NCBI RefSeq assembly: GCF_900128905.1
Contig: NZ_FQTV01000001.1
Location: forward strand, 248,001-312,000
Direction: 5' to 3'
Source of the DNA: Bacteroides luti
GTDB lineage: Bacteria; Bacteroidota; Bacteroidia; Bacteroidales; Bacteroidaceae
DNA length: 64,000 nucleotides
Below the pieces are notes generated by a model that was given only the letters and a program-made list of their open reading frames with translations, had not been told where the DNA came from and did no database searches. Both the position numbers and the translations under genes were made by a program. Shown piece by piece: positions 1-64,000 of the stretch; positions within the stretch are counted from its first letter, which is position 1, and each line of letters opens with the position of its first letter.

Positions 1-1
1 T

Positions 2-325
2 TCCTCAAAACCAGATATCAAATTTATGCTTACCGGATTCTATCAGAACGGAACTATTCAGGGAATATACGATTTGAGTCGTTCATACAATGTAAATACG
101 GCGTTGAGGTGGACATTCGCAAATAAACATGCACAAATAACCTTGAAAGGAGACGATTTATTCAATACGAATCTTATCAAAACCAGTATAGATTATGCCG
201 ATCAGTTCAGCACAATGAAGACTCTTATGAATAATCGCGCTTTAACCCTTTCATTCAGTTATAAGTTTGGCAATTACAAGGAAAAATCACGCAAAGCTGT
301 TGATACTTCCCGGTTCATTAAATAG
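2..325 (+). CDS. Outer-membrane beta-barrel protein, C-terminal fragment
   Basis: The reading frame is open from the first bases of the window, so this is the 3' end of a longer gene that begins outside it. The visible ~107 residues alternate polar and hydrophobic residues as membrane beta strands do, and near the C-terminus they carry a final strand of the type LSFSYKFGNY followed by a short basic tail. This is how the barrel of TonB-dependent-receptor-like proteins of the OMP_b-brl_3 type ends in Bacteroidetes, where the last strand is recognised by the BAM machinery. Whether the missing N-terminus has a plug domain or a CarboxypepD-like domain cannot be seen, so the substrate is unknown. 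The gene converges on the nitrilase gene that ends at 353, only 27 bases away. Confidence 0.7.
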   Translation, partial: SSKPDIKFMLTGFYQNGTIQGIYDLSRSYNVNTALRWTFANKHAQITLKGDDLFNTNLIKTSIDYADQFSTMKTLMNNRALTLSFSYKFGNYKEKSRKAVDTSRFIK

Positions 326-352
326 AGACTCTTATGTTTAACTTCATTTATA

Positions 353-1885
353 TCACTTCTTTAATCTGAGCTCGTAAAGGTCATTCCTTCTATCCTTCAG
401 GTTTCTTACACTGCCGTAGGTATGGAGCTCGTTAAGCAAGTTCAAATCCACATCAGACACCAGGATCATTTCGGTGTTTGGTGTGGCTTCGGCACATTTC
501 CCATCAGTAGGGAATGCAAAATCGCAAGGAGTGAATACCCCGGATTGCGCGTATTGTATATCCATATTGTGCACGCGTGGCAGATTACCCACACTTCCTG
601 CTATAACTACAAAGCATTCATTTTCAATTGCACGGGCTTGAGCGCATATTCTTACGCGGGAATAACCGTTTTGTGTATCGGTAAGAAAAGGAACAAAGAG
701 TACCTGCATTCCCTGATCGGCCATGATGCGGGTCAGTTCGGGATATTCCACGTCATAGCAAATCAATATTCCTATCTTCGCACAATCGGTATCAAAAGTT
801 TTAATTACCTTTCCGCCCGAGAGTCCCCAGCTTTTAGTTTCATCGGGAGTTACATGAATTTTCTCGTAAGTCTCATAAGTACCGTCTCTGCGGCAAAGAA
901 ATCCCACATTGTAGAGGTCATTTCCACGAAGCTGCGGCATACTTCCGGTAATAATATTTATGTTGTAGCTGATTGCCAGGTTTATAAAGCGCTTCCTCAT
1001 TTCATTGGTATATTTAGCAAGCTCACGAATGGCCTGAGATTCACCCAGATGATTGAATTTTGCCATCAGTGGTGCATTGAAATATTCCGGGAAAAGAATA
1101 AAATCACTTTTATAATCGGAAACTGCATCCACAAAGAATTCTACTTGTTCGAATACATCGTCAATAGTTTTGTAAGAGCGCATCTGCCATTGCACCAATC
1201 CCAGTCTGATAGTGGTTTTCTGAGGAACAAACTCTTGTGTTGGTGGCTGATAATAAATATTATCCCATTGCAAAAGGCAGGCATAGTGGCAAGATTCTTC
1301 GTCATTAGGCAGATAGTTAGTCATCACCTTACGCACGTGAAAATCGTTTGATAGCTGAAAGGTAAGTACCGGATCGAAGATCTCTTTCTTACTGACTTTA
1401 TGTATATACTCCTTAGGACGCAAATCCTGAGCATATTTGTGATAATTCGGAATTCTACCACCGAACATGATAGCCTTCAGGTTCAGCGTTTCACAAAGCT
1501 CTTTGCGGTAATCATACATTCTTCTGGCCAGTCTGAGGCCACGGAATTCAGGATGAATAAAGACCTCTATACCATAGAGAATGTTTCCCTCCGGATTATG
1601 TGTGTTAAACGTTTCCTGTCCCGTAACAGAAGCATAAGTATGATCGTTTTTTACCATATCGTAATCAACGATAATGGAAAGCGCACATCCCACTATTTTG
1701 TTGTCTGCAACCACCACAATCTGTCCTTCCGGAAAAATTGTGATTAACTTTTCTATTTGTTCACGCGACCAAAAGACGTCGCTTCCATCTGAATATGTTC
1801 TGGTAAATGATTGTGAGAGTTGGGCATAATCGTCCAGCTGCAGAGAACGTATTTTTACTTTGCTTATTTTATGCATAGGTTCCAT
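353..1885 (-). CDS. GNAT acetyltransferase / carbon-nitrogen hydrolase fusion
   Basis: This 510-residue protein joins two enzymes. Residues ~9-185 form a GNAT acyltransferase-like domain, with the acetyl-CoA loop pattern RGLRLARRM at 115-123. Residues ~225-505 form a nitrilase-superfamily amidohydrolase with all three catalytic residues: Glu267 (FPEYF), Lys342 (YEKIH) and Cys376 (LICYDVEYPE). The nitrilase half should hydrolyse a small amide or nitrile C-N bond; the GNAT half may acylate the same or a related metabolite. No signal peptide is seen, so it is probably cytosolic. The start at 1885 is used, with a second Met three codons later as an alternative. It is monocistronic here. The substrate is not predictable from sequence. 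Confidence 0.85.
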   Translation of the reverse strand: MEPMHKISKVKIRSLQLDDYAQLSQSFTRTYSDGSDVFWSREQIEKLITIFPEGQIVVVADNKIVGCALSIIVDYDMVKNDHTYASVTGQETFNTHNPEGNILYGIEVFIHPEFRGLRLARRMYDYRKELCETLNLKAIMFGGRIPNYHKYAQDLRPKEYIHKVSKKEIFDPVLTFQLSNDFHVRKVMTNYLPNDEESCHYACLLQWDNIYYQPPTQEFVPQKTTIRLGLVQWQMRSYKTIDDVFEQVEFFVDAVSDYKSDFILFPEYFNAPLMAKFNHLGESQAIRELAKYTNEMRKRFINLAISYNINIITGSMPQLRGNDLYNVGFLCRRDGTYETYEKIHVTPDETKSWGLSGGKVIKTFDTDCAKIGILICYDVEYPELTRIMADQGMQVLFVPFLTDTQNGYSRVRICAQARAIENECFVVIAGSVGNLPRVHNMDIQYAQSGVFTPCDFAFPTDGKCAEATPNTEMILVSDVDLNLLNELHTYGSVRNLKDRRNDLYELRLKK

Positions 1886-2098
1886 AGCTGATACATTTTA
1901 TTTGATATATAAAGAACAAAAGTACAGTAAATAATCCGAAATACATTCGCCTATGGTTAGATTTCTGTTTTTATAGATCTGGTTCTGCTGGAACAGAGAA
2001 CTAGTTTGAAAGAATCTCTTTTCGTAATTAGTTTATTAAAAGGTGATTTTACATCAAATTGCATAGGATAAAAGTCACATTTCAATCAAAGAAACAAC

Positions 2099-2106
2099 TA
2101 TATTTG
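2099..2106 (+). promoter_or_regulatory. Predicted -7 promoter box upstream of the GH115 gene
   Basis: TATATTTG matches the Bacteroides -7 consensus TAnnTTTG exactly and lies 50 bases before the GH115 start codon. No clear -33 TTTG is visible at the expected distance, so the gene may need an activator. Confidence 0.4.
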
Positions 2107-2156
2107 TTTCTTGAAAACTACTATATCCCTTTGTTAAAATAAAGCATTAATACGCT

Positions 2157-4970
2157 ATGAAACACATATTTCGCCCATTCTTCCTATTTATTTGTTGTGA
2201 AGCTACCTTTTCTCCTGTCTTTGCCGAAGATTTTCCTTTAATAATGCAAGGCAAAACAAACACAGTCTATTTAAATAAAAGTGAAAAGCCGGTAGTACAA
2301 ACAGCTATGGATATGTTTTTATCGGATATGCAAGAGGTATCAGATAAGAAACCCGTAACTGGAAATTCACTTGATAATGCTTCAATAATTGTTGCAACAA
2401 TAGGAAAATCAATTGAAATAGATGAATGGCTGAAGAAACAAAATATTTCTACTGCAGATATTAAGAACAAGTGGGAAGCTTTCAAAATAGAAGTTCTTCA
2501 GAAGAATAATCGTTCTTGTCTTGTAGTATTGGGCAGTGATGAACGTGGAACTGCATACGGAATATTGGAACTCTCTCGCATTATAGGTGTTTCTCCATGG
2601 TGCTGGTGGGCTGATTCTGCACCTGCTAAGAAAAAAAGCCTTAGTCTTCCCGAAGGTTATGTGAATGTACAGCAACCATCTGTACAATTCAGGGGAATTT
2701 TCCTGAATGATGAAGATTGGGGATTAATGCCGTGGAGTAGCAAGAACTTTGAAGCAACCCCTGTCAAAGGTCAGATTGGCCCAAAAACCTACGCTAAAAT
2801 ATTTGAATTATTGTTGCGCCTTCGTGCAAATACCATCTGGCCTGCTATGCACGAATGTACTGTTCCGTTTTATTTTGTGAATGGCACAAAAGAAATGGCC
2901 GATAAATATGGAATTGTTATGGCAACTTCTCATTGCGAACCGTTAATGAGAAATAGTGCCGGAGAATGGGATTCTAAAAGATACGGTGAGTATAATTACC
3001 TCACTAATAAAGATTCTATTATTTCTTACTGGACAGAACGACTAAAAAAGGTTGGCCAGTCAGAGAACATCTATACGATTGGAATGAGAGGGGTTCACGA
3101 CGGTCAGATGCAGGGAGTAAAAACGCTGGATGAACATACCAAAGCTTTAAATCAGGTAATTCAGGATCAGAGAAATTTATTATCTCGCTACGTTAATGCC
3201 GATGTAACTAAAGTGCCTCAAGTATTTGTGCCATACAAAGAGGTATTAAGTGTATACGATAATGGATTACAAGTGCCGGATGATGTAACATTGATATGGT
3301 GCGACGATAACTATGGTTACATAACCCGACTTAGTAATGAGCAGGAAAGAAAGAGAAAAGGCGGATCTGGTGTTTATTATCATATTTCTTATTGGGGACG
3401 TCCGCACGATTATTTGTGGCTTTGTACTACTTCAACGGCTCAGATTTATACAGAAATGAAACGTGCCTGGGATTATGGCGCACAAAAACTATGGATTCTA
3501 AATGTAGGCGATATTAAACCGGGAGAATATGATATTGAATTCTTTATGGATTTGGCATGGAACATTAATAATGTTCATCCAAACAATATTTCCCAGCATT
3601 TAGAGAACTGGCTTACAAGAGAATTCGGTTCTGAAGCTGGAAGTGAACTGACTCCATTGATGGATAAATATTATCAGTTGGCTGATATTCGTAAACCGGA
3701 ACACATGGGCTGGAGCAGAGTGGAAGAACCATCCGTTCCAGGAAATAAAACTCCGGTAATTGATACGGAATTCAATCCGTTTGTTTTTGGTGATGAGTTA
3801 CAGAAACGTGCAAATGAATACTCTGTTCTGGCAAATAGAGTGAAAGAAATTGGTGAGAAGATCCCGGTTGAACAACGCGAAGCATATTTCGAACTTGTTC
3901 AATATCCCGTTTGTAGTGCTGCTGCTATGAATCATAAACTTTTGTATGCACAAAAAGCCCGCCTTTTTGCCCGCTATAAATTGCTTGCAGCTAATGAATA
4001 TGCTAACTTAAGCACCAAAGCGTTTAATGAGATTGCTCAAATGGCGCAGACTTACAATACGGATATTCAGGACGCTAAGTGGAACAGAATGATAGATATG
4101 AAGCCTCGTAATCTACCGGTTTTCCAACCTTCTGTATTACCTGATAAAATACTTTCCCAGTCATCTGCTCCGGCTTTGGTTTGGATAGAGGGCGACAGTA
4201 TCCCATTGGAAATGGAATGTCCGGTTAATCTTATTACTTTGGTACGTGGTGCGAATAATCAAACGTTTATATCGTTATTCAACAGAAATAATAAACCAAC
4301 TAAATGGAAGGTGGAAAAGGCTCCGAAATGGTTAAAGATTAAGGAGGTAGATACAACGCTAAAGTTTGAGAAAAAATTAGTAGTCAGTGCCGACTGGAAA
4401 CAAATTACTGATGATTTCCTAGGTATTTGCTTGTTGACTGTAGACGATAAAATGTACCAGTTAAACGTATGCACGCAGAATATAAATCCTGGCATACTGA
4501 CCGAAGCAAACGGAATGATTGCCTGTAATGCAGCAGATTATAAATCGGCATCAAAGGGAACTCAGATTATTCAGGGATTAGGTCACAGTGCTAAAGCTGT
4601 TTCTCTTCCACAGAATGGTGAAATTACTTATGATGTTTACACAACTTCTACCGGAGAAGTGTCTTTAAAAGTTGCATTAATACCCGGCCATCCGGTAAAT
4701 GGTGGTGATATTCGTTATGCTGTTTCCATAGACGATGAAAAGCCGCAGGTTGTTTCTTACAAAACCGGATTCCGCACAGAGCCTTGGAAAATAAATGTAC
4801 TGAGAAATCAATCGCTGAATACTACTCTTCATAAAATAAACATTCCGGGAAAGCACACCATTCGTATCAGTGCACTCGACCCGGAAGTTATTGTTGATCA
4901 GCTTATGCTTGATTTCCAGAAAGGAAGAAAGTTCTATCAGATTCCTGTTGAAGCAACAATGAATAAATAG
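2157..4970 (+). CDS. GH115 xylan alpha-1,2-glucuronidase
   Basis: This 937-residue exported glycoside hydrolase has a signal peptide at about residues 1-23 (cut near VFA-ED). The central GH115 region carries the family pattern RGIFLNDEDWGLMPW around 179-193 and RLRANTIWPAMHE at 221-233. The C-terminal ~160 residues are a beta-rich module like the GH115 C-terminal domain. Enzymes of this family remove (4-O-methyl)glucuronic acid from internal and terminal xylose residues of glucuronoxylan. The length is normal for a full member and nothing looks truncated. The signal is not a lipobox, so it is probably periplasmic. No SusC/SusD genes flank it, so it is not inside a visible polysaccharide utilisation locus. 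The released uronic acid could feed the kdgK/eda module at 15-17 kb after other steps. Confidence 0.9.
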   Translation: MKHIFRPFFLFICCEATFSPVFAEDFPLIMQGKTNTVYLNKSEKPVVQTAMDMFLSDMQEVSDKKPVTGNSLDNASIIVATIGKSIEIDEWLKKQNISTADIKNKWEAFKIEVLQKNNRSCLVVLGSDERGTAYGILELSRIIGVSPWCWWADSAPAKKKSLSLPEGYVNVQQPSVQFRGIFLNDEDWGLMPWSSKNFEATPVKGQIGPKTYAKIFELLLRLRANTIWPAMHECTVPFYFVNGTKEMADKYGIVMATSHCEPLMRNSAGEWDSKRYGEYNYLTNKDSIISYWTERLKKVGQSENIYTIGMRGVHDGQMQGVKTLDEHTKALNQVIQDQRNLLSRYVNADVTKVPQVFVPYKEVLSVYDNGLQVPDDVTLIWCDDNYGYITRLSNEQERKRKGGSGVYYHISYWGRPHDYLWLCTTSTAQIYTEMKRAWDYGAQKLWILNVGDIKPGEYDIEFFMDLAWNINNVHPNNISQHLENWLTREFGSEAGSELTPLMDKYYQLADIRKPEHMGWSRVEEPSVPGNKTPVIDTEFNPFVFGDELQKRANEYSVLANRVKEIGEKIPVEQREAYFELVQYPVCSAAAMNHKLLYAQKARLFARYKLLAANEYANLSTKAFNEIAQMAQTYNTDIQDAKWNRMIDMKPRNLPVFQPSVLPDKILSQSSAPALVWIEGDSIPLEMECPVNLITLVRGANNQTFISLFNRNNKPTKWKVEKAPKWLKIKEVDTTLKFEKKLVVSADWKQITDDFLGICLLTVDDKMYQLNVCTQNINPGILTEANGMIACNAADYKSASKGTQIIQGLGHSAKAVSLPQNGEITYDVYTTSTGEVSLKVALIPGHPVNGGDIRYAVSIDDEKPQVVSYKTGFRTEPWKINVLRNQSLNTTLHKINIPGKHTIRISALDPEVIVDQLMLDFQKGRKFYQIPVEATMNK

Positions 4971-5338
4971 AAAAGAAAAAACAACATAAATAATAATATA
5001 ATCGTTGCCCAATACCAGTAATGCTTTGTCCAGGCAATATTACAACCAAGGCATACCAAAAACAGAACTATAGCTGCTATTGGAAATAATATTATTTCAG
5101 AAAATATCATTAATAGCCACCGATCTCTAACATTGCTAGGAAAAAATTGTTCCATATATAAACACAGAACAAAAAAGAAGAAAGAAAAAATTAATCCTTC
5201 TATAAATAATATTAACGGATTGCGGCTAAATATTGAATTTTCACATTGATCTTTTCTCAAAAGAGGAAAGATCACGAATACTATTATTGGAATTATATTT
5301 ATAATGCCGACGATTATATTAATACTATTCTCTTCCAT
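4937..5338 (-). CDS. Small polytopic membrane protein, unknown function
   Basis: This 133-residue ORF has about four hydrophobic segments (approximately residues 7-27, 42-62, 74-98 and 106-130) separated by short charged loops, a pattern unlikely for a chance frame. Its ATG lies only four bases beyond the stop of the AbgT-type transporter gene, so it is probably the last gene of that operon. Its 3' end overlaps the convergent GH115 gene by 34 bases. I do not recognise a family. A role next to the transporter is only a guess from position. Confidence 0.55.
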   Translation of the reverse strand: MEENSINIIVGIINIIPIIVFVIFPLLRKDQCENSIFSRNPLILFIEGLIFSFFFFVLCLYMEQFFPSNVRDRWLLMIFSEIILFPIAAIVLFLVCLGCNIAWTKHYWYWATIILLFMLFFLFYLFIVASTGI

Positions 5339-5342
5339 ATTA

Positions 5343-6797
5343 TTATATTCCCAACGGAATATTGAGTAAATACCAAACGACGAAAAAGGCTGTCCAGAAT
5401 ACTAATATAGCAAGCGAATAGCGCCAGGTATATTTCAGTAAGGAACTGTAATTAGCCTGTTTATCGTATTGCTGCATATAAGCCAGAATTAAAGGCATAT
5501 AGAACAAGAACGGCGTAATTGCATTAGTGGCACTGTCTCCAATACGGAAAGCACACTGGGTTAAGTCGGGGTTTATTCCCATTGCGGCGAACATCGGAAC
5601 AAAGATGAAGGCCATAAAGGTCCACTTTGCCGTTGCAGAAACCATGATGAGGTTTATTACCGTTGTAAATAGAATAAATAACAGCAAAGTAACAAAGCTA
5701 TTTGTGTGAATTGATGTCAGAAGGTTTGCTCCCATAATAGCCAGACATTTGTCCAGACGGGAGTATTCGAAACAAGCAAACATCTGTGCCGCAAAAAAGG
5801 CAATAACAAAATACACCCCCAGCAACTGCATAGGGTGCGATAGTCCGGTTATTACGTCAGAATCTCTGCGGTAGCGTCCGGATGCAAAACCATAGATGGT
5901 TCCCATTAAGCCAATGCCAAAGGATATAAGGAATAATACTCCAAAAATAAATGGAGAGCGAGTTAAACTACCAGTTATCCCTCTCAAAATTCCCCACGGA
6001 GAAAAGGTTGCCAAAACAATGATCAGCGTATAAATAAATCCGGCTCCGAGAGATATTATTAATGCACGTTGCTCTTTTTTTGTGAGCGATTTATAATTAT
6101 CATAAGGTGCATGCCCAGTGTATTCGCCTAACTTTGGTAAAAGACTCTTTTTTGTAATAAAGTAAATTACTGCTGTAACAACAAACGTAGAGACAAACAT
6201 GAAATAGTAGTTCGACAGTGCACCTATGTTTCCTTGATAAGTAGTCATGTTTGCAGCTGCTTCTTGGGTTATTCGAGCCAGAATAGGATCGAGTGTACTA
6301 ACAAACAGATTTGCACTAAATCCGCATGCTACGGATACGTATGCGGTTACTATTCCTGCTACGGGATGTAGTTTGACCGACTGGAACAGTGTAGCAGCAA
6401 TTGGTATAAGAATTATATATCCTGCATCTCCCACAATATTTGAAATAACTCCAAGCAGGATTACGACTAGGATTACCCCCTCTTGACTGGGGTGTTTTCT
6501 CAAACTTCTTCTTATACAAGCTCCTATAAAACCTGAATGCTCTGCCACACCTACACCAAACATGGCCACCATTACCATACCCAAAGGAGCAAATCCGGTA
6601 AAGTTTGTCACCACATGACGCAGTAACCAGCGGATTCCTTCGGGACCTAAAAGACTTTGTGCGCGGATAACTTCACCCGTCTGAGGATTAATCACGCGAA
6701 GTCCGTAGATATCAAATATCCACGAAAGCATGACAACTGCTACGGTGAGCAGTAAAAACATGGTAGCCGGGTGAGGCATTCGCAATTTATTCTTCAT
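5343..6797 (-). CDS. AbgT-family transporter
   Basis: This polytopic inner-membrane transporter of about 484 residues resembles the AbgT family (p-aminobenzoyl-glutamate uptake, or drug/sulfonamide efflux in some members). Supporting features are the N-terminal PHPATMFLLL segment, a first periplasmic loop of the kind GLRVINPQTGEVIRAQSLL, the helix run with GVISNIVGDAGYIILIPIAA, and a C-terminal region with RIGDSATNAITPFLFYMPL. The frame opens six codons earlier at 6815, but the ATG at 6797 gives the usual N-terminus and an 11-base overlap with the response-regulator stop, which implies translational coupling. The substrate is unknown. Its place after a two-component regulator suggests that it is a regulated target. 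Confidence 0.85.
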   Translation of the reverse strand: MKNKLRMPHPATMFLLLTVAVVMLSWIFDIYGLRVINPQTGEVIRAQSLLGPEGIRWLLRHVVTNFTGFAPLGMVMVAMFGVGVAEHSGFIGACIRRSLRKHPSQEGVILVVILLGVISNIVGDAGYIILIPIAATLFQSVKLHPVAGIVTAYVSVACGFSANLFVSTLDPILARITQEAAANMTTYQGNIGALSNYYFMFVSTFVVTAVIYFITKKSLLPKLGEYTGHAPYDNYKSLTKKEQRALIISLGAGFIYTLIIVLATFSPWGILRGITGSLTRSPFIFGVLFLISFGIGLMGTIYGFASGRYRRDSDVITGLSHPMQLLGVYFVIAFFAAQMFACFEYSRLDKCLAIMGANLLTSIHTNSFVTLLLFILFTTVINLIMVSATAKWTFMAFIFVPMFAAMGINPDLTQCAFRIGDSATNAITPFLFYMPLILAYMQQYDKQANYSSLLKYTWRYSLAILVFWTAFFVVWYLLNIPLGI

Positions 6798-7515
6798 CTG
6801 CTTCAAGATTATCAAGATCTATGATACGAAGTTCAAGTGCACGAACCACCAAACGAGTGGCATTCACTCCTACCCGTTCACCGGGGCCAAACAGACGTGC
6901 AACCAAGTCATTTTGTCGTTTCTCCAAAGATTTTACTCCGAAAGGCATACCTTTCAGATTGGCAATCATATCTTTGGTATATCCTAAGGCAAGGTGGCGA
7001 AGGAAACGCTCATCATATTCGTCAATATCATAGTCTATTACAGCTTCCTGACGCAAAGCATCGTTGGTTACTGACTTCTTGAAACGATCTACAATCTTTT
7101 CCAGAATAGGATAATTGAAGACCAGTTTTTTTCCATCCATTACAGCCTGAACATCTGTCTTGGTAAGCAGTTCTCCTGTCTTCAGAATTATTCCGTCCGC
7201 TCCCGCATTAAGTACATCCACCCACAGTTTTTCGTTGAGCACTTCGCCTGTAAAAATCAAGACCCTTACATCTTTGTACTTTTTACGTAGGTTTTTGCAG
7301 ATATCTACACCAATGGTTGTTGAACCTCCTAACCCAAGATCGAGCAAAACCATGTCGGGCACCTGAACCTCTATCAGCGGCCAGAATTCTTTTTCGGTCA
7401 TCGCTGTACCAATTACTTCGGCATTGGGTATTTCGTGACGAAATATCTCTTCAGTTCCTTTAAGCTCCAGCTTTACATCTTCTACAATGATAACTTTAAA
7501 TTTCTTATCTTCCAT
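6787..7515 (-). CDS. Two-component response regulator with C-terminal HTH
   Basis: This 242-residue regulator has a receiver domain at residues 6-125, with acidic pocket Glu12/Asp13, predicted phospho-acceptor Asp59 (LLDLG), Thr89 (FTG) and Lys112 (LKTG). The C-terminal region ~165-232 looks like a divergent LuxR-type helix-turn-helix (ERFLRHLALGYTKDMIAN, then SLEKRQNDLVARLF). It lies directly downstream of the double sensor kinase, with a 120-base gap, and is coupled to the AbgT gene, so it is the obvious partner of the kinase. The gap contains a palindromic element that recurs upstream of copA. I recall a Bacteroides family with this architecture (DUF5932) but could not check it. Confidence 0.85.
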   Translation of the reverse strand: MEDKKFKVIIVEDVKLELKGTEEIFRHEIPNAEVIGTAMTEKEFWPLIEVQVPDMVLLDLGLGGSTTIGVDICKNLRKKYKDVRVLIFTGEVLNEKLWVDVLNAGADGIILKTGELLTKTDVQAVMDGKKLVFNYPILEKIVDRFKKSVTNDALRQEAVIDYDIDEYDERFLRHLALGYTKDMIANLKGMPFGVKSLEKRQNDLVARLFGPGERVGVNATRLVVRALELRIIDLDNLEADEE

Positions 7516-7584
7516 TGTTTCTTTATACTATATTTAATACGTTTATTCTTTATTTATTTTTAAAATGGCCTACACTTCATGTGT

Positions 7585-7620
7585 AAAAGGTGTACACCTT
7601 ATTTTATTTTACTCTACACT
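7585..7620. repeat. 36-bp intergenic element, copy A
   Basis: This element contains the perfect 14-bp palindrome AAGGTGTACACCTT (7587-7600) followed by TTTACTCTACAC. It matches 31 of 36 bases of 37887-37922 in the same orientation. It is 70 bases upstream of the response-regulator start and just past the stop of the kinase gene. Just before it, 7571-7585 has the inverted pair TACAC/GTGTA. It may be an operator or a small dispersed repeat. Confidence 0.6.
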
Positions 7621-7635
7621 ATTTTACAAAAAGCT

Positions 7636-10600
7636 CTACTGCTTTTCTTTGTTTATTCCTTTTGTTTTAACTAAGCTTACTTTACGTTTTGGTATAGTAA
7701 AGTAGACGGTAAACCCTCCCTCCGGTGATGGCTCCGCATTTATTCTACAACCACGTAAACCTGCAAACTCGTCATGGTCGCGGATAATCTGTTTGCATAT
7801 CAAATATTCGGTTCCTTTTAGCGTACCATCCTCAGAAGCTGTCATGCGGGCCAAATCGGGATAAAAAAGCTGATTAAGTTCTTCTACAGTTTTCTCTCTT
7901 CTCCTGTCTGTAAACAAGAAACGAATATACTCACCATCTGCCTTGGCTTCAAGGATTACTTCTCCATCTTCAGGAACAGTAAGGCACTCCTCAATTAAGT
8001 TCTCTAACAGGAATTTTAATTGAATTACATCCCCGATAACCTTTTCACTACAGCTTTCTGCGTGGAAAGTTACGGAACTTTGCAGTCGTTTACTCATTTT
8101 CCGGAAATATTTCTGCGCATGTATTACCAATTCATCCACTTCTACATTTCCACGGCGGAATGTTACTTCCTCCAACTGCTTTGCAGCACAGGAACTTAGA
8201 ATATTAAATATACCTTTATAATAATCGATCAGTTCACTGATGGTTTGAATATTTTCTTTTTCCTCCTCAGGAGTAAATGATTTCTTAGCTAGCTTATCTA
8301 TTATATTCTTTATTTTGCTTGGGTAATAAATAGTTTCGTGTTTTATTGTAGAGAGGCAATTGTCGAGCACCATATTCTGCACGTGCAATAAGCTATCTTC
8401 CCACGAAGCCCTGTAAGTATCTTCTTCGGCCGATTCAATATCTCTGTACTTTGTAGCAAGTTTCACAACTGCATTAAACACTACAATTGCCACATAATTG
8501 GTTATCAATTCAATAAGCAAACGGTTGCTTTCGCGCTCTTCATCGTTTTGTCTGGAAAAGGCAAGGACGCCAACACAACGAGACGTCTCTCCTACTTCAA
8601 CCATCAACGGAAGTGCTTGCACATATATATCATACAGATTATTATCATAAAACGGTATTGACTGTAATTTCCCGGCAGCATATTGCTGCGAATCGAAGCA
8701 ACGTTGCATTACTTCGGTCAGTGTTTCATGCTCTCCCTGAATTTCAACAGAAGTATCATTCCACTCCATTTGATGCGGATAATAAGCAAATTCTAGTCTA
8801 TGACTATCTTCATTATAAACCCCGATACTCAGCATATCAATGGTAAGCAATTCGTTTATTCCGTCAAAGCAATTATCTACAATGCTACGGGGAATATCGT
8901 TGGACGTTAAGGTTGAATTCAGTACTTGTTTGTTAATCTCGAGCACTTGTTCAAGGTTCCATCTGTTTATTAATCGTTTACGGATAAAGAGCAGATAATA
9001 TCCTATAAAAAAGACAATCAGAATCAATATAAACAAAATAACTGCCACCACTTTATTGTTGGTGGAATGCTCCAGATTACGGCAATATTCCTCAAGAGAA
9101 TAATCCTCACTTACCAATTTATAAAGCCGTGAGTAAGCAGTATTGTTATATTGATAATTATCCCATTGCTTTAATGCCAGAAAAGCTACTGCGGCTTCGT
9201 TTCTAATATCCAGAATGACATAATAATCAGTATCGACCAGTCCGTTCCACCAATTAATTTCGGTAGAAATACCATTCCCCTTTAAGGTCATTACATTGCG
9301 TTTGTTTCGATAATTTTTTAAATAATGCTTGTTTAATCGGTCAATAGCAGAGTCGGCATACTGCAATGCAAGTGGATAGTTCTCTATTACATTGCAATAA
9401 TAAACGGTGTCTGCGAAAAGCGAAGCTTCATTCAGCAATTTGTCATAGGTTTTATCAGACGTTACTGAAGTAGAATCTGCCGGATGATATTCTTTAGTTA
9501 CAGGTCTTTCCAGTTTGCTGCAAGAGAAAAGTCCGGTAGTTATAAATAAGCAGAGTAATATATCCAGTGTTTTGCGAATACCTGTAGGCAAGCGGAAATA
9601 AAACTTGCTACCCTTACCCGGAGTACTCTCAATACTAAACATACAGACTTTGAAAAGATCGTTTGTCTTACGATATTTTTCAATAATACCTTTGCAATTC
9701 ATCAATCCAAATCCGTGGCCTTTATTCTTCAGAAGTTCCTCCTTGTCGGTCGATTCCATTCCTATCTGACTTGAGTCGTAGACCTTTTCACCCAATATTC
9801 GCGCAACATCTTCCTGAGATATTCCCCGACCGGTATCTGAAACCGAGATTTCCACGTAATCATCTTCCGTTTTAGCGCTAACCTGAATAGTTCCACCTTC
9901 AGGAGTATATTTCCTTGCGTTTTCAGTAAGAGTATTAATCATGAACATTGTCAGGGCCTTATCTGCTTTAACAATAGCCTTTGTAGGTTCTACTTTGAAA
10001 GCTTGATGCTTCATTTCAAAGGTTTTTCTACCTTTAGCCAATACATCGAAAAGTTCATTCAATTCAAAGTTCTCGATATTCAGGTTTAATGAACCTTGCT
10101 TCATCTTGATCCAAAGCGCCAGAATATCATTGTACTCATTAATCTTGGAAACTAACTCGTCAATATACTGATATTTCTCGAGCTTAATAGCTTCGTCCTG
10201 TATATAACCTTTGGAAGTAAGCTTATGCACTTCGTTAATGATGCGGTCCATAAACGGAGTAATACCATAAACAATAGCCATACATGACTTCTTAATCAGA
10301 TTCTGACGTTTATTATCGGCAATATGCTGTTCATATACATAGCGTTGTTTCTCAAGTTTAATTCTCTCATCACCCAGCGAAATAAATGTAAGTCCGTTGC
10401 CAAGAGTCCAGGCAATATAAGGTGTGATAACATTCATCAGAGCTTTTTCGTCCTTGGTAATTTTGTGACGGGTATAAAGCTCAATAACTCCAATCGGAGT
10501 CTCTTCTTTTGGCAAAAAGAGGTTGAATGAAGATTTTATCAAATCATTTTCAATTAGTTCATCCTCAATAATATCTTCATCAATAGACGGATAAATAAAT

Positions 10601-12213
10601 TCTTCAGACTCTGGATCGAATATGCCAATACGTAATGAATAAGCATGAAAAAGCTTTTTTAAATCGGCCTGAATAGCTGTACCAACGGCTGAAACTATTT
10701 CGTCTGTACTTCCTATATCTATAGGAATAGAAGCAGTTATGCGCTGGCATACCTCGAGTGTGTTTCTTAATCTCTCAGAATGCTTTCTATTACGTGTTTT
10801 TGAACGTGAATTCAGTACCCAGAAAAGGAAAATCAATAAAACGAAACCACTAAAGACAAATAGAGAAAGGATATTCAATTGTCTGTCTTCTTTTTCCAGT
10901 TCCTGCGAACGGCTTTCCAGCTCTTTATCCTGACGAGTATAATCAAGAATATCAAGATAAATATTTCGGTTATAGTTTGAAGGAACTTTCATTCCCAATC
11001 CGGCATAAGTTACGCTTAACTGTTCCCGGATACGGGCAATCCATTCGGGCACAGTCTTAACGTTATTCTTCGAAATCCAGCTAAGTTCTGTATAAATTGT
11101 ATCTTGTTCGGAGAAAGGTTTTAGCTGGTCGACTGTGCTTTTTCCGTTTTTATAGTAAAGCTTATGGTGTTTATTTACACAATCCAGCGCTTTACTTAAA
11201 GTATCCAGCGCCACACTATAACGACCATGCATATTATAATAACGTCCGATGGTTACGTATGCTCCGGCAATCTGGTAAATATCCTTATACTTCTTAAACT
11301 TTTCGAGAGCAACTCGTGCCAGGTTTAACGGCAAAATGGTATCGCTTTCTGCAACTTCATTTTTCGTAAAGTGATAATACGAATTTAAGGTTTGAATAGC
11401 CTTAGGGCGTTCATGATAAATAAGATTAAAGATATCTTTGTTTTCAAATAAAGACGAGATTCCCTGCAGGCTGTTCGCTTCAAAATAAATATATTGATTG
11501 CGACTCATATTCCAGCACTTGAAGAGTTCATCAAATTCTGTAATATTATTCTGCTCAGCATCCTTCTTTTCAAACAATTCTGCAGAACCTTTTATATAAT
11601 CATAGTAAAGAATTTGTGCCGTATCAGAGGCCAGGTCTGAATCCTGAACCTGATTAATAGATTGAATAGCTTCGCTTTGCTGCTGCAAATAAAAATAGTA
11701 GATTGACGATACAATGAAAAATTCAGAACGGGCATAATTCAAACGTTTCTTATCGTGTACATCAACAAATACAGACTGATCTTCATCAATACGTTTCATT
11801 CTCCTAACCGCACTGTTTCGACAGTCATAATATTCCTTATTCATGGATGTCCGTTGGTATATTTTCATTAGTCCTATATCGGCAATAACTAATTCCAGCT
11901 CATTCTGGGTTAATCTATATACCTTCTTATAATAGTTCTCTGCCGCATCAAAATCCATCCGCATGAAAGCACAAAATCCCAGATTATTGTAAGCTTCAGC
12001 TTTACCCTGATCGTATTCGTCTGCATAATTTATTGCCAGAAGAGCCTCTTTATAAGATGAATCAAGTTGCTTATAACGCAAATCGTAGGAACGTTGGTTA
12101 AGAGAATCCAGTAAACGGACTTCCTGTGCAGAAGGTGTTCCCGTGCAAGAAAAGAATACTGAAAGCGCCAGTATTACCGTTAGGAAGTAAAGTATATTAC
12201 GGAGTTTATTCAT
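7636..12213 (-). CDS. Double membrane sensor histidine kinase (two fused kinase-like halves)
   Basis: This 1525-residue protein looks like two kinase-like proteins joined end to end. Half 1 has a lipobox-like signal (Cys23), a TPR-like helical sensor region (~40-430), a TM segment at ~446-467, a GAF-like region (~490-615), a DHp-like region (~630-720) and a well-formed HATPase domain, with N-box Asn760/Asn765, G1 DTGRGI (793-798) and G2 GHGFGL (832-837). Half 2 begins with a second hydrophobic segment and lipobox-like LFSC (Cys898), then a TPR-like region, a TM segment at ~1054-1076, a GAF-like region (~1100-1250), a DHp-like helix with His1292 (KHETIYYPSK), and an ATPase-like fold without recognisable G1 or G2 boxes. 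Half 1 has ITPF where HELRTPL-type motifs occur and no His at the expected place. The partner is the adjacent response regulator. I recall DUF5112/DUF5113 labels for such proteins, unverified. Confidence 0.85.
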   Translation of the reverse strand: MNKLRNILYFLTVILALSVFFSCTGTPSAQEVRLLDSLNQRSYDLRYKQLDSSYKEALLAINYADEYDQGKAEAYNNLGFCAFMRMDFDAAENYYKKVYRLTQNELELVIADIGLMKIYQRTSMNKEYYDCRNSAVRRMKRIDEDQSVFVDVHDKKRLNYARSEFFIVSSIYYFYLQQQSEAIQSINQVQDSDLASDTAQILYYDYIKGSAELFEKKDAEQNNITEFDELFKCWNMSRNQYIYFEANSLQGISSLFENKDIFNLIYHERPKAIQTLNSYYHFTKNEVAESDTILPLNLARVALEKFKKYKDIYQIAGAYVTIGRYYNMHGRYSVALDTLSKALDCVNKHHKLYYKNGKSTVDQLKPFSEQDTIYTELSWISKNNVKTVPEWIARIREQLSVTYAGLGMKVPSNYNRNIYLDILDYTRQDKELESRSQELEKEDRQLNILSLFVFSGFVLLIFLFWVLNSRSKTRNRKHSERLRNTLEVCQRITASIPIDIGSTDEIVSAVGTAIQADLKKLFHAYSLRIGIFDPESEEFIYPSIDEDIIEDELIENDLIKSSFNLFLPKEETPIGVIELYTRHKITKDEKALMNVITPYIAWTLGNGLTFISLGDERIKLEKQRYVYEQHIADNKRQNLIKKSCMAIVYGITPFMDRIINEVHKLTSKGYIQDEAIKLEKYQYIDELVSKINEYNDILALWIKMKQGSLNLNIENFELNELFDVLAKGRKTFEMKHQAFKVEPTKAIVKADKALTMFMINTLTENARKYTPEGGTIQVSAKTEDDYVEISVSDTGRGISQEDVARILGEKVYDSSQIGMESTDKEELLKNKGHGFGLMNCKGIIEKYRKTNDLFKVCMFSIESTPGKGSKFYFRLPTGIRKTLDILLCLFITTGLFSCSKLERPVTKEYHPADSTSVTSDKTYDKLLNEASLFADTVYYCNVIENYPLALQYADSAIDRLNKHYLKNYRNKRNVMTLKGNGISTEINWWNGLVDTDYYVILDIRNEAAVAFLALKQWDNYQYNNTAYSRLYKLVSEDYSLEEYCRNLEHSTNNKVVAVILFILILIVFFIGYYLLFIRKRLINRWNLEQVLEINKQVLNSTLTSNDIPRSIVDNCFDGINELLTIDMLSIGVYNEDSHRLEFAYYPHQMEWNDTSVEIQGEHETLTEVMQRCFDSQQYAAGKLQSIPFYDNNLYDIYVQALPLMVEVGETSRCVGVLAFSRQNDEERESNRLLIELITNYVAIVVFNAVVKLATKYRDIESAEEDTYRASWEDSLLHVQNMVLDNCLSTIKHETIYYPSKIKNIIDKLAKKSFTPEEEKENIQTISELIDYYKGIFNILSSCAAKQLEEVTFRRGNVEVDELVIHAQKYFRKMSKRLQSSVTFHAESCSEKVIGDVIQLKFLLENLIEECLTVPEDGEVILEAKADGEYIRFLFTDRRREKTVEELNQLFYPDLARMTASEDGTLKGTEYLICKQIIRDHDEFAGLRGCRINAEPSPEGGFTVYFTIPKRKVSLVKTKGINKEKQ

Positions 12214-12232
12214 TCATATCCCATATTTATTA

Positions 12233-12240
12233 CAAATATA
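12233..12240 (-). promoter_or_regulatory. Predicted -7 box for the sensor kinase gene
   Basis: Read on the minus strand, TATATTTG matches the Bacteroides -7 consensus and sits 19 bases upstream of the kinase ATG (12213), giving a very short leader. No clear -33 element is seen. Confidence 0.4.
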
Positions 12241-12392
12241 AATAGATTTAAAGTAATATTTATCCGATATCTTATTTAATGCTAGTTAAATCTTATGAAA
12301 CAAATTTCAGTCTTATGACTTTTACATCTTTAAAAAGTCTATACATACCAATATTTAGGTATATGATAAGACATAAAAATACCACTTGAAAG

Positions 12393-12526
12393 GGATTGTG
12401 AACCATCGACAATCCATCTATATTTGCAAAAGAATTTTCTTGAATAAGTCATTATTTTATCGTAGCCATAATTTTAAGAATAGTGGGTTCTCTCTCGCCG
12501 AAGTGATTCGTTGAGAGAGTTTTTTA
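12393..12526 (+). ncRNA. Candidate small RNA with its own promoter and terminator
   Basis: The 536-base gap between the kinase and the next plus-strand gene contains a complete small transcription unit. TATATTTGC at 12419-12427 is a strong -7 box, with TTG at 12396-12398 at -33 spacing. A hairpin at 12490-12519 (CTCTCTC/GAGAGAG, with an inner CGAA-GTGA-TTCG) is followed by six T's, a good intrinsic terminator. The predicted RNA runs from about 12433 to 12526, roughly 90-95 nucleotides, with no obvious ORF. An inverted repeat GGATTGT-N9-ACAATCC (12393-12415) covers the -33 region and could be an operator. I recognise no known RNA family. Confidence 0.45.
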
Positions 12527-12649
12527 TTTCTTTCAGGATTATATTTGTACAATAATTAATTCATTATAGGTTTCTTACTAATACAAAGAAATGTAACTTA
12601 ATTACAGCATAAAAAACATCTATTAATAGTATCGCTAAGTTTTTTTTAG

Positions 12650-12658
12650 TAATTTCGC
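12650..12658 (+). promoter_or_regulatory. Possible promoter before the DUF6064-like gene
   Basis: TAATTTCGC after a run of eight T's resembles the Bacteroides -7 box (TAnnTTTG with one change) and would start a transcript about 85-165 bases before the coding region, depending on which ATG is used. The -33 element is unclear. The rest of 12527-12749 shows nothing else I can support. Confidence 0.3.
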
Positions 12659-12830
12659 GGCCGATTTGGTAACCCCGCATTTAGAGTCTATTTTATCCTG
12701 ATTATGCTCTAAAACTAATATTTCGTGAGCATTCATTCCCTGGAAAGATATGAAATTTCACGATTCATATCTATTACTAAAAAAGCACCTTAAATTTTAT
12801 TGTCACGAAATTATAAAACAAATTAAGGAA

Positions 12831-13565
12831 ATGGATATTTTTTGGAATACAATTGCTCAGTATAATGCAGGAACCTGGATATATCAGATATTTATATCAG
12901 TTATTGCAATTATACTAACTTACTTCTTATTTAAACATCCTACTCAAATTGTAAAATCGGCAATGAAACTATTCCTGGCGTTTCTAAATGCCTGGATTGC
13001 AATTGTCTACTATTCTATTTATTGTGAGCCAAGAAGTTATAATAACATGTTTGTTGTATATTGGACAATAATGGCGTTGTTCTGGCTGTATGATTTGTTT
13101 TTTGGCCATACATCTTTTGAACGATCATACAAATATGATAAGTTAGCTATAATACTTTGTATATTGCCGTTTATTTATCCGATAATTTCTTTGGTACGCG
13201 GCCTTCGATTTCCAATGATGACTTCGCCTGTTATGCCTTGTTCGGTTGCTATTTTCACAATTGGATTATTACTTGCTCATTCTAAAAAAATAAATATCTT
13301 TTTAGTTATGTTTTTAACTCACTGGGCTTTAATTGGTTTTACAAAGGTCTATTTCTTTCAGATACCTGAAGATTTTCTTTTGGCCAGCTCAGCTGTTCCG
13401 GCTTTATATCTTTTCTATAAAGAATACATCAATTCAAATCTGCATATATCAAGAAAGCCAAAAGCTAAAATTCTAAATTTACTATTGATACTGCTATGCT
13501 GCATTATCGGGTTATCTTTCACGATTACCTTGATACATGAATTGTGCGAAATGCCGCGCATTTGA
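12831..13565 (+). CDS. Polytopic membrane protein, DUF6064-like
   Basis: This membrane protein of about 244 residues has seven or so hydrophobic segments and starts with MDIFWNTIAQYNAGTWIYQ, which resembles the start of DUF6064 proteins, a family without known function. The frame opens at 12750, but the extra 27 residues are polar and lysine-rich and do not look like part of the fold. The ATG at 12831 follows AAGGA closely, so I prefer it without certainty. Conserved-looking features are the loop YCEPRSYNN and a central PMMTSPVMPCSV segment. It is followed 98 bases later by the ThrE-type genes and could share their transcript. The family assignment is from memory of its pattern only. Confidence 0.65.
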   Translation: MDIFWNTIAQYNAGTWIYQIFISVIAIILTYFLFKHPTQIVKSAMKLFLAFLNAWIAIVYYSIYCEPRSYNNMFVVYWTIMALFWLYDLFFGHTSFERSYKYDKLAIILCILPFIYPIISLVRGLRFPMMTSPVMPCSVAIFTIGLLLAHSKKINIFLVMFLTHWALIGFTKVYFFQIPEDFLLASSAVPALYLFYKEYINSNLHISRKPKAKILNLLLILLCCIIGLSFTITLIHELCEMPRI

Positions 13566-13663
13566 TAGATTGAACATTTATTCGTCTTTTATAGTTGATT
13601 ACATATAAATTAAAGTGCTTAATATGAGGCGCTAATTTACTAAATAAACAATAATTTTACCTC

Positions 13664-14437
13664 ATGGACATTCATGCAGAACTTAAAGAGTTATCGAAGT
13701 TTTTATCCGACTACTCTACCAGTCTAATGGCTGTAGGCGTACACACATCGCGTATTGTACGTAACACCTCTCGAATAGCTGAGTCTTTTGGCTATTTCGT
13801 TGACATGACGATCTTTCAGAAAACCATTATTATGACTTTGAGAGACAAAGACAATTCACATTCTTACAGCACTGTGAATAAAATCAAGCCAATGGCCTTG
13901 AACTTTGAATTAAATGCCCGACTCAGCACATTAAGCTGGGAAGCTTATGATGAGCATTTGTCTATGGATGAATTGAAAGCAAGATATAAGGAAATTATCA
14001 GTAACCCTCGAATGAGTAAATGGATGGTTCTTTTCCTGGTTGCATGTGCAAATGCATCTTTTTGCCGTCTCTTTACAGGTGATATACAAGCGATGGGTAT
14101 AGTTTTCGTTGCAACACTGGCAGGTTTCTTTATTCGTCAGAAATTAACAGAAATGCATCTCAACCATTTATTTGTATTCATTGTTTCTGCGTTTACCGCT
14201 TCCATGATAGGTTGTACAGCCGTGCTATACAATATAGGAAATACTCCTGATATTGCTCTTGGAACAAGTGTTCTTTATCTCGTTCCAGGTGTACCTCTCA
14301 TTAATGGTGTTATTGATGTTATTGAAGGCCATGTTTTAGCTGGCGTTTCACGATTAATTAACGCAGCATTACTTATTATTTGCCTTTCTATAGGTTTGTC
14401 ATTAACTTTATTATTGTTAGGAGTAAATGCATTATGA
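13664..14437 (+). CDS. ThrE-type threonine/serine exporter, N-terminal-domain subunit
   Basis: This 257-residue protein corresponds to the N-terminal half of actinobacterial ThrE (PF06738/DUF1212 type). A cytosolic segment of ~110 residues carries the family pattern LMAVGVHTSRIVRNTSRIA (20-38) and is followed by four or five TM helices, including YLVPGVPLINGVIDVIEGH (~205-223). ThrE exports threonine and serine using the proton gradient. Here the transporter is split into two genes, and the downstream subunit overlaps by four bases (ATGA), so both chains are probably made together in equal amounts. Function by family only; the true substrate may differ. Confidence 0.85.
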   Translation: MDIHAELKELSKFLSDYSTSLMAVGVHTSRIVRNTSRIAESFGYFVDMTIFQKTIIMTLRDKDNSHSYSTVNKIKPMALNFELNARLSTLSWEAYDEHLSMDELKARYKEIISNPRMSKWMVLFLVACANASFCRLFTGDIQAMGIVFVATLAGFFIRQKLTEMHLNHLFVFIVSAFTASMIGCTAVLYNIGNTPDIALGTSVLYLVPGVPLINGVIDVIEGHVLAGVSRLINAALLIICLSIGLSLTLLLLGVNAL

Positions 14438-14952
14438 TAAATTATGATTTTATTGAAGCCATTATATTTGATGGTTTTTTTGCAGCAATTGCATCTATTG
14501 GATTTGCAGTAATCTCTAATCCTCCACGCAAAGCTATTCTTGTTTCTGCATTTTTAGCAGCTGTTGGGCACGGACTTCGTTATTGTTTGTTGCATAGTAC
14601 TTCCTTGGATATTGCTTCGGCATCATTTCTTGCAGCATTTTCTATTGGTATGCTAAGCATTTTCTTTGCAAAGAAAATTCATTGTCCGGCAGAAGTATTC
14701 TCTTTCCCTTCTTTATTACCTATGATCCCAGGAATGTTTGCATATAAAACAATTCTTGCCTTAGTGAAATTTATTCAATGCAAAGATGATTCGGCATCAG
14801 TGGATATAATAGTAGCAATATTCAGAAATGGTTTAACTGCTACTTTTGTTATGTTTGCTTTGGTGGTTGGTGTTGCAGTACCTATGTTTATCTTCCACAA
14901 ACAATCATTTGCTGTAACACGTATTTTGAAGTTAGTTAAGAAAGATAGATAA
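14434..14952 (+). CDS. ThrE-type exporter, C-terminal-domain subunit
   Basis: This membrane protein of about 172 residues with five TM helices matches the C-terminal half of ThrE (ThrE_2/DUF3815 type), including SFPSLLPMIPGMFAYKTI (~89-106). The frame opens at 14380, but the ATG at 14434 overlaps the stop of the preceding subunit as ATGA and gives the normal N-terminus, so it is the likely start. It should act only together with the upstream subunit in the inner membrane. Confidence 0.85.
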   Translation: MINYDFIEAIIFDGFFAAIASIGFAVISNPPRKAILVSAFLAAVGHGLRYCLLHSTSLDIASASFLAAFSIGMLSIFFAKKIHCPAEVFSFPSLLPMIPGMFAYKTILALVKFIQCKDDSASVDIIVAIFRNGLTATFVMFALVVGVAVPMFIFHKQSFAVTRILKLVKKDR

Positions 14953-14961
14953 AAAAAGCAA

Positions 14962-14997
14962 GCCATCGGGATTCATTAAATGAATATTCCCGATGGC
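14962..14997 (-). terminator. Terminator of the kdgK-eda transcript
   Basis: A 10-bp GC-rich stem (GCCATCGGGA/TCCCGATGGC) has further pairing inside. Read on the minus strand it is followed by TTGCTTTTTTT, so it should end transcription coming from eda. Confidence 0.65.
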
Positions 14998-15032
14998 CAA
15001 GCCCCCCTTTAAACAATTTAAACAAAATAAAG

Positions 15033-15070
15033 ATGCCCTTCTAACCAACCTTTATAAGGGCATTCTTTTA
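15033..15070 (+). terminator. Hairpin downstream of the ThrE genes
   Basis: ATGCCCTT pairs with AAGGGCAT (15056-15063), followed by TCTTTTA. It is a plausible plus-strand terminator for the exporter genes. Confidence 0.5.
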
Positions 15071-15077
15071 TAAATCA

Positions 15078-15105
15078 AACAGATTGATTTACAATCTGTT
15101 TTTTT
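15078..15105 (+). terminator. Second plus-strand terminator, overlapping the end of eda
   Basis: A 9-bp stem (AACAGATTG/CAATCTGTT) with a 5-base loop is followed by five T's. The T tract overlaps the stop codon of the convergent eda gene, so it would stop plus-strand transcripts just before they run antisense through eda. Confidence 0.6.
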
Positions 15106-15775
15106 ATTTGCGAGCTTCTTCAATATATCCGAAAGCTTCTTTACACTTAGCTGTTACCCATGCCCAATCATTAGCTGCAACTACATCTTTTGGGAAAAGG
15201 TTCGAACCCATACCTACACATGTTACGCCAGCTTTAATCCATGCAGTAAGGTTGTCTTTTGTTGGTTCAACACCACCAGTAACCATTAACATAGACCAAG
15301 GCATTGGAGCTTTTACATTCTTAACGAATGAAGGACCACCAACGTTACCTGCAGGGAATACTTTGCAAAGATCGCATCCTACTTCTTGGGCGAAACCGAT
15401 TTCTGATACAGAGCCACAACCTGGAGTGTATGGAATTAAACGACGGTTACAAACTTTAGCAATTTCTGGGTTGAACAATGGACCAACAATAAAGTTAGCA
15501 CCTAATTGAATATACATTGCTGCAGTAGCAGGATCAACGATAGAACCAATTCCCAGAATCATATCAGGACATTCTTTTGCAGCCCATTTTACTAATTCTG
15601 CAAATACTTCCTGTGCAAAATCGCCACGGTTAGTGAATTCGAACGCACGAACACCACCTTCATAGCATGCTTTTACAACATTCTTTGCTAATTCAACATC
15701 CTTATTATAGAAAACGGGAACCATCCCTGTGCTTGCCATTGCATTAAGCACTTGTATTTTTGAAAATCTTGCCAT
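15104..15775 (-). CDS. eda: KDPG/KHG aldolase
   Basis: This 223-residue class I aldolase cleaves 2-dehydro-3-deoxy-6-phosphogluconate to pyruvate and glyceraldehyde-3-phosphate. The Schiff-base lysine is Lys138 in [14 protein letters not shown] and the general acid/base glutamate is Glu46 in RAFEFTNRG. The GIGSIVDP segment (75-82) and the C-terminal [12 protein letters not shown] phosphate-binding region fit the family. It is cytosolic and 23 bases downstream of kdgK, forming the last two steps of uronate breakdown. Full length. Confidence 0.95.
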
Positions 15776-15798
15776 CTTACTTTTATATTATAATGTTA

Positions 15799-16842
15799 TT
15801 AACGAGAAACACGACCTGAACCGTCACCTTTCATTAAGTTTTCTACTTCAGAAACAGTTACAAGGTTAAAGTCACCATAAATTGTATGTTTAAGACAAGA
15901 TGCAGCAACTGCAAATTCCAAAGCTTTCTGATCATCGTTTGGATAAGAAATCAAACCGTAGACAAGACCACCCATGAATGAGTCACCACCACCTACACGG
16001 TCAACAATGTGAGTAATGTCATATCTTTTAGATTGTTTCAATGATCCATCAGAGTAAAGAACACCACCCCAAGTATTGTGGTTAGCGTTGATAGAACCAC
16101 GAAGAGTGATAATTACTTTCTTAGCACGTGGGAATTTAGCCATCATCTGAGTACATACTGATTCAAATTCAGCAGCATTAACTTCACCGTGAGTCGCAGC
16201 AACATCAAATCCTTCAGGTTTAACACCAAATACTTTTTCGCAATCTTCTTCATTACCAAGAATTACATCACAACCTTCAACTAATGCAGGCATAACTTCT
16301 GCAGCAGTTTTACCATACTTCCAAAGGTTTTTACGGTAGTTAAGGTCGGTAGAAACAGTTACACCCATTTCATTAGCAACTTTGATAGCTTCAAGACAAG
16401 CATCAGCAGCACCTTGTGATAAAGCTGGAGTAATACCAGTCCAGTGGAACCATTGAGCATCTTTGAATACTTCTTTCCAGTTAATCATGCCTGGCTGAAT
16501 AGTTGATATTGAGGAGTTTGCGCGGTCATAAACTACTTTTGAAGCACGAGCTACAGCACCTGTTTCAAGGAAATAAATACCTACACGATCACCACCGAAG
16601 ATAATTTCTTTAGTTCCAACGTTGTGAGAACGTAAGTCCATAATGCAAGATTCTGCGATGTCATTTTTAGGTAGGCGAGTCACAAATTCAGTTTCCAAGC
16701 CATAGTTTGCCAAAGAGACTGCAACATTAGCTTCACCACCACCAAATGTAGCATTAAATTCCTTTGCTTGTGAAAATCTTAAATAACCAGGAGTTGCCAA
16801 ACGCAACATAATTTCCCCAAAAGTAACAACTTTCTTTCCCAT
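15799..16842 (-). CDS. kdgK: 2-dehydro-3-deoxygluconokinase (PfkB family)
   Basis: This 347-residue PfkB-type sugar kinase phosphorylates KDG to KDPG with ATP. It has the N-terminal GEIMLRLATPGYLRF start typical of KDG kinases, a substrate loop FGGGEANVAVSLANYG (33-48) and the PfkB signature DRVGGGDSF with catalytic Asp287. It is the first gene of a kdgK-eda operon divergent from the LacI regulator gene. The shared 250-base upstream region holds two LacI-type palindromes, so this operon is probably repressed by that regulator and induced by a uronate intermediate. Confidence 0.93.
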   Translation of the reverse strand: MGKKVVTFGEIMLRLATPGYLRFSQAKEFNATFGGGEANVAVSLANYGLETEFVTRLPKNDIAESCIMDLRSHNVGTKEIIFGGDRVGIYFLETGAVARASKVVYDRANSSISTIQPGMINWKEVFKDAQWFHWTGITPALSQGAADACLEAIKVANEMGVTVSTDLNYRKNLWKYGKTAAEVMPALVEGCDVILGNEEDCEKVFGVKPEGFDVAATHGEVNAAEFESVCTQMMAKFPRAKKVIITLRGSINANHNTWGGVLYSDGSLKQSKRYDITHIVDRVGGGDSFMGGLVYGLISYPNDDQKALEFAVAASCLKHTIYGDFNLVTVSEVENLMKGDGSGRVSR

Positions 16843-16972
16843 AATTCTATTTTCTATTTAAAATAAATGATTAGTATTTCTATGTTTCAATTTATAATAA
16901 TCTACGTTTGTTAAACCAATTGACTATAAATGAGTATATTAATAATAAATAATCAACCAAAACAGTCAACTC

Positions 16973-16984
16973 GTGTACGTGCAC
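16973..16984. promoter_or_regulatory. LacI-type operator, distal copy
   Basis: GTGTACGTGCAC is a near-palindrome with a central CG, the usual symmetry of LacI-family sites. It fits GTGTNCGNRCAC together with 17055-17066. It lies between the divergent kdgK and regulator genes. Confidence 0.5.
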
Positions 16985-16999
16985 AAAGATACGAATATT

Positions 17000-17030
17000 T
17001 TTGTAATTACAAAAATTGTTATATATTTGC
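17000..17030 (+). promoter_or_regulatory. Promoter of the LacI regulator and uxaA
   Basis: -33 TTTG (17000-17003), an 18-base spacer, then -7 TATATTTGC (17022-17030) is close to the Bacteroides sigma-ABfrA consensus. Transcription would start near 17036, which rules out the upstream in-frame ATG at 16930 and supports translation from 17098. Confidence 0.6.
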
Positions 17031-17054
17031 GATGAAAAAAAATAAATTATTATT

Positions 17055-17066
17055 GTGTTCGAACAC
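17055..17066. promoter_or_regulatory. LacI-type operator, proximal copy
   Basis: GTGTTCGAACAC is a perfect 12-bp palindrome with central CG, about 20 bases after the predicted transcription start. It is well placed to block transcription of the regulator/uxaA unit, and it forms a pair with the copy 82 bases upstream. Confidence 0.55.
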
Positions 17067-17097
17067 GAATAATCAATTGTTAAGAACAAAACAAGCT

Positions 17098-18168
17098 ATG
17101 GATGAACTGCCGGAAAGAATACGAATAAAAGACATAGCACGCTTAGCCGATGTGTCAGTTGGAACTGTTGATAGAGTAATCCATGGGAGAAGCGGTGTAT
17201 CTGAAAAAAGCAAAAAGCGGGTTGAAGAGATTCTAGAGCAATTAAACTATCAACCTAACATGTATGCTAGTGCTCTGGCCTCAAATAAAAAATACCTGTT
17301 TGTTAGTTTGCTTCCTCAGCATGTAGAAGGGGAATATTGGACTGCAGTAGAAAAAGGTATAACTGATGCGGTAGCTGCTTTTTCGGATTTTAATATTTCT
17401 ATAAAGATGTGCTACTATGATGCATATGATTATACATCATTCACATCTGCAGGAAATGCTATAATAGCTGAGCATCCTGATGGCGTAATAGTCTCTCCTA
17501 CTATACCTCAGATTACTCGCAATTTTACAGATCATCTAAATGAGTTTTCTATACCTTATATATTTATAGACTCAAATATTCCTGACCTGCATCCATTGGC
17601 TTTTTATGGACAAAACTCAGAAAGAAGTGGATATTTTGCAGCAAAGATGTTAATGCTAATGTCTGATAAAGCTGATGAAATAGTTATTTTCCGCCAAATT
17701 AAAGAAGGTATTATAGGATCAAATCAACAGGAAAACAGAGATAAAGGCTTTAGAATTTATATGAAAGAGCATTTCCCTTCTTGTCGTATTACTGAGCTTA
17801 ACCTTCATCCAAAGTATCCTATTGAAGATGAACAATTACTAGATGCTTATTTTGCTGAACATCCAGAGGTTACATGTGGAATAACATTCAATTCAAAAGT
17901 TCACATTATAGGCGAATATCTTGAGAAAAGAGGAATCAAGGAGTTTAATCTGGTAGGTTATGATTTACTGAAAAGAAACGTTACCTGTCTTAAAAATGGT
18001 TCTGTTTCTATGTTAATAGCTCAGCAACCTGAAATTCAGGGATATAATGGTATAAAAGCATTATGCGATCAATTGATATTTAAGAAAGAGATAAATTGCA
18101 TAAACTATATGCCAATAGATCTATTAACTGTAGAAACGGTAGACTTTTATCTTGATTTTCAAAAATAA
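17098..18168 (+). CDS. LacI-family transcriptional regulator of uronate catabolism
   Basis: This repressor of about 356 residues has an N-terminal LacI helix-turn-helix (IRIKDIARLADVSVGTVDRV, ~8-27, then the hinge region NYQPNMYASALAS) and a periplasmic-binding-protein-like sensor domain (~60-356). The frame opens at 16930, but the predicted promoter and the position of the HTH support the ATG at 17098. It is divergent from kdgK-eda and 21 bases upstream of uxaA, so it probably controls both transcripts through the GTGTNCGNRCAC palindromes. The effector is inferred to be a uronate intermediate such as KDG; this is not shown by sequence. Confidence 0.88.
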   Translation: MDELPERIRIKDIARLADVSVGTVDRVIHGRSGVSEKSKKRVEEILEQLNYQPNMYASALASNKKYLFVSLLPQHVEGEYWTAVEKGITDAVAAFSDFNISIKMCYYDAYDYTSFTSAGNAIIAEHPDGVIVSPTIPQITRNFTDHLNEFSIPYIFIDSNIPDLHPLAFYGQNSERSGYFAAKMLMLMSDKADEIVIFRQIKEGIIGSNQQENRDKGFRIYMKEHFPSCRITELNLHPKYPIEDEQLLDAYFAEHPEVTCGITFNSKVHIIGEYLEKRGIKEFNLVGYDLLKRNVTCLKNGSVSMLIAQQPEIQGYNGIKALCDQLIFKKEINCINYMPIDLLTVETVDFYLDFQK

Positions 18169-18189
18169 ACTTATCATAATAGAAAATAT

Positions 18190-19680
18190 ATGGAAACTAA
18201 GTATTTAAAAATTAATCCAGCAGATAACGTAGCTGTAGCTATCTTAAATTTGTCTGCAGGTGAAACCATTTCCGTAAATGGATTGGATATTAAACTAAAT
18301 GAAGATGTTCCAGCTGGTCACAAATTTGCTTTGAAAGACTTCGCTGTTGACGATCATATAGTCAAATATGGTTATGCTATTGGTCATGCTATAACTCCTA
18401 TCAAACAAGGTGACTGGGTAAACGAGAAGAAGATCAAGACAAACTTGTCTGGTTTACTTGAATATACATACAATCCAGCTCATGAAACTCTCGAGATTGC
18501 AAATAAAAACCTGACTTTCAAAGGTTACAAGCGTAAAAACGGTGATGTTGGTGTAAGAAATGAAATATGGATTATCCCAACAGTTGGTTGTGTAAATGGT
18601 ATCGTTAATCAATTGGCAGATCAACTACGTCGTGAAACTGAAGGAAAAGGAGTTGATGCTATTGTATCATTCCCACATAACTATGGTTGTTCTCAATTAG
18701 GCGATGACCACGAAAATACTCGTAAAATATTACGCGACATGGTTCTTCATCCAAATGCCGGTGCAGTATTTGTAGTAGGTTTGGGTTGTGAAAACAATCA
18801 GCTTCCTGCTTTCCGCGAATTCCTTGGCGAATATGATGCAGACCGTGTAGCATTCATGGAAACTCAGAAAGTCGGTGATGAATTTGAAGAAGGTATGGCT
18901 ATTCTTCGCGATCTTTATTCAAAAGCAAGCAAAGATGTACGTGTTGATGTTCCTCTTTCTGAATTACGTGTAGGATTAAAATGTGGTGGATCAGACGGAT
19001 TCTCAGGAATTACAGCTAATCCATTACTTGGTATGTTCTCTGACTTTTTGATTGCTCAAGGTGGTACATCGGTTCTTACCGAAGTTCCTGAAATGTTTGG
19101 TGCTGAGACAATCTTGATGAACCGTTGTGAGAACAAAGAATTATTTGAGCAGACAGTTCATTTGATTAACGATTTTAAGGATTACTTTATCCGTAATGAA
19201 CAACCAATTTATGAAAACCCATCTCCGGGAAATAAAGCTGGTGGTATTTCAACATTGGAAGAAAAGTCATTAGGCTGCACTCAAAAATGTGGAAAAAGTG
19301 TAGTTAAAGGTGTTATGAAATACGGAGAAAGAATTCAAACTAAAGGTTTGAACTTATTGAGCGCGCCAGGTAATGATCTTGTTGCAGCAACAACTCTTGC
19401 GGCATCAGGTTGTCATATGGTTCTTTTCACAACCGGACGCGGAACTCCATTTGGAACATTTGTACCAACCATGAAGATTTCAACAAATTCAAATCTGGCA
19501 AATAACAAACCAGGATGGATTGATTTTAATGCAGGGGTTATTTTGGAAAATGAACCAATGGAAAAAACTTGTGAAAGATTTACTGATTATATAATCAAAG
19601 TTGCAAGTGGTGAGCCTGTAAATAACGAAAAGAAAAACTATCGTGAAATTGCAATATTCAAAACTGGTGTAACTTTATAA
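18190..19680 (+). CDS. uxaA: Altronate dehydratase
   Basis: This 496-residue full-length UxaA-type enzyme dehydrates D-altronate to 2-dehydro-3-deoxy-D-gluconate, the substrate of KdgK. An N-terminal SAF-like domain (~1-90) with GHKFALKDF and VKYGYAIGHA is followed by the dehydratase core, containing TVGCVNGIVN, FPHNYGCSQLGDDHENT, LKCGGSDGFSGITANP and GRGTPFG motifs. The cysteine and histidine positions suit an iron-dependent site. It is co-transcribed with the upstream LacI gene. Uronate isomerase and oxidoreductase (uxaC/uxaB) are not in this window, so they must lie elsewhere. Confidence 0.93.
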   Translation: METKYLKINPADNVAVAILNLSAGETISVNGLDIKLNEDVPAGHKFALKDFAVDDHIVKYGYAIGHAITPIKQGDWVNEKKIKTNLSGLLEYTYNPAHETLEIANKNLTFKGYKRKNGDVGVRNEIWIIPTVGCVNGIVNQLADQLRRETEGKGVDAIVSFPHNYGCSQLGDDHENTRKILRDMVLHPNAGAVFVVGLGCENNQLPAFREFLGEYDADRVAFMETQKVGDEFEEGMAILRDLYSKASKDVRVDVPLSELRVGLKCGGSDGFSGITANPLLGMFSDFLIAQGGTSVLTEVPEMFGAETILMNRCENKELFEQTVHLINDFKDYFIRNEQPIYENPSPGNKAGGISTLEEKSLGCTQKCGKSVVKGVMKYGERIQTKGLNLLSAPGNDLVAATTLAASGCHMVLFTTGRGTPFGTFVPTMKISTNSNLANNKPGWIDFNAGVILENEPMEKTCERFTDYIIKVASGEPVNNEKKNYREIAIFKTGVTL

Positions 19681-19701
19681 GATATCAATAAAGTTTTTTA
19701 G

Positions 19702-19748
19702 GTCGGAGATGTAGTATAAATTGGTACTGCATCTCCGACTTTCTTTTT
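19702..19748 (+). terminator. Terminator after uxaA
   Basis: GTCGGAGATG (19702-19711) pairs with CATCTCCGAC (19730-19739), with further inner pairing, and is followed by a T-rich tract. It is a strong intrinsic terminator. Confidence 0.8.
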
Positions 19749-20247
19749 ATCTGTATTTGCTAATAAAACCTAATTCCAAATTAGAGATATTGAATATTAT
19801 TGTTTACAGTAAATATATAATTATGATAACCCTAAATTTATATTTTGCTAATATCTAGTAAGTTTCAGCAATACATCTTGAGAATTAAATTTTAAATATT
19901 AACCTTAATAATTGTCTATATTTAGGTGATTCTCTCTTCCTTAAATCATACTAATAATCATTCCTGATTTATATATTGAAACATTTCCGTCTATATATTA
20001 TTTAATTTTGTATAGTTTTAAATAATAAGTTTAATTAAATCTTCAAATTGTTATGAGAAGAGCACTGCACTCCTCTTATTTTATTAAATATCTTTCTATA
20101 CATATCATTGTTAGCTATGAATATATAACAAAATCAGGGTTCCATCTATAGCTTAATTTTATTATTTACACGATCAGACACAACTAGTATGCCTAAAATT
20201 CATGTGTCTACATAATATTTTGCACATACACTTTATATAAAACACAA
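19749..20247. other. AT-rich non-coding region before the C10 array
   Basis: About 500 bases without a supported ORF. Near its end an inverted repeat AGACACA (20176-20182) / TGTGTCT (20203-20209) lies just upstream of a -7-like TATTTTG (20216-20222), probably the promoter of the first protease gene. A short AAGAG/CTCTT hairpin lies near 20060-20080. Otherwise I see nothing. Confidence 0.4.
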
Positions 20248-22839
20248 ATGACTAAACTTTACGTGAATGTTTTTTTACTAAAAAAACTGATATTGATATT
20301 TATTTTTTCTTGTTCAATTTTGCCAGGTTTTGCTAAATCACGTACCAGTAATGAAGCTCTAATTATTGCTAGTAACTTTTCTCAGAAATCACAAGTCCTA
20401 ACTAAAACTATTGGTTTGCCAAATTCCACACTAACATTAGCTTACACTTGTAAAGATAGCATTGTTACACGTTCTTCAACCGAAAAAGCATACTATTACG
20501 TATTTAATATTGGCGATAATAATGGTTTTATAATCGTTTCTGGAGATGATAGAGCTAAAGACATTCTTGGATATTCTCATAATGGTAAATTCAATTCAGA
20601 TTCTTTGCCTACAAACTTTTCTGCATGGCTAAATTTCTATCAAAAGGAAATAAAAGCATTATTGAATCAACCTGAAGAATTAAGTTGTACCTCAAATGTT
20701 TTACTCAGTACAACTGATAATACCACTGCTAATAAAACAATATATGCAACATCTGTTACTCCACTTCTTGGAGGAATAAAATGGGATCAGGGAACTCCAT
20801 ACAATGAACTCTGTCCTACAATAAGTACAAAATCTACTGAAAGAACTGTTACTGGCTGCGTAGCCACTGCTATGGCTCAAGTAATGAGATATCATCAATG
20901 GCCCGTTACAGGTAAAGGATCTAATACATATACTCCGGATGGATATTTTCAAGCTCTTACAGTTGACTTTTCAAAAACAACATACGACTGGAAAAATATG
21001 ACAGAAACATATAGTAGCTTAAGTACTGCTACTAAAAAAAATGCTGTAGCCACGTTAATGTATCATTGTGGAGTAGCTGTGAATATGGATTATGGTTTTT
21101 CCAGCTCTGCTAGTCCGACTAATATGGCCAAAGCTTTAATAAAGTATTTTAACTACGATCCCAATATTCAGACTTATCACAGAGATTATTATAACAGATC
21201 AGAGTGGATGAATATGCTTAAAACAGAATTAAATGCTAAACGCCCTGTCCTTTATGCTGGAAATTCTACTGATATAGGACATCAATTTGTTTGTGATGGA
21301 TATGATAGCAATGATCTCTTTCATTTTAACTGGGGATGGAGTGGTGAATCTGATGGTTATTTTGAATTATCAGCACTAAATCCGTCTGTTCTTGGTATTG
21401 GTGGCGGAACCAGTGGAGGGTTTAATTCTGATCAGCTTTTTGTTATCGGAGTACAAAAACCTAATGAAGCATCGATTGCAGCACCTTATCAATTACATTT
21501 ATATTCACCACTAAAAATCTCTGCAAACTCAATAAGTCGTACAAATACTTTTTCAATTAATGCAGATATCTATAATATGGGAATAACAAATTTCAGTGGT
21601 TCTATTGGGCTGGCATTATTCAATGAAAATGGTTTTGTAAAACTGATTAAAAGTTATTCTGTATCGTCTCTTGATACATATAGTGGATGGTCTAATTTAG
21701 CATATTCTTCAAGCATACCAACTGATGTAATAAATGGCAACTATAAGCTTTATAGCGTATTTCTACCTTCCGGAAAAACAGAATGGCAAATAATGAGAGG
21801 AAAAGTAGGTACAGCCAATTACTTAAATGTAGCAGTTACTTCTTCAAATATAACGTTCAGTGTTCCAAACGTACTTCCAAACTTAACTCTGAACACCTTA
21901 TCTACTATAGGCAATCTTTATCAAAACAGCACTGGTCGATTTAACGTAAACCTTACAAATACTGGAGGTGAATATAATTCAAACTTAGTTATTTTATTAA
22001 AGTCTGCTGTTAACGACTCTATCTCTCAAGTAGTTTGTATGGATCCTGTAAATATTGGTACTGGTGAGACAAAAAGTCTCGACTTTATGGGAAATGTTAC
22101 ATTAACAGCAGGAAAATATTATTTATATGTAATGTATGATCCACAAAATGACAGATCAAATGCAGATACATTTAATAATATAGGTTCTTCTTTAATTGTA
22201 GAGATCTTGAATACTTCAATAGAGACGCCGGCTCTAACACTGACTTCTAAGATTTCATTTCCTGATCCATCTCAAGTAAATGGAAATGATGCAATTCTAA
22301 CTGCTCGCATTAAAAATAACGGAGGATATTTTGAGGATTATGTAGTAGCATTCGTATATCCTGTTAACAGTTATATTGCACTTTCATTTTTTGGATTTCA
22401 GAAAATTATTTTAGATAAAGATGAAGAAAAGACAATAACCCTCAGCGGGAATATTGGTCTTGAACCTGGATCGTATTTAACAGCACTGGCTTATAGTACT
22501 ACATTAGGAAATAGTTATTCATTTATGGATCCTAATGATTATAGTAAAATTGTTTTTACTATAACCGATAATGCTACTAAAGCTACAGATATAGAAAAAA
22601 CGGAAGAAGCAAAACCACATCTTTACCCTATCCCAGCAACAGATATTCTTTATCTAAAATCTGATGATGTTGTAAAAGCAATCAATATAACGGATCTTTC
22701 CGGAAAGTTGGTTTTAAAAATTAATCCTTTAAGAAATGGAGAAATTCCTATACCTATAAATACCCTCAAAGCAGGTGCATACATTCTTCAATCGATAACC
22801 GAAACAGAAGAAAAGGTGTGCAAATTTATAAAAAAATGA
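20248..22839 (+). CDS. C10 (streptopain-type) cysteine protease 1 with C-terminal sorting-like domain
   Basis: This 863-residue secreted protease has, in order: a signal peptide (~1-29, ending GFA); a Spi/propeptide-like inhibitor domain (~30-140, with FIIVSGDDRAKDILGYS); and a peptidase C10 domain (~165-400). The catalytic domain has Cys204 in TGCVATAMAQ, His345 in GHQFVCDGYD, Asn361 and the WGWSG motif (362-366). Three beta-sandwich modules (~405-535, 545-655, 660-780) follow, and a tail of ~75 residues that resembles the T9SS type A/Por_Secre_tail domain (LYPIPATDILYL ... GAYILQS ... KFIKK). The prodomain should hold it inactive until processed. It is the first of four paralogues and has its own terminator, so it is probably transcribed alone. 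Confidence 0.88.
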   Translation: MTKLYVNVFLLKKLILIFIFSCSILPGFAKSRTSNEALIIASNFSQKSQVLTKTIGLPNSTLTLAYTCKDSIVTRSSTEKAYYYVFNIGDNNGFIIVSGDDRAKDILGYSHNGKFNSDSLPTNFSAWLNFYQKEIKALLNQPEELSCTSNVLLSTTDNTTANKTIYATSVTPLLGGIKWDQGTPYNELCPTISTKSTERTVTGCVATAMAQVMRYHQWPVTGKGSNTYTPDGYFQALTVDFSKTTYDWKNMTETYSSLSTATKKNAVATLMYHCGVAVNMDYGFSSSASPTNMAKALIKYFNYDPNIQTYHRDYYNRSEWMNMLKTELNAKRPVLYAGNSTDIGHQFVCDGYDSNDLFHFNWGWSGESDGYFELSALNPSVLGIGGGTSGGFNSDQLFVIGVQKPNEASIAAPYQLHLYSPLKISANSISRTNTFSINADIYNMGITNFSGSIGLALFNENGFVKLIKSYSVSSLDTYSGWSNLAYSSSIPTDVINGNYKLYSVFLPSGKTEWQIMRGKVGTANYLNVAVTSSNITFSVPNVLPNLTLNTLSTIGNLYQNSTGRFNVNLTNTGGEYNSNLVILLKSAVNDSISQVVCMDPVNIGTGETKSLDFMGNVTLTAGKYYLYVMYDPQNDRSNADTFNNIGSSLIVEILNTSIETPALTLTSKISFPDPSQVNGNDAILTARIKNNGGYFEDYVVAFVYPVNSYIALSFFGFQKIILDKDEEKTITLSGNIGLEPGSYLTALAYSTTLGNSYSFMDPNDYSKIVFTITDNATKATDIEKTEEAKPHLYPIPATDILYLKSDDVVKAINITDLSGKLVLKINPLRNGEIPIPINTLKAGAYILQSITETEEKVCKFIKK

Positions 22840-22860
22840 TTTTTACAATATTTGTTAAAT

Positions 22861-22900
22861 AAAAAAGAGTATATGTATTTATTTGCCTATGCTCTTTTTT
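22861..22900 (+). terminator. Terminator after C10 protease 1
   Basis: AAAAAAGAG (22861-22869) pairs with CTCTTTTTT (22892-22900), with extra TATA/TATG pairing inside; the T tract is part of the 3' arm. The remaining 160 bases to the next gene show no clear promoter. Confidence 0.6.
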
Positions 22901-23061
22901 CTTATATTTACCACTGTTATAACATGATTATAAACTTTTATAACAAAAAGAAGTTGATTGTAATCTATTTCTAATACAAAATTTCAAAATCTAAATCTCA
23001 AGAAAGTTTAAGCAGATCTATTTTTATATAACTGCTGTGGATTATTTAACACAAATAACAA

Positions 23062-25611
23062 ATGAAAAAGGCACTACTACTTATAGGATTCCTATTATTC
23101 TTTGCAACAAAGATTCTGGCAATATCGCGGACTAGCAGTGAAGCATTAATAATAGCAAACTCTTTCTATCATAAAAAGCAGGTTTCAATAAAAATGATGT
23201 CTGCAGATTTATCGACTTTGAAATTAGCCTATACTTGTATCGATGGCATATCTACCAGATCAACTTCTGATAAAGCATATTATTATGTATTTAACAGAGG
23301 TGAGAATAATGGTTTTATTATTGTATCCGGAGATGATAGAGCAAAAGATATTTTAGGATATTCCGATAGCGGAAAGTTTGATATAAACTCTTTACCACCT
23401 AATTTTTCGGCCTGGCTTAACTTTTACAAAGATGAATTGAAGTATTTGATAGAGCAGCCAGAATCAACAAATACTTCTTCAGTTCAGCTAAGTGAGTCAA
23501 TCGGTACTGATGTTCGCCAGTCTACTTATTCAACTTCTGTAGCTCCATTATTAGGTGGAATTAAATGGGATCAAGGATCACCATACAATAATCTTTGTCC
23601 TATAATTAATGATTCAACATCCGAAAGAGCAGCAACCGGATGTGTTGCCACAGCAATGGCTCAGGTTATGAAATATTATAGCTGGCCTGTTAGTGGAACT
23701 GGGTCAAACACTTATACTCCTAATGGGTTTACTACATCTTTAAGCGTTGATTTTTCTAAAGCTACATACGACTGGGCAAATATGACTGATATATATAATA
23801 GTTCAAGCACCGCTATTCAAAAGGATGCTGTAGCTACACTAATGTATCATGCGGGAGTTTCAGTAAACATGATGTATGGAGAATATAGTTCTGCATCCTC
23901 TTTAAATATGGCTAAAGCTCTAATCGGATATTTTAATTATGATTCAAATATCCAAAGTTATTATAGAGATTATTATTCTAAACCAGAATGGGAAGGTCTG
24001 ATTAAGGCAGAATTAAATGCTGGTCGTCCGGTTTTTTATGCCGGATATTCAAAAGATACAGGACATCAGTTTGTGTGTGACGGATACGATAATAATGGGT
24101 TATTCCATTTTAATTGGGGATGGAGTGGAAGTTCAGATGGTTATTTTGAATTGTCTGTTCTAAATCCATCTTCCTTAGGAATTGGCGGAGGAACAAGTGG
24201 AGGATTTAATTATGATCAACTTATTGTTATTGGAGTTCAAAAGCCAAATGCATCATCCACAGTACATCCTTACCAGTTATACTTATATTCGCCATTTAAT
24301 AATATTCCGGCTTCAATAGACCGTACAAGCGCTTTTACTTTACCAATTAGAATAACAAATTTGGGCATAAATACATTTAATGGTAAGGTTGGATTAGCTT
24401 TATATAATGATAACGGATTTGTAAAGTTACTCAGCAGTCGTTCTTCATCGCTCGACACCTATTCTGGATATTATAATCCTTCTTATGCAACCAATATTAC
24501 TGTCCCTTCTGATGTTGTTAATGGTAATTACATGCTCTACAGTGTATTTCAGCCAACCGATGATTCTGACTGGCAGATTATGAGAGGAAAAGTAGGAACA
24601 CCCAATTATATAAATGTAAATGTAGCGTCAACTAATATTTTATTTTCAGTTCCAGATATTCGACCTAAACTAGCCTTAAATTCATTAACGGTTAATGGAA
24701 ACTTATATCAAAACAAAACAGGCAAATTCAATGTAAGTATAGCAAATAATGGAGGAGAATATAATTCATCATTAATTCTTTATTTAAAATCGGCAGAGGA
24801 TAATGCAACAGAACAATATGTTTCTAATGATCCAATAAATATTGCATCAGGCAGTACTAAGAGTTTTGATATTACTGGAAATATTAAATTAGTTCCCGGA
24901 AAATACTATTTATATGTGATGTATGATTATTATAATAATCGCGCATCACAGAGTTATGTAACTCTTGGCGATTCTATAGCTGTTACGGTTTTACCGGAAC
25001 CTGGAAACCCAATTCTTACACTAACATCTAAAGTATCTTTCCCGGACTCTAACAAAGTTAATAAAAACAATGCAGTACTTACGGCCAAAATAAAGAACAT
25101 CGGAGGATACTTTAATAACCATGTAATAGCATTTGTATATCCTTCAACAGCTGGAAACTCGCTTACTTATTACGGATATCAGACCTTAGTTTTAGATACA
25201 GATGAAGAAAAGGAAGTAACATTCAGTGGCAATATAGATTTAGACCTTGGTTCATATTTAACAGCTGTAACATATTGGGATACAACAATAAATGATTGGA
25301 ATCTTATTACTCCGAGAGATAATTCTGTCTTAGCGTTTACTCTTGTGGATAGTAGTACTGATATTGAAAGAAATTCATCTTCTAAATTGCTTATCTATCC
25401 AAATCCTGTAGTAGATAACTTATTTCTGCAATCTGAAAAGATTATAAAAATAATCAGGATTATGGATATTTCCGGAAAACAAATATTATTTTTGAGACCA
25501 GAGAAGAGTGGATTGATTTCAGTTTCTGTAAACGGACTAAGTTCTGGAACTTATGTTCTTCAATGTGAATCTGAAACAGGTATTGAGGTTTGCAAATTTA
25601 TTAAAAGGTAG
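23062..25611 (+). CDS. C10 cysteine protease 2 with C-terminal sorting-like domain
   Basis: This 849-residue paralogue has the same layout as protease 1: signal peptide (~1-20, ILA), inhibitor-like prodomain (~21-130), and C10 catalytic domain with Cys194 (TGCVATAMAQ), His335 (GHQFVCDGYD) and Asn351-Trp352 (HFNWGWSG). Three beta-sandwich modules and a T9SS type A-like tail follow (IYPNPVVDNLFLQSEK near 780, ending KFIKR). All catalytic residues are present, so it should be active after prodomain removal. The gap of 63 bases to the next paralogue has no clear terminator, so genes 2 and 3 and the following lipoprotein may be one operon. Confidence 0.88.
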   Translation: MKKALLLIGFLLFFATKILAISRTSSEALIIANSFYHKKQVSIKMMSADLSTLKLAYTCIDGISTRSTSDKAYYYVFNRGENNGFIIVSGDDRAKDILGYSDSGKFDINSLPPNFSAWLNFYKDELKYLIEQPESTNTSSVQLSESIGTDVRQSTYSTSVAPLLGGIKWDQGSPYNNLCPIINDSTSERAATGCVATAMAQVMKYYSWPVSGTGSNTYTPNGFTTSLSVDFSKATYDWANMTDIYNSSSTAIQKDAVATLMYHAGVSVNMMYGEYSSASSLNMAKALIGYFNYDSNIQSYYRDYYSKPEWEGLIKAELNAGRPVFYAGYSKDTGHQFVCDGYDNNGLFHFNWGWSGSSDGYFELSVLNPSSLGIGGGTSGGFNYDQLIVIGVQKPNASSTVHPYQLYLYSPFNNIPASIDRTSAFTLPIRITNLGINTFNGKVGLALYNDNGFVKLLSSRSSSLDTYSGYYNPSYATNITVPSDVVNGNYMLYSVFQPTDDSDWQIMRGKVGTPNYINVNVASTNILFSVPDIRPKLALNSLTVNGNLYQNKTGKFNVSIANNGGEYNSSLILYLKSAEDNATEQYVSNDPINIASGSTKSFDITGNIKLVPGKYYLYVMYDYYNNRASQSYVTLGDSIAVTVLPEPGNPILTLTSKVSFPDSNKVNKNNAVLTAKIKNIGGYFNNHVIAFVYPSTAGNSLTYYGYQTLVLDTDEEKEVTFSGNIDLDLGSYLTAVTYWDTTINDWNLITPRDNSVLAFTLVDSSTDIERNSSSKLLIYPNPVVDNLFLQSEKIIKIIRIMDISGKQILFLRPEKSGLISVSVNGLSSGTYVLQCESETGIEVCKFIKR

Positions 25612-25620
25612 AATCAATGT

Positions 25621-25636
25621 ATATGTTTAAACATAT
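25621..25636. repeat. 16-bp perfect palindrome between C10 genes 2 and 3
   Basis: ATATGTTTAAACATAT is fully self-complementary and sits in the 63-base gap. It could be an operator or a weak hairpin; no T tract follows. Confidence 0.35.
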
Positions 25637-25674
25637 TGCTATATTCTATTTGTACAGCTAAAATTTTATAAGAA

Positions 25675-27891
25675 ATGAACAAACAAACACTGAAAACACG
25701 CATCTTCTTTTCTCTTCTGCTAATATCAAATATTAGTATCTATGCAAAATCAAGATCTAGTGCTGAAGCGCTTTCTATTGCAAATTCATTTTATCAAAAT
25801 TCTATCACGACAAAAAGTATAAGTACAAAATCCTCCACGGAAAATGTAGGTTTAACTTTGGCTTATAGCTGTACTGACGGTATAGCAACTCGTTCTTCTA
25901 ACGAAAATGCGTATTATTATATATTTAATAGAGGAGAGAATAACGGCTTTATTATAATTTCGGGTGATGATCGGGCGAAATCAGTTTTAGGATATTCAGA
26001 TTGTGGCAGTTTCTCTGCAAAAGTAATGCCCGAGAATTTCAAGAACTGGATGAGTTTATACCAGAAAGAACTCAAGGCACTAGCTGCAACAGATGATGCA
26101 ACTTCAATAGTGCAATCATCGTCCGTATTATCAGCTACCACAAAGGCAACTTCCTTTTCAACTTCAATTAGTCCGTTGCTTGGAACAATAGCCTGGAATC
26201 AGCTTTCTCCATACAATATTCTTTGTCCAAAAGTAGGAACATCACGTGCTCCTACGGGTTGTGTTGCTACAGCCATGGCTCAAATCATGAAATATTATCA
26301 GTGGCCTATACAAGGTGCCGGATCAAAAAAATACAAGCCAGATAGTATGAGCGATTCTCTTTATGTGGATTTCTCGAAAACAGCCTATAATTGGTCCAAC
26401 ATGAAAAATACATATAGTGGTAATAGTACTGCTATTCAAGATACAGCTGTTGCAATTCTAATGTATCACTGCGGAGTATCAGTAAGTATGGACTATACAG
26501 CTTATTCATCAGCTGCTTATAGTAATTATATTCCAGCAGCGTTAAGCAAATATTTTGGTTATGATTCGAATATACAGATATTTTCGCGTGATTTTTATAC
26601 TGAAGCTGAGTGGCTTCAGATGATAAAGACTGAATTAAATGCTGGTCGTCCTATATTATATGGTGGTTCCTCCACTAGCGAAGGTGGACACCAATTCATC
26701 TGTGACGGTTATGACACGAATAATCTTTTTCACTTTAACTGGGGATGGGGTGGTTACTATAACGGATATTTTGAACTATCTTCATTAAATTACGAGACTC
26801 CCGGAATTGGAGGATCTGTTACGGACGGATTTACTGTCTGGCAAGATATGGTAACCGGAATTCAAAAGCCAACTACTACTTCAAGCAAATCATACGAAAT
26901 CTATTTAATAAAAAAAATAAAGGTTGGGTCCGAAAGCATAACAAGGAGTCAGGCATTCAGTCTTAATTTTGGATATGCCAATTATGGGGGTAATCTATTT
27001 AGTGGGAACATTGCATTTGGACTTTATCAGGGTTCAACTTTAGTCTCTGTAATTAAACAATACAGCGTTACTACAGACACATTTGAGGGAAATGATAATC
27101 TAACAGTATCAAGATTAGAAATTCCTACTACAGTAGCTAATGGTACCTATCAGTTATATTGTATTTACAAAGCTTCTGATCAAAATAATTGGTCTATATT
27201 AAGAGGTAGAGTTGGTACACCTAATTCTTTAGATGTTACAGTGACCTCAACCAATGTTACTTTTGCTACCCCGGATGTTTATCCTAAGCTTGCTCTAACT
27301 GGAGCTTTGAGTACTATCGGAAATCTTTATTACGGAAAAGCAGGAACATTTAGTGCTACTATTCAAAACACTGGTGGAGAATTTAATTCTTATCTATCTT
27401 TTTATCTGACTTCAACAGAAACAAATAGTACAAGCAAACAAATTAATTATGATCCGATAAATATTCCTTCAGGAGCTACTAAAACAATAGAGATTTCAGA
27501 AGACATAACTCTTACTCCGGGTACTTATGTTCTTACTCTTAATTATGATGCTAATAATAATCAGGATAGCCCATCAATGGTTCTTCTAACCCCGAACGAA
27601 AATAATTCAAGAAGTGTTCTTATTGAAAACTATGCAACCGGTATTGAAGAAGCATCAATTGATAAATTGAGTGTTTATTCTAATACGGAGAATGATATTA
27701 TTTATATTCAATCGCCTTCTATAGTTAAATCTATTATGATTTTTGACATATCGGGAAAATCGACTTTATTGAAGAAACCTATGACTACAGGTAATATTCC
27801 AATTTCAGTAAGCGATTTAAGCAAAGGCGTTTATTTAATTAAAATAGAGACAGAAGAAGGAAGTTATACTGAGAAATTCTTTAAGAAATAA
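25675..27891 (+). CDS. C10 cysteine protease 3, shorter form
   Basis: This 738-residue paralogue has a signal peptide (~1-24, IYA), prodomain (~25-140), and C10 domain with Cys196 (TGCVATAMAQ), His339 (GGHQFICDGYD) and HFNWGWGG. Compared with paralogues 1, 2 and 4 it lacks one of the three beta-sandwich modules, the last before the tail, which explains the ~110-residue difference. The C-terminal ~75 residues keep the sorting-like pattern but have NTENDIIYIQ where the others have NP-type turns, so this tail is the most diverged. The catalytic site is intact. It is followed after 27 bases by a lipoprotein gene. Confidence 0.86.
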   Translation: MNKQTLKTRIFFSLLLISNISIYAKSRSSAEALSIANSFYQNSITTKSISTKSSTENVGLTLAYSCTDGIATRSSNENAYYYIFNRGENNGFIIISGDDRAKSVLGYSDCGSFSAKVMPENFKNWMSLYQKELKALAATDDATSIVQSSSVLSATTKATSFSTSISPLLGTIAWNQLSPYNILCPKVGTSRAPTGCVATAMAQIMKYYQWPIQGAGSKKYKPDSMSDSLYVDFSKTAYNWSNMKNTYSGNSTAIQDTAVAILMYHCGVSVSMDYTAYSSAAYSNYIPAALSKYFGYDSNIQIFSRDFYTEAEWLQMIKTELNAGRPILYGGSSTSEGGHQFICDGYDTNNLFHFNWGWGGYYNGYFELSSLNYETPGIGGSVTDGFTVWQDMVTGIQKPTTTSSKSYEIYLIKKIKVGSESITRSQAFSLNFGYANYGGNLFSGNIAFGLYQGSTLVSVIKQYSVTTDTFEGNDNLTVSRLEIPTTVANGTYQLYCIYKASDQNNWSILRGRVGTPNSLDVTVTSTNVTFATPDVYPKLALTGALSTIGNLYYGKAGTFSATIQNTGGEFNSYLSFYLTSTETNSTSKQINYDPINIPSGATKTIEISEDITLTPGTYVLTLNYDANNNQDSPSMVLLTPNENNSRSVLIENYATGIEEASIDKLSVYSNTENDIIYIQSPSIVKSIMIFDISGKSTLLKKPMTTGNIPISVSDLSKGVYLIKIETEEGSYTEKFFKK

Positions 27892-27918
27892 GTCTTTAAC
27901 CATAAAATAGAAAGAATA

Positions 27919-28467
27919 ATGAAAATATGTCGTTGCTTGACATTTATTGGTTCACTAATTTTGTTTTCATGCCATTGTAGCAAGAATACAACAACATCTG
28001 CAGCGGAATCTGTTCCCTCAACGGACAATATCAATCAGGTTACTCGTGGAGCTAAGGCTATAGTTTATAGAACAAACAGAGATTATTCAAATCTTGTTCC
28101 GGTTACAATGAATAGCGAGAAAACAAAAATAATCTCCTATCCTGCTCCAACAGATGTATTCTATAAAGGGAAACTGGCTAAGCCTACTCCATTAAAGAAT
28201 GGTTATTTATTAGACAATCGTGGAATTAATGAAAATACTGTTTTTCTTAATTACACTTATGAAGAATACAGCCGTTTAACTGAGGCTCCATCATTACAAG
28301 AAATGATTTTGCGAGTTGCTGAAAAGAACCCAATGGTAGAAATCATTGATTGTGGTCTTCGTTATCAATATAAAGATGAAATAAAAGAGCTAAATGCACT
28401 TATTGACGCAAACTTTCCAGGGTGTAAAAAGGTTATCATAAAAACGCATTCAATCTATCTGGAATAA
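27919..28467 (+). CDS. Lipoprotein of unknown function, linked to C10 proteases
   Basis: This 182-residue protein has a lipoprotein-type signal. Cysteines occur at residues 4, 6, 18 and 20 (LILFSCHCS), of which Cys18 fits a lipobox best. The mature part is soluble-looking and starts with a Thr/Ser-rich linker, followed by a compact domain with RGAKAIVYRTNRDYSNLVPV and YPAPTDVFYKGKLAKP. I do not recognise a Pfam family. It follows C10 protease 3 after 27 bases and ends at a strong terminator, so it is likely co-transcribed with it. B. fragilis C10 proteases are known to be encoded beside small inhibitor proteins, and this could be an unrelated analogue. That is inference only. Confidence 0.75.
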   Translation: MKICRCLTFIGSLILFSCHCSKNTTTSAAESVPSTDNINQVTRGAKAIVYRTNRDYSNLVPVTMNSEKTKIISYPAPTDVFYKGKLAKPTPLKNGYLLDNRGINENTVFLNYTYEEYSRLTEAPSLQEMILRVAEKNPMVEIIDCGLRYQYKDEIKELNALIDANFPGCKKVIIKTHSIYLE

Positions 28468-28490
28468 TATAGAATGTATAAAGGCAACTA

Positions 28491-28525
28491 AGGACATAAG
28501 TAAATCATCACTTATGTCCTTTTTT
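28491..28525 (+). terminator. Terminator after the C10-linked lipoprotein
   Basis: AGGACATAAGT (28491-28501) pairs perfectly with ACTTATGTCCT (28510-28520) around an 8-base loop, followed by T's. It is a strong intrinsic terminator. The following 345 bases up to 28870 are AT-rich, with no ORF or clear promoter that I can support. Confidence 0.85.
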
Positions 28526-28870
28526 ATTTTTAAAAATTAAGAACTACTAAATATAAAGAATGTCAGAAACTTATATTCAATATATATTGTTTAAATAATA
28601 AATACATAAATAGATTAGTAAAACTAAAAAAACATCTGTAAGCATGCCAGATCGCAAAGTATTAGCTATCAGCTAAATGACGTGTTATTATTATCTAAAA
28701 AATAGAACATATAAAACACTTCTTTAATTCAGAGCTAATTCATTCTCTTTATTATCAACGGACTTTTCGCCCATAAATAATTCTTTAGCCAGAATAGTTT
28801 GTAGGGAAAAGATAGTCAGGTTGTACTTATTTTAATTGTTTGTACCGAAATAGTTTAAAACTTAATTTCT

Positions 28871-31422
28871 ATGAACATTCAATTAAAAAGGATAATACAG
28901 TTAGTTCCTCTTTTGTTTATATTTGTTTCAAATATAATTGCAACACCGAGAAATAGCCGTGAGGCATTAAGAATTGCCATGTCTTTTTATCAAAAGAATC
29001 CAGTTTCTACAAAAAGTATACTTCAAGGAACTTCAACTTTACAGCTGGCTTATACATGTTCAGATGTTGCAACCCGCTCATCGGATAATAATGGATATTA
29101 TTATGTATTCAATATCGGAAATATAATGGATTTATTATTATTTCAGGTGATGATCGGGCAAAAGATATTTTGGGTTATTCAGATGTTGGCAGTTTCAATA
29201 TTGACTCTTTGCCACCTAATTTCTCAGACTGGCTGAGATTCTATAAAAATGAGCTACAATATATCATTAAGCAGCCAGAACAGAATAACACATCACTCCT
29301 GAAATCTTATTATACATCTGATAATGCGCTAGCAACTTATGCAGCTTTTGTGACTCCTCTTTTAGGAGAAAATAGATGGGACCAAGGCTATCCTTACAAT
29401 AAGTTTTGTCCTGTTATGACTGATTCAATAAGGGCTGTAACCGGATGCGTGGCTACTTCAATGTCACAGGTGATGAAATATCATAGATGGCCATTAAAAG
29501 GAACGGGGTCTAACACATACATTCCCTCTGGGTTTACAGATTCAATTACTGTTGATTTCTCACAGGCAACGTATGATTGGGAGAATATGGCTGATGTTTA
29601 TAATAAGTTTAGTACGAAAGCCCAGATCGATGCAGTTGCTAAACTTATGTACGATGCCGGAGTTGCAGTTAATATGAATTATGGCATTTTATCAAGTTCT
29701 GCATATCCAACAGACATGGCAAGAGCTTTAATTAAAAATTTTGGCTACGATTCAAGGATACAAATGTATAGCAGAGATTATTATTCACAGCCAGAATGGG
29801 TTGGTTTATTAAAAAGTGAGTTAAATGAAGGTCGACCGGTATTATACTTTGGCAGGTCCGATGGTTACGGACATGAATTTGTATGTGACGGATACGATAA
29901 AAATGGGCTATTCCATTTTAATTGGGGATGGAGTGGTGATTCCAATGGTTATTTTGAATTATCAGTTCTTAATCCTAATTCATTAGGTTTAAGTGGAGGA
30001 ACCAGCGGCGGATTTAATTATAATCAGAAAATTGTTATTGGTATCAAAAAAGCGAGCAGTTCGTCTGCAATTGCCCCTTATCAGCTGCATTTATATTCAC
30101 CAATAGCAACTTTGTCTAATTCAGTTAGTCGTAATGGCTCTTTTATTGTAACGACAGATTTTTATAACATGGGAATAAATACATTCAATGGATCTGTTGG
30201 AATAGCACTATACAATGATAAAGGAATAGTTTATTTACTACAAAGCCAAACAGTATCATTCCTTGAAACAAATTACGGATATGCAGGTTTTTCTTTTAAT
30301 ACTCAAATCCCGGTTTCTATTTCAAATGGAAATTATAAAATGTATTATGTATTTGAACCAGCAGGAGATTCTAACTGGCAAATAATGAGAGGAAAAGTTG
30401 GTACGCCTAATTATCTGAATATATCTGTAACAAATTCAAATATCAGCGTAACCATTCCGGATTTACAGCCGAAACTAATACTCAATTCATTTAATGTTAC
30501 CGGAAATCTTTATCAGAACAAAACAGGACGATTTAATCTGAGCATTACAAATAATGGAGAAGAATATAACTCGAACATAATTATCCGATTGCAACAGACC
30601 TCTAATGATACTGTTATTCAAAAGGTCTGTTCCGAACCGGTTAATATTCCGGCGGGGAAAAGTAAGAATGTAGAATTAGTAGGAGACGTATTGTTGAATC
30701 CTGGCACATATTACTTATCTGCATTGTATGATCTTTCTAATGACCGTTTGAATAGTGAAAATTACAGTCTTTTGGGAAATAGCATGGTTGTAAGTCTTTT
30801 ACCCGAACCTACAGAATTGCCTGTTATTGCACTTACCTCTAAAATTAATTTTCAGGATTCAACAAAGGTTAGCAAAGATAACGTTATTCTTAAAGCTTCA
30901 ATAAAAAATATAGGTGGCTTCCTGAATAGTTATATTGCTGCTGTAGTGTTCCCTAAATTAGGTGGCATTTCTCTGAGCAATTATGGTTTTCAATCTATTA
31001 TTCTCGATAAAAATGAGGAAAAGGAAGTTACCTTCCAAGGATCTCTAGATTTAGATCCCGGAGAATACTTAACTGTTCCTTATTTTTGGGATTCTGAAAA
31101 TTATGAATGGAAAGAAATTACACCGCGTGATTTTGGATGGCTCACTTTTACACTGATTGACAATATTGTTGGAGCTGAGCAGATTAAGACCGACAAGATT
31201 AATCTGTATCCGAACCCGGCCACTGACGCGCTGTTTCTTCAGTCGGACAATGTTGTAGAAAGCATTCAGGTTATAGATATATCAGGGAAGCAACTATTAT
31301 TGCTTAAGCCGATGATTCGTGGAGAGATAGAAATTTCAGTAGAAAGGCTAAGTTCCGGAATGTATACCCTTCGAATTGAAACAGAGAAAGGGGTTACAAT
31401 TAGTAAATTTATAAAAAAGTAG
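28871..31422 (+). pseudogene. C10 cysteine protease 4, frameshifted in the prodomain
   Basis: The gene starts at 28871 with a signal peptide and a prodomain like those of its paralogues, but the frame is lost near 29120-29126. The paralogues read GENNGFIIVSGDDRA; here the DNA reads one base short, which suits loss of one A in an AATAAT run. The first frame then stops at 29236 and the second frame runs on to 31422, with DVGSFNIDSLPPNF and all downstream domains. The catalytic residues are intact (TGCVATSMSQ, GHEFVCDGYD, HFNWGWSG), as are three sandwich modules and a sorting-like tail (YPNPATDALFLQ). It may be a young pseudogene, a phase-variable state or a sequencing error. A TTG in the second frame (29170) is unlikely to give a secreted product. 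Confidence 0.82.
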
Positions 31423-31476
31423 AGAGGGAAGATATCTAATTTATCCCATTGAGAATGAACAAGTAATATTAATAAT

Positions 31477-31518
31477 ACAAGCATAAGATTGGCAAAAGCT
31501 CACCTTATGCTTGTTCTT
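31477..31518 (+). terminator. Terminator after C10 gene 4
   Basis: ACAAGCATAAG (31477-31487) pairs with CTTATGCTTGT (31504-31514), followed by TCTTTT. It lies between convergent genes, just beyond the lipB stop. Confidence 0.75.
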
Positions 31519-32193
31519 TTATTTATTCTTTCTTGTAAGAAGATGCTCTAATTCAAAACGAAGTAAAGATTTTGTTTCCTCTATATCAATCTTTTGATTG
31601 AGTTCTTTTTCAATAGAAGTCACACCTTTATCTATAAATCCACAAGGATTGATATAATGGAAGTAATTCAGATCTGTGTTTACATTGAAAGCTAGTCCGT
31701 GCATTGTTACAAAATGACTACTACGAACTCCAATAGCGCATATCTTTCGAGTACGAGGTGAATCTATATCCAGCCACACTCCGGTAGCACCAGCCAATCT
31801 GCCGGCAGTTATTCCGTAATGAGAGCAAACATTTATAACAGCTTGTTCCAATACATGAACATATTCCTTTAATCCCAGACTGTAGTCTTCAAGATTAAGA
31901 ATCGGGTAACAGACAATCTGTCCCGGACCATGATAAGTAATATCTCCGCCACGATCAATATGATAGAGAGTAGCTCCTATCCTTTTGAGCTGTTCTTCTC
32001 CTATAAGCATATTTTGGTCTTTACCACTTCTACCAAGCGTGTAGACATGCGGGTGTTCGCAGGTAATTAAATAATTAGTATGTTGCTTACCTTCCAGTTT
32101 TTCATGGACTATTTCATTAAAAAGATCCGTCTGCCTTTGCCATGCTTCGGCATACGATATTAATTGCCAATCGGTATATTCAAGTTTATTCAT
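31519..32193 (-). CDS. lipB: Octanoyltransferase LipB
   Basis: This 224-residue cytosolic enzyme moves octanoyl groups from acyl carrier protein to lipoyl domains, the first step of lipoate synthesis. It shows the family motifs RGGDITYHGPGQIVCYP (81-97), GATGVWLD, Lys150 in RKICAIGV, and the acyl-accepting Cys184 in INPCGFIDKGVTS. Full length and normal. It is 12 bases downstream of a pectinesterase gene and probably on the same transcript, although the two functions are unrelated. The glycine cleavage gene gcvP, whose complex needs lipoate, is nearby at 40.8 kb. Confidence 0.95.
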   Translation of the reverse strand: MNKLEYTDWQLISYAEAWQRQTDLFNEIVHEKLEGKQHTNYLITCEHPHVYTLGRSGKDQNMLIGEEQLKRIGATLYHIDRGGDITYHGPGQIVCYPILNLEDYSLGLKEYVHVLEQAVINVCSHYGITAGRLAGATGVWLDIDSPRTRKICAIGVRSSHFVTMHGLAFNVNTDLNYFHYINPCGFIDKGVTSIEKELNQKIDIEETKSLLRFELEHLLTRKNK

Positions 32194-32205
32194 ACTCTTG
32201 TAAGC

Positions 32206-33720
32206 TTAAAACCCAAAACCTAGAACATAGGTCGGATTACTATATAGTTCAATTATTTTGGTGTTTTTCTCTTTATCAAGTTGTCGGGAGGCCGGATGAC
32301 GCAAACTATTGTCAATTGGCTTACCGTTCATATTTTGACTATTGTATTCCCAGAAATGAACATTTGTAGTATCTCCTTCCACAGCCCAGCCTACAGCCGG
32401 AATAGTATCCAGTTTGCAGTTAATGAGAACAGATTCCGCATAAGGATAACCTTTGCCTTTATTTATAGGAGAACGAGCAATGAGAGCATCTTTTCCTTTA
32501 CCCACAAAGGTACAGTTTACAAATACATTTCCATGATTTTTATTTGTATTACGAATCCACATAAAAGCTCCATAGCTGGATAGAGTACAGTCTTTAAAGA
32601 ATGCTGGTCCGCGACCAAGAACTGTGTCTCCCCCGCCATCAATAGTGCAATTCTCAAGGTATGTACTTCCATTTATCTGCAAAGCATCTCCGGAACCGAT
32701 TATATGTACATTCTTAAGCATGTTTCCCTCTCCCATCATTAACAAACCTTCGGCTTGTCCTTGAAGATCGGTCTGAACTGTAAGGTTTACCAGACTGATA
32801 CAAAAACCATTGTCGGACATAAATGCTGCCCTACGTGAAGGAAATGTACCCTTAAGTTCATTGGTTTTAATATCTGCAGGATGCGGATTAAAGACTTCAT
32901 TGTTAGCATAATGAATATGAACTCCGTCACGGCTTTCACCTTCAATCGTTACATATCGTTTGTTGCGGAAATAGACTATCTCCTCATAATCGCCATTCAT
33001 AACGAAGATTTTCCAACTACCGTCTTCAGGCTCTAACGGATTTATCATTGCAGGAGTAAAGTCAGGAATATAATCCAGAGCTCCTTGAACGGTATTGAAG
33101 TCGCCGGAACCATCGGCACTTACCACAAACTTATGTACATCGACTTTCGGACCGGATTCTTTGGTAGAAAACCTCCATGCATTCTTCTTTGAGAAACCAT
33201 TAAATTTAGGGGCATTGATAACACCTTTATCAATGGTAACATAATATTTCTTTCCGTATTCCAAGAGATTATTGTGCAAATATATAGTAGCTGTGTTTCC
33301 ATGAACTATAATCGGATAAAAATGAAAAGCATCCGTAAAATGTCCGATGATATTCAGCTGATAGTTGGAAGTATCTCGTTTGTTTATGCCCGAAGGAGTG
33401 CCCGGAACTGTATTTGCATTTGTGTAATTGGTCGCTTTATATTCATAAGGCACCGGAGTATAAACACCTGTATTACCCTGGCTTGTTGTTGGTCCGGCAG
33501 GGATGCTTAAATCCAAACAATCCACTTGCCGGTTGGTCCCTTCCTCGAAAACACGTATAAGACCTTTATTTCCGACAGTTGGTGCGCTATCAAATTTAAG
33601 AACAAGATGAGTATCGGGATTTACATTTACCGCATTCTGTTCAGGAAAGCAGGAGCTTTGGGCATGAATAGCCGCCGACAAAAATAATAATCCAGAGATA
33701 AGGTAATAAGTGCTTTTCAT
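32206..33720 (-). CDS. Secreted pectinesterase with N-terminal Ig-like domain
   Basis: This 504-residue protein has a signal peptide (1-20, IHA-QS). Residues ~25-190 resemble a bacterial Ig-like (Big_5/SbsA) domain, with NVNPDTHLVLKFD and VTIDKGVINAP. Residues ~197-490 form the CE8 pectin methylesterase beta-helix, starting VVSADGSGDFNTVQGALDYIP. Asp345 (GSGDALQ) and Asp365 (GGGDTVLGRGPAFF) sit where the two catalytic aspartates occur, and an Arg lies in ARSPINKGKGYPY. It should demethylate pectin outside the cytoplasm so that galacturonate backbones become available; the uronate module at 15-20 kb is the metabolic sink. No pectate lyase is visible in this window. Confidence 0.88.
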   Translation of the reverse strand: MKSTYYLISGLLFLSAAIHAQSSCFPEQNAVNVNPDTHLVLKFDSAPTVGNKGLIRVFEEGTNRQVDCLDLSIPAGPTTSQGNTGVYTPVPYEYKATNYTNANTVPGTPSGINKRDTSNYQLNIIGHFTDAFHFYPIIVHGNTATIYLHNNLLEYGKKYYVTIDKGVINAPKFNGFSKKNAWRFSTKESGPKVDVHKFVVSADGSGDFNTVQGALDYIPDFTPAMINPLEPEDGSWKIFVMNGDYEEIVYFRNKRYVTIEGESRDGVHIHYANNEVFNPHPADIKTNELKGTFPSRRAAFMSDNGFCISLVNLTVQTDLQGQAEGLLMMGEGNMLKNVHIIGSGDALQINGSTYLENCTIDGGGDTVLGRGPAFFKDCTLSSYGAFMWIRNTNKNHGNVFVNCTFVGKGKDALIARSPINKGKGYPYAESVLINCKLDTIPAVGWAVEGDTTNVHFWEYNSQNMNGKPIDNSLRHPASRQLDKEKNTKIIELYSNPTYVLGFGF

Positions 33721-34072
33721 ATTTGTGTTTTTGTTTGCAACTTCACAAAGTTAAAAAGCATTTGTCAGAATTCATAATAATAACCGGTCAAAAACATTTA
33801 ATCTAGATATTTGTTTTTATTTAAAGAATATATTTTTCAATCATTCATATAACAAAAGCTGCTGAAAATGATGCCGCCAGATGTTTTTAAACGGTAGCAT
33901 CCATTAATATGGCATGTAATCCGTTTTGTTTATACCATTACTTCTGCAATATTGCAAAAGCAATATGCACATACATCCTATCCAAAAAAATATTATTAGT
34001 TTTTTATATGATTTAAGCCTCTGTGTTTTATTGTTTCTGAGTTATAAATCATCAAACTTAAAACTATTTTAT
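33721..34072. other. Divergent promoter region, pectinesterase / metallophosphoesterase
   Basis: 352 bases between divergent genes. On the minus strand TAACTTTG (33753-33746) matches the -7 consensus for the pectinesterase gene. A perfect palindrome TGCAATATTGCA lies at 33945-33956. The frame of the metallophosphoesterase is open from 33926, but that extension looks non-coding. I see nothing else. Confidence 0.4.
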
Positions 34073-35410
34073 ATGAAATCATTACGTCTTATTATATTCT
34101 TGCTTTTCATGGCCTTGGTTTATTCCTGTCAGAACGATGATTTAGATTTAAATACAGCTACAGATAATTCGCTCGGGGTAACAACCAAAGGCTTGAATAA
34201 TGGGGTTAAGATTGCTATTCTGTCAGACACCCATGTAATGGATCCGTCACTCCTAATAAAAGATGGAACAGCTTTTCAAGCTTACTTGGCTAAAGATCCG
34301 AAACTCTTGGAATTCAGTTCAGAAATACTACAGGCAGCTATTAAAAAGATTATTTCACAAAAACCTGATTTAGTATTAATTTGCGGTGATTTGACTAAAG
34401 ATGGCGAAAGGATAAGTCATGAAGAAGTAGCCAGAGTTCTAAGGCAATTAACTTTAAATGGAATTAAAGTTGTAATAACTCCGGGAAACCACGATGTGAA
34501 CAATCCGGAAGCCGCGCGGTATAATAAAGATAGATCATTCAGCGTACCAACTATTCAGGCTGATAAGATTCAATCTATTTACGCTCATTTTGGCTATAAA
34601 GATGCAATTGCCAGAGATCCGAACTCATTAAGTTACGTTAGTGAACCTATTGAAGGACTCCGGATAATAGCAATTGATGCAAATAAGTATTACGAAAACA
34701 CTACCACAACCATTGGTAGCGGTGTTATTAAGCCAGCAACAATGACCTGGATAAAGGAACAGCTGACCGATGCCATAGACAAAGGAAAGTCTGTTATTGG
34801 AATGATGCATCATGGTTTAGTAGAACATTATCAAGGTCAGCAAGATATTGATCCTGGTTATGTAATTGACAACTGGACAACTGATGTTAATGAACTAATG
34901 AATGCCGGACTGAAGATTATCTTTACCGGGCACTACCATGCCAATGATATTACAAAGAAGAGCAATGGCACAAATTTCATCTTTGATGTAGAAACCGGTT
35001 CAACTGTTTCTTATCCGTTTACTTACCGTATGCTTACCATTGCGGGTAATAATTATAGCTTTGCTCCGCAAACTATTACCGACTATATGGAGCCAGGATT
35101 CACTGATTATGCAAATGCATTCTTTTCAAGTTATATACAGGCATATTTCCGTAATCTGTTAATCCTTAAAGGAGTTCCGGGTACTCCGCCTTATGATTTT
35201 GCTTCTGCCTTTTCACCTTATTTCAGAGATGCAGCAAAAGCTCACTTTGCAGGCGATGAAATTATGCCTTCAGACTTCATGAATCAGTATCTTGAGGTAA
35301 GCGCCGTAAGTCCTGATTTAGCTAATGTTCTGTATTCTCTTTGGACAGATCTGGGTATTGCTGATAATACTGTTAGCATTAATATGGAAACCGGAGGAAC
35401 TACTCCATAA
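34073..35410 (+). CDS. Calcineurin-like metallophosphoesterase lipoprotein
   Basis: This phosphoesterase of about 445 residues is anchored as a lipoprotein. The ATG at 34073 gives a signal MKSLRLIIFLLFMALVYSC with Cys19 as lipid site; the in-frame start at 33926 would bury it. Metal ligands of the family are all present: LSDTHV, CGDLTKDGE, TPGNHDV, MHHGL and TGHYHAND. The C-terminal ~110 residues extend past the fold, with a helical, aromatic-rich region. It probably acts at the cell surface or in the periplasm on a phosphodiester or phosphomonoester. The substrate is not predictable. Monocistronic, with its own terminator. Confidence 0.87.
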   Translation: MKSLRLIIFLLFMALVYSCQNDDLDLNTATDNSLGVTTKGLNNGVKIAILSDTHVMDPSLLIKDGTAFQAYLAKDPKLLEFSSEILQAAIKKIISQKPDLVLICGDLTKDGERISHEEVARVLRQLTLNGIKVVITPGNHDVNNPEAARYNKDRSFSVPTIQADKIQSIYAHFGYKDAIARDPNSLSYVSEPIEGLRIIAIDANKYYENTTTTIGSGVIKPATMTWIKEQLTDAIDKGKSVIGMMHHGLVEHYQGQQDIDPGYVIDNWTTDVNELMNAGLKIIFTGHYHANDITKKSNGTNFIFDVETGSTVSYPFTYRMLTIAGNNYSFAPQTITDYMEPGFTDYANAFFSSYIQAYFRNLLILKGVPGTPPYDFASAFSPYFRDAAKAHFAGDEIMPSDFMNQYLEVSAVSPDLANVLYSLWTDLGIADNTVSINMETGGTTP

Positions 35411-35440
35411 TGCAGAATTGCATTGGTTACTAAATAAACA

Positions 35441-35477
35441 AAAGCCGATTTTATCTAAAACCGGCTTTATTTATTTA
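35441..35477. terminator. Terminator between metallophosphoesterase and copA
   Basis: AAAGCCG (35441-35447) pairs with CGGCTTT (35462-35468) and the stem extends inward through TTTT/AAAA. T-rich flanks on both strands suggest that it serves both convergent genes. Confidence 0.65.
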
Positions 35478-35502
35478 AGTGCATCTATTGAACTTACGTA
35501 GA

Positions 35503-37722
35503 TCAGAATCTCATCACAAATTTACCATAAAATATAGTATAGAGCATAACCGATACGGAACTAAATGCCATGGCTGCGCTTGCAATCATCGGATTTAGAA
35601 GCAAACCATTAAGCGGAAAGAGCAATCCTGCTGCAATAGGTATGCCTATCAGGTTATAGATAAATGCCCAGAAAAGGTTTTGATGAATAAGTTTCACTGT
35701 TTGTCTTGACAGCTTAAATGCTTTCGACAATAGCTGCAGGTCAGAGGTCATTAACGTTATCATTGCTACATCCATAGCAATATCTGTACCCTTTCCCATG
35801 GCAATACTTACATCTGCACGTGCCAGTGCCTGAGAATCATTGATTCCGTCGCCAACCATTGCTACTACACTACCCTCGTTCTGGAGTTCTTTCACAAAGT
35901 CTTCTTTATCACTTGGCAATGCTTCGGCTTTGTAATGTCCGATACCTAATTCCGATGCTACAGAAGAGGCTGTTGCTTCTCCATCGCCGGTAAGCATGCA
36001 GACTCTTATTCCCATATTTTGCAGCATCTTAACGGCTTCCTTCGATGAAGGTTTTACTTTATCGCTGATTGAAATGACTGATAAAAGGCTCTTATTTTGC
36101 CCAAAGAAAACTATACTTTTCCCTTCGCTCTGTGATTTCTCTATCATACCTTTCAAATAGACAGATATTACAGCTCCAAAGTCATTTAATAATCTCTGGT
36201 TCCCTGCCCAGTATGTTTCGCCCTGGTAAACCACTTTTATTCCTTTACCGGTAATGCTTTCGAAAGAAGATAAAGCTGTTGGTGTAATGCCTTGTGACTG
36301 AAGTTCGTTCACAATAGCATCTGCTAATGGATGTTCCGACTTTAACTCGGCAGCCAAAAGAATTTCCTTAGCCTGAGGTTCTTCTCCATTTTCCCAGAAC
36401 CACTGAGAAACCGTAGGATGTCCCTCGGTTAATGTTCCGGTTTTATCCAATACTACCGTGTTTACCTTTCTCATCTGTTCTAATGCCAAAGCATCTTTAA
36501 TAAGAATATGGTTGGAGGCTCCCTTACCTATGCCCACCATTAGTGCAGTTGGAGTAGCAAGTCCAAGCGCGCATGGGCATGCAATTACAAGTACCGATAC
36601 TGCCGATAACAATGCGTAAGAGAACATATTTATTCCTCCGAAAAGCATCCACACAATGAATGTTATAACAGACAAGCCAAGCACTACAGGTACAAATATT
36701 CCGGTAATGCGATCGACTATCTTTTGCACCGGAGCCTTACTTCCCTGAGCTTCCTGTACCATTCTGATTATATTAGCCAGCAGAGTTTCTTTTCCCACTT
36801 TAGAGGTTTTCATCACAAATGCACCCTTCTGATTAATTGTTCCTGCCAGAACCATATCGCCAACATTCTTCTCTGCAGCAACAGGTTCTCCGGTAATCAT
36901 GCTTTCGTCCACAAAAGAACTACCTTCACTAACAGTTCCATCAACTGGAATTTTCTCTCCCGGGTGAACACTTACCAAGTCGTTTACCTGCAATTGAGAA
37001 ATAAGCAGTGTCTCTTCTTTGCCATCCCTTATTACCGAAGCAGTTTTCGGCTGTAATCCCATCAGTTTCCTGATAGCCGATGAGGTATTTCCTTTTGCTC
37101 TTTCTTCCAGAAGCTTACCCAGAAGCACAAATGCAATGATAACTGTTGCAGCTTCGTAATATACATGAGCATCCAACCCTCTCGAAGTCCAGAACTCCGG
37201 ATAAAAAGTATTAAACACACTGAATGAAAAAGCAATGGAAGTACTCAGTGCTACCAGCGTATCCATATTGCTTCGGCCAATCTTCAGCTGTTTCCAGGCA
37301 TTTATATAAAAGGAGTTACCAAACAATAGAAGAACCGGCAGGGCCAGAATCAGCATTATTTCATGCGCATACAGCATGTGCATAAACACCATTGAGATTA
37401 GCATCATTGGAATTGCAAATATCCATGCCCCAATTGTCTTTATCTTTAATTTATTGTACCTTTTTCTTTGCTCCTCTTCCTGCAGTTCCAGTGCATTATC
37501 TTCCTCAATAATCAGGTCGTACCCCGCCTCTTGTATAGCTTTCTGTAAAGACTCTGGCGATAAGACTAGGCGGTCGAACTCTATGGAAAGGGTGTTTGCT
37601 GCCAGATTAACTGCTCCTTTCTCAACTCCGGGAAGGCCATTTACAGTTTTTTCAACGTTGCTGGCACAACCTGCACAATGCATATTTAGTACAGGATATG
37701 TTTTATTTTCTATCTTCTTCAT
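35503..37722 (-). CDS. copA: Copper-translocating P-type ATPase
   Basis: This P1B-type ATPase of 739 residues exports Cu(I) from the cytosol. In order: one N-terminal HMA domain with metal motif MHCAGC (14-19), eight TM helices with the CPC ion site (382-384), actuator motif TGEP (277-280), phosphorylation motif DKTGTLTE with Asp426, SEHPLADAI in the nucleotide-binding domain, and GDGIND in the hinge. The frame opens seven codons earlier at a TTG (37743), but the ATG at 37722 gives the normal start. Upstream, 165-200 bases away, lies copy B of the 36-bp element also seen before the response regulator. The neighbouring cysteine-rich exported protein supports a copper-handling role. Confidence 0.93.
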
Positions 37723-37886
37723 AAGTAAATTGTCATTATTCAACTTTGTTCGATAAGCATTATTTGGTTATTCAGTATATTGAAACAGAGAATAACCTGA
37801 TTTGCCTATTCGATTAACTACAAATATAACGTAACATTAATAAATTTATCAGGTTATCTGCTAATTTCAATGTACAGTATTCAAAG

Positions 37887-37922
37887 AAAAGGTGTACGCC
37901 TTTTTATAATTTACTCTACACC
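37887..37922. repeat. 36-bp intergenic element, copy B
   Basis: 31 of 36 bases match 7585-7620 in the same orientation. The core AAAGGTGTACGCCTTT is an imperfect palindrome and is followed by TTTACTCTACACC. It lies between the 3' end of the Cys-rich gene and copA. Confidence 0.6.
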
Positions 37923-37998
37923 ATACACTAGAAAGATGTACTGCATAATTAGAACTCTTAAGGACGTAATCCCTAAGATAACCTGAAGAAACCTAATA

Positions 37999-38442
37999 CT
38001 AAATAAGAAGAGTAGAATAAAGGTTTAGATAAAACCTTGAAGAGAAAGCATCAGGTGGATCGGCTTTCAAGTTTGTTTCATGAATTGCTGTAGGCAAATC
38101 ATTGTAACATAAAAAAGAGTGCTGGGACAATATAGCATAAGCAGGCATGTGAAACACCAAACAAGGCGCATCTTTCTGCAAATCTACTTTATAAATTACA
38201 GTTTTGCAGCATTTCCCTTTGTTCTGAGATGTACATTTACCAGGCAGCTTATGCTCATTATTCATGCAGCAACCCCTGTGCCCTGCTTTACCTTTAAGTT
38301 CATTGCAATTACATTTGCACAAAGATTCGGATGTTGTCGCCATGTTATGGCCACATCTGCAAAATGACATGCTAGCCCCTGCTCCTACATAAATAATTGT
38401 AAGAGAGAGAATACAAGCTATTATGAACTTCAATCCTTTCAT
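37999..38442 (-). CDS. Cysteine-rich exported protein, possible copper binder
   Basis: This 147-residue protein has a signal peptide (~1-24). The mature chain is packed with Cys and His: FCRCGH, CKCNC, HRGCC, GKC and KCCK, about twelve cysteines within 85 residues, then a conserved-looking tail ADPPDAFSSRFYLNLYSTLL. This resembles small Bacteroidetes proteins that NCBI names after HYC, CC and PP motifs, though I could not check. The richness in thiols and its position upstream of copA on the same strand suggest soft-metal binding in the periplasm or at the surface. A -7 box TATATTTG (38458-38451) ends only nine bases before the ATG, so the mRNA would be almost leaderless. Confidence 0.7.
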   Translation of the reverse strand: MKGLKFIIACILSLTIIYVGAGASMSFCRCGHNMATTSESLCKCNCNELKGKAGHRGCCMNNEHKLPGKCTSQNKGKCCKTVIYKVDLQKDAPCLVFHMPAYAILSQHSFLCYNDLPTAIHETNLKADPPDAFSSRFYLNLYSTLLI

Positions 38443-38523
38443 TCTGGCTGCAAATATATAAATATTATAGAGATTTTGGCAATTAAATTTCCTTATTTAT
38501 TAGCTCTATTCCTTAATAAGTTT

Positions 38524-38531
38524 TATATTTG
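38524..38531 (+). promoter_or_regulatory. Predicted -7 box for the DUF3298-rsmG-gcvP run
   Basis: TATATTTG matches the Bacteroides -7 consensus, 49 bases before the DUF3298 gene. A -33 motif is not obvious. Confidence 0.4.
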
Positions 38532-38579
38532 TCGGTGACAAAAGGATAGTTTTACAACCCTATAAACTATAATAGTAAG

Positions 38580-39428
38580 ATGAAAATAAACTTAAAGATA
38601 ATTCTTTCTGCACTTTTATTGACAGGAATATTATTTCCTTCCTGTGGAGGAAAGAAGCAAAAAGAATCTGATAAACTCACAACCGACAGTGTTTTGTTAA
38701 AAGAAACTTCTAATCTATTCGATGATCCTAAAAAACCCGGTTGTTCACTCGATATTAGTTTTGCTTATATTAAAAACGCATCAAACAAAACTTTGCAGGA
38801 TAGTATTAATAACAAGCTTCTTTCTGTTTGTTTTGGGAACGAATACGTTGGTCAGGATCCAAAGGTTGCCGTTGCAGCATATAAAATTGCTTATATAAAA
38901 GGATATAAGAATGATGTGCAACAGTTCTATCTGGAAGACCAAAAGAAGAATTCTGAGGAAGATCTTAATGCCGGATGGTATAATTACAGCAAAGACCTGA
39001 AGAGCAAGTTTACATTTAACGAAGATGGGGTATTGGTTTGTAAGATTGATACTTACGATTATACCGGAGGTGCTCACGGAAGCTATGCATCTACCTTTAT
39101 CAACTTTGACCTGCTAACCGGCAAACAAATTCGTCTTGCCGATCTTTTCAAAGATGGATACGAAAAAGAGTTAACCAGATTGCTGCTTACTAAACTCGAA
39201 AAACAGAATAAAGTAACCTCGGAAGCCGAACTGGAAGAGATTGGTTATTTCATCACTGAACCGCTTTCACCGACAGAAAATTTCTATCTGAATGATGATG
39301 GATTCACCTTCTATTACAATGTTTATGAGATTGCTCCTTATGTAATGGGGCCTACAAAAATAGAGATTTCGTTTTCGGACGTAGAATCTCTGATGAAGGA
39401 TGAAAACCCTGCAAGCGGATTATATTAG
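38580..39428 (+). CDS. DUF3298-domain lipoprotein
   Basis: This 282-residue lipoprotein has a signal ending LFPSC (Cys22). Residues ~45-150 suit the DUF4163 region, and ~170-270 the DUF3298 region, recognised by TGGAHGSYAST, FDLLTGKQIRLADLF and YEIAPYVMGPTKIEIS. These domains also occur in the anti-sigma factor RsiV, where they bind lysozyme; in Bacteroides lipoproteins the role is unknown. It lies 38 bases before rsmG and may be the first gene of its operon. Confidence 0.82.
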   Translation: MKINLKIILSALLLTGILFPSCGGKKQKESDKLTTDSVLLKETSNLFDDPKKPGCSLDISFAYIKNASNKTLQDSINNKLLSVCFGNEYVGQDPKVAVAAYKIAYIKGYKNDVQQFYLEDQKKNSEEDLNAGWYNYSKDLKSKFTFNEDGVLVCKIDTYDYTGGAHGSYASTFINFDLLTGKQIRLADLFKDGYEKELTRLLLTKLEKQNKVTSEAELEEIGYFITEPLSPTENFYLNDDGFTFYYNVYEIAPYVMGPTKIEISFSDVESLMKDENPASGLY

Positions 39429-39466
39429 CATTATAAATTACGAATAATAAATACGAACTAAAGACA

Positions 39467-40090
39467 ATGGAGATTATTCTTAAATATTTCCCCAACCTAA
39501 CCGAAGAGCAGCACCGTCAGTTTGCAGCTCTTTATGATTTATATATAGACTGGAATGCCAAAATAAATGTTATTTCCAGAAAAGATATAGAAAACCTGTA
39601 CGAGCATCACGTGCTCCACTCTCTTGCTATTGCAAAGGTTCTCGATTTCAAGCCCGGAACTTCAATAATGGATCTCGGTACCGGAGGAGGTTTTCCTGGT
39701 ATTCCGCTGGCTATTCTTTTTCCGGATACAAAGTTTCACCTTGTGGACAGTATCGGAAAGAAAGTGAGAGTGGCAACAGAGGTAGCAAATGCCATAGGAC
39801 TGAAGAATGTGACCTTCCGCCATGCCCGTGCACAGGAAGAAAAGCAACTGTTCGACTTTGTAGTAAGCCGAGCCGTAATGCCTCTTTCCGATTTAATTGA
39901 TATTATTAAGAAGAATATTTCAAAGAAACAAATCAATGCGTTGCCAAACGGCCTTATTTGTTTAAAAGGTGGTGAGCTTCAACACGAAACATTGCCATTT
40001 AAAAATAAAACAGTTATTAATAGCATCAGCGACTACTTTGAGGAAGAATTTTTCGAAACAAAGAAGGTTGTTTATGTTCCATTAGTTTAA
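39467..40090 (+). CDS. rsmG: 16S rRNA (guanine-527-N7)-methyltransferase
   Basis: This 207-residue SAM-dependent methyltransferase modifies G527 of 16S rRNA. The family signature is clear: LYDLYIDWNAKINVISRKD, HHVLHSLA, and the SAM-binding loop MDLGTGGGFPGIPLAI (~66-81), then FVVSRAV. Full length and cytosolic. It is 12 bases upstream of the MBL-fold gene. Confidence 0.95.
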   Translation: MEIILKYFPNLTEEQHRQFAALYDLYIDWNAKINVISRKDIENLYEHHVLHSLAIAKVLDFKPGTSIMDLGTGGGFPGIPLAILFPDTKFHLVDSIGKKVRVATEVANAIGLKNVTFRHARAQEEKQLFDFVVSRAVMPLSDLIDIIKKNISKKQINALPNGLICLKGGELQHETLPFKNKTVINSISDYFEEEFFETKKVVYVPLV

Positions 40091-40102
40091 GAATATATTT
40101 TT

Positions 40103-40741
40103 ATGAAGATAAAGAAATTTGAATTCAATATGTTTCCCGTGAACTGTTACGTTCTGAGTGATGACAACAACGAAGCAGTTGTGATTGACCCGGGATGCTT
40201 CTACGAAGAAGAAAAGATGGCTTTGAAAAAATATATTGATAGTAATGGACTCACAATAAAGCATCTTTTGAATACTCATTTGCATTTGGATCACATATTC
40301 GGCAATCCTTTTATGCTAAAGGAATATGGAATTAAAGCGGAAGCAAATAAAGCGGACGAGTTCTGGCTTGAACAGGCACCTAAACAGTCGCGCATGTTTG
40401 GCTTTGAGCTTAAAGAAGAACCGGTGCCACTTGGCAAATATATATGCGATGGAGACATTATTTCGTTTGGTAATTTAACTCTGGAAGCCATTCATGTTCC
40501 GGGCCATTCACCCGGTAGTCTGGTTTACTACTGCAAGCAGGAAAACTGTATGTTCTCCGGCGATGTATTGTTTCAGGGAAGCATAGGGCGTGCCGATCTT
40601 GCTCGAGGTAACTTCGACGAATTGCTGGAAAACATTTGTAGTCGTCTCTTTGTTTTGCCAAATGATACAGTTGTTTATCCCGGTCACGGAGCTCCTACAA
40701 CAATAGGAATTGAGAAAACCGAGAATCCTTTTTTCAGATAG
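40103..40741 (+). CDS. MBL-fold metallo-hydrolase (glyoxalase II-like)
   Basis: This 212-residue cytosolic metallo-beta-lactamase-fold enzyme has the ligands for a two-metal site: THLHLDH (His59, His61, Asp63, His64), His135 (PGHSPGS), Asp154 (FSGDVLF) and His195 (YPGHGAP). The size and motifs are those of the short glyoxalase-II-like/thioesterase branch common in Bacteroidetes. The exact substrate is unknown. It lies between rsmG and gcvP, with gaps of 12 and 45 bases, so it probably shares a transcript with both. Confidence 0.88.
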   Translation: MKIKKFEFNMFPVNCYVLSDDNNEAVVIDPGCFYEEEKMALKKYIDSNGLTIKHLLNTHLHLDHIFGNPFMLKEYGIKAEANKADEFWLEQAPKQSRMFGFELKEEPVPLGKYICDGDIISFGNLTLEAIHVPGHSPGSLVYYCKQENCMFSGDVLFQGSIGRADLARGNFDELLENICSRLFVLPNDTVVYPGHGAPTTIGIEKTENPFFR

Positions 40742-40786
40742 GTAAAGAACCAAAATATAACTATACTTTAAGAAAAATATAACACT

Positions 40787-43636
40787 ATGAAAACAGATCT
40801 ATTATCTAACCGACATATCGGCATTGAAGAGAAAGATATGGAACACATGCTCAATACCATTGGTGTAAAAAGCCTGGATGAACTGATTAACCAAACAATT
40901 CCTTCAAATATTCGCTTGAAGAAACAAGTAAGTCTTCCTGCTCCGATGACGGAACGTCTTTTTACAGAACACATCTGCAGACTAGGAGCAAAGAATAAGA
41001 TTTTTACTACTTATATCGGTATGGGGTGGTATGACACTATTACTCCTGCCGTTATTCAACGTAATGTACTTGAGAATCCTGTTTGGTACACTTCATATAC
41101 GCCTTATCAGTCTGAAGTTTCGCAAGGACGTCTGGAAGCATTAATGAATTTCCAGACCGTTATTTCTGATTTAACGGCTATGCCTTTGGCAAACTGTTCA
41201 TTGCTCGACGAGGCAACGGCTGCCGCAGAAGCTGCAAACATGATGTACGGACTGCGTTCTCGGGAGCAGCAAAAGAATAACGCCAATATTCTTTTTGTTG
41301 ATGAAAAGGTTTTTCCGCAGACACTAGCCGTAATTAATACCCGTGCAGTTCCTCAGGGAATAGTAGTACTTACCGGAGATTATAAGCAATTTGAATTTAC
41401 GCCCGATGTATTTGGCTGTATTATTCAATATCCAAATTCAGACGGAAATGTGGAAGACTATCGCGGATTCACCGAAAAAGCCCATGCAGCGGGATGTAAG
41501 GTTTCCGTAGCTGCCGACATACTTAGTCTGGCACTGCTTGTTCCTCCTGGAGAATGGGGAGCAGATATAGTTTTCGGCTCAACTCAGCGATTAGGTATCC
41601 CAATGTATTACGGAGGCCCTTCTGCTGCTTACTTTGCTACACGCGATGAGTTTAAAAGAAGTATGCCGGGACGAATCATTGGCTGGTCGAAAGATAAATA
41701 TGGTAAACTTTGCTACCGCATGGCATTGCAGACACGTGAACAACACATTAAGCGTGAAAAAGCTACTTCAAACATTTGTACTTCTCAGGCTTTGCTTGCA
41801 ACCATGGCCGGATTCTACGCTGTTTACCATGGTGCTGAGGGTTTAAAGAACATAGCCAACCGCATACATCAGACAACTACCTATATAAACAAAATATTAA
41901 AGAAATTAGGATATAAGCAGCAAAACGAACAATACTTCGACACAATCCGCTTATCACTCACAGATCAGGTTTCTGCCAGTCAGATGCGCACAATCGCTCA
42001 AAGCAAAAAAGTTAACCTGCGCTATTTTGATAATGGAGATGTGGGAATTAGTATTGACGAAACAACAGATATTCACGATGTAAATGTTCTGCTTACCATT
42101 TTCTCTATTGCGGCAGAAAAAGAGTTTGCAGAAGTTACGGCTATTCCTGAAAATGGTTCACTGAAAGAATCATTTAAACGTAAAAGTACATTCCTAACTC
42201 ATCCTGTTTTCAATCAGTATCATACTGAGACGGAGATGATGAGATATATTAAGCGTCTGGACAGAAAGGATATCTCATTGGCTCATTCCATGATTTCTCT
42301 GGGATCGTGCACAATGAAGCTAAACGCTGCTGCCGAGTTGTTCCCATTGTCAAATCCTGCATTTTCAGGCATACATCCTTTTGCTCCGGAAGACCAGGTA
42401 GAAGGTTACAGCGAACTTATCTATAACTTAGGTGAATATTTGAAACAAATTACCGGCTTTGCAGGTGTAAGTTTCCAGCCCAATTCAGGTGCTGCAGGAG
42501 AATATACCGGACTTCGTGTTATCCGTACTTATCTTATCAGCAGAGGTAAAGGTAATCGTAGTAAAGTTTTAATTCCGGCATCAGCTCACGGAACCAATCC
42601 GGCATCGGCTGTTCAAGCAGGGTTCACCCCAATTATCTGTGCTTGCGATGAATTTGGTAACGTTGATATGAATGATCTTCGCACTAAAGCAGAAGAACAT
42701 AAGGACGATCTGGCTGCCTTGATGATTACCTACCCTTCTACTCACGGTATTTTTGAAACTGAAATTAAAGAAATCTGTGCTATTATTCATTCCTACGGTG
42801 CACAAGTCTACATGGATGGAGCAAACATGAACGCTCAGGTAGGATATACCAACCCGGGAACAATTGGTGCAGATGTCTGTCATCTTAATCTACATAAAAC
42901 ATTTGCCATTCCTCATGGTGGTGGTGGTCCTGGTGTAGGCCCTATTTGCGTGGCTAAACACCTAGTTCCATTCTTGCCTGAACATCCTTTCTTTGGATCT
43001 TCTCAGAATACAGTTTCCTCTGCTCCGTATGGAAGTGCCGGTGTTTTACCAATCACTTACGGGTATATACGAATGATGGGAATTGAAGGCTTAAAGCAAG
43101 CAACGGCCATTGCTATTCTAAATGCAAACTATTTGGCTGCTCGTCTGAAAGATACTTATGGCATTGTTTATAGAGGTGCCAATGGCTTCGTGGGTCATGA
43201 AATGATTCTTGAATGCCGTAACATTTCTAACGAGACAGGCATTACAGAAAATGATATTGCCAAGCGATTGATGGATTACGGATACCATGCTCCTACTCTC
43301 TCATTCCCTGTTCACGGAACATTAATGGTTGAACCTACAGAAAGCGAAAGCCTTGCCGAACTGGATAACTTTGTAGACGTGATGCTTTCTATATACAATG
43401 AAATTCAGGAAGTGAAGGATGGCACTGCCGACAAAACAGATAATGTTCTTGTAAATGCTCCTCACCCCGAATATGAAGTGGTGGCTGATAATTGGTCGCA
43501 CGCATATTCACGTGAAAAGGCTGCTTATCCTATTCAGTCTGTACGAGATAATAAGTTCTGGATAAATGTAGCCCGTGTGGATAATACGCTGGGAGATCGT
43601 AAATTGCTCACCACAAGATATGAAACTTTCGATTAG
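40787..43636 (+). CDS. gcvP: Glycine dehydrogenase (glycine cleavage P-protein)
   Basis: This 949-residue single-chain P-protein decarboxylates glycine with PLP and passes the aminomethyl group to the lipoyl arm of GcvH. The N-terminal half starts with RHIGIEEKDMEHMLNTIG and has YTPYQSEVSQGRLEALMNFQT. The C-terminal half has GSCTMKLNAAAE, SAHGTNPASA, and the PLP lysine Lys704 in HLNLHKTFAIPHGGGGPG. The length is normal for the fused form; other bacteria split it into two subunits. gcvT and gcvH are not in the window. Confidence 0.96.
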   Translation: MKTDLLSNRHIGIEEKDMEHMLNTIGVKSLDELINQTIPSNIRLKKQVSLPAPMTERLFTEHICRLGAKNKIFTTYIGMGWYDTITPAVIQRNVLENPVWYTSYTPYQSEVSQGRLEALMNFQTVISDLTAMPLANCSLLDEATAAAEAANMMYGLRSREQQKNNANILFVDEKVFPQTLAVINTRAVPQGIVVLTGDYKQFEFTPDVFGCIIQYPNSDGNVEDYRGFTEKAHAAGCKVSVAADILSLALLVPPGEWGADIVFGSTQRLGIPMYYGGPSAAYFATRDEFKRSMPGRIIGWSKDKYGKLCYRMALQTREQHIKREKATSNICTSQALLATMAGFYAVYHGAEGLKNIANRIHQTTTYINKILKKLGYKQQNEQYFDTIRLSLTDQVSASQMRTIAQSKKVNLRYFDNGDVGISIDETTDIHDVNVLLTIFSIAAEKEFAEVTAIPENGSLKESFKRKSTFLTHPVFNQYHTETEMMRYIKRLDRKDISLAHSMISLGSCTMKLNAAAELFPLSNPAFSGIHPFAPEDQVEGYSELIYNLGEYLKQITGFAGVSFQPNSGAAGEYTGLRVIRTYLISRGKGNRSKVLIPASAHGTNPASAVQAGFTPIICACDEFGNVDMNDLRTKAEEHKDDLAALMITYPSTHGIFETEIKEICAIIHSYGAQVYMDGANMNAQVGYTNPGTIGADVCHLNLHKTFAIPHGGGGPGVGPICVAKHLVPFLPEHPFFGSSQNTVSSAPYGSAGVLPITYGYIRMMGIEGLKQATAIAILNANYLAARLKDTYGIVYRGANGFVGHEMILECRNISNETGITENDIAKRLMDYGYHAPTLSFPVHGTLMVEPTESESLAELDNFVDVMLSIYNEIQEVKDGTADKTDNVLVNAPHPEYEVVADNWSHAYSREKAAYPIQSVRDNKFWINVARVDNTLGDRKLLTTRYETFD

Positions 43637-43658
43637 ATAAGTTAATCAAAAAATAGAA

Positions 43659-43697
43659 AGAGGATAGTAAATTATGGTTTGCTATCCTCTCTTTTTT
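43659..43697 (+). terminator. Terminator after gcvP
   Basis: AGAGGATAG (43659-43667) pairs with CTATCCTCT (43682-43690) and is followed by CTTTTTT. It is a strong intrinsic terminator. Confidence 0.85.
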
Positions 43698-43807
43698 ACT
43701 ATTTTGCTTTATGTTAACTTACATAAGGATCTCTATTTATAAGCGCGTTAAATAAAAATATGGCTTTTATTTATAGAGGAAATATATTTAAAAATATCTG
43801 ATATAAA

Positions 43808-44143
43808 TTATATAGTCAGAATTGTTTCACCATTTTTTAAATATTCGGTTAAGGGTTCTCCCATATATCGAACATCAATTCCTAGTTTTATTAATGTGCT
43901 TGTAACTCCAAACTTATCACAACAGTCTTTACAAGCTTCAACATGTAGTCCCTGACCTAACATTTCAAGAACTTCTGTTTGTATCTGAGTATCATTTCCT
44001 ACTAATTTCACAGAAGCTCCCCATATAATAACATTGACTTCCTGCCACCATTCTCTTTTCTTTGAGTTTATAGCATACATTGACAACATATTAAACACGG
44101 TATCCTTATTATCAGTTGTCCAAAGAATATTAATTTTATTCAT
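43808..44143 (-). CDS. DsrE-family protein
   Basis: This 111-residue cytosolic protein has the DsrE/F-like fold pattern, with a first strand INILWTTDNKD, central VNVIIWGASVKLVGND and CKDCCDKFGV (Cys71, Cys74, Cys75) near the usual active cysteine. Members carry sulfur in relay systems or have unknown roles; here the cysteine cluster favours thiol or sulfur chemistry. It is 35 bases downstream of the DUF6057-like gene and probably the last gene of the five-gene run from 49188. Confidence 0.8.
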   Translation of the reverse strand: MNKINILWTTDNKDTVFNMLSMYAINSKKREWWQEVNVIIWGASVKLVGNDTQIQTEVLEMLGQGLHVEACKDCCDKFGVTSTLIKLGIDVRYMGEPLTEYLKNGETILTI

Positions 44144-44178
44144 AACATTATAATTTAGCAGTTATAAAATCTCCGAAC

Positions 44179-45996
44179 TCATTTATAAAAATAATACCAC
44201 CAGTAAGTATCTCCGAAGTTTTTACGCATTACATTTGCTTCGGTTGCAGGATTATTTTGTACTTTCTTCATTTTAAGAAACTCTTTAAACTTCTCCAAAG
44301 TGACCTTATTTACATATACCACGGGAGCTTTATACAAATAATTGCACAATGCGGCAGCTTCTGAATAATGCTTTGGCATTGTACTTTTATAATAATTCCA
44401 GTAACGCTTCAGACCCCAGCTTATTTTATCAACATTCTTATCTAGCAGAGCAGACATTAAGTAATATTCGTATGCCACTTTATTATTCTGATTATCGCGA
44501 TAGAAACTACAAATAAACTTATCATAATTTCCTTTAGTTGGAAATGGATAATAGTTATCAGACAATCTTTGCTTAATACCTCCAAACACCTGATCCTTAT
44601 TCATAAGAATAGTAGAATCTGCAATTATTTCATAAAGTTCTTTTGCGAAATCGCGATGAAATAGTGTCTTATCCAGTATTTGCGCAGTTTGCTTTGTTGC
44701 ATTTAAGTGTCCGTTTGCAGTAGCTATAAGTGCATAATCCTTTAGCATTCTGAATGAATTTCTATTTTTTAGATAATCATTGTTTGCCCACTCCGTTGCA
44801 AGATGTTTGGCTCCTAAATAGAAATAAATCATAGCACCACCCGGATATGATGGTTTATCTTTATTATAATCAAAGAACAGGCCATCTGATTTATAATTCT
44901 GTGCATATTCAAACATTTTATCTCCTGCATGTCCAGAAAGAACTAAAGCTGTATTACGAAGCACAGTCATCTCTCTTGTAGGATGAGGAGCATCTTTCCC
45001 TGCCCGTAAAGCTTTGTTATAGTTTCTGTTTTGTATGCTACGATCTATAACCATCTCGTATCTGAAGTCATCATTACTATTGGCCAGCGTAGCAGTAAGT
45101 GCAGATAAGATGAGTAAGCCGATAATATTTGTGTACGTCCATCGGGCATAAGAAGTAATTCTATTTCCCATTGGAGGAAACATTTGCCTGATTGCAATTA
45201 ACACGAAAAATAGTAAAAGCAACAGATGCGGCAACAGTTTCTCTGTTTTATAATCTACCGGGGTTATAGGATGAATGCCAAACAAAACCTGATTGGTTGT
45301 AAAATGGGGATATAATAAATATTTAGCCAGAATGAACGAAAGTCCCATTAACCCCAAAGACAATAAACAAATAGAGAAAATATTGCTATTTCTTTTTGAT
45401 AATGTTCCGCATAAGAGGATTAGCCCAGAAAAGAAAATTGCTGCACTACCCGAAAGTCCAAAAAACAATAATGGAATTAGCCAGCACAGAGTTATGAGGC
45501 TTTTTCGGGGATCTTGTATGTTTATAAAAGAATAATAGCTTAGCAGCAGAAAAAACAGGCTAAGCACATAAGTGAAAATAGACTCCAGATGGGTCATCAG
45601 ATAAAGCGAACGCCCTGCATCTGTTATAATAACCAAAAGAAGGAACGACGGAATATAGGAGACTATAAAATACTTCCTGTTAAAGTAAAACGATCTGTGA
45701 ATGAGCCACTGAATTAGTTGCAAAAATGCAATAATAATAAGTGCTCCTATCCAGGGATAACACAGGAACTGAGTGAAAAAAGAAGCTACATAAAGAAGTA
45801 TACCTCCCGGTTTACTTACTTTTTCCAGAAAGAAAGGAAAGTCATAAGTAAAAAGAGATAAGTCCTCTGTTATATATAATAAATATCGGAAACTTACAGC
45901 CAGATAAACAAAGCTAAATAAAATAAAAAGAAATCCACTCACACAAGAGATTGTACGAGTGGCTTTTTTTTCTAAATGAGAGTTATAACTATACAT
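44179..45996 (-). CDS. Polytopic membrane protein with soluble C-terminal helical domain (DUF6057-like)
   Basis: This 605-residue protein has about nine or ten TM helices in its first ~300 residues. The C-terminal ~300 residues are soluble and helical, with TPR-like repeats (NYNKALRAGKDAP, TALVLSGHAGDKMFEYA, GAKHLATEWA) and a conserved-looking end FGDTYWWYYFYK. I associate this layout with DUF6057 of Bacteroides, which has no known function. Its ATG is three bases beyond the glgB stop, so the two are translated together. A link to glycogen or envelope polymer handling is suggested only by position. Confidence 0.75.
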   Translation of the reverse strand: MYSYNSHLEKKATRTISCVSGFLFILFSFVYLAVSFRYLLYITEDLSLFTYDFPFFLEKVSKPGGILLYVASFFTQFLCYPWIGALIIIAFLQLIQWLIHRSFYFNRKYFIVSYIPSFLLLVIITDAGRSLYLMTHLESIFTYVLSLFFLLLSYYSFINIQDPRKSLITLCWLIPLLFFGLSGSAAIFFSGLILLCGTLSKRNSNIFSICLLSLGLMGLSFILAKYLLYPHFTTNQVLFGIHPITPVDYKTEKLLPHLLLLLFFVLIAIRQMFPPMGNRITSYARWTYTNIIGLLILSALTATLANSNDDFRYEMVIDRSIQNRNYNKALRAGKDAPHPTREMTVLRNTALVLSGHAGDKMFEYAQNYKSDGLFFDYNKDKPSYPGGAMIYFYLGAKHLATEWANNDYLKNRNSFRMLKDYALIATANGHLNATKQTAQILDKTLFHRDFAKELYEIIADSTILMNKDQVFGGIKQRLSDNYYPFPTKGNYDKFICSFYRDNQNNKVAYEYYLMSALLDKNVDKISWGLKRYWNYYKSTMPKHYSEAAALCNYLYKAPVVYVNKVTLEKFKEFLKMKKVQNNPATEANVMRKNFGDTYWWYYFYK

Positions 45997-45999
45997 AAC

Positions 46000-48012
46000 C
46001 TATTCTGTTTTACGCAAAACTACTGCAGAGCGGGCTGGAATATATAGTTTTAACCACTCTTTATTTTCACCTTTATATAGCGGATCGAAATTAGTTAAAT
46101 GCTTAATAGTGTCATCTGCCAATCCATTTCCGCCAAATTCCTTAGCATCGGTATTCAGTACAACACTATACGAGCCTGGAGCAACAAGGAAGCCATAATC
46201 GGTAAATGATTTAGCCGGATTAAAGTTAAATACGAAAACTAAATCCTCACGTTTATATGCTAAAATCTGATCACCATCATTATGCCATATTTCCTCTATA
46301 GGAATATTCTGGAAATCTTTAACACCTTCAACCAATTCAATCATTTGTTGATCAAAATCGGCCAAATAATGATAAACCAACGTTTTACGATCTACAAGAT
46401 CCCATTGACGACGTGCATATTTACATGACCAACCATTACCTTCACGCGGAAAATCAATCCATTCTGGGTGACCAAATTCATTTCCCATGAAGTTGAGATA
46501 TCCTCCATTGATTGTAGTAGCAGTAACCAAGCGGATCATTTTATGAAGAGCCATTCCACGATGCACAGTATAGTTTTCGCTACCTTTCTGCATGTGCCAG
46601 TACATATCAGCATCAATTAAGCGGAATATAAGTGTCTTATCGCCCACTAAAGCCTGATCATGACTTTCTGCATACGAAATAGTTTTTTCGTCTTTACGAC
46701 GATTGGTTACTTCCCAGAATATAGATGAAGGTTTCCAGTCCTCGTCTATTTTTTCCTTTATTGTCTTTATCCAGTAATCCGGAATATTCATTGCCATGCG
46801 GTAATCAAATCCATAGCCACCATCTTCTGTTTTAGCAGCTAATCCCGGCATACCAGAAACTTCTTCGGCAATTGTTATGGCCTCTGGATTAACCTGATGT
46901 ATAAGCTTGTTTGCCAAAGTAAGGTAACATATAGCATTGTCATCCTGATGGCCATTGAAATAATCACCATAGCCAACAAATGCTTCTCCTAAACCATGGC
47001 TGTAATAAAGCATTGAAGTTACGCCATCGAAACGAAATCCATCAAACTTGTATTCATCCATCCAGAATTTACAGTTAGATAGTAAGAAATGAATAACTTC
47101 GTTCTTGCCGTAATCAAAGCAAAGTGAATCCCATGCTGGATGTTCTCTTTTAGCACCTTGATAGAAGTACTGATAAGGATCGCCGGCAAAATTTCCTAGC
47201 CCTTCTATTTCATTCTTGGCCGCATGAGAATGGACAATATCCATAATCACAGCAATACCTAATCCGTGAGCTGTATCAATAAGGAATTTCAGTTCATCAG
47301 GAGTACCGAAACGCGAAGATGCTGCAAAGAAATTAGATACGTGATAGCCAAAACTTCCGTAATAAGGATGCTCTTGAATTGCCATAATTTGAATACAGTT
47401 GTATCCAGCCTTTGCAATTCGTGGAAGTGTTTTTTCACGGAATTCATTGTAAGTTCCTACCTTCTCCTCTTGCTGAGCCATACCGATATGGCACTCATAG
47501 ATTAAAAGTGGATCTTTTTTAGGAATAAATGGTGTCTTACTAAACTGAAAAGCTTCTTCAGGAAACCACACCTGAGCAGAAAATATTTTGGTAATATCAT
47601 CCTGCACTACCCGTGTTGCCCATGCGGGAATACGTTCACCTTGTCCTCCCTCCCAATAGATTTTCAGTTTATATAACTCACCATGTTTCAACGCATCGGC
47701 TGGTAATTTCAATTCCCAATTCCCATTACCAATGCGTTGTAATTTATAAGATTCCTTTTCCTGCCAGTCACTGAATGTACCAATCATATAAATACAAGTG
47801 GCATTAGGAGCACATTCACGGAATATCCATCCATCGATGGTTCGGTGTAATCCGAAATACAGATATCCGGAAGCAAAGTCTGAAAGCGTTATTTTACCTT
47901 TTTCGGTTAATTCAGACTCTTTATAGAGCGCATGTTCATAGCGTCCTGTTATTGCTTCCTTGTAGGGTTCAAGCCATGAGTCTCTCTTAATTAAATTCAG
48001 TGTCTTATTCAT
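46000..48012 (-). CDS. glgB: 1,4-alpha-glucan branching enzyme
   Basis: This 670-residue GH13 enzyme makes alpha-1,6 branches in glycogen. It has an N-terminal CBM48-like domain (~55-145, RECAPNATCIYMIGTFSDW), then the TIM barrel with IMDIVHSHAAKNE, nucleophile Asp329 in DGFRFDGVTSM, acid/base Glu383 in ITIAEEVSG and the ESHDQ motif, and a C-terminal beta domain. Its length and sequence style are closer to eukaryotic GBE1 than to the longer E. coli GlgB, as is common in Bacteroidetes. It is cytosolic and in a run with YhcH (22 bases upstream) and the DUF6057-like gene. Confidence 0.94.
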   Translation of the reverse strand: MNKTLNLIKRDSWLEPYKEAITGRYEHALYKESELTEKGKITLSDFASGYLYFGLHRTIDGWIFRECAPNATCIYMIGTFSDWQEKESYKLQRIGNGNWELKLPADALKHGELYKLKIYWEGGQGERIPAWATRVVQDDITKIFSAQVWFPEEAFQFSKTPFIPKKDPLLIYECHIGMAQQEEKVGTYNEFREKTLPRIAKAGYNCIQIMAIQEHPYYGSFGYHVSNFFAASSRFGTPDELKFLIDTAHGLGIAVIMDIVHSHAAKNEIEGLGNFAGDPYQYFYQGAKREHPAWDSLCFDYGKNEVIHFLLSNCKFWMDEYKFDGFRFDGVTSMLYYSHGLGEAFVGYGDYFNGHQDDNAICYLTLANKLIHQVNPEAITIAEEVSGMPGLAAKTEDGGYGFDYRMAMNIPDYWIKTIKEKIDEDWKPSSIFWEVTNRRKDEKTISYAESHDQALVGDKTLIFRLIDADMYWHMQKGSENYTVHRGMALHKMIRLVTATTINGGYLNFMGNEFGHPEWIDFPREGNGWSCKYARRQWDLVDRKTLVYHYLADFDQQMIELVEGVKDFQNIPIEEIWHNDGDQILAYKREDLVFVFNFNPAKSFTDYGFLVAPGSYSVVLNTDAKEFGGNGLADDTIKHLTNFDPLYKGENKEWLKLYIPARSAVVLRKTE

Positions 48013-48034
48013 AGGTGTGTGGGGTCAGTATAAC

Positions 48035-48481
48035 TTAAGCTAATACTTTAACGATTACTTTCTTAACTCCTGTTTCAGTAATACCAGGAGCATGACCGTC
48101 TTCAGGGAAGAATATAGCAAACATTCCAGGTTTTACAGCTATATAACTCTCTGCTAGCCCTTCAAAGAAAGTAATATCTTTTTCTTCATTATAAGCAGCA
48201 TCAGCAGGTTTACAGTCTGCACCAGCAGTGTATCCCATAACTTCTACACCCGACAATGGAATCTGAATATCAATAAACTTATTGTGTGTTTCCAATTTGG
48301 CTTGTTCCTTTGTTTTTGGGCTAGTCTGCGCTACATTAACAACTAGATCGGCACCTTTAAGTTCAGTTTTGCCTACTTCCATTTCCGAAAGATTATTTGA
48401 TTTCAGAAATTCAACAGCCTGAGCAAAAAGAGGATTCAAAGAAACATATTTGTCCAAATTTTCAATTTTATCTACTACCAT
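48035..48481 (-). CDS. YhcH/YjgK/YiaL-family protein
   Basis: This 148-residue cupin-like protein has family motifs ELKGADLVVNVAQ, LETHNKFIDIQIPLSGVEVMGY and FAIFFPEDGHAPG. Related proteins (NanQ, EbgC) act as sugar anomerases or mutarotase-like factors, with metal-binding His and Glu residues as seen here. It probably helps sugar metabolism in the cytosol, in keeping with glgB downstream. The exact sugar is unknown. Confidence 0.88.
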   Translation of the reverse strand: MVVDKIENLDKYVSLNPLFAQAVEFLKSNNLSEMEVGKTELKGADLVVNVAQTSPKTKEQAKLETHNKFIDIQIPLSGVEVMGYTAGADCKPADAAYNEEKDITFFEGLAESYIAVKPGMFAIFFPEDGHAPGITETGVKKVIVKVLA

Positions 48482-48522
48482 AACTTTTTAATTTTTTAGA
48501 TTAATAATTACTAATTTTAATT

Positions 48523-49188
48523 TTATTCAAATTCATCAATTGTATAATTAGTGAAGTCGCTAAAGCGTTTTAGTTGCTTAAATACATCAGATACATTATC
48601 GAGCATCTTTTCATCCAAAAAGAACTCATCAGGAACCTGATAAGAGCATATAAACTCCTTTGGTTTAAGGTAATCAATGTATTTAAAATCTTTAGGAAAG
48701 CCTTTAGGAGCTGTCTTCAGAAAGTTTTCTCCAATTACCGGAAAATATTTCTTGAAAGCAGGATCTTCAACTATAGAACGATACTCGTCAATATTATCAT
48801 AGACAGATTGCCTTAAGGCCTTCAGAATATCAGGTGGAGGGCACAGACTTCCTCCTGCCAGTAAGCAATAGCCCAACTGCAGATGAACATAGTAACCACA
48901 ATGCTCTGACTTCTTGCCTTTTCCATTAATATATCCACCAAAATGGAGCTTGTACGGCGATTTATCCTGAGAGAAACGAACATCTCGATAAATGCGGTAT
49001 GTGCAGTCTTTTGCCTGAATTCCAACAATTTCATTATCAAACAGAGATATCCGTTGAATAATGGCAGTCAGTAAGTTTTCGAATTCAGTCTGAGCTTTCA
49101 GATAATCGTCCTTATGGTCATTAAACCATTCGCGATTATTATTTAAAGATAGTTCTTTCAAGAACTGAAATATAATAGGTATATTCAT
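48523..49188 (-). CDS. DUF2461-domain protein
   Basis: This 221-residue protein is recognised by FLKELSLNNNREWFNDHKDDY (~9-29), RIYRDVRFSQDKSPYKLHFGGYI and GGSLCPPPDILKALRQ. The family is widespread and uncharacterised. No signal peptide, so probably cytosolic. It is the first gene of the run that ends with the DsrE gene. A -7 box TACGTTTG read on the minus strand (49221-49214) lies just upstream. Confidence 0.85.
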   Translation of the reverse strand: MNIPIIFQFLKELSLNNNREWFNDHKDDYLKAQTEFENLLTAIIQRISLFDNEIVGIQAKDCTYRIYRDVRFSQDKSPYKLHFGGYINGKGKKSEHCGYYVHLQLGYCLLAGGSLCPPPDILKALRQSVYDNIDEYRSIVEDPAFKKYFPVIGENFLKTAPKGFPKDFKYIDYLKPKEFICSYQVPDEFFLDEKMLDNVSDVFKQLKRFSDFTNYTIDEFE

Positions 49189-49213
49189 TATTACATTTAT
49201 CTTTTTACCACTA

Positions 49214-49221
49214 CAAACGTA
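49214..49221 (-). promoter_or_regulatory. Predicted -7 box for the DUF2461-YhcH-glgB run
   Basis: TACGTTTG on the minus strand fits TAnnTTTG, 25 bases before the DUF2461 start. The -33 is weak. Confidence 0.4.
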
Positions 49222-49272
49222 CTAAAATAAAATTGTATTACCGTATATTTTAATGCAAAAATGAGATCAGTG

Positions 49273-50067
49273 CTATTCTTTACCCATTCTTACAACCTCA
49301 AGTAGCTGATTATGAAGTTTTCCATTTGTAGCAAGAACCTGATGTCCTGAATAAAAAGTATCTCCTCCATCAAAATCAGTAACCTTACCTCCGGCCTGCA
49401 TTAAGATTAATGTTCCTGCTGCTATATCCCATGGACCAAGAAATGCTTCTATACGTGCTTCAAACCGCCCCGCAGCAATATAACAAATTTCGGCTGCTGC
49501 AGCTCCCTGCAGGCGCAAACCTCCTGCTTTACCATACAATTCTTGTATAATGTGAAGAGCCATTGGTTTGTACTCTTTAGAATTATAAGGAAATCCCAAA
49601 GCTATAAATGCACTATCCATAACCTCAACATCCGAAACATGAATTTCATTGCCGTTTAAATACGCCTTGCTGCCTTTCCATGCCCAGAAACATTCATCTC
49701 TGCACACTTCATACACAACTCCAATTAATAGTTCTGTTTTACTTCTCAATGCTATACTAACGCAATAAGGAGCATTGTTATGAATATAGTTTGTAGTTCC
49801 GTCAAGAGGATCAACCAACCAGAAATACTCCTCTTCTCCATGAGAACCAGATCCCTCTTCTGCAATAAATCCTGCTTCCGGAATCAGTTCCGACAAACGG
49901 GCAACGACTCTGCGTTCCGACTCTTTATCTACGTATGATACATAATCGTGAGAATTCTTTTCTTCTACCCTATCCTTGTTAAAGTTGATACGTTCTTCCC
50001 GAAGAAAGGCACCGGTTTCAATAGCCAGCTGGCGTACTTTCTCTGTTATTTTTTCTAAATCTAGCAT
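49273..50067 (-). CDS. Inositol-monophosphatase-family phosphatase
   Basis: This 264-residue Mg-dependent phosphatase of the IMPase/SuhB/CysQ superfamily has the metal site formed by FIAEEGSG (Glu70/Glu71) and VDPLDGTTNYIH (Asp86, Asp89), plus GPWDIAAG near residue 213. Substrates in the family include inositol phosphates and 3'-phosphoadenosine nucleotides; the GTTNYIH pattern is nearer SuhB than CysQ. Cytosolic. It seems monocistronic, with a -7 box TACATTTG read on the minus strand at 50096-50089. Confidence 0.9.
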   Translation of the reverse strand: MLDLEKITEKVRQLAIETGAFLREERINFNKDRVEEKNSHDYVSYVDKESERRVVARLSELIPEAGFIAEEGSGSHGEEEYFWLVDPLDGTTNYIHNNAPYCVSIALRSKTELLIGVVYEVCRDECFWAWKGSKAYLNGNEIHVSDVEVMDSAFIALGFPYNSKEYKPMALHIIQELYGKAGGLRLQGAAAAEICYIAAGRFEARIEAFLGPWDIAAGTLILMQAGGKVTDFDGGDTFYSGHQVLATNGKLHNQLLEVVRMGKE

Positions 50068-50296
50068 ACCTATTTTATTTTATTGAATCAAATGTACAGA
50101 TTATTAATGTAAATGGAACTATATTGTTGTGCAGAATTTCAGTTATTTGATGTTAATCACTTGAATATGCTGTAAAAGAATCTGTTACATTACAAAAAAG
50201 AATTAATCAATATCTAAATATTAATCGTTATTAAATCCAAGCAAATCAGCAACGGATTATTTAATGGTTTAACGAATAACAATCTATATAAAAACA

Positions 50297-50337
50297 AACA
50301 CTCCCCGCATGTTTAAATCCAACATACGGGGAGTGTT
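50297..50337 (-). terminator. Terminator after the DUF3078 gene
   Basis: A 17-base stem with one mismatch (AACACTCCCCGCATGTT and its complement) has a 7-base loop and is followed on the minus strand by a T-rich tract. Very stable. Confidence 0.85.
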
Positions 50338-50359
50338 ATTTATTAATTTGTGAACCTGT

Positions 50360-51736
50360 TTACCAGGCGTAATTTATACCAAAGCTAAGCAATTCCTTAA
50401 ACTGGAAGTAAGATTTTCCCGGGCGACGAGTAACACCATCATCAAATCGTCCGTGGAAGAATAGTTTGGTCGATAAATAACGATTTAGCACAAAGTTGAA
50501 CGTATTTTCCCATTCTGCTTCTACCTTTTTGTAGCTGGTGAAATAGTATAAACGAGACTCCCAGGTTACCGATGGGAACATAGTCCATTTCATATTAGTC
50601 AGCAACTTAGAACCGACATCATGCAGGAATGTTTCTCCTTCCTTCAATCCATAGCTTGTTTCATTCACCTTATCGTTTCCTACATATTTCATATTATATG
50701 CAGCAGGAGACATAACTACAGACAAAGTAAGCTTCTTTTTGTTTATCTTGTAGTCCATACCAATACTTAAGTTAAAGTTGGCCGGAGCAAGGAAAGACGA
50801 TTTAAGATTTCTGCTATTAGTAGAATAATTTTTAAAGAACTGAGTAGTGAACTCACCAGATATTGTATAATACCAGTTAGAAGCTGCTTTTAATCCTAGT
50901 TTACTAGACAAACGAAGCAGGTCGGTGTTTATTCTATAAGGACGAATCGTGTCTGAAGACACTGTATTGAATCCTATTTTAGCTTCAAAAGTATTATCAA
51001 ACTGGATCTTTTGCTGATCATTATAATTTGCAAATAATTGAAGATTCATCAATACAGAGTTTGTACTTTCACCACCATTATACCAGTTATCCGAAATATA
51101 GTTCTGAGTAAATTGCATAGACCCGGTTCCATAATTAACCCAGAAATTAGGTTTCTGAATTGTTACTTGAACCTTTTCTACATGGTTACTCATAGGCTCT
51201 GGTTTAAAGAGCTTTATAACAGAAGTCTTTGGTTTTAACTCTTCTGTTTCTTCAACTCTATATATTGATTGTTTGGTTATATTATCTTCAAAATTAACAA
51301 CTAAATCTGGATATCTAAGATATGTATATAGTAAAGCTTTATTTACAATATGGTTTATCCTTTCTGTCTGATTGAATGCATTTTTATCAATAGGAAATAG
51401 CTCATCAAGAGGATATCCTTGTTTTTGTATTCCAAGCGGTTTCCACTTTGGATTATAAGCATCTGCAATTGGAGAATAATAATATGCAAGAGGCACAAAT
51501 AATCTGTAGAATCTTGGCTCAAGCTCTATATTTCTAGCCTGAACAGAATCATTATTCAATGAATCCAACACTCCCAGATGACGATTATACAATGTAGTAA
51601 GTGCGTCACTGTACTTTTTCAGGAATACCGTATCCTGCTCAATTTTCTCCAAGGAAGAACGCTGACTTTTCTTATTATTAGCAAACGAAGTAAGCGTAAA
51701 AAACAATAATAAAATTAAAGTAAATTCTTTTTTCAT
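50360..51736 (-). CDS. DUF3078 outer-membrane protein
   Basis: This 458-residue exported protein has a signal peptide (~1-19, SFA). Residues ~60-190 are a soluble N-terminal region, and ~195-458 form an antiparallel beta-strand-rich domain with the DUF3078 pattern FWVNYGTGSMQFTQNYISDNW and NGGESTNSVLMN, ending in an aromatic last strand (LLSFGINYAW) like a barrel protein. The family is common in Bacteroidetes and has no known role. A -7 box TAGCTTTG read on the minus strand lies at 51769-51762. It is divergent from pyrG. Confidence 0.87.
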   Translation of the reverse strand: MKKEFTLILLLFFTLTSFANNKKSQRSSLEKIEQDTVFLKKYSDALTTLYNRHLGVLDSLNNDSVQARNIELEPRFYRLFVPLAYYYSPIADAYNPKWKPLGIQKQGYPLDELFPIDKNAFNQTERINHIVNKALLYTYLRYPDLVVNFEDNITKQSIYRVEETEELKPKTSVIKLFKPEPMSNHVEKVQVTIQKPNFWVNYGTGSMQFTQNYISDNWYNGGESTNSVLMNLQLFANYNDQQKIQFDNTFEAKIGFNTVSSDTIRPYRINTDLLRLSSKLGLKAASNWYYTISGEFTTQFFKNYSTNSRNLKSSFLAPANFNLSIGMDYKINKKKLTLSVVMSPAAYNMKYVGNDKVNETSYGLKEGETFLHDVGSKLLTNMKWTMFPSVTWESRLYYFTSYKKVEAEWENTFNFVLNRYLSTKLFFHGRFDDGVTRRPGKSYFQFKELLSFGINYAW

Positions 51737-51761
51737 ACCGTATTTAAAAACTAATAAATCA

Positions 51762-51769
51762 CAAAGCTA
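51762..51769 (-). promoter_or_regulatory. Predicted -7 box of the DUF3078 gene
   Basis: TAGCTTTG on the minus strand fits TAnnTTTG, 25 bases before the start codon. Confidence 0.4.
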
Positions 51770-51861
51770 CAATTAAATATTTAAATTGCATAAAGAATCC
51801 CCAAATATTGTTTTTTATAATAATTTTAAGTTGAAAATTTAACTACGTCCTCTTTTTTTAG

Positions 51862-51895
51862 TATTTTTGCGGTTTAAAAGGTCTATAAAAACCGC
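51862..51895 (+). promoter_or_regulatory. pyrG promoter with palindrome across the start of transcription
   Basis: TATTTTTG (51862-51869) is a good -7 box after a T-rich tract. GCGGTTT (51869-51875) and AAACCGC (51889-51895) form an inverted repeat with a 13-base spacer that spans the expected transcription start. Because its left arm overlaps the promoter, it would act as an operator rather than an RNA hairpin. Confidence 0.4.
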
Positions 51896-51924
51896 TTAAT
51901 TAATTATAATAAAATAGTATTGTC

Positions 51925-53526
51925 GTGGGAGAAACAAAGTACATCTTCGTCACAGGAGGGGTTGCCTCTTCATTAGGTAAAGGAATTATTGCATCATCAA
52001 TTGGTAAGTTACTTCAAGCAAGAGGCTATAAGGTAACTATACAGAAGTTCGATCCTTATATCAATATTGACTCAGGAACACTTAACCCTTACGAACATGG
52101 GGAATGTTACGTCACAGTTGATGGTCATGAATGCGACCTTGACTTGGGACATTACGAAAGAATGTTGGATATTCAGACTACCAAGGCCAATAATATCACA
52201 ACAGGACGTATTTATAAAAGTGTAATTGACAAAGAACGCCGTGGCGATTTCTTAGGTAAAACTATTCAGGTTATACCTCATATTACAGACGAAATTAAAC
52301 GAAACGTTAAATTCCTTGGTAGTAAATACAAGTACGACTTTGTAATTACAGAAATTGGTGGTACTGTTGGTGACATTGAATCTCTTCCATTTATCGAAAG
52401 CATGCGCCAGCTTCGTTGGGAACTTGGTAATAATGCGCTTTGCGTACACTTAACTTATGTACCTTATCTTGCTGCTGCTAAAGAGTTGAAAACTAAACCA
52501 ACTCAGCACTCTGTTAAGCAATTACAGGAATTAGGAGTACAACCTGATATTCTGGTACTTCGCAGTGAACATAATTTGAGTGACGGTTTAAGAAAGAAAG
52601 TTGCACTATTCTGTAATGTAGAAGATAGAGCTGTAGTTCAGTCAACAGACGTACCAAGTATTTACGAAGTTCCATTAAAAATGCAGGAACAAGGACTTGA
52701 TGAAACAATCCTTAGTAAAATGGGATTACCTGTTGGTAACAAACCAAACCTGGATTCATGGAAAGCATTTATTGAAAGAAGAAACAAGGCAACCAAAGAA
52801 GTTAAGATTGCCCTTGTTGGTAAATACGTAGAATTGCAGGATGCTTACAAATCAATTCTCGAAGCTCTTTCACAGGCAGCTACTTACAACGATCGTAAGG
52901 TTAAGATTGAATATGTACAGAGCGAAAAACTTACAGAAGCTAATGTTGCTGAGAAGTTAAGCAATGTAGATGGTGTTGTTATCTGTCCGGGATTTGGTCC
53001 TAGAGGTATCGAAGGTAAGTTCGTAGCAGCAAAATATACTCGTGAAAATGATATTCCTACATTTGGTATCTGTCTGGGTATGCAATCAATCTGTATTGAA
53101 TTTGCAAGAAACGTGTTAGGCTATGCAGATGCAAACTCTGTAGAGATGGACGAAAGCACTAAGTTCCCTGTAATTGACATTATGGAAGAACAAAAAGCAA
53201 TTACCAACATGGGTGGAACTATGCGTCTTGGTGCTTTTGAATGCGTTATAGACAAAAAATCAAAGACTTACGAAGCTTATAAAAAAGAACATATCCAGGA
53301 ACGTCACCGTCACCGTTATGAATTCAACAACTTATATAAAGCTGAATACGAAAAGGCTGGAATGAAGTGTGTGGGAGTTAATCCGGAGTCGGACTTGGTA
53401 GAAATTGTAGAAATACCTAATCTACGTTGGTATATAGGTACACAATTCCACCCTGAATACAGCAGTACAGTGCTTAATCCTCATCCACTGTTTGTATCCT
53501 TTATTAAGGCCGCTATTAATAAATAA
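51925..53526 (+). CDS. pyrG: CTP synthase
   Basis: This 533-residue enzyme aminates UTP to CTP using glutamine and ATP. The synthase domain starts KYIFVTGGVASSLGKGI with the P-loop-like segment, then KFDPYINIDSGTLNPYEHGE and ITEIGGTVGDIESLPF. The C-terminal class I glutaminase domain has Cys383 in FGICLGMQS and the His-x-Glu pair in QFHPEYSS. Translation starts with GTG at 51925, which gives the conserved N-terminus. It is followed after 33 bases by yidC on the same strand. Confidence 0.96.
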   Translation: MGETKYIFVTGGVASSLGKGIIASSIGKLLQARGYKVTIQKFDPYINIDSGTLNPYEHGECYVTVDGHECDLDLGHYERMLDIQTTKANNITTGRIYKSVIDKERRGDFLGKTIQVIPHITDEIKRNVKFLGSKYKYDFVITEIGGTVGDIESLPFIESMRQLRWELGNNALCVHLTYVPYLAAAKELKTKPTQHSVKQLQELGVQPDILVLRSEHNLSDGLRKKVALFCNVEDRAVVQSTDVPSIYEVPLKMQEQGLDETILSKMGLPVGNKPNLDSWKAFIERRNKATKEVKIALVGKYVELQDAYKSILEALSQAATYNDRKVKIEYVQSEKLTEANVAEKLSNVDGVVICPGFGPRGIEGKFVAAKYTRENDIPTFGICLGMQSICIEFARNVLGYADANSVEMDESTKFPVIDIMEEQKAITNMGGTMRLGAFECVIDKKSKTYEAYKKEHIQERHRHRYEFNNLYKAEYEKAGMKCVGVNPESDLVEIVEIPNLRWYIGTQFHPEYSSTVLNPHPLFVSFIKAAINK

Positions 53527-53559
53527 GACTTTAAAAATATAAATGTATAACTTGTAATT

Positions 53560-55431
53560 ATGGACAAAAACACCTTAGTGGGATTCGTACTGATAGGAGC
53601 TGTTTTAATAGGATTTACCTTTTTACAACGCCCTAGCGAGAAACAACTTATTGCCCAGAAACACTTTCAGGATTCCATTCAAGCTCTGGCTAAGAAAGAT
53701 ACTGCCAACAAAGCTAAAGCTGCTGCTTTTACAGATTCTGTTGCAGCTCAGGCTGTTGACACAGCAGGTACTTTCTACAATGCTGCAAAAGGAACAGAAA
53801 GCTTTACTACTATTGAAAATGATTTAGTAAAACTAACATTCTCTAACAAAGGCGGACGAGTTTACTCTGCCATGTTGAAGAAATACAATGGACAAGACAA
53901 AAAGCCTTTGGTTTTATTCGACAAAGAAGATGTTAGTATGAATTTCTTCTTCTATAACAAGAAAGAAAAAATTGAGACTAAGGATTATTATTTCCAGGCT
54001 GTAAACAAGAGCGACTCTTCAGTTACAATGCGTCTGGCTGCCAGCAACGATAGCTATATCGATTTCACTTACACCATGCACAAAGGAAACTACATGGTTG
54101 ATTTCAGTATTAAAGCAAACGGCATGCTTGATAAGTTGTCTCCAAGCGTTAATTACGTAGATATTGAATGGAATCAGAAACTTCGTCAGGCAGAACGTGG
54201 ATACAAAAACGAAGGTCGTTATGCTTATCTGATGTATAAGTATGATGGTGCAGACACTGATCACCTTTCTGAAGCTAAGAATGCTGATGCCTCTATTACA
54301 GGAAGATTAAAATGGATTGGTTACAAAACTCAATACTTCTCTTCTGTATTTATTGCCGATCAGGATTTCGAAAAGAATGTTTTGAAATCTAGTTTAGAAA
54401 CTGAAGGTAGTGGCTATCTGAAGAATTACTCATCAACAATGACTACTTACTTTGATGCTAAAGGTTCTAAGGCTACTAACATGCATTTCTACTTTGGTCC
54501 TAATCATTACAAGACATTGAAGGCATTCGATGCAGGTAAAGACGATGCAAATAAGCTTGAACTTGATAAACTGGTTCCACTAGGATGGTCATTCCTTCGC
54601 TGGATCAACAAAGTATTTACCATTAATGTATTCGACTGGCTTACAGGCCTTGGATTGAGCATGGGATGGGTACTATTCTTTATGACTGTAATTGTTAAAG
54701 CTGTTATTTTCTACTTTACATTCAAGTCATACATGTCATCTGCCAGAATGAGAGTTCTGAAACCTCAGATCGACTTGATTAATCAGAAGTATCCTAAGAA
54801 AGAAGACGCATTGAAGAAACAACAGGAAACGATGTCTCTTTACAGCAAATATGGTGTTAGTCCAATGAGCGGATGCTTACCAATGGTGCTTCAGATGCCT
54901 ATCGTTATCGCACTGTTCATGTTCGTGCCTAGTGCTATTGAATTGCGTCAGCAGAGCTTCCTTTGGGCAGACGACCTTTCAACATTCGATGCATTTATTC
55001 AATGGAATCAGCATATTCCGTTTGTAGGAAATCACATCAGTTTGTTCTGTTTGTTAATGTCATTGGCAAACATTCTGAACACTAAGTATACAATGAACCA
55101 GCAAGATACAGGTCAGCAACAAATGCCAGGTATGAAAGCTATGATGTATGTAATGCCAATCATGTTCATCTTTATTTTGAACGATTATGCCTCAGGATTG
55201 AACTACTACTATTTACTTTCTACCCTGATCAGTATAATCACAATGGTTGTACTTAAAAAGGTTGTTAGCGACGATAAGATACTAGCAAAACTAGAAGCTT
55301 ATAAGAGTAGCGATAAGCCTAAGAAAAAAACAGGCTTAATGGCTAAAATGGCTGATATGCAAGAGCAACAGGAACGTATGGCCAAGGAACGTGATCGTTT
55401 AAAAGCTGAACGTTTGAAACGCGGAAAATAA
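53560..55431 (+). CDS. yidC: Membrane protein insertase YidC
   Basis: This 623-residue insertase puts proteins into the inner membrane with or without SecYEG. It has an N-terminal TM helix (~5-22), a large periplasmic beta-sandwich domain (~75-340), then the five-helix insertase core with [31 protein letters not shown] (split here at about 365-395) and [17 protein letters not shown], and a basic C-terminal tail rich in Lys and Arg that may bind the ribosome. The full length is typical for Gram-negative YidC. It is probably co-transcribed with pyrG and ended by the hairpin at 55456. Confidence 0.95.
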
Positions 55432-55455
55432 TTCGTAATAGAATATAGATTTAGA

Positions 55456-55486
55456 GGGATTGTTCTAATTGAACAATCCCTTTTTT
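55456..55486 (+). terminator. Terminator after yidC
   Basis: A perfect 10-bp stem GGGATTGTTC/GAACAATCCC with a 5-base loop is followed by six T's. Confidence 0.9.
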
Positions 55487-55668
55487 ATTACCTCCATATC
55501 TAAGTCCTAAAGTGGCGTTACACATGATTTACTCCGTTTCATATTAGCAAAGTTCTTTATTACCTTTCACTCAAACACATTTTTCTGTTATATTTATTCC
55601 GCGAAAGAATAAATAATCACCCCAGAATGATTAATTTCGCACTACGAATAAATAATTCATTTAATTAT

Positions 55669-57756
55669 ATGAAAAAATCAAAATTAGTAACGATGTCAGC
55701 AGCGCTAATGCTTGCCGGAACACTTTCGGCAGAAGCTGCAGGAGACAAGAGCGAGTCGCTTATCGGAAAGTCCGATATAGTAATCAAAGGCGGACGAATG
55801 ACTCCTGAAGCTCTTTGGGCTATGGGAAGAATCGGCGGATTTAATGTTTCACCAGACGGAAAGAAAATCGTCTATACGGTTGCTTACTACAGTGTACCAC
55901 AAAACAAGAGCAACAGAGAAGTCTTTGTGATGAACGCAGACGGTACTGACAACAAGCAAATTACTCACACTTCATTTGGTGAGAACGAAGCTATCTGGAT
56001 TAAAGGCGGTAGCAAAATTGCCTTTATAAGTTCAGAGAGCGGAAGTAGTCAGCTTTGGGAAATGAATCCGGACGGTACAGATCGCAAACAACTTTCCAAC
56101 TTCGACAAAGACATTGAAGGTTTTTCTTTTTCTCCTGACGGGAAAAAAGTACTTTTCATTTCACAAGTAAAGTATGGCACAACTACAGCCGACAGATACC
56201 CAGATCTTCCAAAAGCTAGCGGACTTGTTGTTGAGGACCTTATGTACAAGCACTGGGACGAATGGGTTACTACTGTTCCCCACCCTTTTGTAGCCGATTT
56301 TGATGGCTCTGCACTTACAAATATTACAGATATCATGGCTGGCGAACCATACGAATCGCCAATGAAACCTTTTGGTGGCATTGAGCAACTGGCATGGGAT
56401 GCTAAAGGCGAGAACATTGCATATACTTCACGCAAGAAGACAGGTATAGATTATGCCGTTTCTACCAATTCGGATATCTATGTATATAATCTGGCTTCCA
56501 AGCAAACAAAGAATATAACCGAAGGTATGATGGGTTACGACACAAACCCTCAATATTCTCCGGACGGAAAATATATTGCATGGCAAAGCATGGAGCACGA
56601 TGGATATGAAAGCGATCAGAATCGTTTATTCGTAATGAATCTGGCTACCGGAGTAAAAACATTCGTAAGCAAAGCATTCGATTCTAGTGTGGAAGGATTT
56701 ATCTGGAACAGCGATAGCAAGAGTCTTTTCTTCACCGGTGTATGGCATGCTACTTCACAGATCTACAAAGTAGATGTTGAAGGTAAAAAGCAACAAAAAC
56801 TTACTGAAGGTGTTCACGACTATGCTGCTATTAAACTTAACGGCAAACAACTGATTGCCACTCGTCACTCCATGAGCATGGGCGATGAAATCTATGCTGT
56901 ATCAATGAAAGGTGAAGCTAAACAGCTTACTTTCGAGAACAAGCATATCTACGATCAAGTAGAGATGGGCAAAGTGGAAGAACGTTGGATTAAGACAACC
57001 GATGGCAAAGATATGCTAACCTGGATTATCTATCCTCCTAAGTTCGATCCTAACAAGAAATATCCTACCCTGCTTTATTGTGAAGGTGGACCACAGTCAC
57101 CTGTAAGCCAGTTCTGGTCATACCGTTGGAACTTCCAGATGATGGCAACAAACGATTATATTGTTGTAGCTCCCAACCGTCGCGGATTACCAGGCTTTGG
57201 TAAGGAATGGAATGAGGAGATCAGCGGAGACTACGGTGGTCAGTGCATGAAAGATTACCTATCTGCTATCGACGAGATGGCAAAGGAACCTTATGTAAAT
57301 GCCGACAAATTAGGATGTGTTGGTGCCAGCTTCGGTGGCTTCTCTGTTTACTGGCTTGCCGGACATCACAACAAGCGTTTCAAGGCATTTATTGCTCACG
57401 ATGGTATCTTTAACATGGAACAACAATATCTGGAAACTGAAGAAATGTGGTTTGCCAACTGGGATATGGGTGGTGCTTACTGGGATAAGAACAACGCCAC
57501 AGCACAGCGCACATTTGCCAATTCACCTCATAAGTTTGTAGACAAATGGGATACTCCTATCCTTTGTATCCACGGAGAAAAGGATTACAGAATTCTTGCT
57601 TCTCAAGGCATGTCTGCTTTCAATGCAGCCAAACTAAGAGGCGTTCCTGCGCAGCTGCTTATCTATCCTGACGAAAACCACTGGGTACTTAAACCACAAA
57701 ACGGTATCCTATGGCAAAGAACTTTTGCTGCATGGCTGGATAAATGGTTGAAATAA
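55669..57756 (+). CDS. S9-family serine peptidase, DPP5-like
   Basis: This exported prolyl-oligopeptidase-family enzyme has about 695 residues. The ATG at 55669 gives a clean signal peptide (SAEAA-GDKS); the frame is open from 55627. The N-terminal beta-propeller (~45-400) has PD40/WD40-like repeats such as FSPDGKKVLF and YSPDGKYIAW. The C-terminal alpha/beta hydrolase has the nucleophile Ser554 in GASFGGFS, Asp in HGEKDYRI and His in DENHWVLKP. The ending resembles periplasmic DPP5 of Porphyromonas, which removes dipeptides from oligopeptides. No lipobox, so it is probably periplasmic. Monocistronic. Confidence 0.88.
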   Translation: MKKSKLVTMSAALMLAGTLSAEAAGDKSESLIGKSDIVIKGGRMTPEALWAMGRIGGFNVSPDGKKIVYTVAYYSVPQNKSNREVFVMNADGTDNKQITHTSFGENEAIWIKGGSKIAFISSESGSSQLWEMNPDGTDRKQLSNFDKDIEGFSFSPDGKKVLFISQVKYGTTTADRYPDLPKASGLVVEDLMYKHWDEWVTTVPHPFVADFDGSALTNITDIMAGEPYESPMKPFGGIEQLAWDAKGENIAYTSRKKTGIDYAVSTNSDIYVYNLASKQTKNITEGMMGYDTNPQYSPDGKYIAWQSMEHDGYESDQNRLFVMNLATGVKTFVSKAFDSSVEGFIWNSDSKSLFFTGVWHATSQIYKVDVEGKKQQKLTEGVHDYAAIKLNGKQLIATRHSMSMGDEIYAVSMKGEAKQLTFENKHIYDQVEMGKVEERWIKTTDGKDMLTWIIYPPKFDPNKKYPTLLYCEGGPQSPVSQFWSYRWNFQMMATNDYIVVAPNRRGLPGFGKEWNEEISGDYGGQCMKDYLSAIDEMAKEPYVNADKLGCVGASFGGFSVYWLAGHHNKRFKAFIAHDGIFNMEQQYLETEEMWFANWDMGGAYWDKNNATAQRTFANSPHKFVDKWDTPILCIHGEKDYRILASQGMSAFNAAKLRGVPAQLLIYPDENHWVLKPQNGILWQRTFAAWLDKWLK

Positions 57757-57780
57757 TACGTTTCACTAAATTATAAAAGT

Positions 57781-57819
57781 AAAGGCTGAGCTCACACAAT
57801 GGGTTCAGCCTTTTGTTTT
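57781..57819 (+). terminator. Terminator after the S9 peptidase
   Basis: AAAGGCTGA (57781-57789) pairs with TCAGCCTTT (57805-57813), followed by TGTTTTT. Confidence 0.8.
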
Positions 57820-57928
57820 TATTTTTATCTCAGTAAAAAAAGCAGGTAATCAACTTATCGAAATAAAACCTTTGCTCATCATACTTTGTTATTTATTAAG
57901 AGACTAACTCTTATAAAAACAACTATTC

Positions 57929-59083
57929 ATGAAAACAAATACTACAATCTGCGCTCTAATATTTGTATTGACCACTTCATGTGCAACATTATCTAGAGAC
58001 ACCTATTATGATGAGACACCTGTAAGCTTCCAGATTTTCTATGATCAGTTGGGCTCTTATGGTCAATGGGTTGATTATCCAGATTATGGCTATATCTGGA
58101 TTCCTTATGTACGCGAAACCTTCGCACCCTATTCCACCAACGGCTATTGGGTACTAACTCAATATGGATGGTCGTGGATATCTGATTATAATTGGGGTTG
58201 GGCAGTATTCCATTATGGCCGCTGGGGATTTAATAATGCATTAGGATGGTTCTGGGTGCCTGGTTATGAATGGGGCCCCTCATGGGTTTACTGGCTTCAT
58301 GGCAATGGCTACTATGGCTGGTCGCCAATTGGTCCAGGAATGGGTATAAACTTCATTTTTGATGGACGATATGACAGATACCATGACCATTGGTGCTTTG
58401 TTAGAGAAAGAGACTTTGGAAGACGAAACATATATCGCTATTATGTAGATCAATCGGGTCACGAAAAAATTATGAGAACCTCTACAGTAATAGATAGAAC
58501 TTATAATTACAGAAGAAGAAATGCAACCTACAACTATGGGCCTGACAGAGAGTCTGTTCAAAGGGCATCGGGCACAACCGTTAACCGGTATTCTGTCCGT
58601 GAAAGCAATAGACCCGGACAGGAGATCAGAAATAATGAATTACGTATTTATCGACCTCAGATTGACAGAAACAGAAATACAAGGGAAACAGCTCCATCAA
58701 GGGTAATCAAAAGAGATGATGTAATACGAACTCCTGACAGAGAAATCCCTAATCAGAATCTGAGAATAAACCCGATAAATGGCCCGATTAAGCAACCTGA
58801 GAAGAAGGATATTCCACAGAAAATAAATGCCCCAACTGTTCCTCGTCGTGACGTAGATCAGCCTGAAAGGGTTCCTAGAACTTCGCCCACAGATGTAAAT
58901 AGGCCCGTGAGGCAACAAGATGCAACACCTCAAAGAAGAACTGAACCGGCACAAGACCGTACGGTTACTCCAAGACGAAGTGATGCTCCTGCAAGGCAGT
59001 CGAGAACAACAGAGAGGCAGGAAACTAAAAGGCAGGAAACCTCAAAGCCGGAAAGAAATACTGGAACCGAACGGAGAAGATGA
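57929..59083 (+). CDS. Tryptophan/tyrosine-rich lipoprotein with basic Pro-Arg tail (DUF6600-like)
   Basis: This 384-residue protein has a lipoprotein signal ending LTTSC (Cys18). Residues ~25-145 are extremely rich in Trp, Tyr and Gly in a repeating pattern (YGQWVDYPDYGYIWIPY, GYWVLTQYGWSWISDYNWGW, FHYGRWGFNNALGWFWVP, GYEWGPSWVYW), as in DUF6600 proteins. From ~190 to the end the chain is low-complexity and dominated by Arg, Pro, Thr, Gln and Asn, and is probably disordered. The fold may bind a polymer, but no activity is known. It ends with no clear partner gene downstream. Confidence 0.75.
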   Translation: MKTNTTICALIFVLTTSCATLSRDTYYDETPVSFQIFYDQLGSYGQWVDYPDYGYIWIPYVRETFAPYSTNGYWVLTQYGWSWISDYNWGWAVFHYGRWGFNNALGWFWVPGYEWGPSWVYWLHGNGYYGWSPIGPGMGINFIFDGRYDRYHDHWCFVRERDFGRRNIYRYYVDQSGHEKIMRTSTVIDRTYNYRRRNATYNYGPDRESVQRASGTTVNRYSVRESNRPGQEIRNNELRIYRPQIDRNRNTRETAPSRVIKRDDVIRTPDREIPNQNLRINPINGPIKQPEKKDIPQKINAPTVPRRDVDQPERVPRTSPTDVNRPVRQQDATPQRRTEPAQDRTVTPRRSDAPARQSRTTERQETKRQETSKPERNTGTERRR

Positions 59084-59541
59084 ATTTCTTCTACTGAGCG
59101 GAGAATCTGAAGCAAGTATAGAAGTTGCAGAGTTGATACCTTTAAAATCTATCACATAATGAAAATTACCAGTTCTTAATTGACAATAGGAAGAGATTAT
59201 AATACCAAACGTAGAAGATGCAGTCTGAGTTTTAAATATCGCCAGAAACAACTTTAGGAATAATGCTCTTAGCTTTAAGAATAATCGTATAGACTTTAAA
59301 TATCACAAGGAATAACAAGATTGTTATACCTTGTGGGTTATCCGATTTCAATGTTTAAGTTTTTAATATCATTAGTAATAACTCCTTGAATATGTAAATA
59401 AGATGTTAGTTTTAAAAGGATATTACTTTTCAGTAAAAATCCACTTAGAAAAGTTGATTTTGGATTATCAACCTTTTTAAGTGGATTTCTATTTTTCTAC
59501 GAGTATTCGAAACTAAAATAAAGTTTCAAGAGCTATGCGAT
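59084..59541. other. 458-base non-coding gap with two hairpins
   Basis: I find no supported ORF. A hairpin at 59304-59335 (CACAAGG ... CCTTGTG, with inner pairing of AATAACA and TGTTATA) has no T tract. A long hairpin at 59437-59488 is a terminator (separate entry). The text between has loosely repeated TTTAAATATC and GAATAA strings that look like AT-rich drift. Confidence 0.45.
59437..59494. terminator. Bidirectional terminator
   Basis: AAATCCACTTA (59437-59447) pairs with TAAGTGGATTT (59478-59488), and GTTGAT (59453-59458) with ATCAAC (59467-59472). T-rich tracts lie on both sides, so it could stop transcripts from either strand, including that of the 167-residue gene at 59542. Confidence 0.7.
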
Positions 59542-60045
59542 TCACTTAGCTAACATATAACGATAAAAACTCATGCACAGTTGTTGTGTTTCCTCGTCAG
59601 ACATATCAGTAAACGCACAAACCTCGCTCATCGCCGGTATCCATCTATTTTGAACGCTATCTTTAAATTCAGCAAAATTCAAGTCGAATTCATCTTCAGG
59701 ATTCAAAAAAGGTATCATCCGACACTCATAAATCAAGTTTAAGCCATCTCCTTCTTTTGATAAAAAATAGAGCCAATATGGAAACTCATCATCAAGTTTT
59801 TGAATGTATTTTCTCACCTCAGGTATTTCCCAAAGATTCTTATCTCCAGGATTTATACCTGTAAAAACGATGTTTACTTTTTCTCTAAAATATATAGCAA
59901 AATCCTCGTTATCAAGAAGTGCAGAAAGAATAGCCATTTGGGCCGATATATCCTGATTCACTATATCTTCAATTGTAATAGTAATATCAAGAGATTCAAT
60001 TCCGGCCTCCATTAGTTGGGATAATCTTTTTGTTTCTTTATTCAT
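59542..60045 (-). CDS. Hypothetical protein, 167 residues
   Basis: I do not recognise a family. The protein is acidic, without signal peptide or TM segment, so it is probably cytosolic. It has a helical start (ETKRLSQLMEAGIESLDITI), a middle with REKVNIVFTGINPGDKNLWEIPEV, an aromatic stretch FPYWLYFLSKEGDGLNLIYE and a C-terminal helix. It stands alone between two non-coding stretches and has its own terminator. The upstream DNA holds a -7-like TATCTTCG (minus strand, 60089-60082) and four phased direct repeats at 60137-60212, so its expression is likely controlled in a specific way. Confidence 0.7.
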   Translation of the reverse strand: MNKETKRLSQLMEAGIESLDITITIEDIVNQDISAQMAILSALLDNEDFAIYFREKVNIVFTGINPGDKNLWEIPEVRKYIQKLDDEFPYWLYFLSKEGDGLNLIYECRMIPFLNPEDEFDLNFAEFKDSVQNRWIPAMSEVCAFTDMSDEETQQLCMSFYRYMLAK

Positions 60046-60081
60046 AAATTTAGTTTTAAGAGTAATATTAAAATTGAGGCG

Positions 60082-60089
60082 CGAAGATA
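60082..60089 (-). promoter_or_regulatory. Possible -7 box of the 167-residue gene
   Basis: TATCTTCG on the minus strand is one base off TAnnTTTG, with TTGG near the -33 position. A start near 60075 would place the direct repeats at about -60 to -135. Confidence 0.35.
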
Positions 60090-60136
60090 GGTTAATTATT
60101 TTAACTCCAAGCTATCTCTATGAAATTATTTTTTTC

Positions 60137-60212
60137 ATTCACCAATAAAAAAAATCCATTCACCAGTGACTGAATAACTATTCACCAATGAATTTTAATT
60201 ATTCACCAATAA
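60137..60212. repeat. Four phased direct repeats (ATTCACCAATRA)
   Basis: Copies start at 60137, 60158, 60180 and 60201, that is 21, 22 and 21 bases apart, close to two helical turns. Each has ATTCACCA followed by AT or GT and then A/G-A. The last two copies share a longer stretch including AATTTT. They lie upstream of the 167-residue gene and could be sites for an activator or a co-operative repressor, or an AT-rich minisatellite. Confidence 0.75.
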
Positions 60213-60345
60213 ATTTTGTTTCAAAAGTGGATGCTTTTTTACACTTATTTCAAGAATTTAAATCTGTAAAATAGACTTTGTATAAAGCAAATTGAATCTC
60301 TCAAAATCGATATGCTTATCGCTGAAATGTTTCACGTATATCCAT

Positions 60346-61365
60346 CTAATCAAAAGAAGCACCGTAAGATACAATCCAGTCATAAAACCTCTCTATACCT
60401 TCCTGAATAGACGTTTGAGGCTTGTATCCAAAATCCTTTTCAAGCAGCGATACGTCTGCATAAGTGCGATAAACATCACCGGGTTGCATGCCTACATATT
60501 CCTTCACAGCCTCTTTACCTGTAACAGCTTCAATGGTATGAATAAAATCCATCAGTTTCACAGGGCTCGAATCTCCTATATTGTAGATTTTATAAGGAGT
60601 CTGTCCGGTAGTTGGTTTATCAATGATCTTTTCCAGTCCTTGAATTACATCGTCGATATAGGTAAAATCTCGTTCCATATCTCCGTGATTAAACACTTTG
60701 ATTGGCGTTCCATTCATGGTAGCTTTCATGAAAAGAAAGGGAGCCATGTCTGGTCTTCCCCAAGGACCATAAACGGTAAAGAAGCGTACGCCCGTAGTGG
60801 GTAGTTGATACAAGTGACTATAGGCATGAGCCATCAGTTCGTCTGCTTTCTTTGTTGCAGCATATAAGCTTTCGGGCCTGTCTACCTGATCGTCTTCTGA
60901 ATACGGAACCTTCTCATTAAGTCCGTATATGCTGCTGGAACTGGCATAAACAAAGTGCTCTACCTGGTTCTGCCTACAAGCTTCGAGCACATTAGCGAAA
61001 CCAACAATATTCGATTCAATATACGTAAACGGGTGATCAATGGAATAACGCACTCCGGCCTGAGCTGCCAGATTACAAACTACATCGAACTTCTCGGTCT
61101 CGAACAGTTTATTTAGCTCATCTCTTTCCGTGAGATCTAACTTAATGAAGCGATAATGAGAATATGTAGCACTAGGAACCAGTTCTTTGTCGGCTATCTC
61201 TGCTTGGTTTATGCCGGTTTCTTTCAAACGACTGTACTTCAATCTAACGTCGTAGTAACTATTAATATTATCAATTCCCACGACCTCATCTCCACGTTCC
61301 AGTAATCTCTTAACTATATGATAGCCTATAAATCCGGCTGCACCTGTTACTAATATCTTCTTCAT
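60346..61365 (-). CDS. UDP-glucuronate 4-epimerase-like NAD-dependent epimerase
   Basis: This 339-residue short-chain-type nucleotide-sugar epimerase has the NAD-binding GAAGFIG (8-14), the substrate region SSSSIYG (142-148), the catalytic pair Tyr168/Lys172 in YAATKK, and VRFFTVYGPWGRPDMAPF (193-210). The NINSYYDVRLKYSRL stretch near the N-terminus and the VYGPWGRPDM motif are typical of UDP-glucuronate 4-epimerases, which make UDP-galacturonate. It is the last gene of the envelope cassette, 10 bases after the ArnT-like gene, so its product may be the sugar that the cassette attaches. Confidence 0.87.
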   Translation of the reverse strand: MKKILVTGAAGFIGYHIVKRLLERGDEVVGIDNINSYYDVRLKYSRLKETGINQAEIADKELVPSATYSHYRFIKLDLTERDELNKLFETEKFDVVCNLAAQAGVRYSIDHPFTYIESNIVGFANVLEACRQNQVEHFVYASSSSIYGLNEKVPYSEDDQVDRPESLYAATKKADELMAHAYSHLYQLPTTGVRFFTVYGPWGRPDMAPFLFMKATMNGTPIKVFNHGDMERDFTYIDDVIQGLEKIIDKPTTGQTPYKIYNIGDSSPVKLMDFIHTIEAVTGKEAVKEYVGMQPGDVYRTYADVSLLEKDFGYKPQTSIQEGIERFYDWIVSYGASFD

Positions 61366-61375
61366 AAAATCTATT

Positions 61376-62920
61376 TTATAGAATTATGATGAAACAATCA
61401 CCTTTAACTATTTTCTGTTTACCTTCTACCATTTTCTTAAGAGAAGGGGTTCTGTTTACATCTTTTATACGGACAAACAATATAGCTTTGCCGCATTGTT
61501 TTTTGTTCAAATCAGTCTCTTTAAGCTCCTTTAAATCTCGTTTCAGATAAGCATCTATATTTTCCATTCTACCGGAATTATAAAAGTAGAATGAATCTAT
61601 TCCTTTCTGGCGGGCAATCTCCTCTCCTGTTTTACACATTTCTCCATAACCTATATATTCATTGTAGGAAGGTATAAAGAACGATCCGGCAAAAATGGTT
61701 ATGAGTAATCCTGCAGCAAGTGTATAGATTGACTTATTCAAATTCCTTTGCTTGTACAAATAGTAAAGAGCCAGAACGGCTATAACCAGTAAAAACGCAG
61801 TTAAAACGTAAATAAGCGGGGTATTTAAAAGGGCTATTGGTTTTATTCTACTCAATATAATTATTGCTGGAAATGCAGCTCCTATAATAACCAATGGAAT
61901 GGCTATCAGAGCAGAGACGAACTTGCTTTGATTTACTTTTTTCAATAGCAGCACAGCCAGATAGGCAAAGAAAGGAAACGCCGGAAGCATGTAAACTTCC
62001 ACCTTTGAACTAACCAAAGAAAGCCCTACGAATGTAAGGGTGATAATGGTTAGAAAGAATTTCTCCAGATCTGTCTTGATCAGTCGGGCTTTTATTCCCG
62101 CAAAAAGAACTCCGATATAAAGCAATGACCAGGGAGCCAGACTATACCATATAGCTTCAAAATAGAAATAAAACGGTTTCTTATGGTGAAATGAATCTAC
62201 CGCTCTGTTTACCGTTTGGTTAAACAAAAGATTGTGCAGATAGGTATATCCACCTTCCATAAAGACTCCAGTAAACCAGATTGCTGAGCCTGCCAGCAGA
62301 ATGCACCACGCCTTAACACCCCAGTACCGTCCAAAGGTTTTCAGTTCGCCTTTTACTATCAGGAAAGCGATAACGGACAAGATGGGAATTAATAATCCGA
62401 AAGGACCTTTGGTGAAAAGCGCCATAAAGGTATAAAATGGAAACAGATAGCTGCTCCATTTTGTGTCTTTCCCTGTATACATCTGGTAAAAGGTGTACAA
62501 AGCCAGCACAATAAACATACACATCAGCATATCCATTCGCAATACGATACCTGCTCCAATAAAATATCCACTTGTTATCAGCATTAATTGTGCAGATAGA
62601 CGGCTATTTTGATCAGCTTCCGTTGCAATCCATTTATCCATTACATAGAGCACTACCAAAGCGGGAATTATGGAGAACAGGCCCAGAAAGAGCATACTAT
62701 GGGTACCAAATAAGAGCTTACCCAATATTACAATCCACAGATAGAGCGGTGGTTTGTCGGCATACGCTATTCCATGGTTAGTAAAGGTGAAGAAGTTGCC
62801 ATAGCGAATGGCTTCATCTGCAATACTGAGGTATTTCAGTTCATTATCCGGTGTGAAATCACGAAAGAATAACAGGGGCAGAAACGCCAGCAATAACAGT
62901 AAATATTTATTCGCTTTCAT
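61376..62920 (-). CDS. ArnT-like membrane glycosyltransferase (GT39/GT83 type)
   Basis: This 514-residue polytopic protein has about eleven TM helices and a C-terminal soluble part. The first periplasmic loop carries FRDFTPDNELKYLSIADEA and YADKPPLYLWIVIL, the pattern of ArnT/PMT-type enzymes in which an acidic residue acts in catalysis. Such enzymes move a sugar from an undecaprenyl-phosphate donor to lipid A or a protein on the periplasmic side. Its start overlaps the upstream LAB_N gene by 14 bases. With the GT2 and the epimerase it suggests sugar decoration of lipid A or another envelope acceptor. Confidence 0.85.
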   Translation of the reverse strand: MKANKYLLLLLAFLPLLFFRDFTPDNELKYLSIADEAIRYGNFFTFTNHGIAYADKPPLYLWIVILGKLLFGTHSMLFLGLFSIIPALVVLYVMDKWIATEADQNSRLSAQLMLITSGYFIGAGIVLRMDMLMCMFIVLALYTFYQMYTGKDTKWSSYLFPFYTFMALFTKGPFGLLIPILSVIAFLIVKGELKTFGRYWGVKAWCILLAGSAIWFTGVFMEGGYTYLHNLLFNQTVNRAVDSFHHKKPFYFYFEAIWYSLAPWSLLYIGVLFAGIKARLIKTDLEKFFLTIITLTFVGLSLVSSKVEVYMLPAFPFFAYLAVLLLKKVNQSKFVSALIAIPLVIIGAAFPAIIILSRIKPIALLNTPLIYVLTAFLLVIAVLALYYLYKQRNLNKSIYTLAAGLLITIFAGSFFIPSYNEYIGYGEMCKTGEEIARQKGIDSFYFYNSGRMENIDAYLKRDLKELKETDLNKKQCGKAILFVRIKDVNRTPSLKKMVEGKQKIVKGDCFIIIL

Positions 62921-63542
62921 TTAATCGGTATTTGTAGTCTTTTCGTGCTATTATTATATTACGGAAGTAAGCTACAAAACCTACTGCCTGACCTAATATC
63001 AAGACCGGATCTAAACGGAACATTCCATAAGCTATGATTACAAACGAACCTATTAGACTAATTACCCAGAAGCCAATTGGTAGAATAGATTCATTTCTTC
63101 TGGCCGAATAAACCATCTGATATACAAACCGAAGGGTGAATATCACTTGTCCCATGGAGCCAAATATAAGCAGCCACAAAGGCACTTTATCGTTTTTCAG
63201 GAAGGAAGCTATAAACTCATCGGCATTGTTGCATACAAAGATTACGGCTACAACGGGAGTTAACAACATAATGGTGCGCAGCACAGCATGAACCCGCTTC
63301 CAGTCTCCTTTTTCATGCAGGTTCCATATATAAATATAATAGGAAATAAACTGCCCCAGCAAGATGGAGAAATCGTTTCTCATCCATCCATAGATAACCA
63401 GCAGATATGATCCCAGAATACTTAGAATCCAAAAAATAGAAGGAGACAATACTTTCTTGGCCCTTTCAGATAATATCCATTGAAATAAGATACGTGCCGA
63501 AAAGAATGCCTGGGCTAAAAAACCTATAGCATACATTATCAT
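62907..63542 (-). CDS. Membrane protein with two LAB_N (lipid A biosynthesis N-terminal) domains
   Basis: This 211-residue membrane protein is made of two tandem copies of the three-helix LAB_N unit. Copy 1 (~3-75) has GFLAQAFFSARILFQWI, SPSIFWILSILGSYLLVIYG and ILLGQFISYYIYIWNL. Copy 2 (~125-200) has GSMGQVIFTLRFVYQMVY, PIGFWVISLIGSFVIIAYG and LILGQAVGFVAYFRNI. The unit is named from the N-terminus of some LpxB proteins, but here there is no catalytic LpxB part. The position between the GT2 and ArnT-like genes (3-base gap, 14-base overlap) suggests that it moves or helps present the lipid-linked sugar. That role is inference. Confidence 0.85.
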   Translation of the reverse strand: MIMYAIGFLAQAFFSARILFQWILSERAKKVLSPSIFWILSILGSYLLVIYGWMRNDFSILLGQFISYYIYIWNLHEKGDWKRVHAVLRTIMLLTPVVAVIFVCNNADEFIASFLKNDKVPLWLLIFGSMGQVIFTLRFVYQMVYSARRNESILPIGFWVISLIGSFVIIAYGMFRLDPVLILGQAVGFVAYFRNIIIARKDYKYRLNESE

Positions 63543-63545
63543 TGT

Positions 63546-64000
63546 TTACTGCAGATTATTTTCGCCAATATTGTAGTTGATATATCTCTTTTTCATCCAT
63601 CGGTATGCAAAGCAGTCAATGAATGGAGAAATAAGTCTGTTCCATAAATTATATTTTGAAACACCGGCCACACGAGGAAAATGGCGAACCGGAATCTGTT
63701 TTACCTTTCCATTCTGCAACTGAATCAAAGCAGGCAGGAAACGGTGCATACCAGTAAAGAATGGTACTCTCCTTGCATAATCCGTATGCAATACTTTAAG
63801 CGGGCATCCGGTATCGGAAACTCCGTCATGAGTCATCATATTACGGAAACCATTGGCTATTTTCGACTGAATTTTTTTGGAAAAGGTATCTTTACGATTG
63901 GCTCTTATTCCCATCACCATCTCATAGTCCTTGATGTGTTCAAGCAACAAATTGAAATCATCAGGAGTAGTTTGCAAATCGGCATCCATATATCCTAGGT
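63546..64000 (-). CDS. Family 2 glycosyltransferase (dolichol-phosphate-mannose-synthase/ArnC type), C-terminal part
   Basis: The gene continues past the window edge. The frame is open to 64000 and the first visible Met (63989) lies inside the conserved GYMDADLQTTPDDF motif, so about 100 N-terminal residues are missing. The visible ~150 residues include the metal/nucleotide DADLQ motif, KKIQSKIANGFRNMMTHDGVSDTGCPLK and MHRFLPALIQLQNGKVKQIPV, which match GT2 enzymes that put a sugar on polyprenyl phosphate. No C-terminal TM pair is visible. It should make the undecaprenyl-phosphate-sugar used by the ArnT-like enzyme downstream. Confidence 0.85.
   Translation of the reverse strand, partial: LGYMDADLQTTPDDFNLLLEHIKDYEMVMGIRANRKDTFSKKIQSKIANGFRNMMTHDGVSDTGCPLKVLHTDYARRVPFFTGMHRFLPALIQLQNGKVKQIPVRHFPRVAGVSKYNLWNRLISPFIDCFAYRWMKKRYINYNIGENNLQ

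Follow-up and report, generated by a model that had tools for sequence, protein, structure and literature searches.

The window analysed here is a 64,000-nucleotide stretch of the Bacteroides luti contig NZ_FQTV01000001.1, and on its reverse strand lies a single ORF of 1525 aa with an ATG start codon in which two kinase halves are joined in frame, followed by a response regulator and a transporter gene (Table 1). Pfam matches in the ORF were to DUF5112, to two stretches of DUF5113 and to HATPase_c, and those to DUF5112 and DUF5113, together with the DUF5932 of the regulator, were above the curated cut-offs. By hhalign the two halves were homologous both in the kinase core (probability 99.3, E 7e-21) and in their periplasmic DUF5113 regions (probability 99.0, E 3.5e-18), and Y649 of half 1 was paired with His1292 of half 2. 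Judged from these alignments the 1,525-aa ORF is one sensor-kinase unit in tandem duplication, and it was fused in all 130 homologues examined. The lipobox of the half-1 N-terminus was replaced by an A-x-A-type site in four homologues (L088-L090 and L141).

Table 1. Features of the double kinase ORF and the genes that follow it, with positions in the window
Feature	Residues	Coordinates	Strand	Basis or remark
Whole ORF, two kinase halves	1525 aa	7636..12213	-	Pfam
Half-1 N-terminal lipoprotein-type signal peptide, lipobox Cys23	1-22	12148..12213	-	Cys23 in 121/130
DUF5112, TPR-containing, predicted periplasmic	36-307	11293..12108	-	Pfam E 1.3e-88
DUF5113, first copy	309-445	10879..11289	-	Pfam E 3.3e-100 for the protein
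Half-1 transmembrane helix	446-470	10804..10878	-	Hydrophobic core median 20 aa in homologues
Half-1 dimerisation helix without phospho-acceptor His	624-668	10210..10344	-	hhalign; position 649 aligns with His1292
Half-1 catalytic ATP-binding domain	710-878	9580..10086	-	N765, DTGRG 793-797, KGHGFG 831-836
Putative internal signal peptide and lipobox Cys898	879-897 + Cys898	9520..9579	-	Predicted cleavage before Cys898
DUF5113, second copy, predicted periplasmic	922-1045	9079..9450	-	Pfam second stretch; hhalign to first copy
Half-2 transmembrane helix	1048-1074	8992..9072	-	Hydrophobic core median 20 aa
Half-2 cytoplasmic alpha/beta domain, possibly GAF/PAS-like	1085-1255	8449..8961	-	Low-confidence model; family inferred only
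Half-2 dimerisation helix, His1292 in KHETxYYP	1270-1312	8278..8406	-	His codon 8338-8340
Half-2 degenerate catalytic domain without N, G1, G2	1355-1511	7681..8151	-	Structure match; motif loss
Cognate response regulator, receiver and DUF5932 output, Asp59		6787..7515	-	Pfam
AbgT-family transporter after the regulator		5343..6815	-	Pfam E 8e-134

The same DUF5932 regulator was the next gene in 128 of the 130 loci, with T89 and K112 present in 128/128 regulator sequences and E12, D13 and D59 in 127/128, the remaining row being gapped. The adjacent gene has in this way the conserved phospho-acceptor Asp and the conserved catalytic residues of a response regulator, and in seven genomes of the family without the kinase the regulator was absent as well. 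A protein similar to the AbgT-family transporter was encoded in 63 of the 130 fetched loci and is a possible target or operon partner of the regulator.

A first-pass annotation of the window, made from the sequence alone, had credited half 1 with a full ATP site (N765, DTGRG and KGHGFG) and no acceptor His in V648-YGITPF, and half 2 with His1292 in KHETIYYP, and had noted lipobox-like cysteines at the head of each half (Cys23 and Cys898), all of which were found at those residues. Across the 130 homologues the half-1 key residues N765, D793, G795, G797, G834, G836 and N839 were invariant, as were His1292 and its neighbours K1291, E1293 and P1298 in half 2. The opposite sites had drifted: position 649 was N, T, Y, A or other residues and His in only 4/130, and the half-2 ATP motifs had changed among the homologues. 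A conserved half-1 His, a variable His1292 or intact half-2 G boxes, any of which would have spoken against the annotation, did not appear in this alignment, and no other kinase-type acceptor His was conserved in half 1, where the DHp helix retained other conserved residues (R657 and E661). Mean pairwise identity followed the same pattern, being 0.62 for helix 1 of DHp2 vs 0.47 for DHp1 and 0.60 for the catalytic domain CA1 vs 0.37 for CA2. Shortened homologues of 978-1182 aa (for example L123, L124 and L126) had a reduced half 2 and retained KHETMYYP. Of the features of a sensor histidine kinase, the acceptor His was thus found in half 2 only and intact N, G1 and G2 boxes in half 1 only, so that the kinase and phospho-acceptor modules lie on different parts, each incomplete, as in a split kinase.

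The loss of G1 and G2 from half 2 held as far as the motifs are concerned, TDRRRE and GTEYLICKQ standing in their places, but the ATPase domain itself is not missing. The half-2 C-terminal domain of the Bacteroides protein matched HATPase_c (E 9e-8) and is therefore a degenerate ATPase fold rather than an absent one, and among 50 homologues tested HATPase_c was found in half 1 of all 50 vs half 2 of 33. A structure model of half 2, used for element order and fold comparison only given its pLDDT of 51.6, placed His1292 on a long helix with a second helix after it, and its fold matched histidine kinases, among them PDB 4q20. The catalytic domain matched the ATP-binding domain of PrrB (Z 13.5, rmsd 2.3, 117 residues). 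Half 2 as a whole therefore combines a DHp His with a degenerate ATPase domain, which is the shape of Spo0B, ChpT and PhyT. This catalytic domain was under purifying selection (dN/dS about 0.09), which suggests that it retains some role beyond what a division of labour accounts for. A 938-aa model of both halves, built from a three-row alignment, had a pLDDT of 42.6 and was too poor to show pairing of DHp1 with DHp2.

The system was present in 314 of the 399 sampled genomes of the family, and a protein search of the order's other families returned no homologue of the double kinase. A DUF5113 match in one genome (G905) was rejected as an unrelated TPR protein. Split-gene versions were not found among the homologues, an apparent case in G758 being consistent with a contig break. 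An un-duplicated relative of 710 aa was located in a different Bacteroidales family (L233 and L234), reached solely via the half-2 kinase profile and its DUF5932 regulator. It has a lipobox signal peptide, a His in CLSIFRHDMSPY and intact N, G1 and G2 boxes, and is accompanied by a DUF5932-type regulator. A relative with both functions speaks for a duplication with complementary loss afterwards, and on this sequence evidence the division of labour between the halves is well supported.

The junction between the halves had, in nearly every homologue, a short hydrophobic core followed by a lipobox (70/130) or, in nearly all others, an A-x-A-like site; the junctions of L085 and L087 failed the motif rules. 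These calls were made by home-made rules, not SignalP, under which n-, h- and c-regions were recognised mid-chain and conserved across homologues. The hydrophobic core was 13 aa long vs 20 aa in true membrane helices, and the linker was longer where it followed a lipobox. A lipobox was present in 0/17 internal in-to-out membrane segments of this genome (Fisher p 8e-6), a small control from which two mis-started ORFs had been taken out by hand. The type of site switched about 12 times on the tree, or 9 times without long branches. The ORF is single in all homologues, yet its junction resembles a signal peptide, and since this character is kept in nearly all of them the chain is probably cut into two subunits by signal peptidase. 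The annotation's division of labour was favoured by the complementary conservation, by the un-duplicated relative with both functions and by the steady partnership with a single regulator, while its placement within one chain became doubtful.

What can be read in the sequences is the duplication, the complementary pattern of loss and conservation, the association with the regulator and the signal-peptide character of the junction; cleavage, heterodimer formation, phosphotransfer and their direction are what we infer from them. The reading we prefer, and hold to be rather probable, is that a polyprotein gives rise to a split sensor histidine kinase. A complete lipoprotein-type sensor kinase would have been duplicated in tandem, fused and subfunctionalised, the ATPase staying with half 1 and the phospho-acceptor His with half 2. 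As the protein is inserted into the membrane, its internal signal peptide (879-897) would carry the chain outwards and be cut by a signal peptidase, of the lipoprotein type here and of type I in other lineages, giving two membrane sensors in a 1:1 ratio. Their DHp helices would pair as a heterodimer, within which His1292 of half 2 would be phosphorylated by the catalytic domain of half 1 and would then act as phosphoryl donor to Asp59 of the adjacent DUF5932 regulator. That two incomplete subunits, one alone able to use ATP and the other alone able to accept phosphate, are freed via the internal signal peptide as fixed 1:1 heterodimers is a claim to which we give slightly better than even standing.

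The division-of-labour evidence would serve equally well a single polypeptide that stays intact, with half 1 phosphorylating His1292 of half 2 and residues 879-898 forming an ordinary membrane helix, and the ORF fused in 130/130 homologues agrees with it. At 13 aa against 20, however, the junction core falls short of a normal membrane helix, and a lipobox or A-x-A site kept through about 12 switches would be needless if the helix were never cut, so we regard this explanation as unlikely while taking it seriously. Half 2 could also be translated in addition from an internal start, in which case the junction segment would act as an ordinary N-terminal signal peptide for that additional product; in the window sequence a TTG at residue 875 could begin a well-formed signal peptide. 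This is very improbable, as no start-codon position was conserved and 12 homologues had no ATG, GTG or TTG in 871-887.

How the halves work together may also be explained otherwise. Half 2 could be a phosphotransferase or phosphatase like Spo0B, ChpT or PhyT, fed by some other kinase or regulator with half 1 acting as a modulator only, since proteins of that class are built in just this way, from a DHp His and a degenerate catalytic domain (PMC5898713), and the half-2 fold matches histidine kinases. We consider this improbable, because an invariant half-1 ATP site would be left without a substrate although always in the same chain, and in the un-duplicated relative a complete kinase stands beside the same regulator type. 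The halves could part once cleaved, and the conservation of R657 and E661 in the half-1 DHp would suit separate homodimers with separate outputs, half 1 phosphorylating another residue or protein. The lack of any other conserved kinase-type acceptor His in half 1 and the presence of one adjacent regulator only, co-occurring with the fused gene, leave this explanation with a small chance.

A kinase pair with a single ATP site and a single His between its members would be a natural example, spread across a family, of enforced asymmetry in a histidine kinase, and would open the cis/trans and half-of-sites questions about such dimers to direct testing. Kinase subfunctionalisation is documented here with the un-duplicated relative still there to compare. 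Should the internal signal peptide be cut, this would be a rare bacterial polyprotein in which one gene gives a fixed 1:1 membrane sensor pair. Most of a major family of gut bacteria appears to have retained the signal-peptide-like segment at the junction.

CheA3/CheA4 of Rhodobacter sphaeroides is a split kinase encoded by two genes, neither part of which works alone (PMC3591291). As in that system, the ATPase and the phospho-acceptor His lie here on different polypeptide parts and one regulator is served, but CheA3/CheA4 has two genes, a P1 domain and CheA architecture in a soluble chemotaxis cluster, whereas here one ORF encodes two membrane sensors with HisKA-like DHp helices and an internal signal-peptide-like segment. 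No CheA-type domains were found by Pfam, and in the model the His is in the DHp helix, with no P1 (HPt). Half 2 is like Spo0B, ChpT and PhyT in having a DHp His and then a degenerate ATPase domain (PMC5898713), although those proteins receive the phosphoryl group from a receiver domain and half 2 would probably receive it from the ATPase of its partner half.

Within the paper collection searched there was no paper on Bacteroides double kinases or FbcH and none naming the domains of the kinase. In DivL a Tyr takes the place of the His and the protein regulates another kinase. A histidine-kinase fold minus one key residue, as in DivL-type pseudokinases (PDB 4q20), is also seen here, but unlike DivL, half 1 probably still phosphorylates its partner. 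The FbcH cytochrome b/c1 precursor of Bradyrhizobium is one ORF with an internal signal peptide that yields two mature membrane proteins; FbcH belongs to a respiratory complex, whereas the Bacteroides double kinase is a signalling protein. We know of no described sensor kinase that is matured by internal signal-peptide cleavage. A precedent is RsiV, in which signal peptidase cuts behind a cytoplasmic domain, at a site after an in-to-out membrane segment as proposed for the junction here (PMC9044953). The cutting of RsiV is ligand-triggered destruction, whereas the double kinase would be matured constitutively into its two subunits. Once the chain was cut, CA1 would stay membrane-tethered via the signal-peptide remnant unless the remnant were removed.

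The two kinase halves encoded by this ORF are a tandem duplication: a profile-profile comparison aligned their cores end to end (prob 99.3, E 7e-21), did so again with a second core alignment as input (prob 98.9), and likewise matched their periplasmic DUF5113 parts (prob 99.0, E 3.5e-18). Tyr649 of half 1 was placed opposite His1292 of half 2. The first-pass annotation had described two halves with opposite losses, and all of its quoted motifs were found at the residue positions it gave. Among 130 homologues fetched from many genera, K1291, H1292, E1293 and P1298 of half 2 were invariant, as were N765, D793, G795, G797, G834, G836 and N839 of half 1, while position 649 varied freely (N 40, T 40, Y 20, A 8, H 4, others) and the half-2 residue opposite N765 was mostly Glu, Ala or others. 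The proposed division between a conserved His1292 and a conserved half-1 ATP site, with drift at the opposite sites, was therefore borne out. In helix 1 of the DHp, mean pairwise identity was 0.62 in half 2 (DHp2) and 0.47 in half 1 (DHp1); in the catalytic domain it was 0.60 in half 1 (CA1) and 0.37 in half 2 (CA2). HATPase_c, which Pfam also detected in the kinase ORF itself, was recovered in 50/50 half-1 cores and 33/50 half-2 cores. Shortened members had a trimmed half 2 with KHETMYYP retained. KHETxYYP was intact in L123 (978 aa), L124, L126, L127, L131 and L132, shortened homologues trimmed in the region before DHp2 and in parts of the half-2 catalytic domain.

Coordinates of the kinase, its domains and neighbouring genes
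Feature	Position	Strand	Remarks
Sensor kinase ORF, 1525 aa	window 7636-12213	minus	
DUF5112	kinase residues 36-307		Pfam
DUF5113	kinase residues 309-470		Pfam; second copy in the other half
AbgT-family transporter ORF	window 5343-6815		TTG start as listed; after the regulator gene
Two adjacent overlapping ORFs	window 13664-14952		first ThrE (threonine/serine exporter), second resembling its (ThrE's) partner half
Glycoside hydrolase family 115	window 2157-4970	opposite	Pfam; near the transporter gene

CA2 nonetheless showed purifying selection (dN/dS with a median near 0.09, from few usable pairs) and so retains some non-ATP function. In a low-confidence model of half 2 built from three sequences (pLDDT 51.6), His1292 lay in a long helix with a second helix next, as the suggested DHp placement had anticipated, followed by strands and helices in catalytic-domain order. 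The C-terminal part matched the ATP-binding domain of PrrB (117 residues at rmsd 2.3; Z 13.5), and the whole model matched full histidine kinases; a model covering both halves was too poor in quality for use.

An un-duplicated kinase of 710 aa (L233, L234) was found in one genus of another Bacteroidales family. Its signal peptide is of the lipobox type, and its periplasmic region is related to DUF5112/5113 (prob 97.4). The N, G1 and G2 boxes are all complete, a His lies within CLSIFRHDMSPY, and the C-terminus, KKHDDETRRGCKIW, resembles REHDExxGxRGCRI of half 2. Compared with the double kinase, its core gave prob 99.6 to half 1 and 99.3 to the catalytic domain of half 2. The next gene shares 16 bases with it and encodes a regulator whose DUF5932-type output passes the Pfam cut-off. 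The simplest history would be duplication of one complete kinase, after which each copy lost what the other retained; the reverse is much less likely. Within the degenerate catalytic domain, residues 1473-1491 of half 2 (CKQIIRDHDEFAGLRGCRI) are a motif with strong conservation (His1480 in 123/130) that the un-duplicated kinase shares.

Judged by its sequence, the junction between the halves (residues 879-897, then Cys898) is a signal peptide. Every homologue had a basic stretch, a hydrophobic core and a cleavage-type motif, the last assigned by eye or rule; simple rules gave a lipobox Cys in 70/130, strict A-x-A-like sites in 34-35, looser sites in 23-24 and none in 2. As a control, 19 in-to-out internal membrane segments were called from 464 kb of the B. 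luti genome, leaving 17 after hand removal of two evident mis-started signal peptides. A lipobox occurred in 0/17 of these versus 70/130 junctions (Fisher p 8e-6) and a strong motif in 5/17 versus 119/130 (p 4e-8). The hydrophobic core had a median length of 13 aa, whereas the true membrane helices in these proteins each had a median of 20, and no conserved internal start codon was found near the junction. The tree showed 12 changes of site type, or 9 with long branches excluded (15 before by-eye correction of four labels and omission of one row). Selection for cutting would produce this pattern, in which one cleavage system is exchanged for the other and the segment stays cleavable. The linker past the cleavage site was longer in lipobox forms (39.5 versus 25 residues, a comparison confounded by relatedness), as in lipoproteins. 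L088, L089, L090 and L141, homologues from one genus, have A-x-A-type sites and no lipobox in the N-terminal signal peptide and in the internal one alike, as if the two had switched together.

Most likely, two signal peptides and two membrane helices would take the nascent chain into the membrane, and a cut before Cys898 would yield two membrane sensors in equal number. Their DHp helices would then pair, with the half-1 ATPase phosphorylating His1292 and the phosphoryl group passing to Asp59 of the regulator. Only about six residues separate the end of the half-1 catalytic domain from the junction segment, so the domain would be held at the membrane if the remnant were not removed; clearance of such remnants by site-2 proteases has been reported, and in RsiV bacterial signal peptidase cuts behind a cytoplasmic domain (PMC9044953). 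Split kinases are known in CheA3/CheA4 and predicted elsewhere (PMC3591291), and phosphotransferases that are kinases with degenerate ATPase domains are a known kind (PMC5898713). In the literature searched, no paper named DUF5112 or DUF5113, and no description was found of a sensor kinase made as a polyprotein and cut by signal peptidase.

The double kinase was present in 314/399 sampled genomes of the B. luti family, and in an even sample across the order only in members of that family. Fetched homologues were all single ORFs (130/130; 978-1529 aa), and the next gene was the same response regulator in 128/130 loci, with one exception at a contig end. Here the regulator, a receiver with DUF5932 (Pfam), lies 120 bases downstream. 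A DUF5932 regulator was likewise missing from seven genomes of the family that had no full-length match to the kinase, as expected for a functional pair. The AbgT-family transporter ORF and the 3' end of the regulator gene have 29 bases in common. A similar protein occurred in 63/130 fetched loci (many too short to tell), so the transporter may be co-regulated; it is a candidate target or operon partner.
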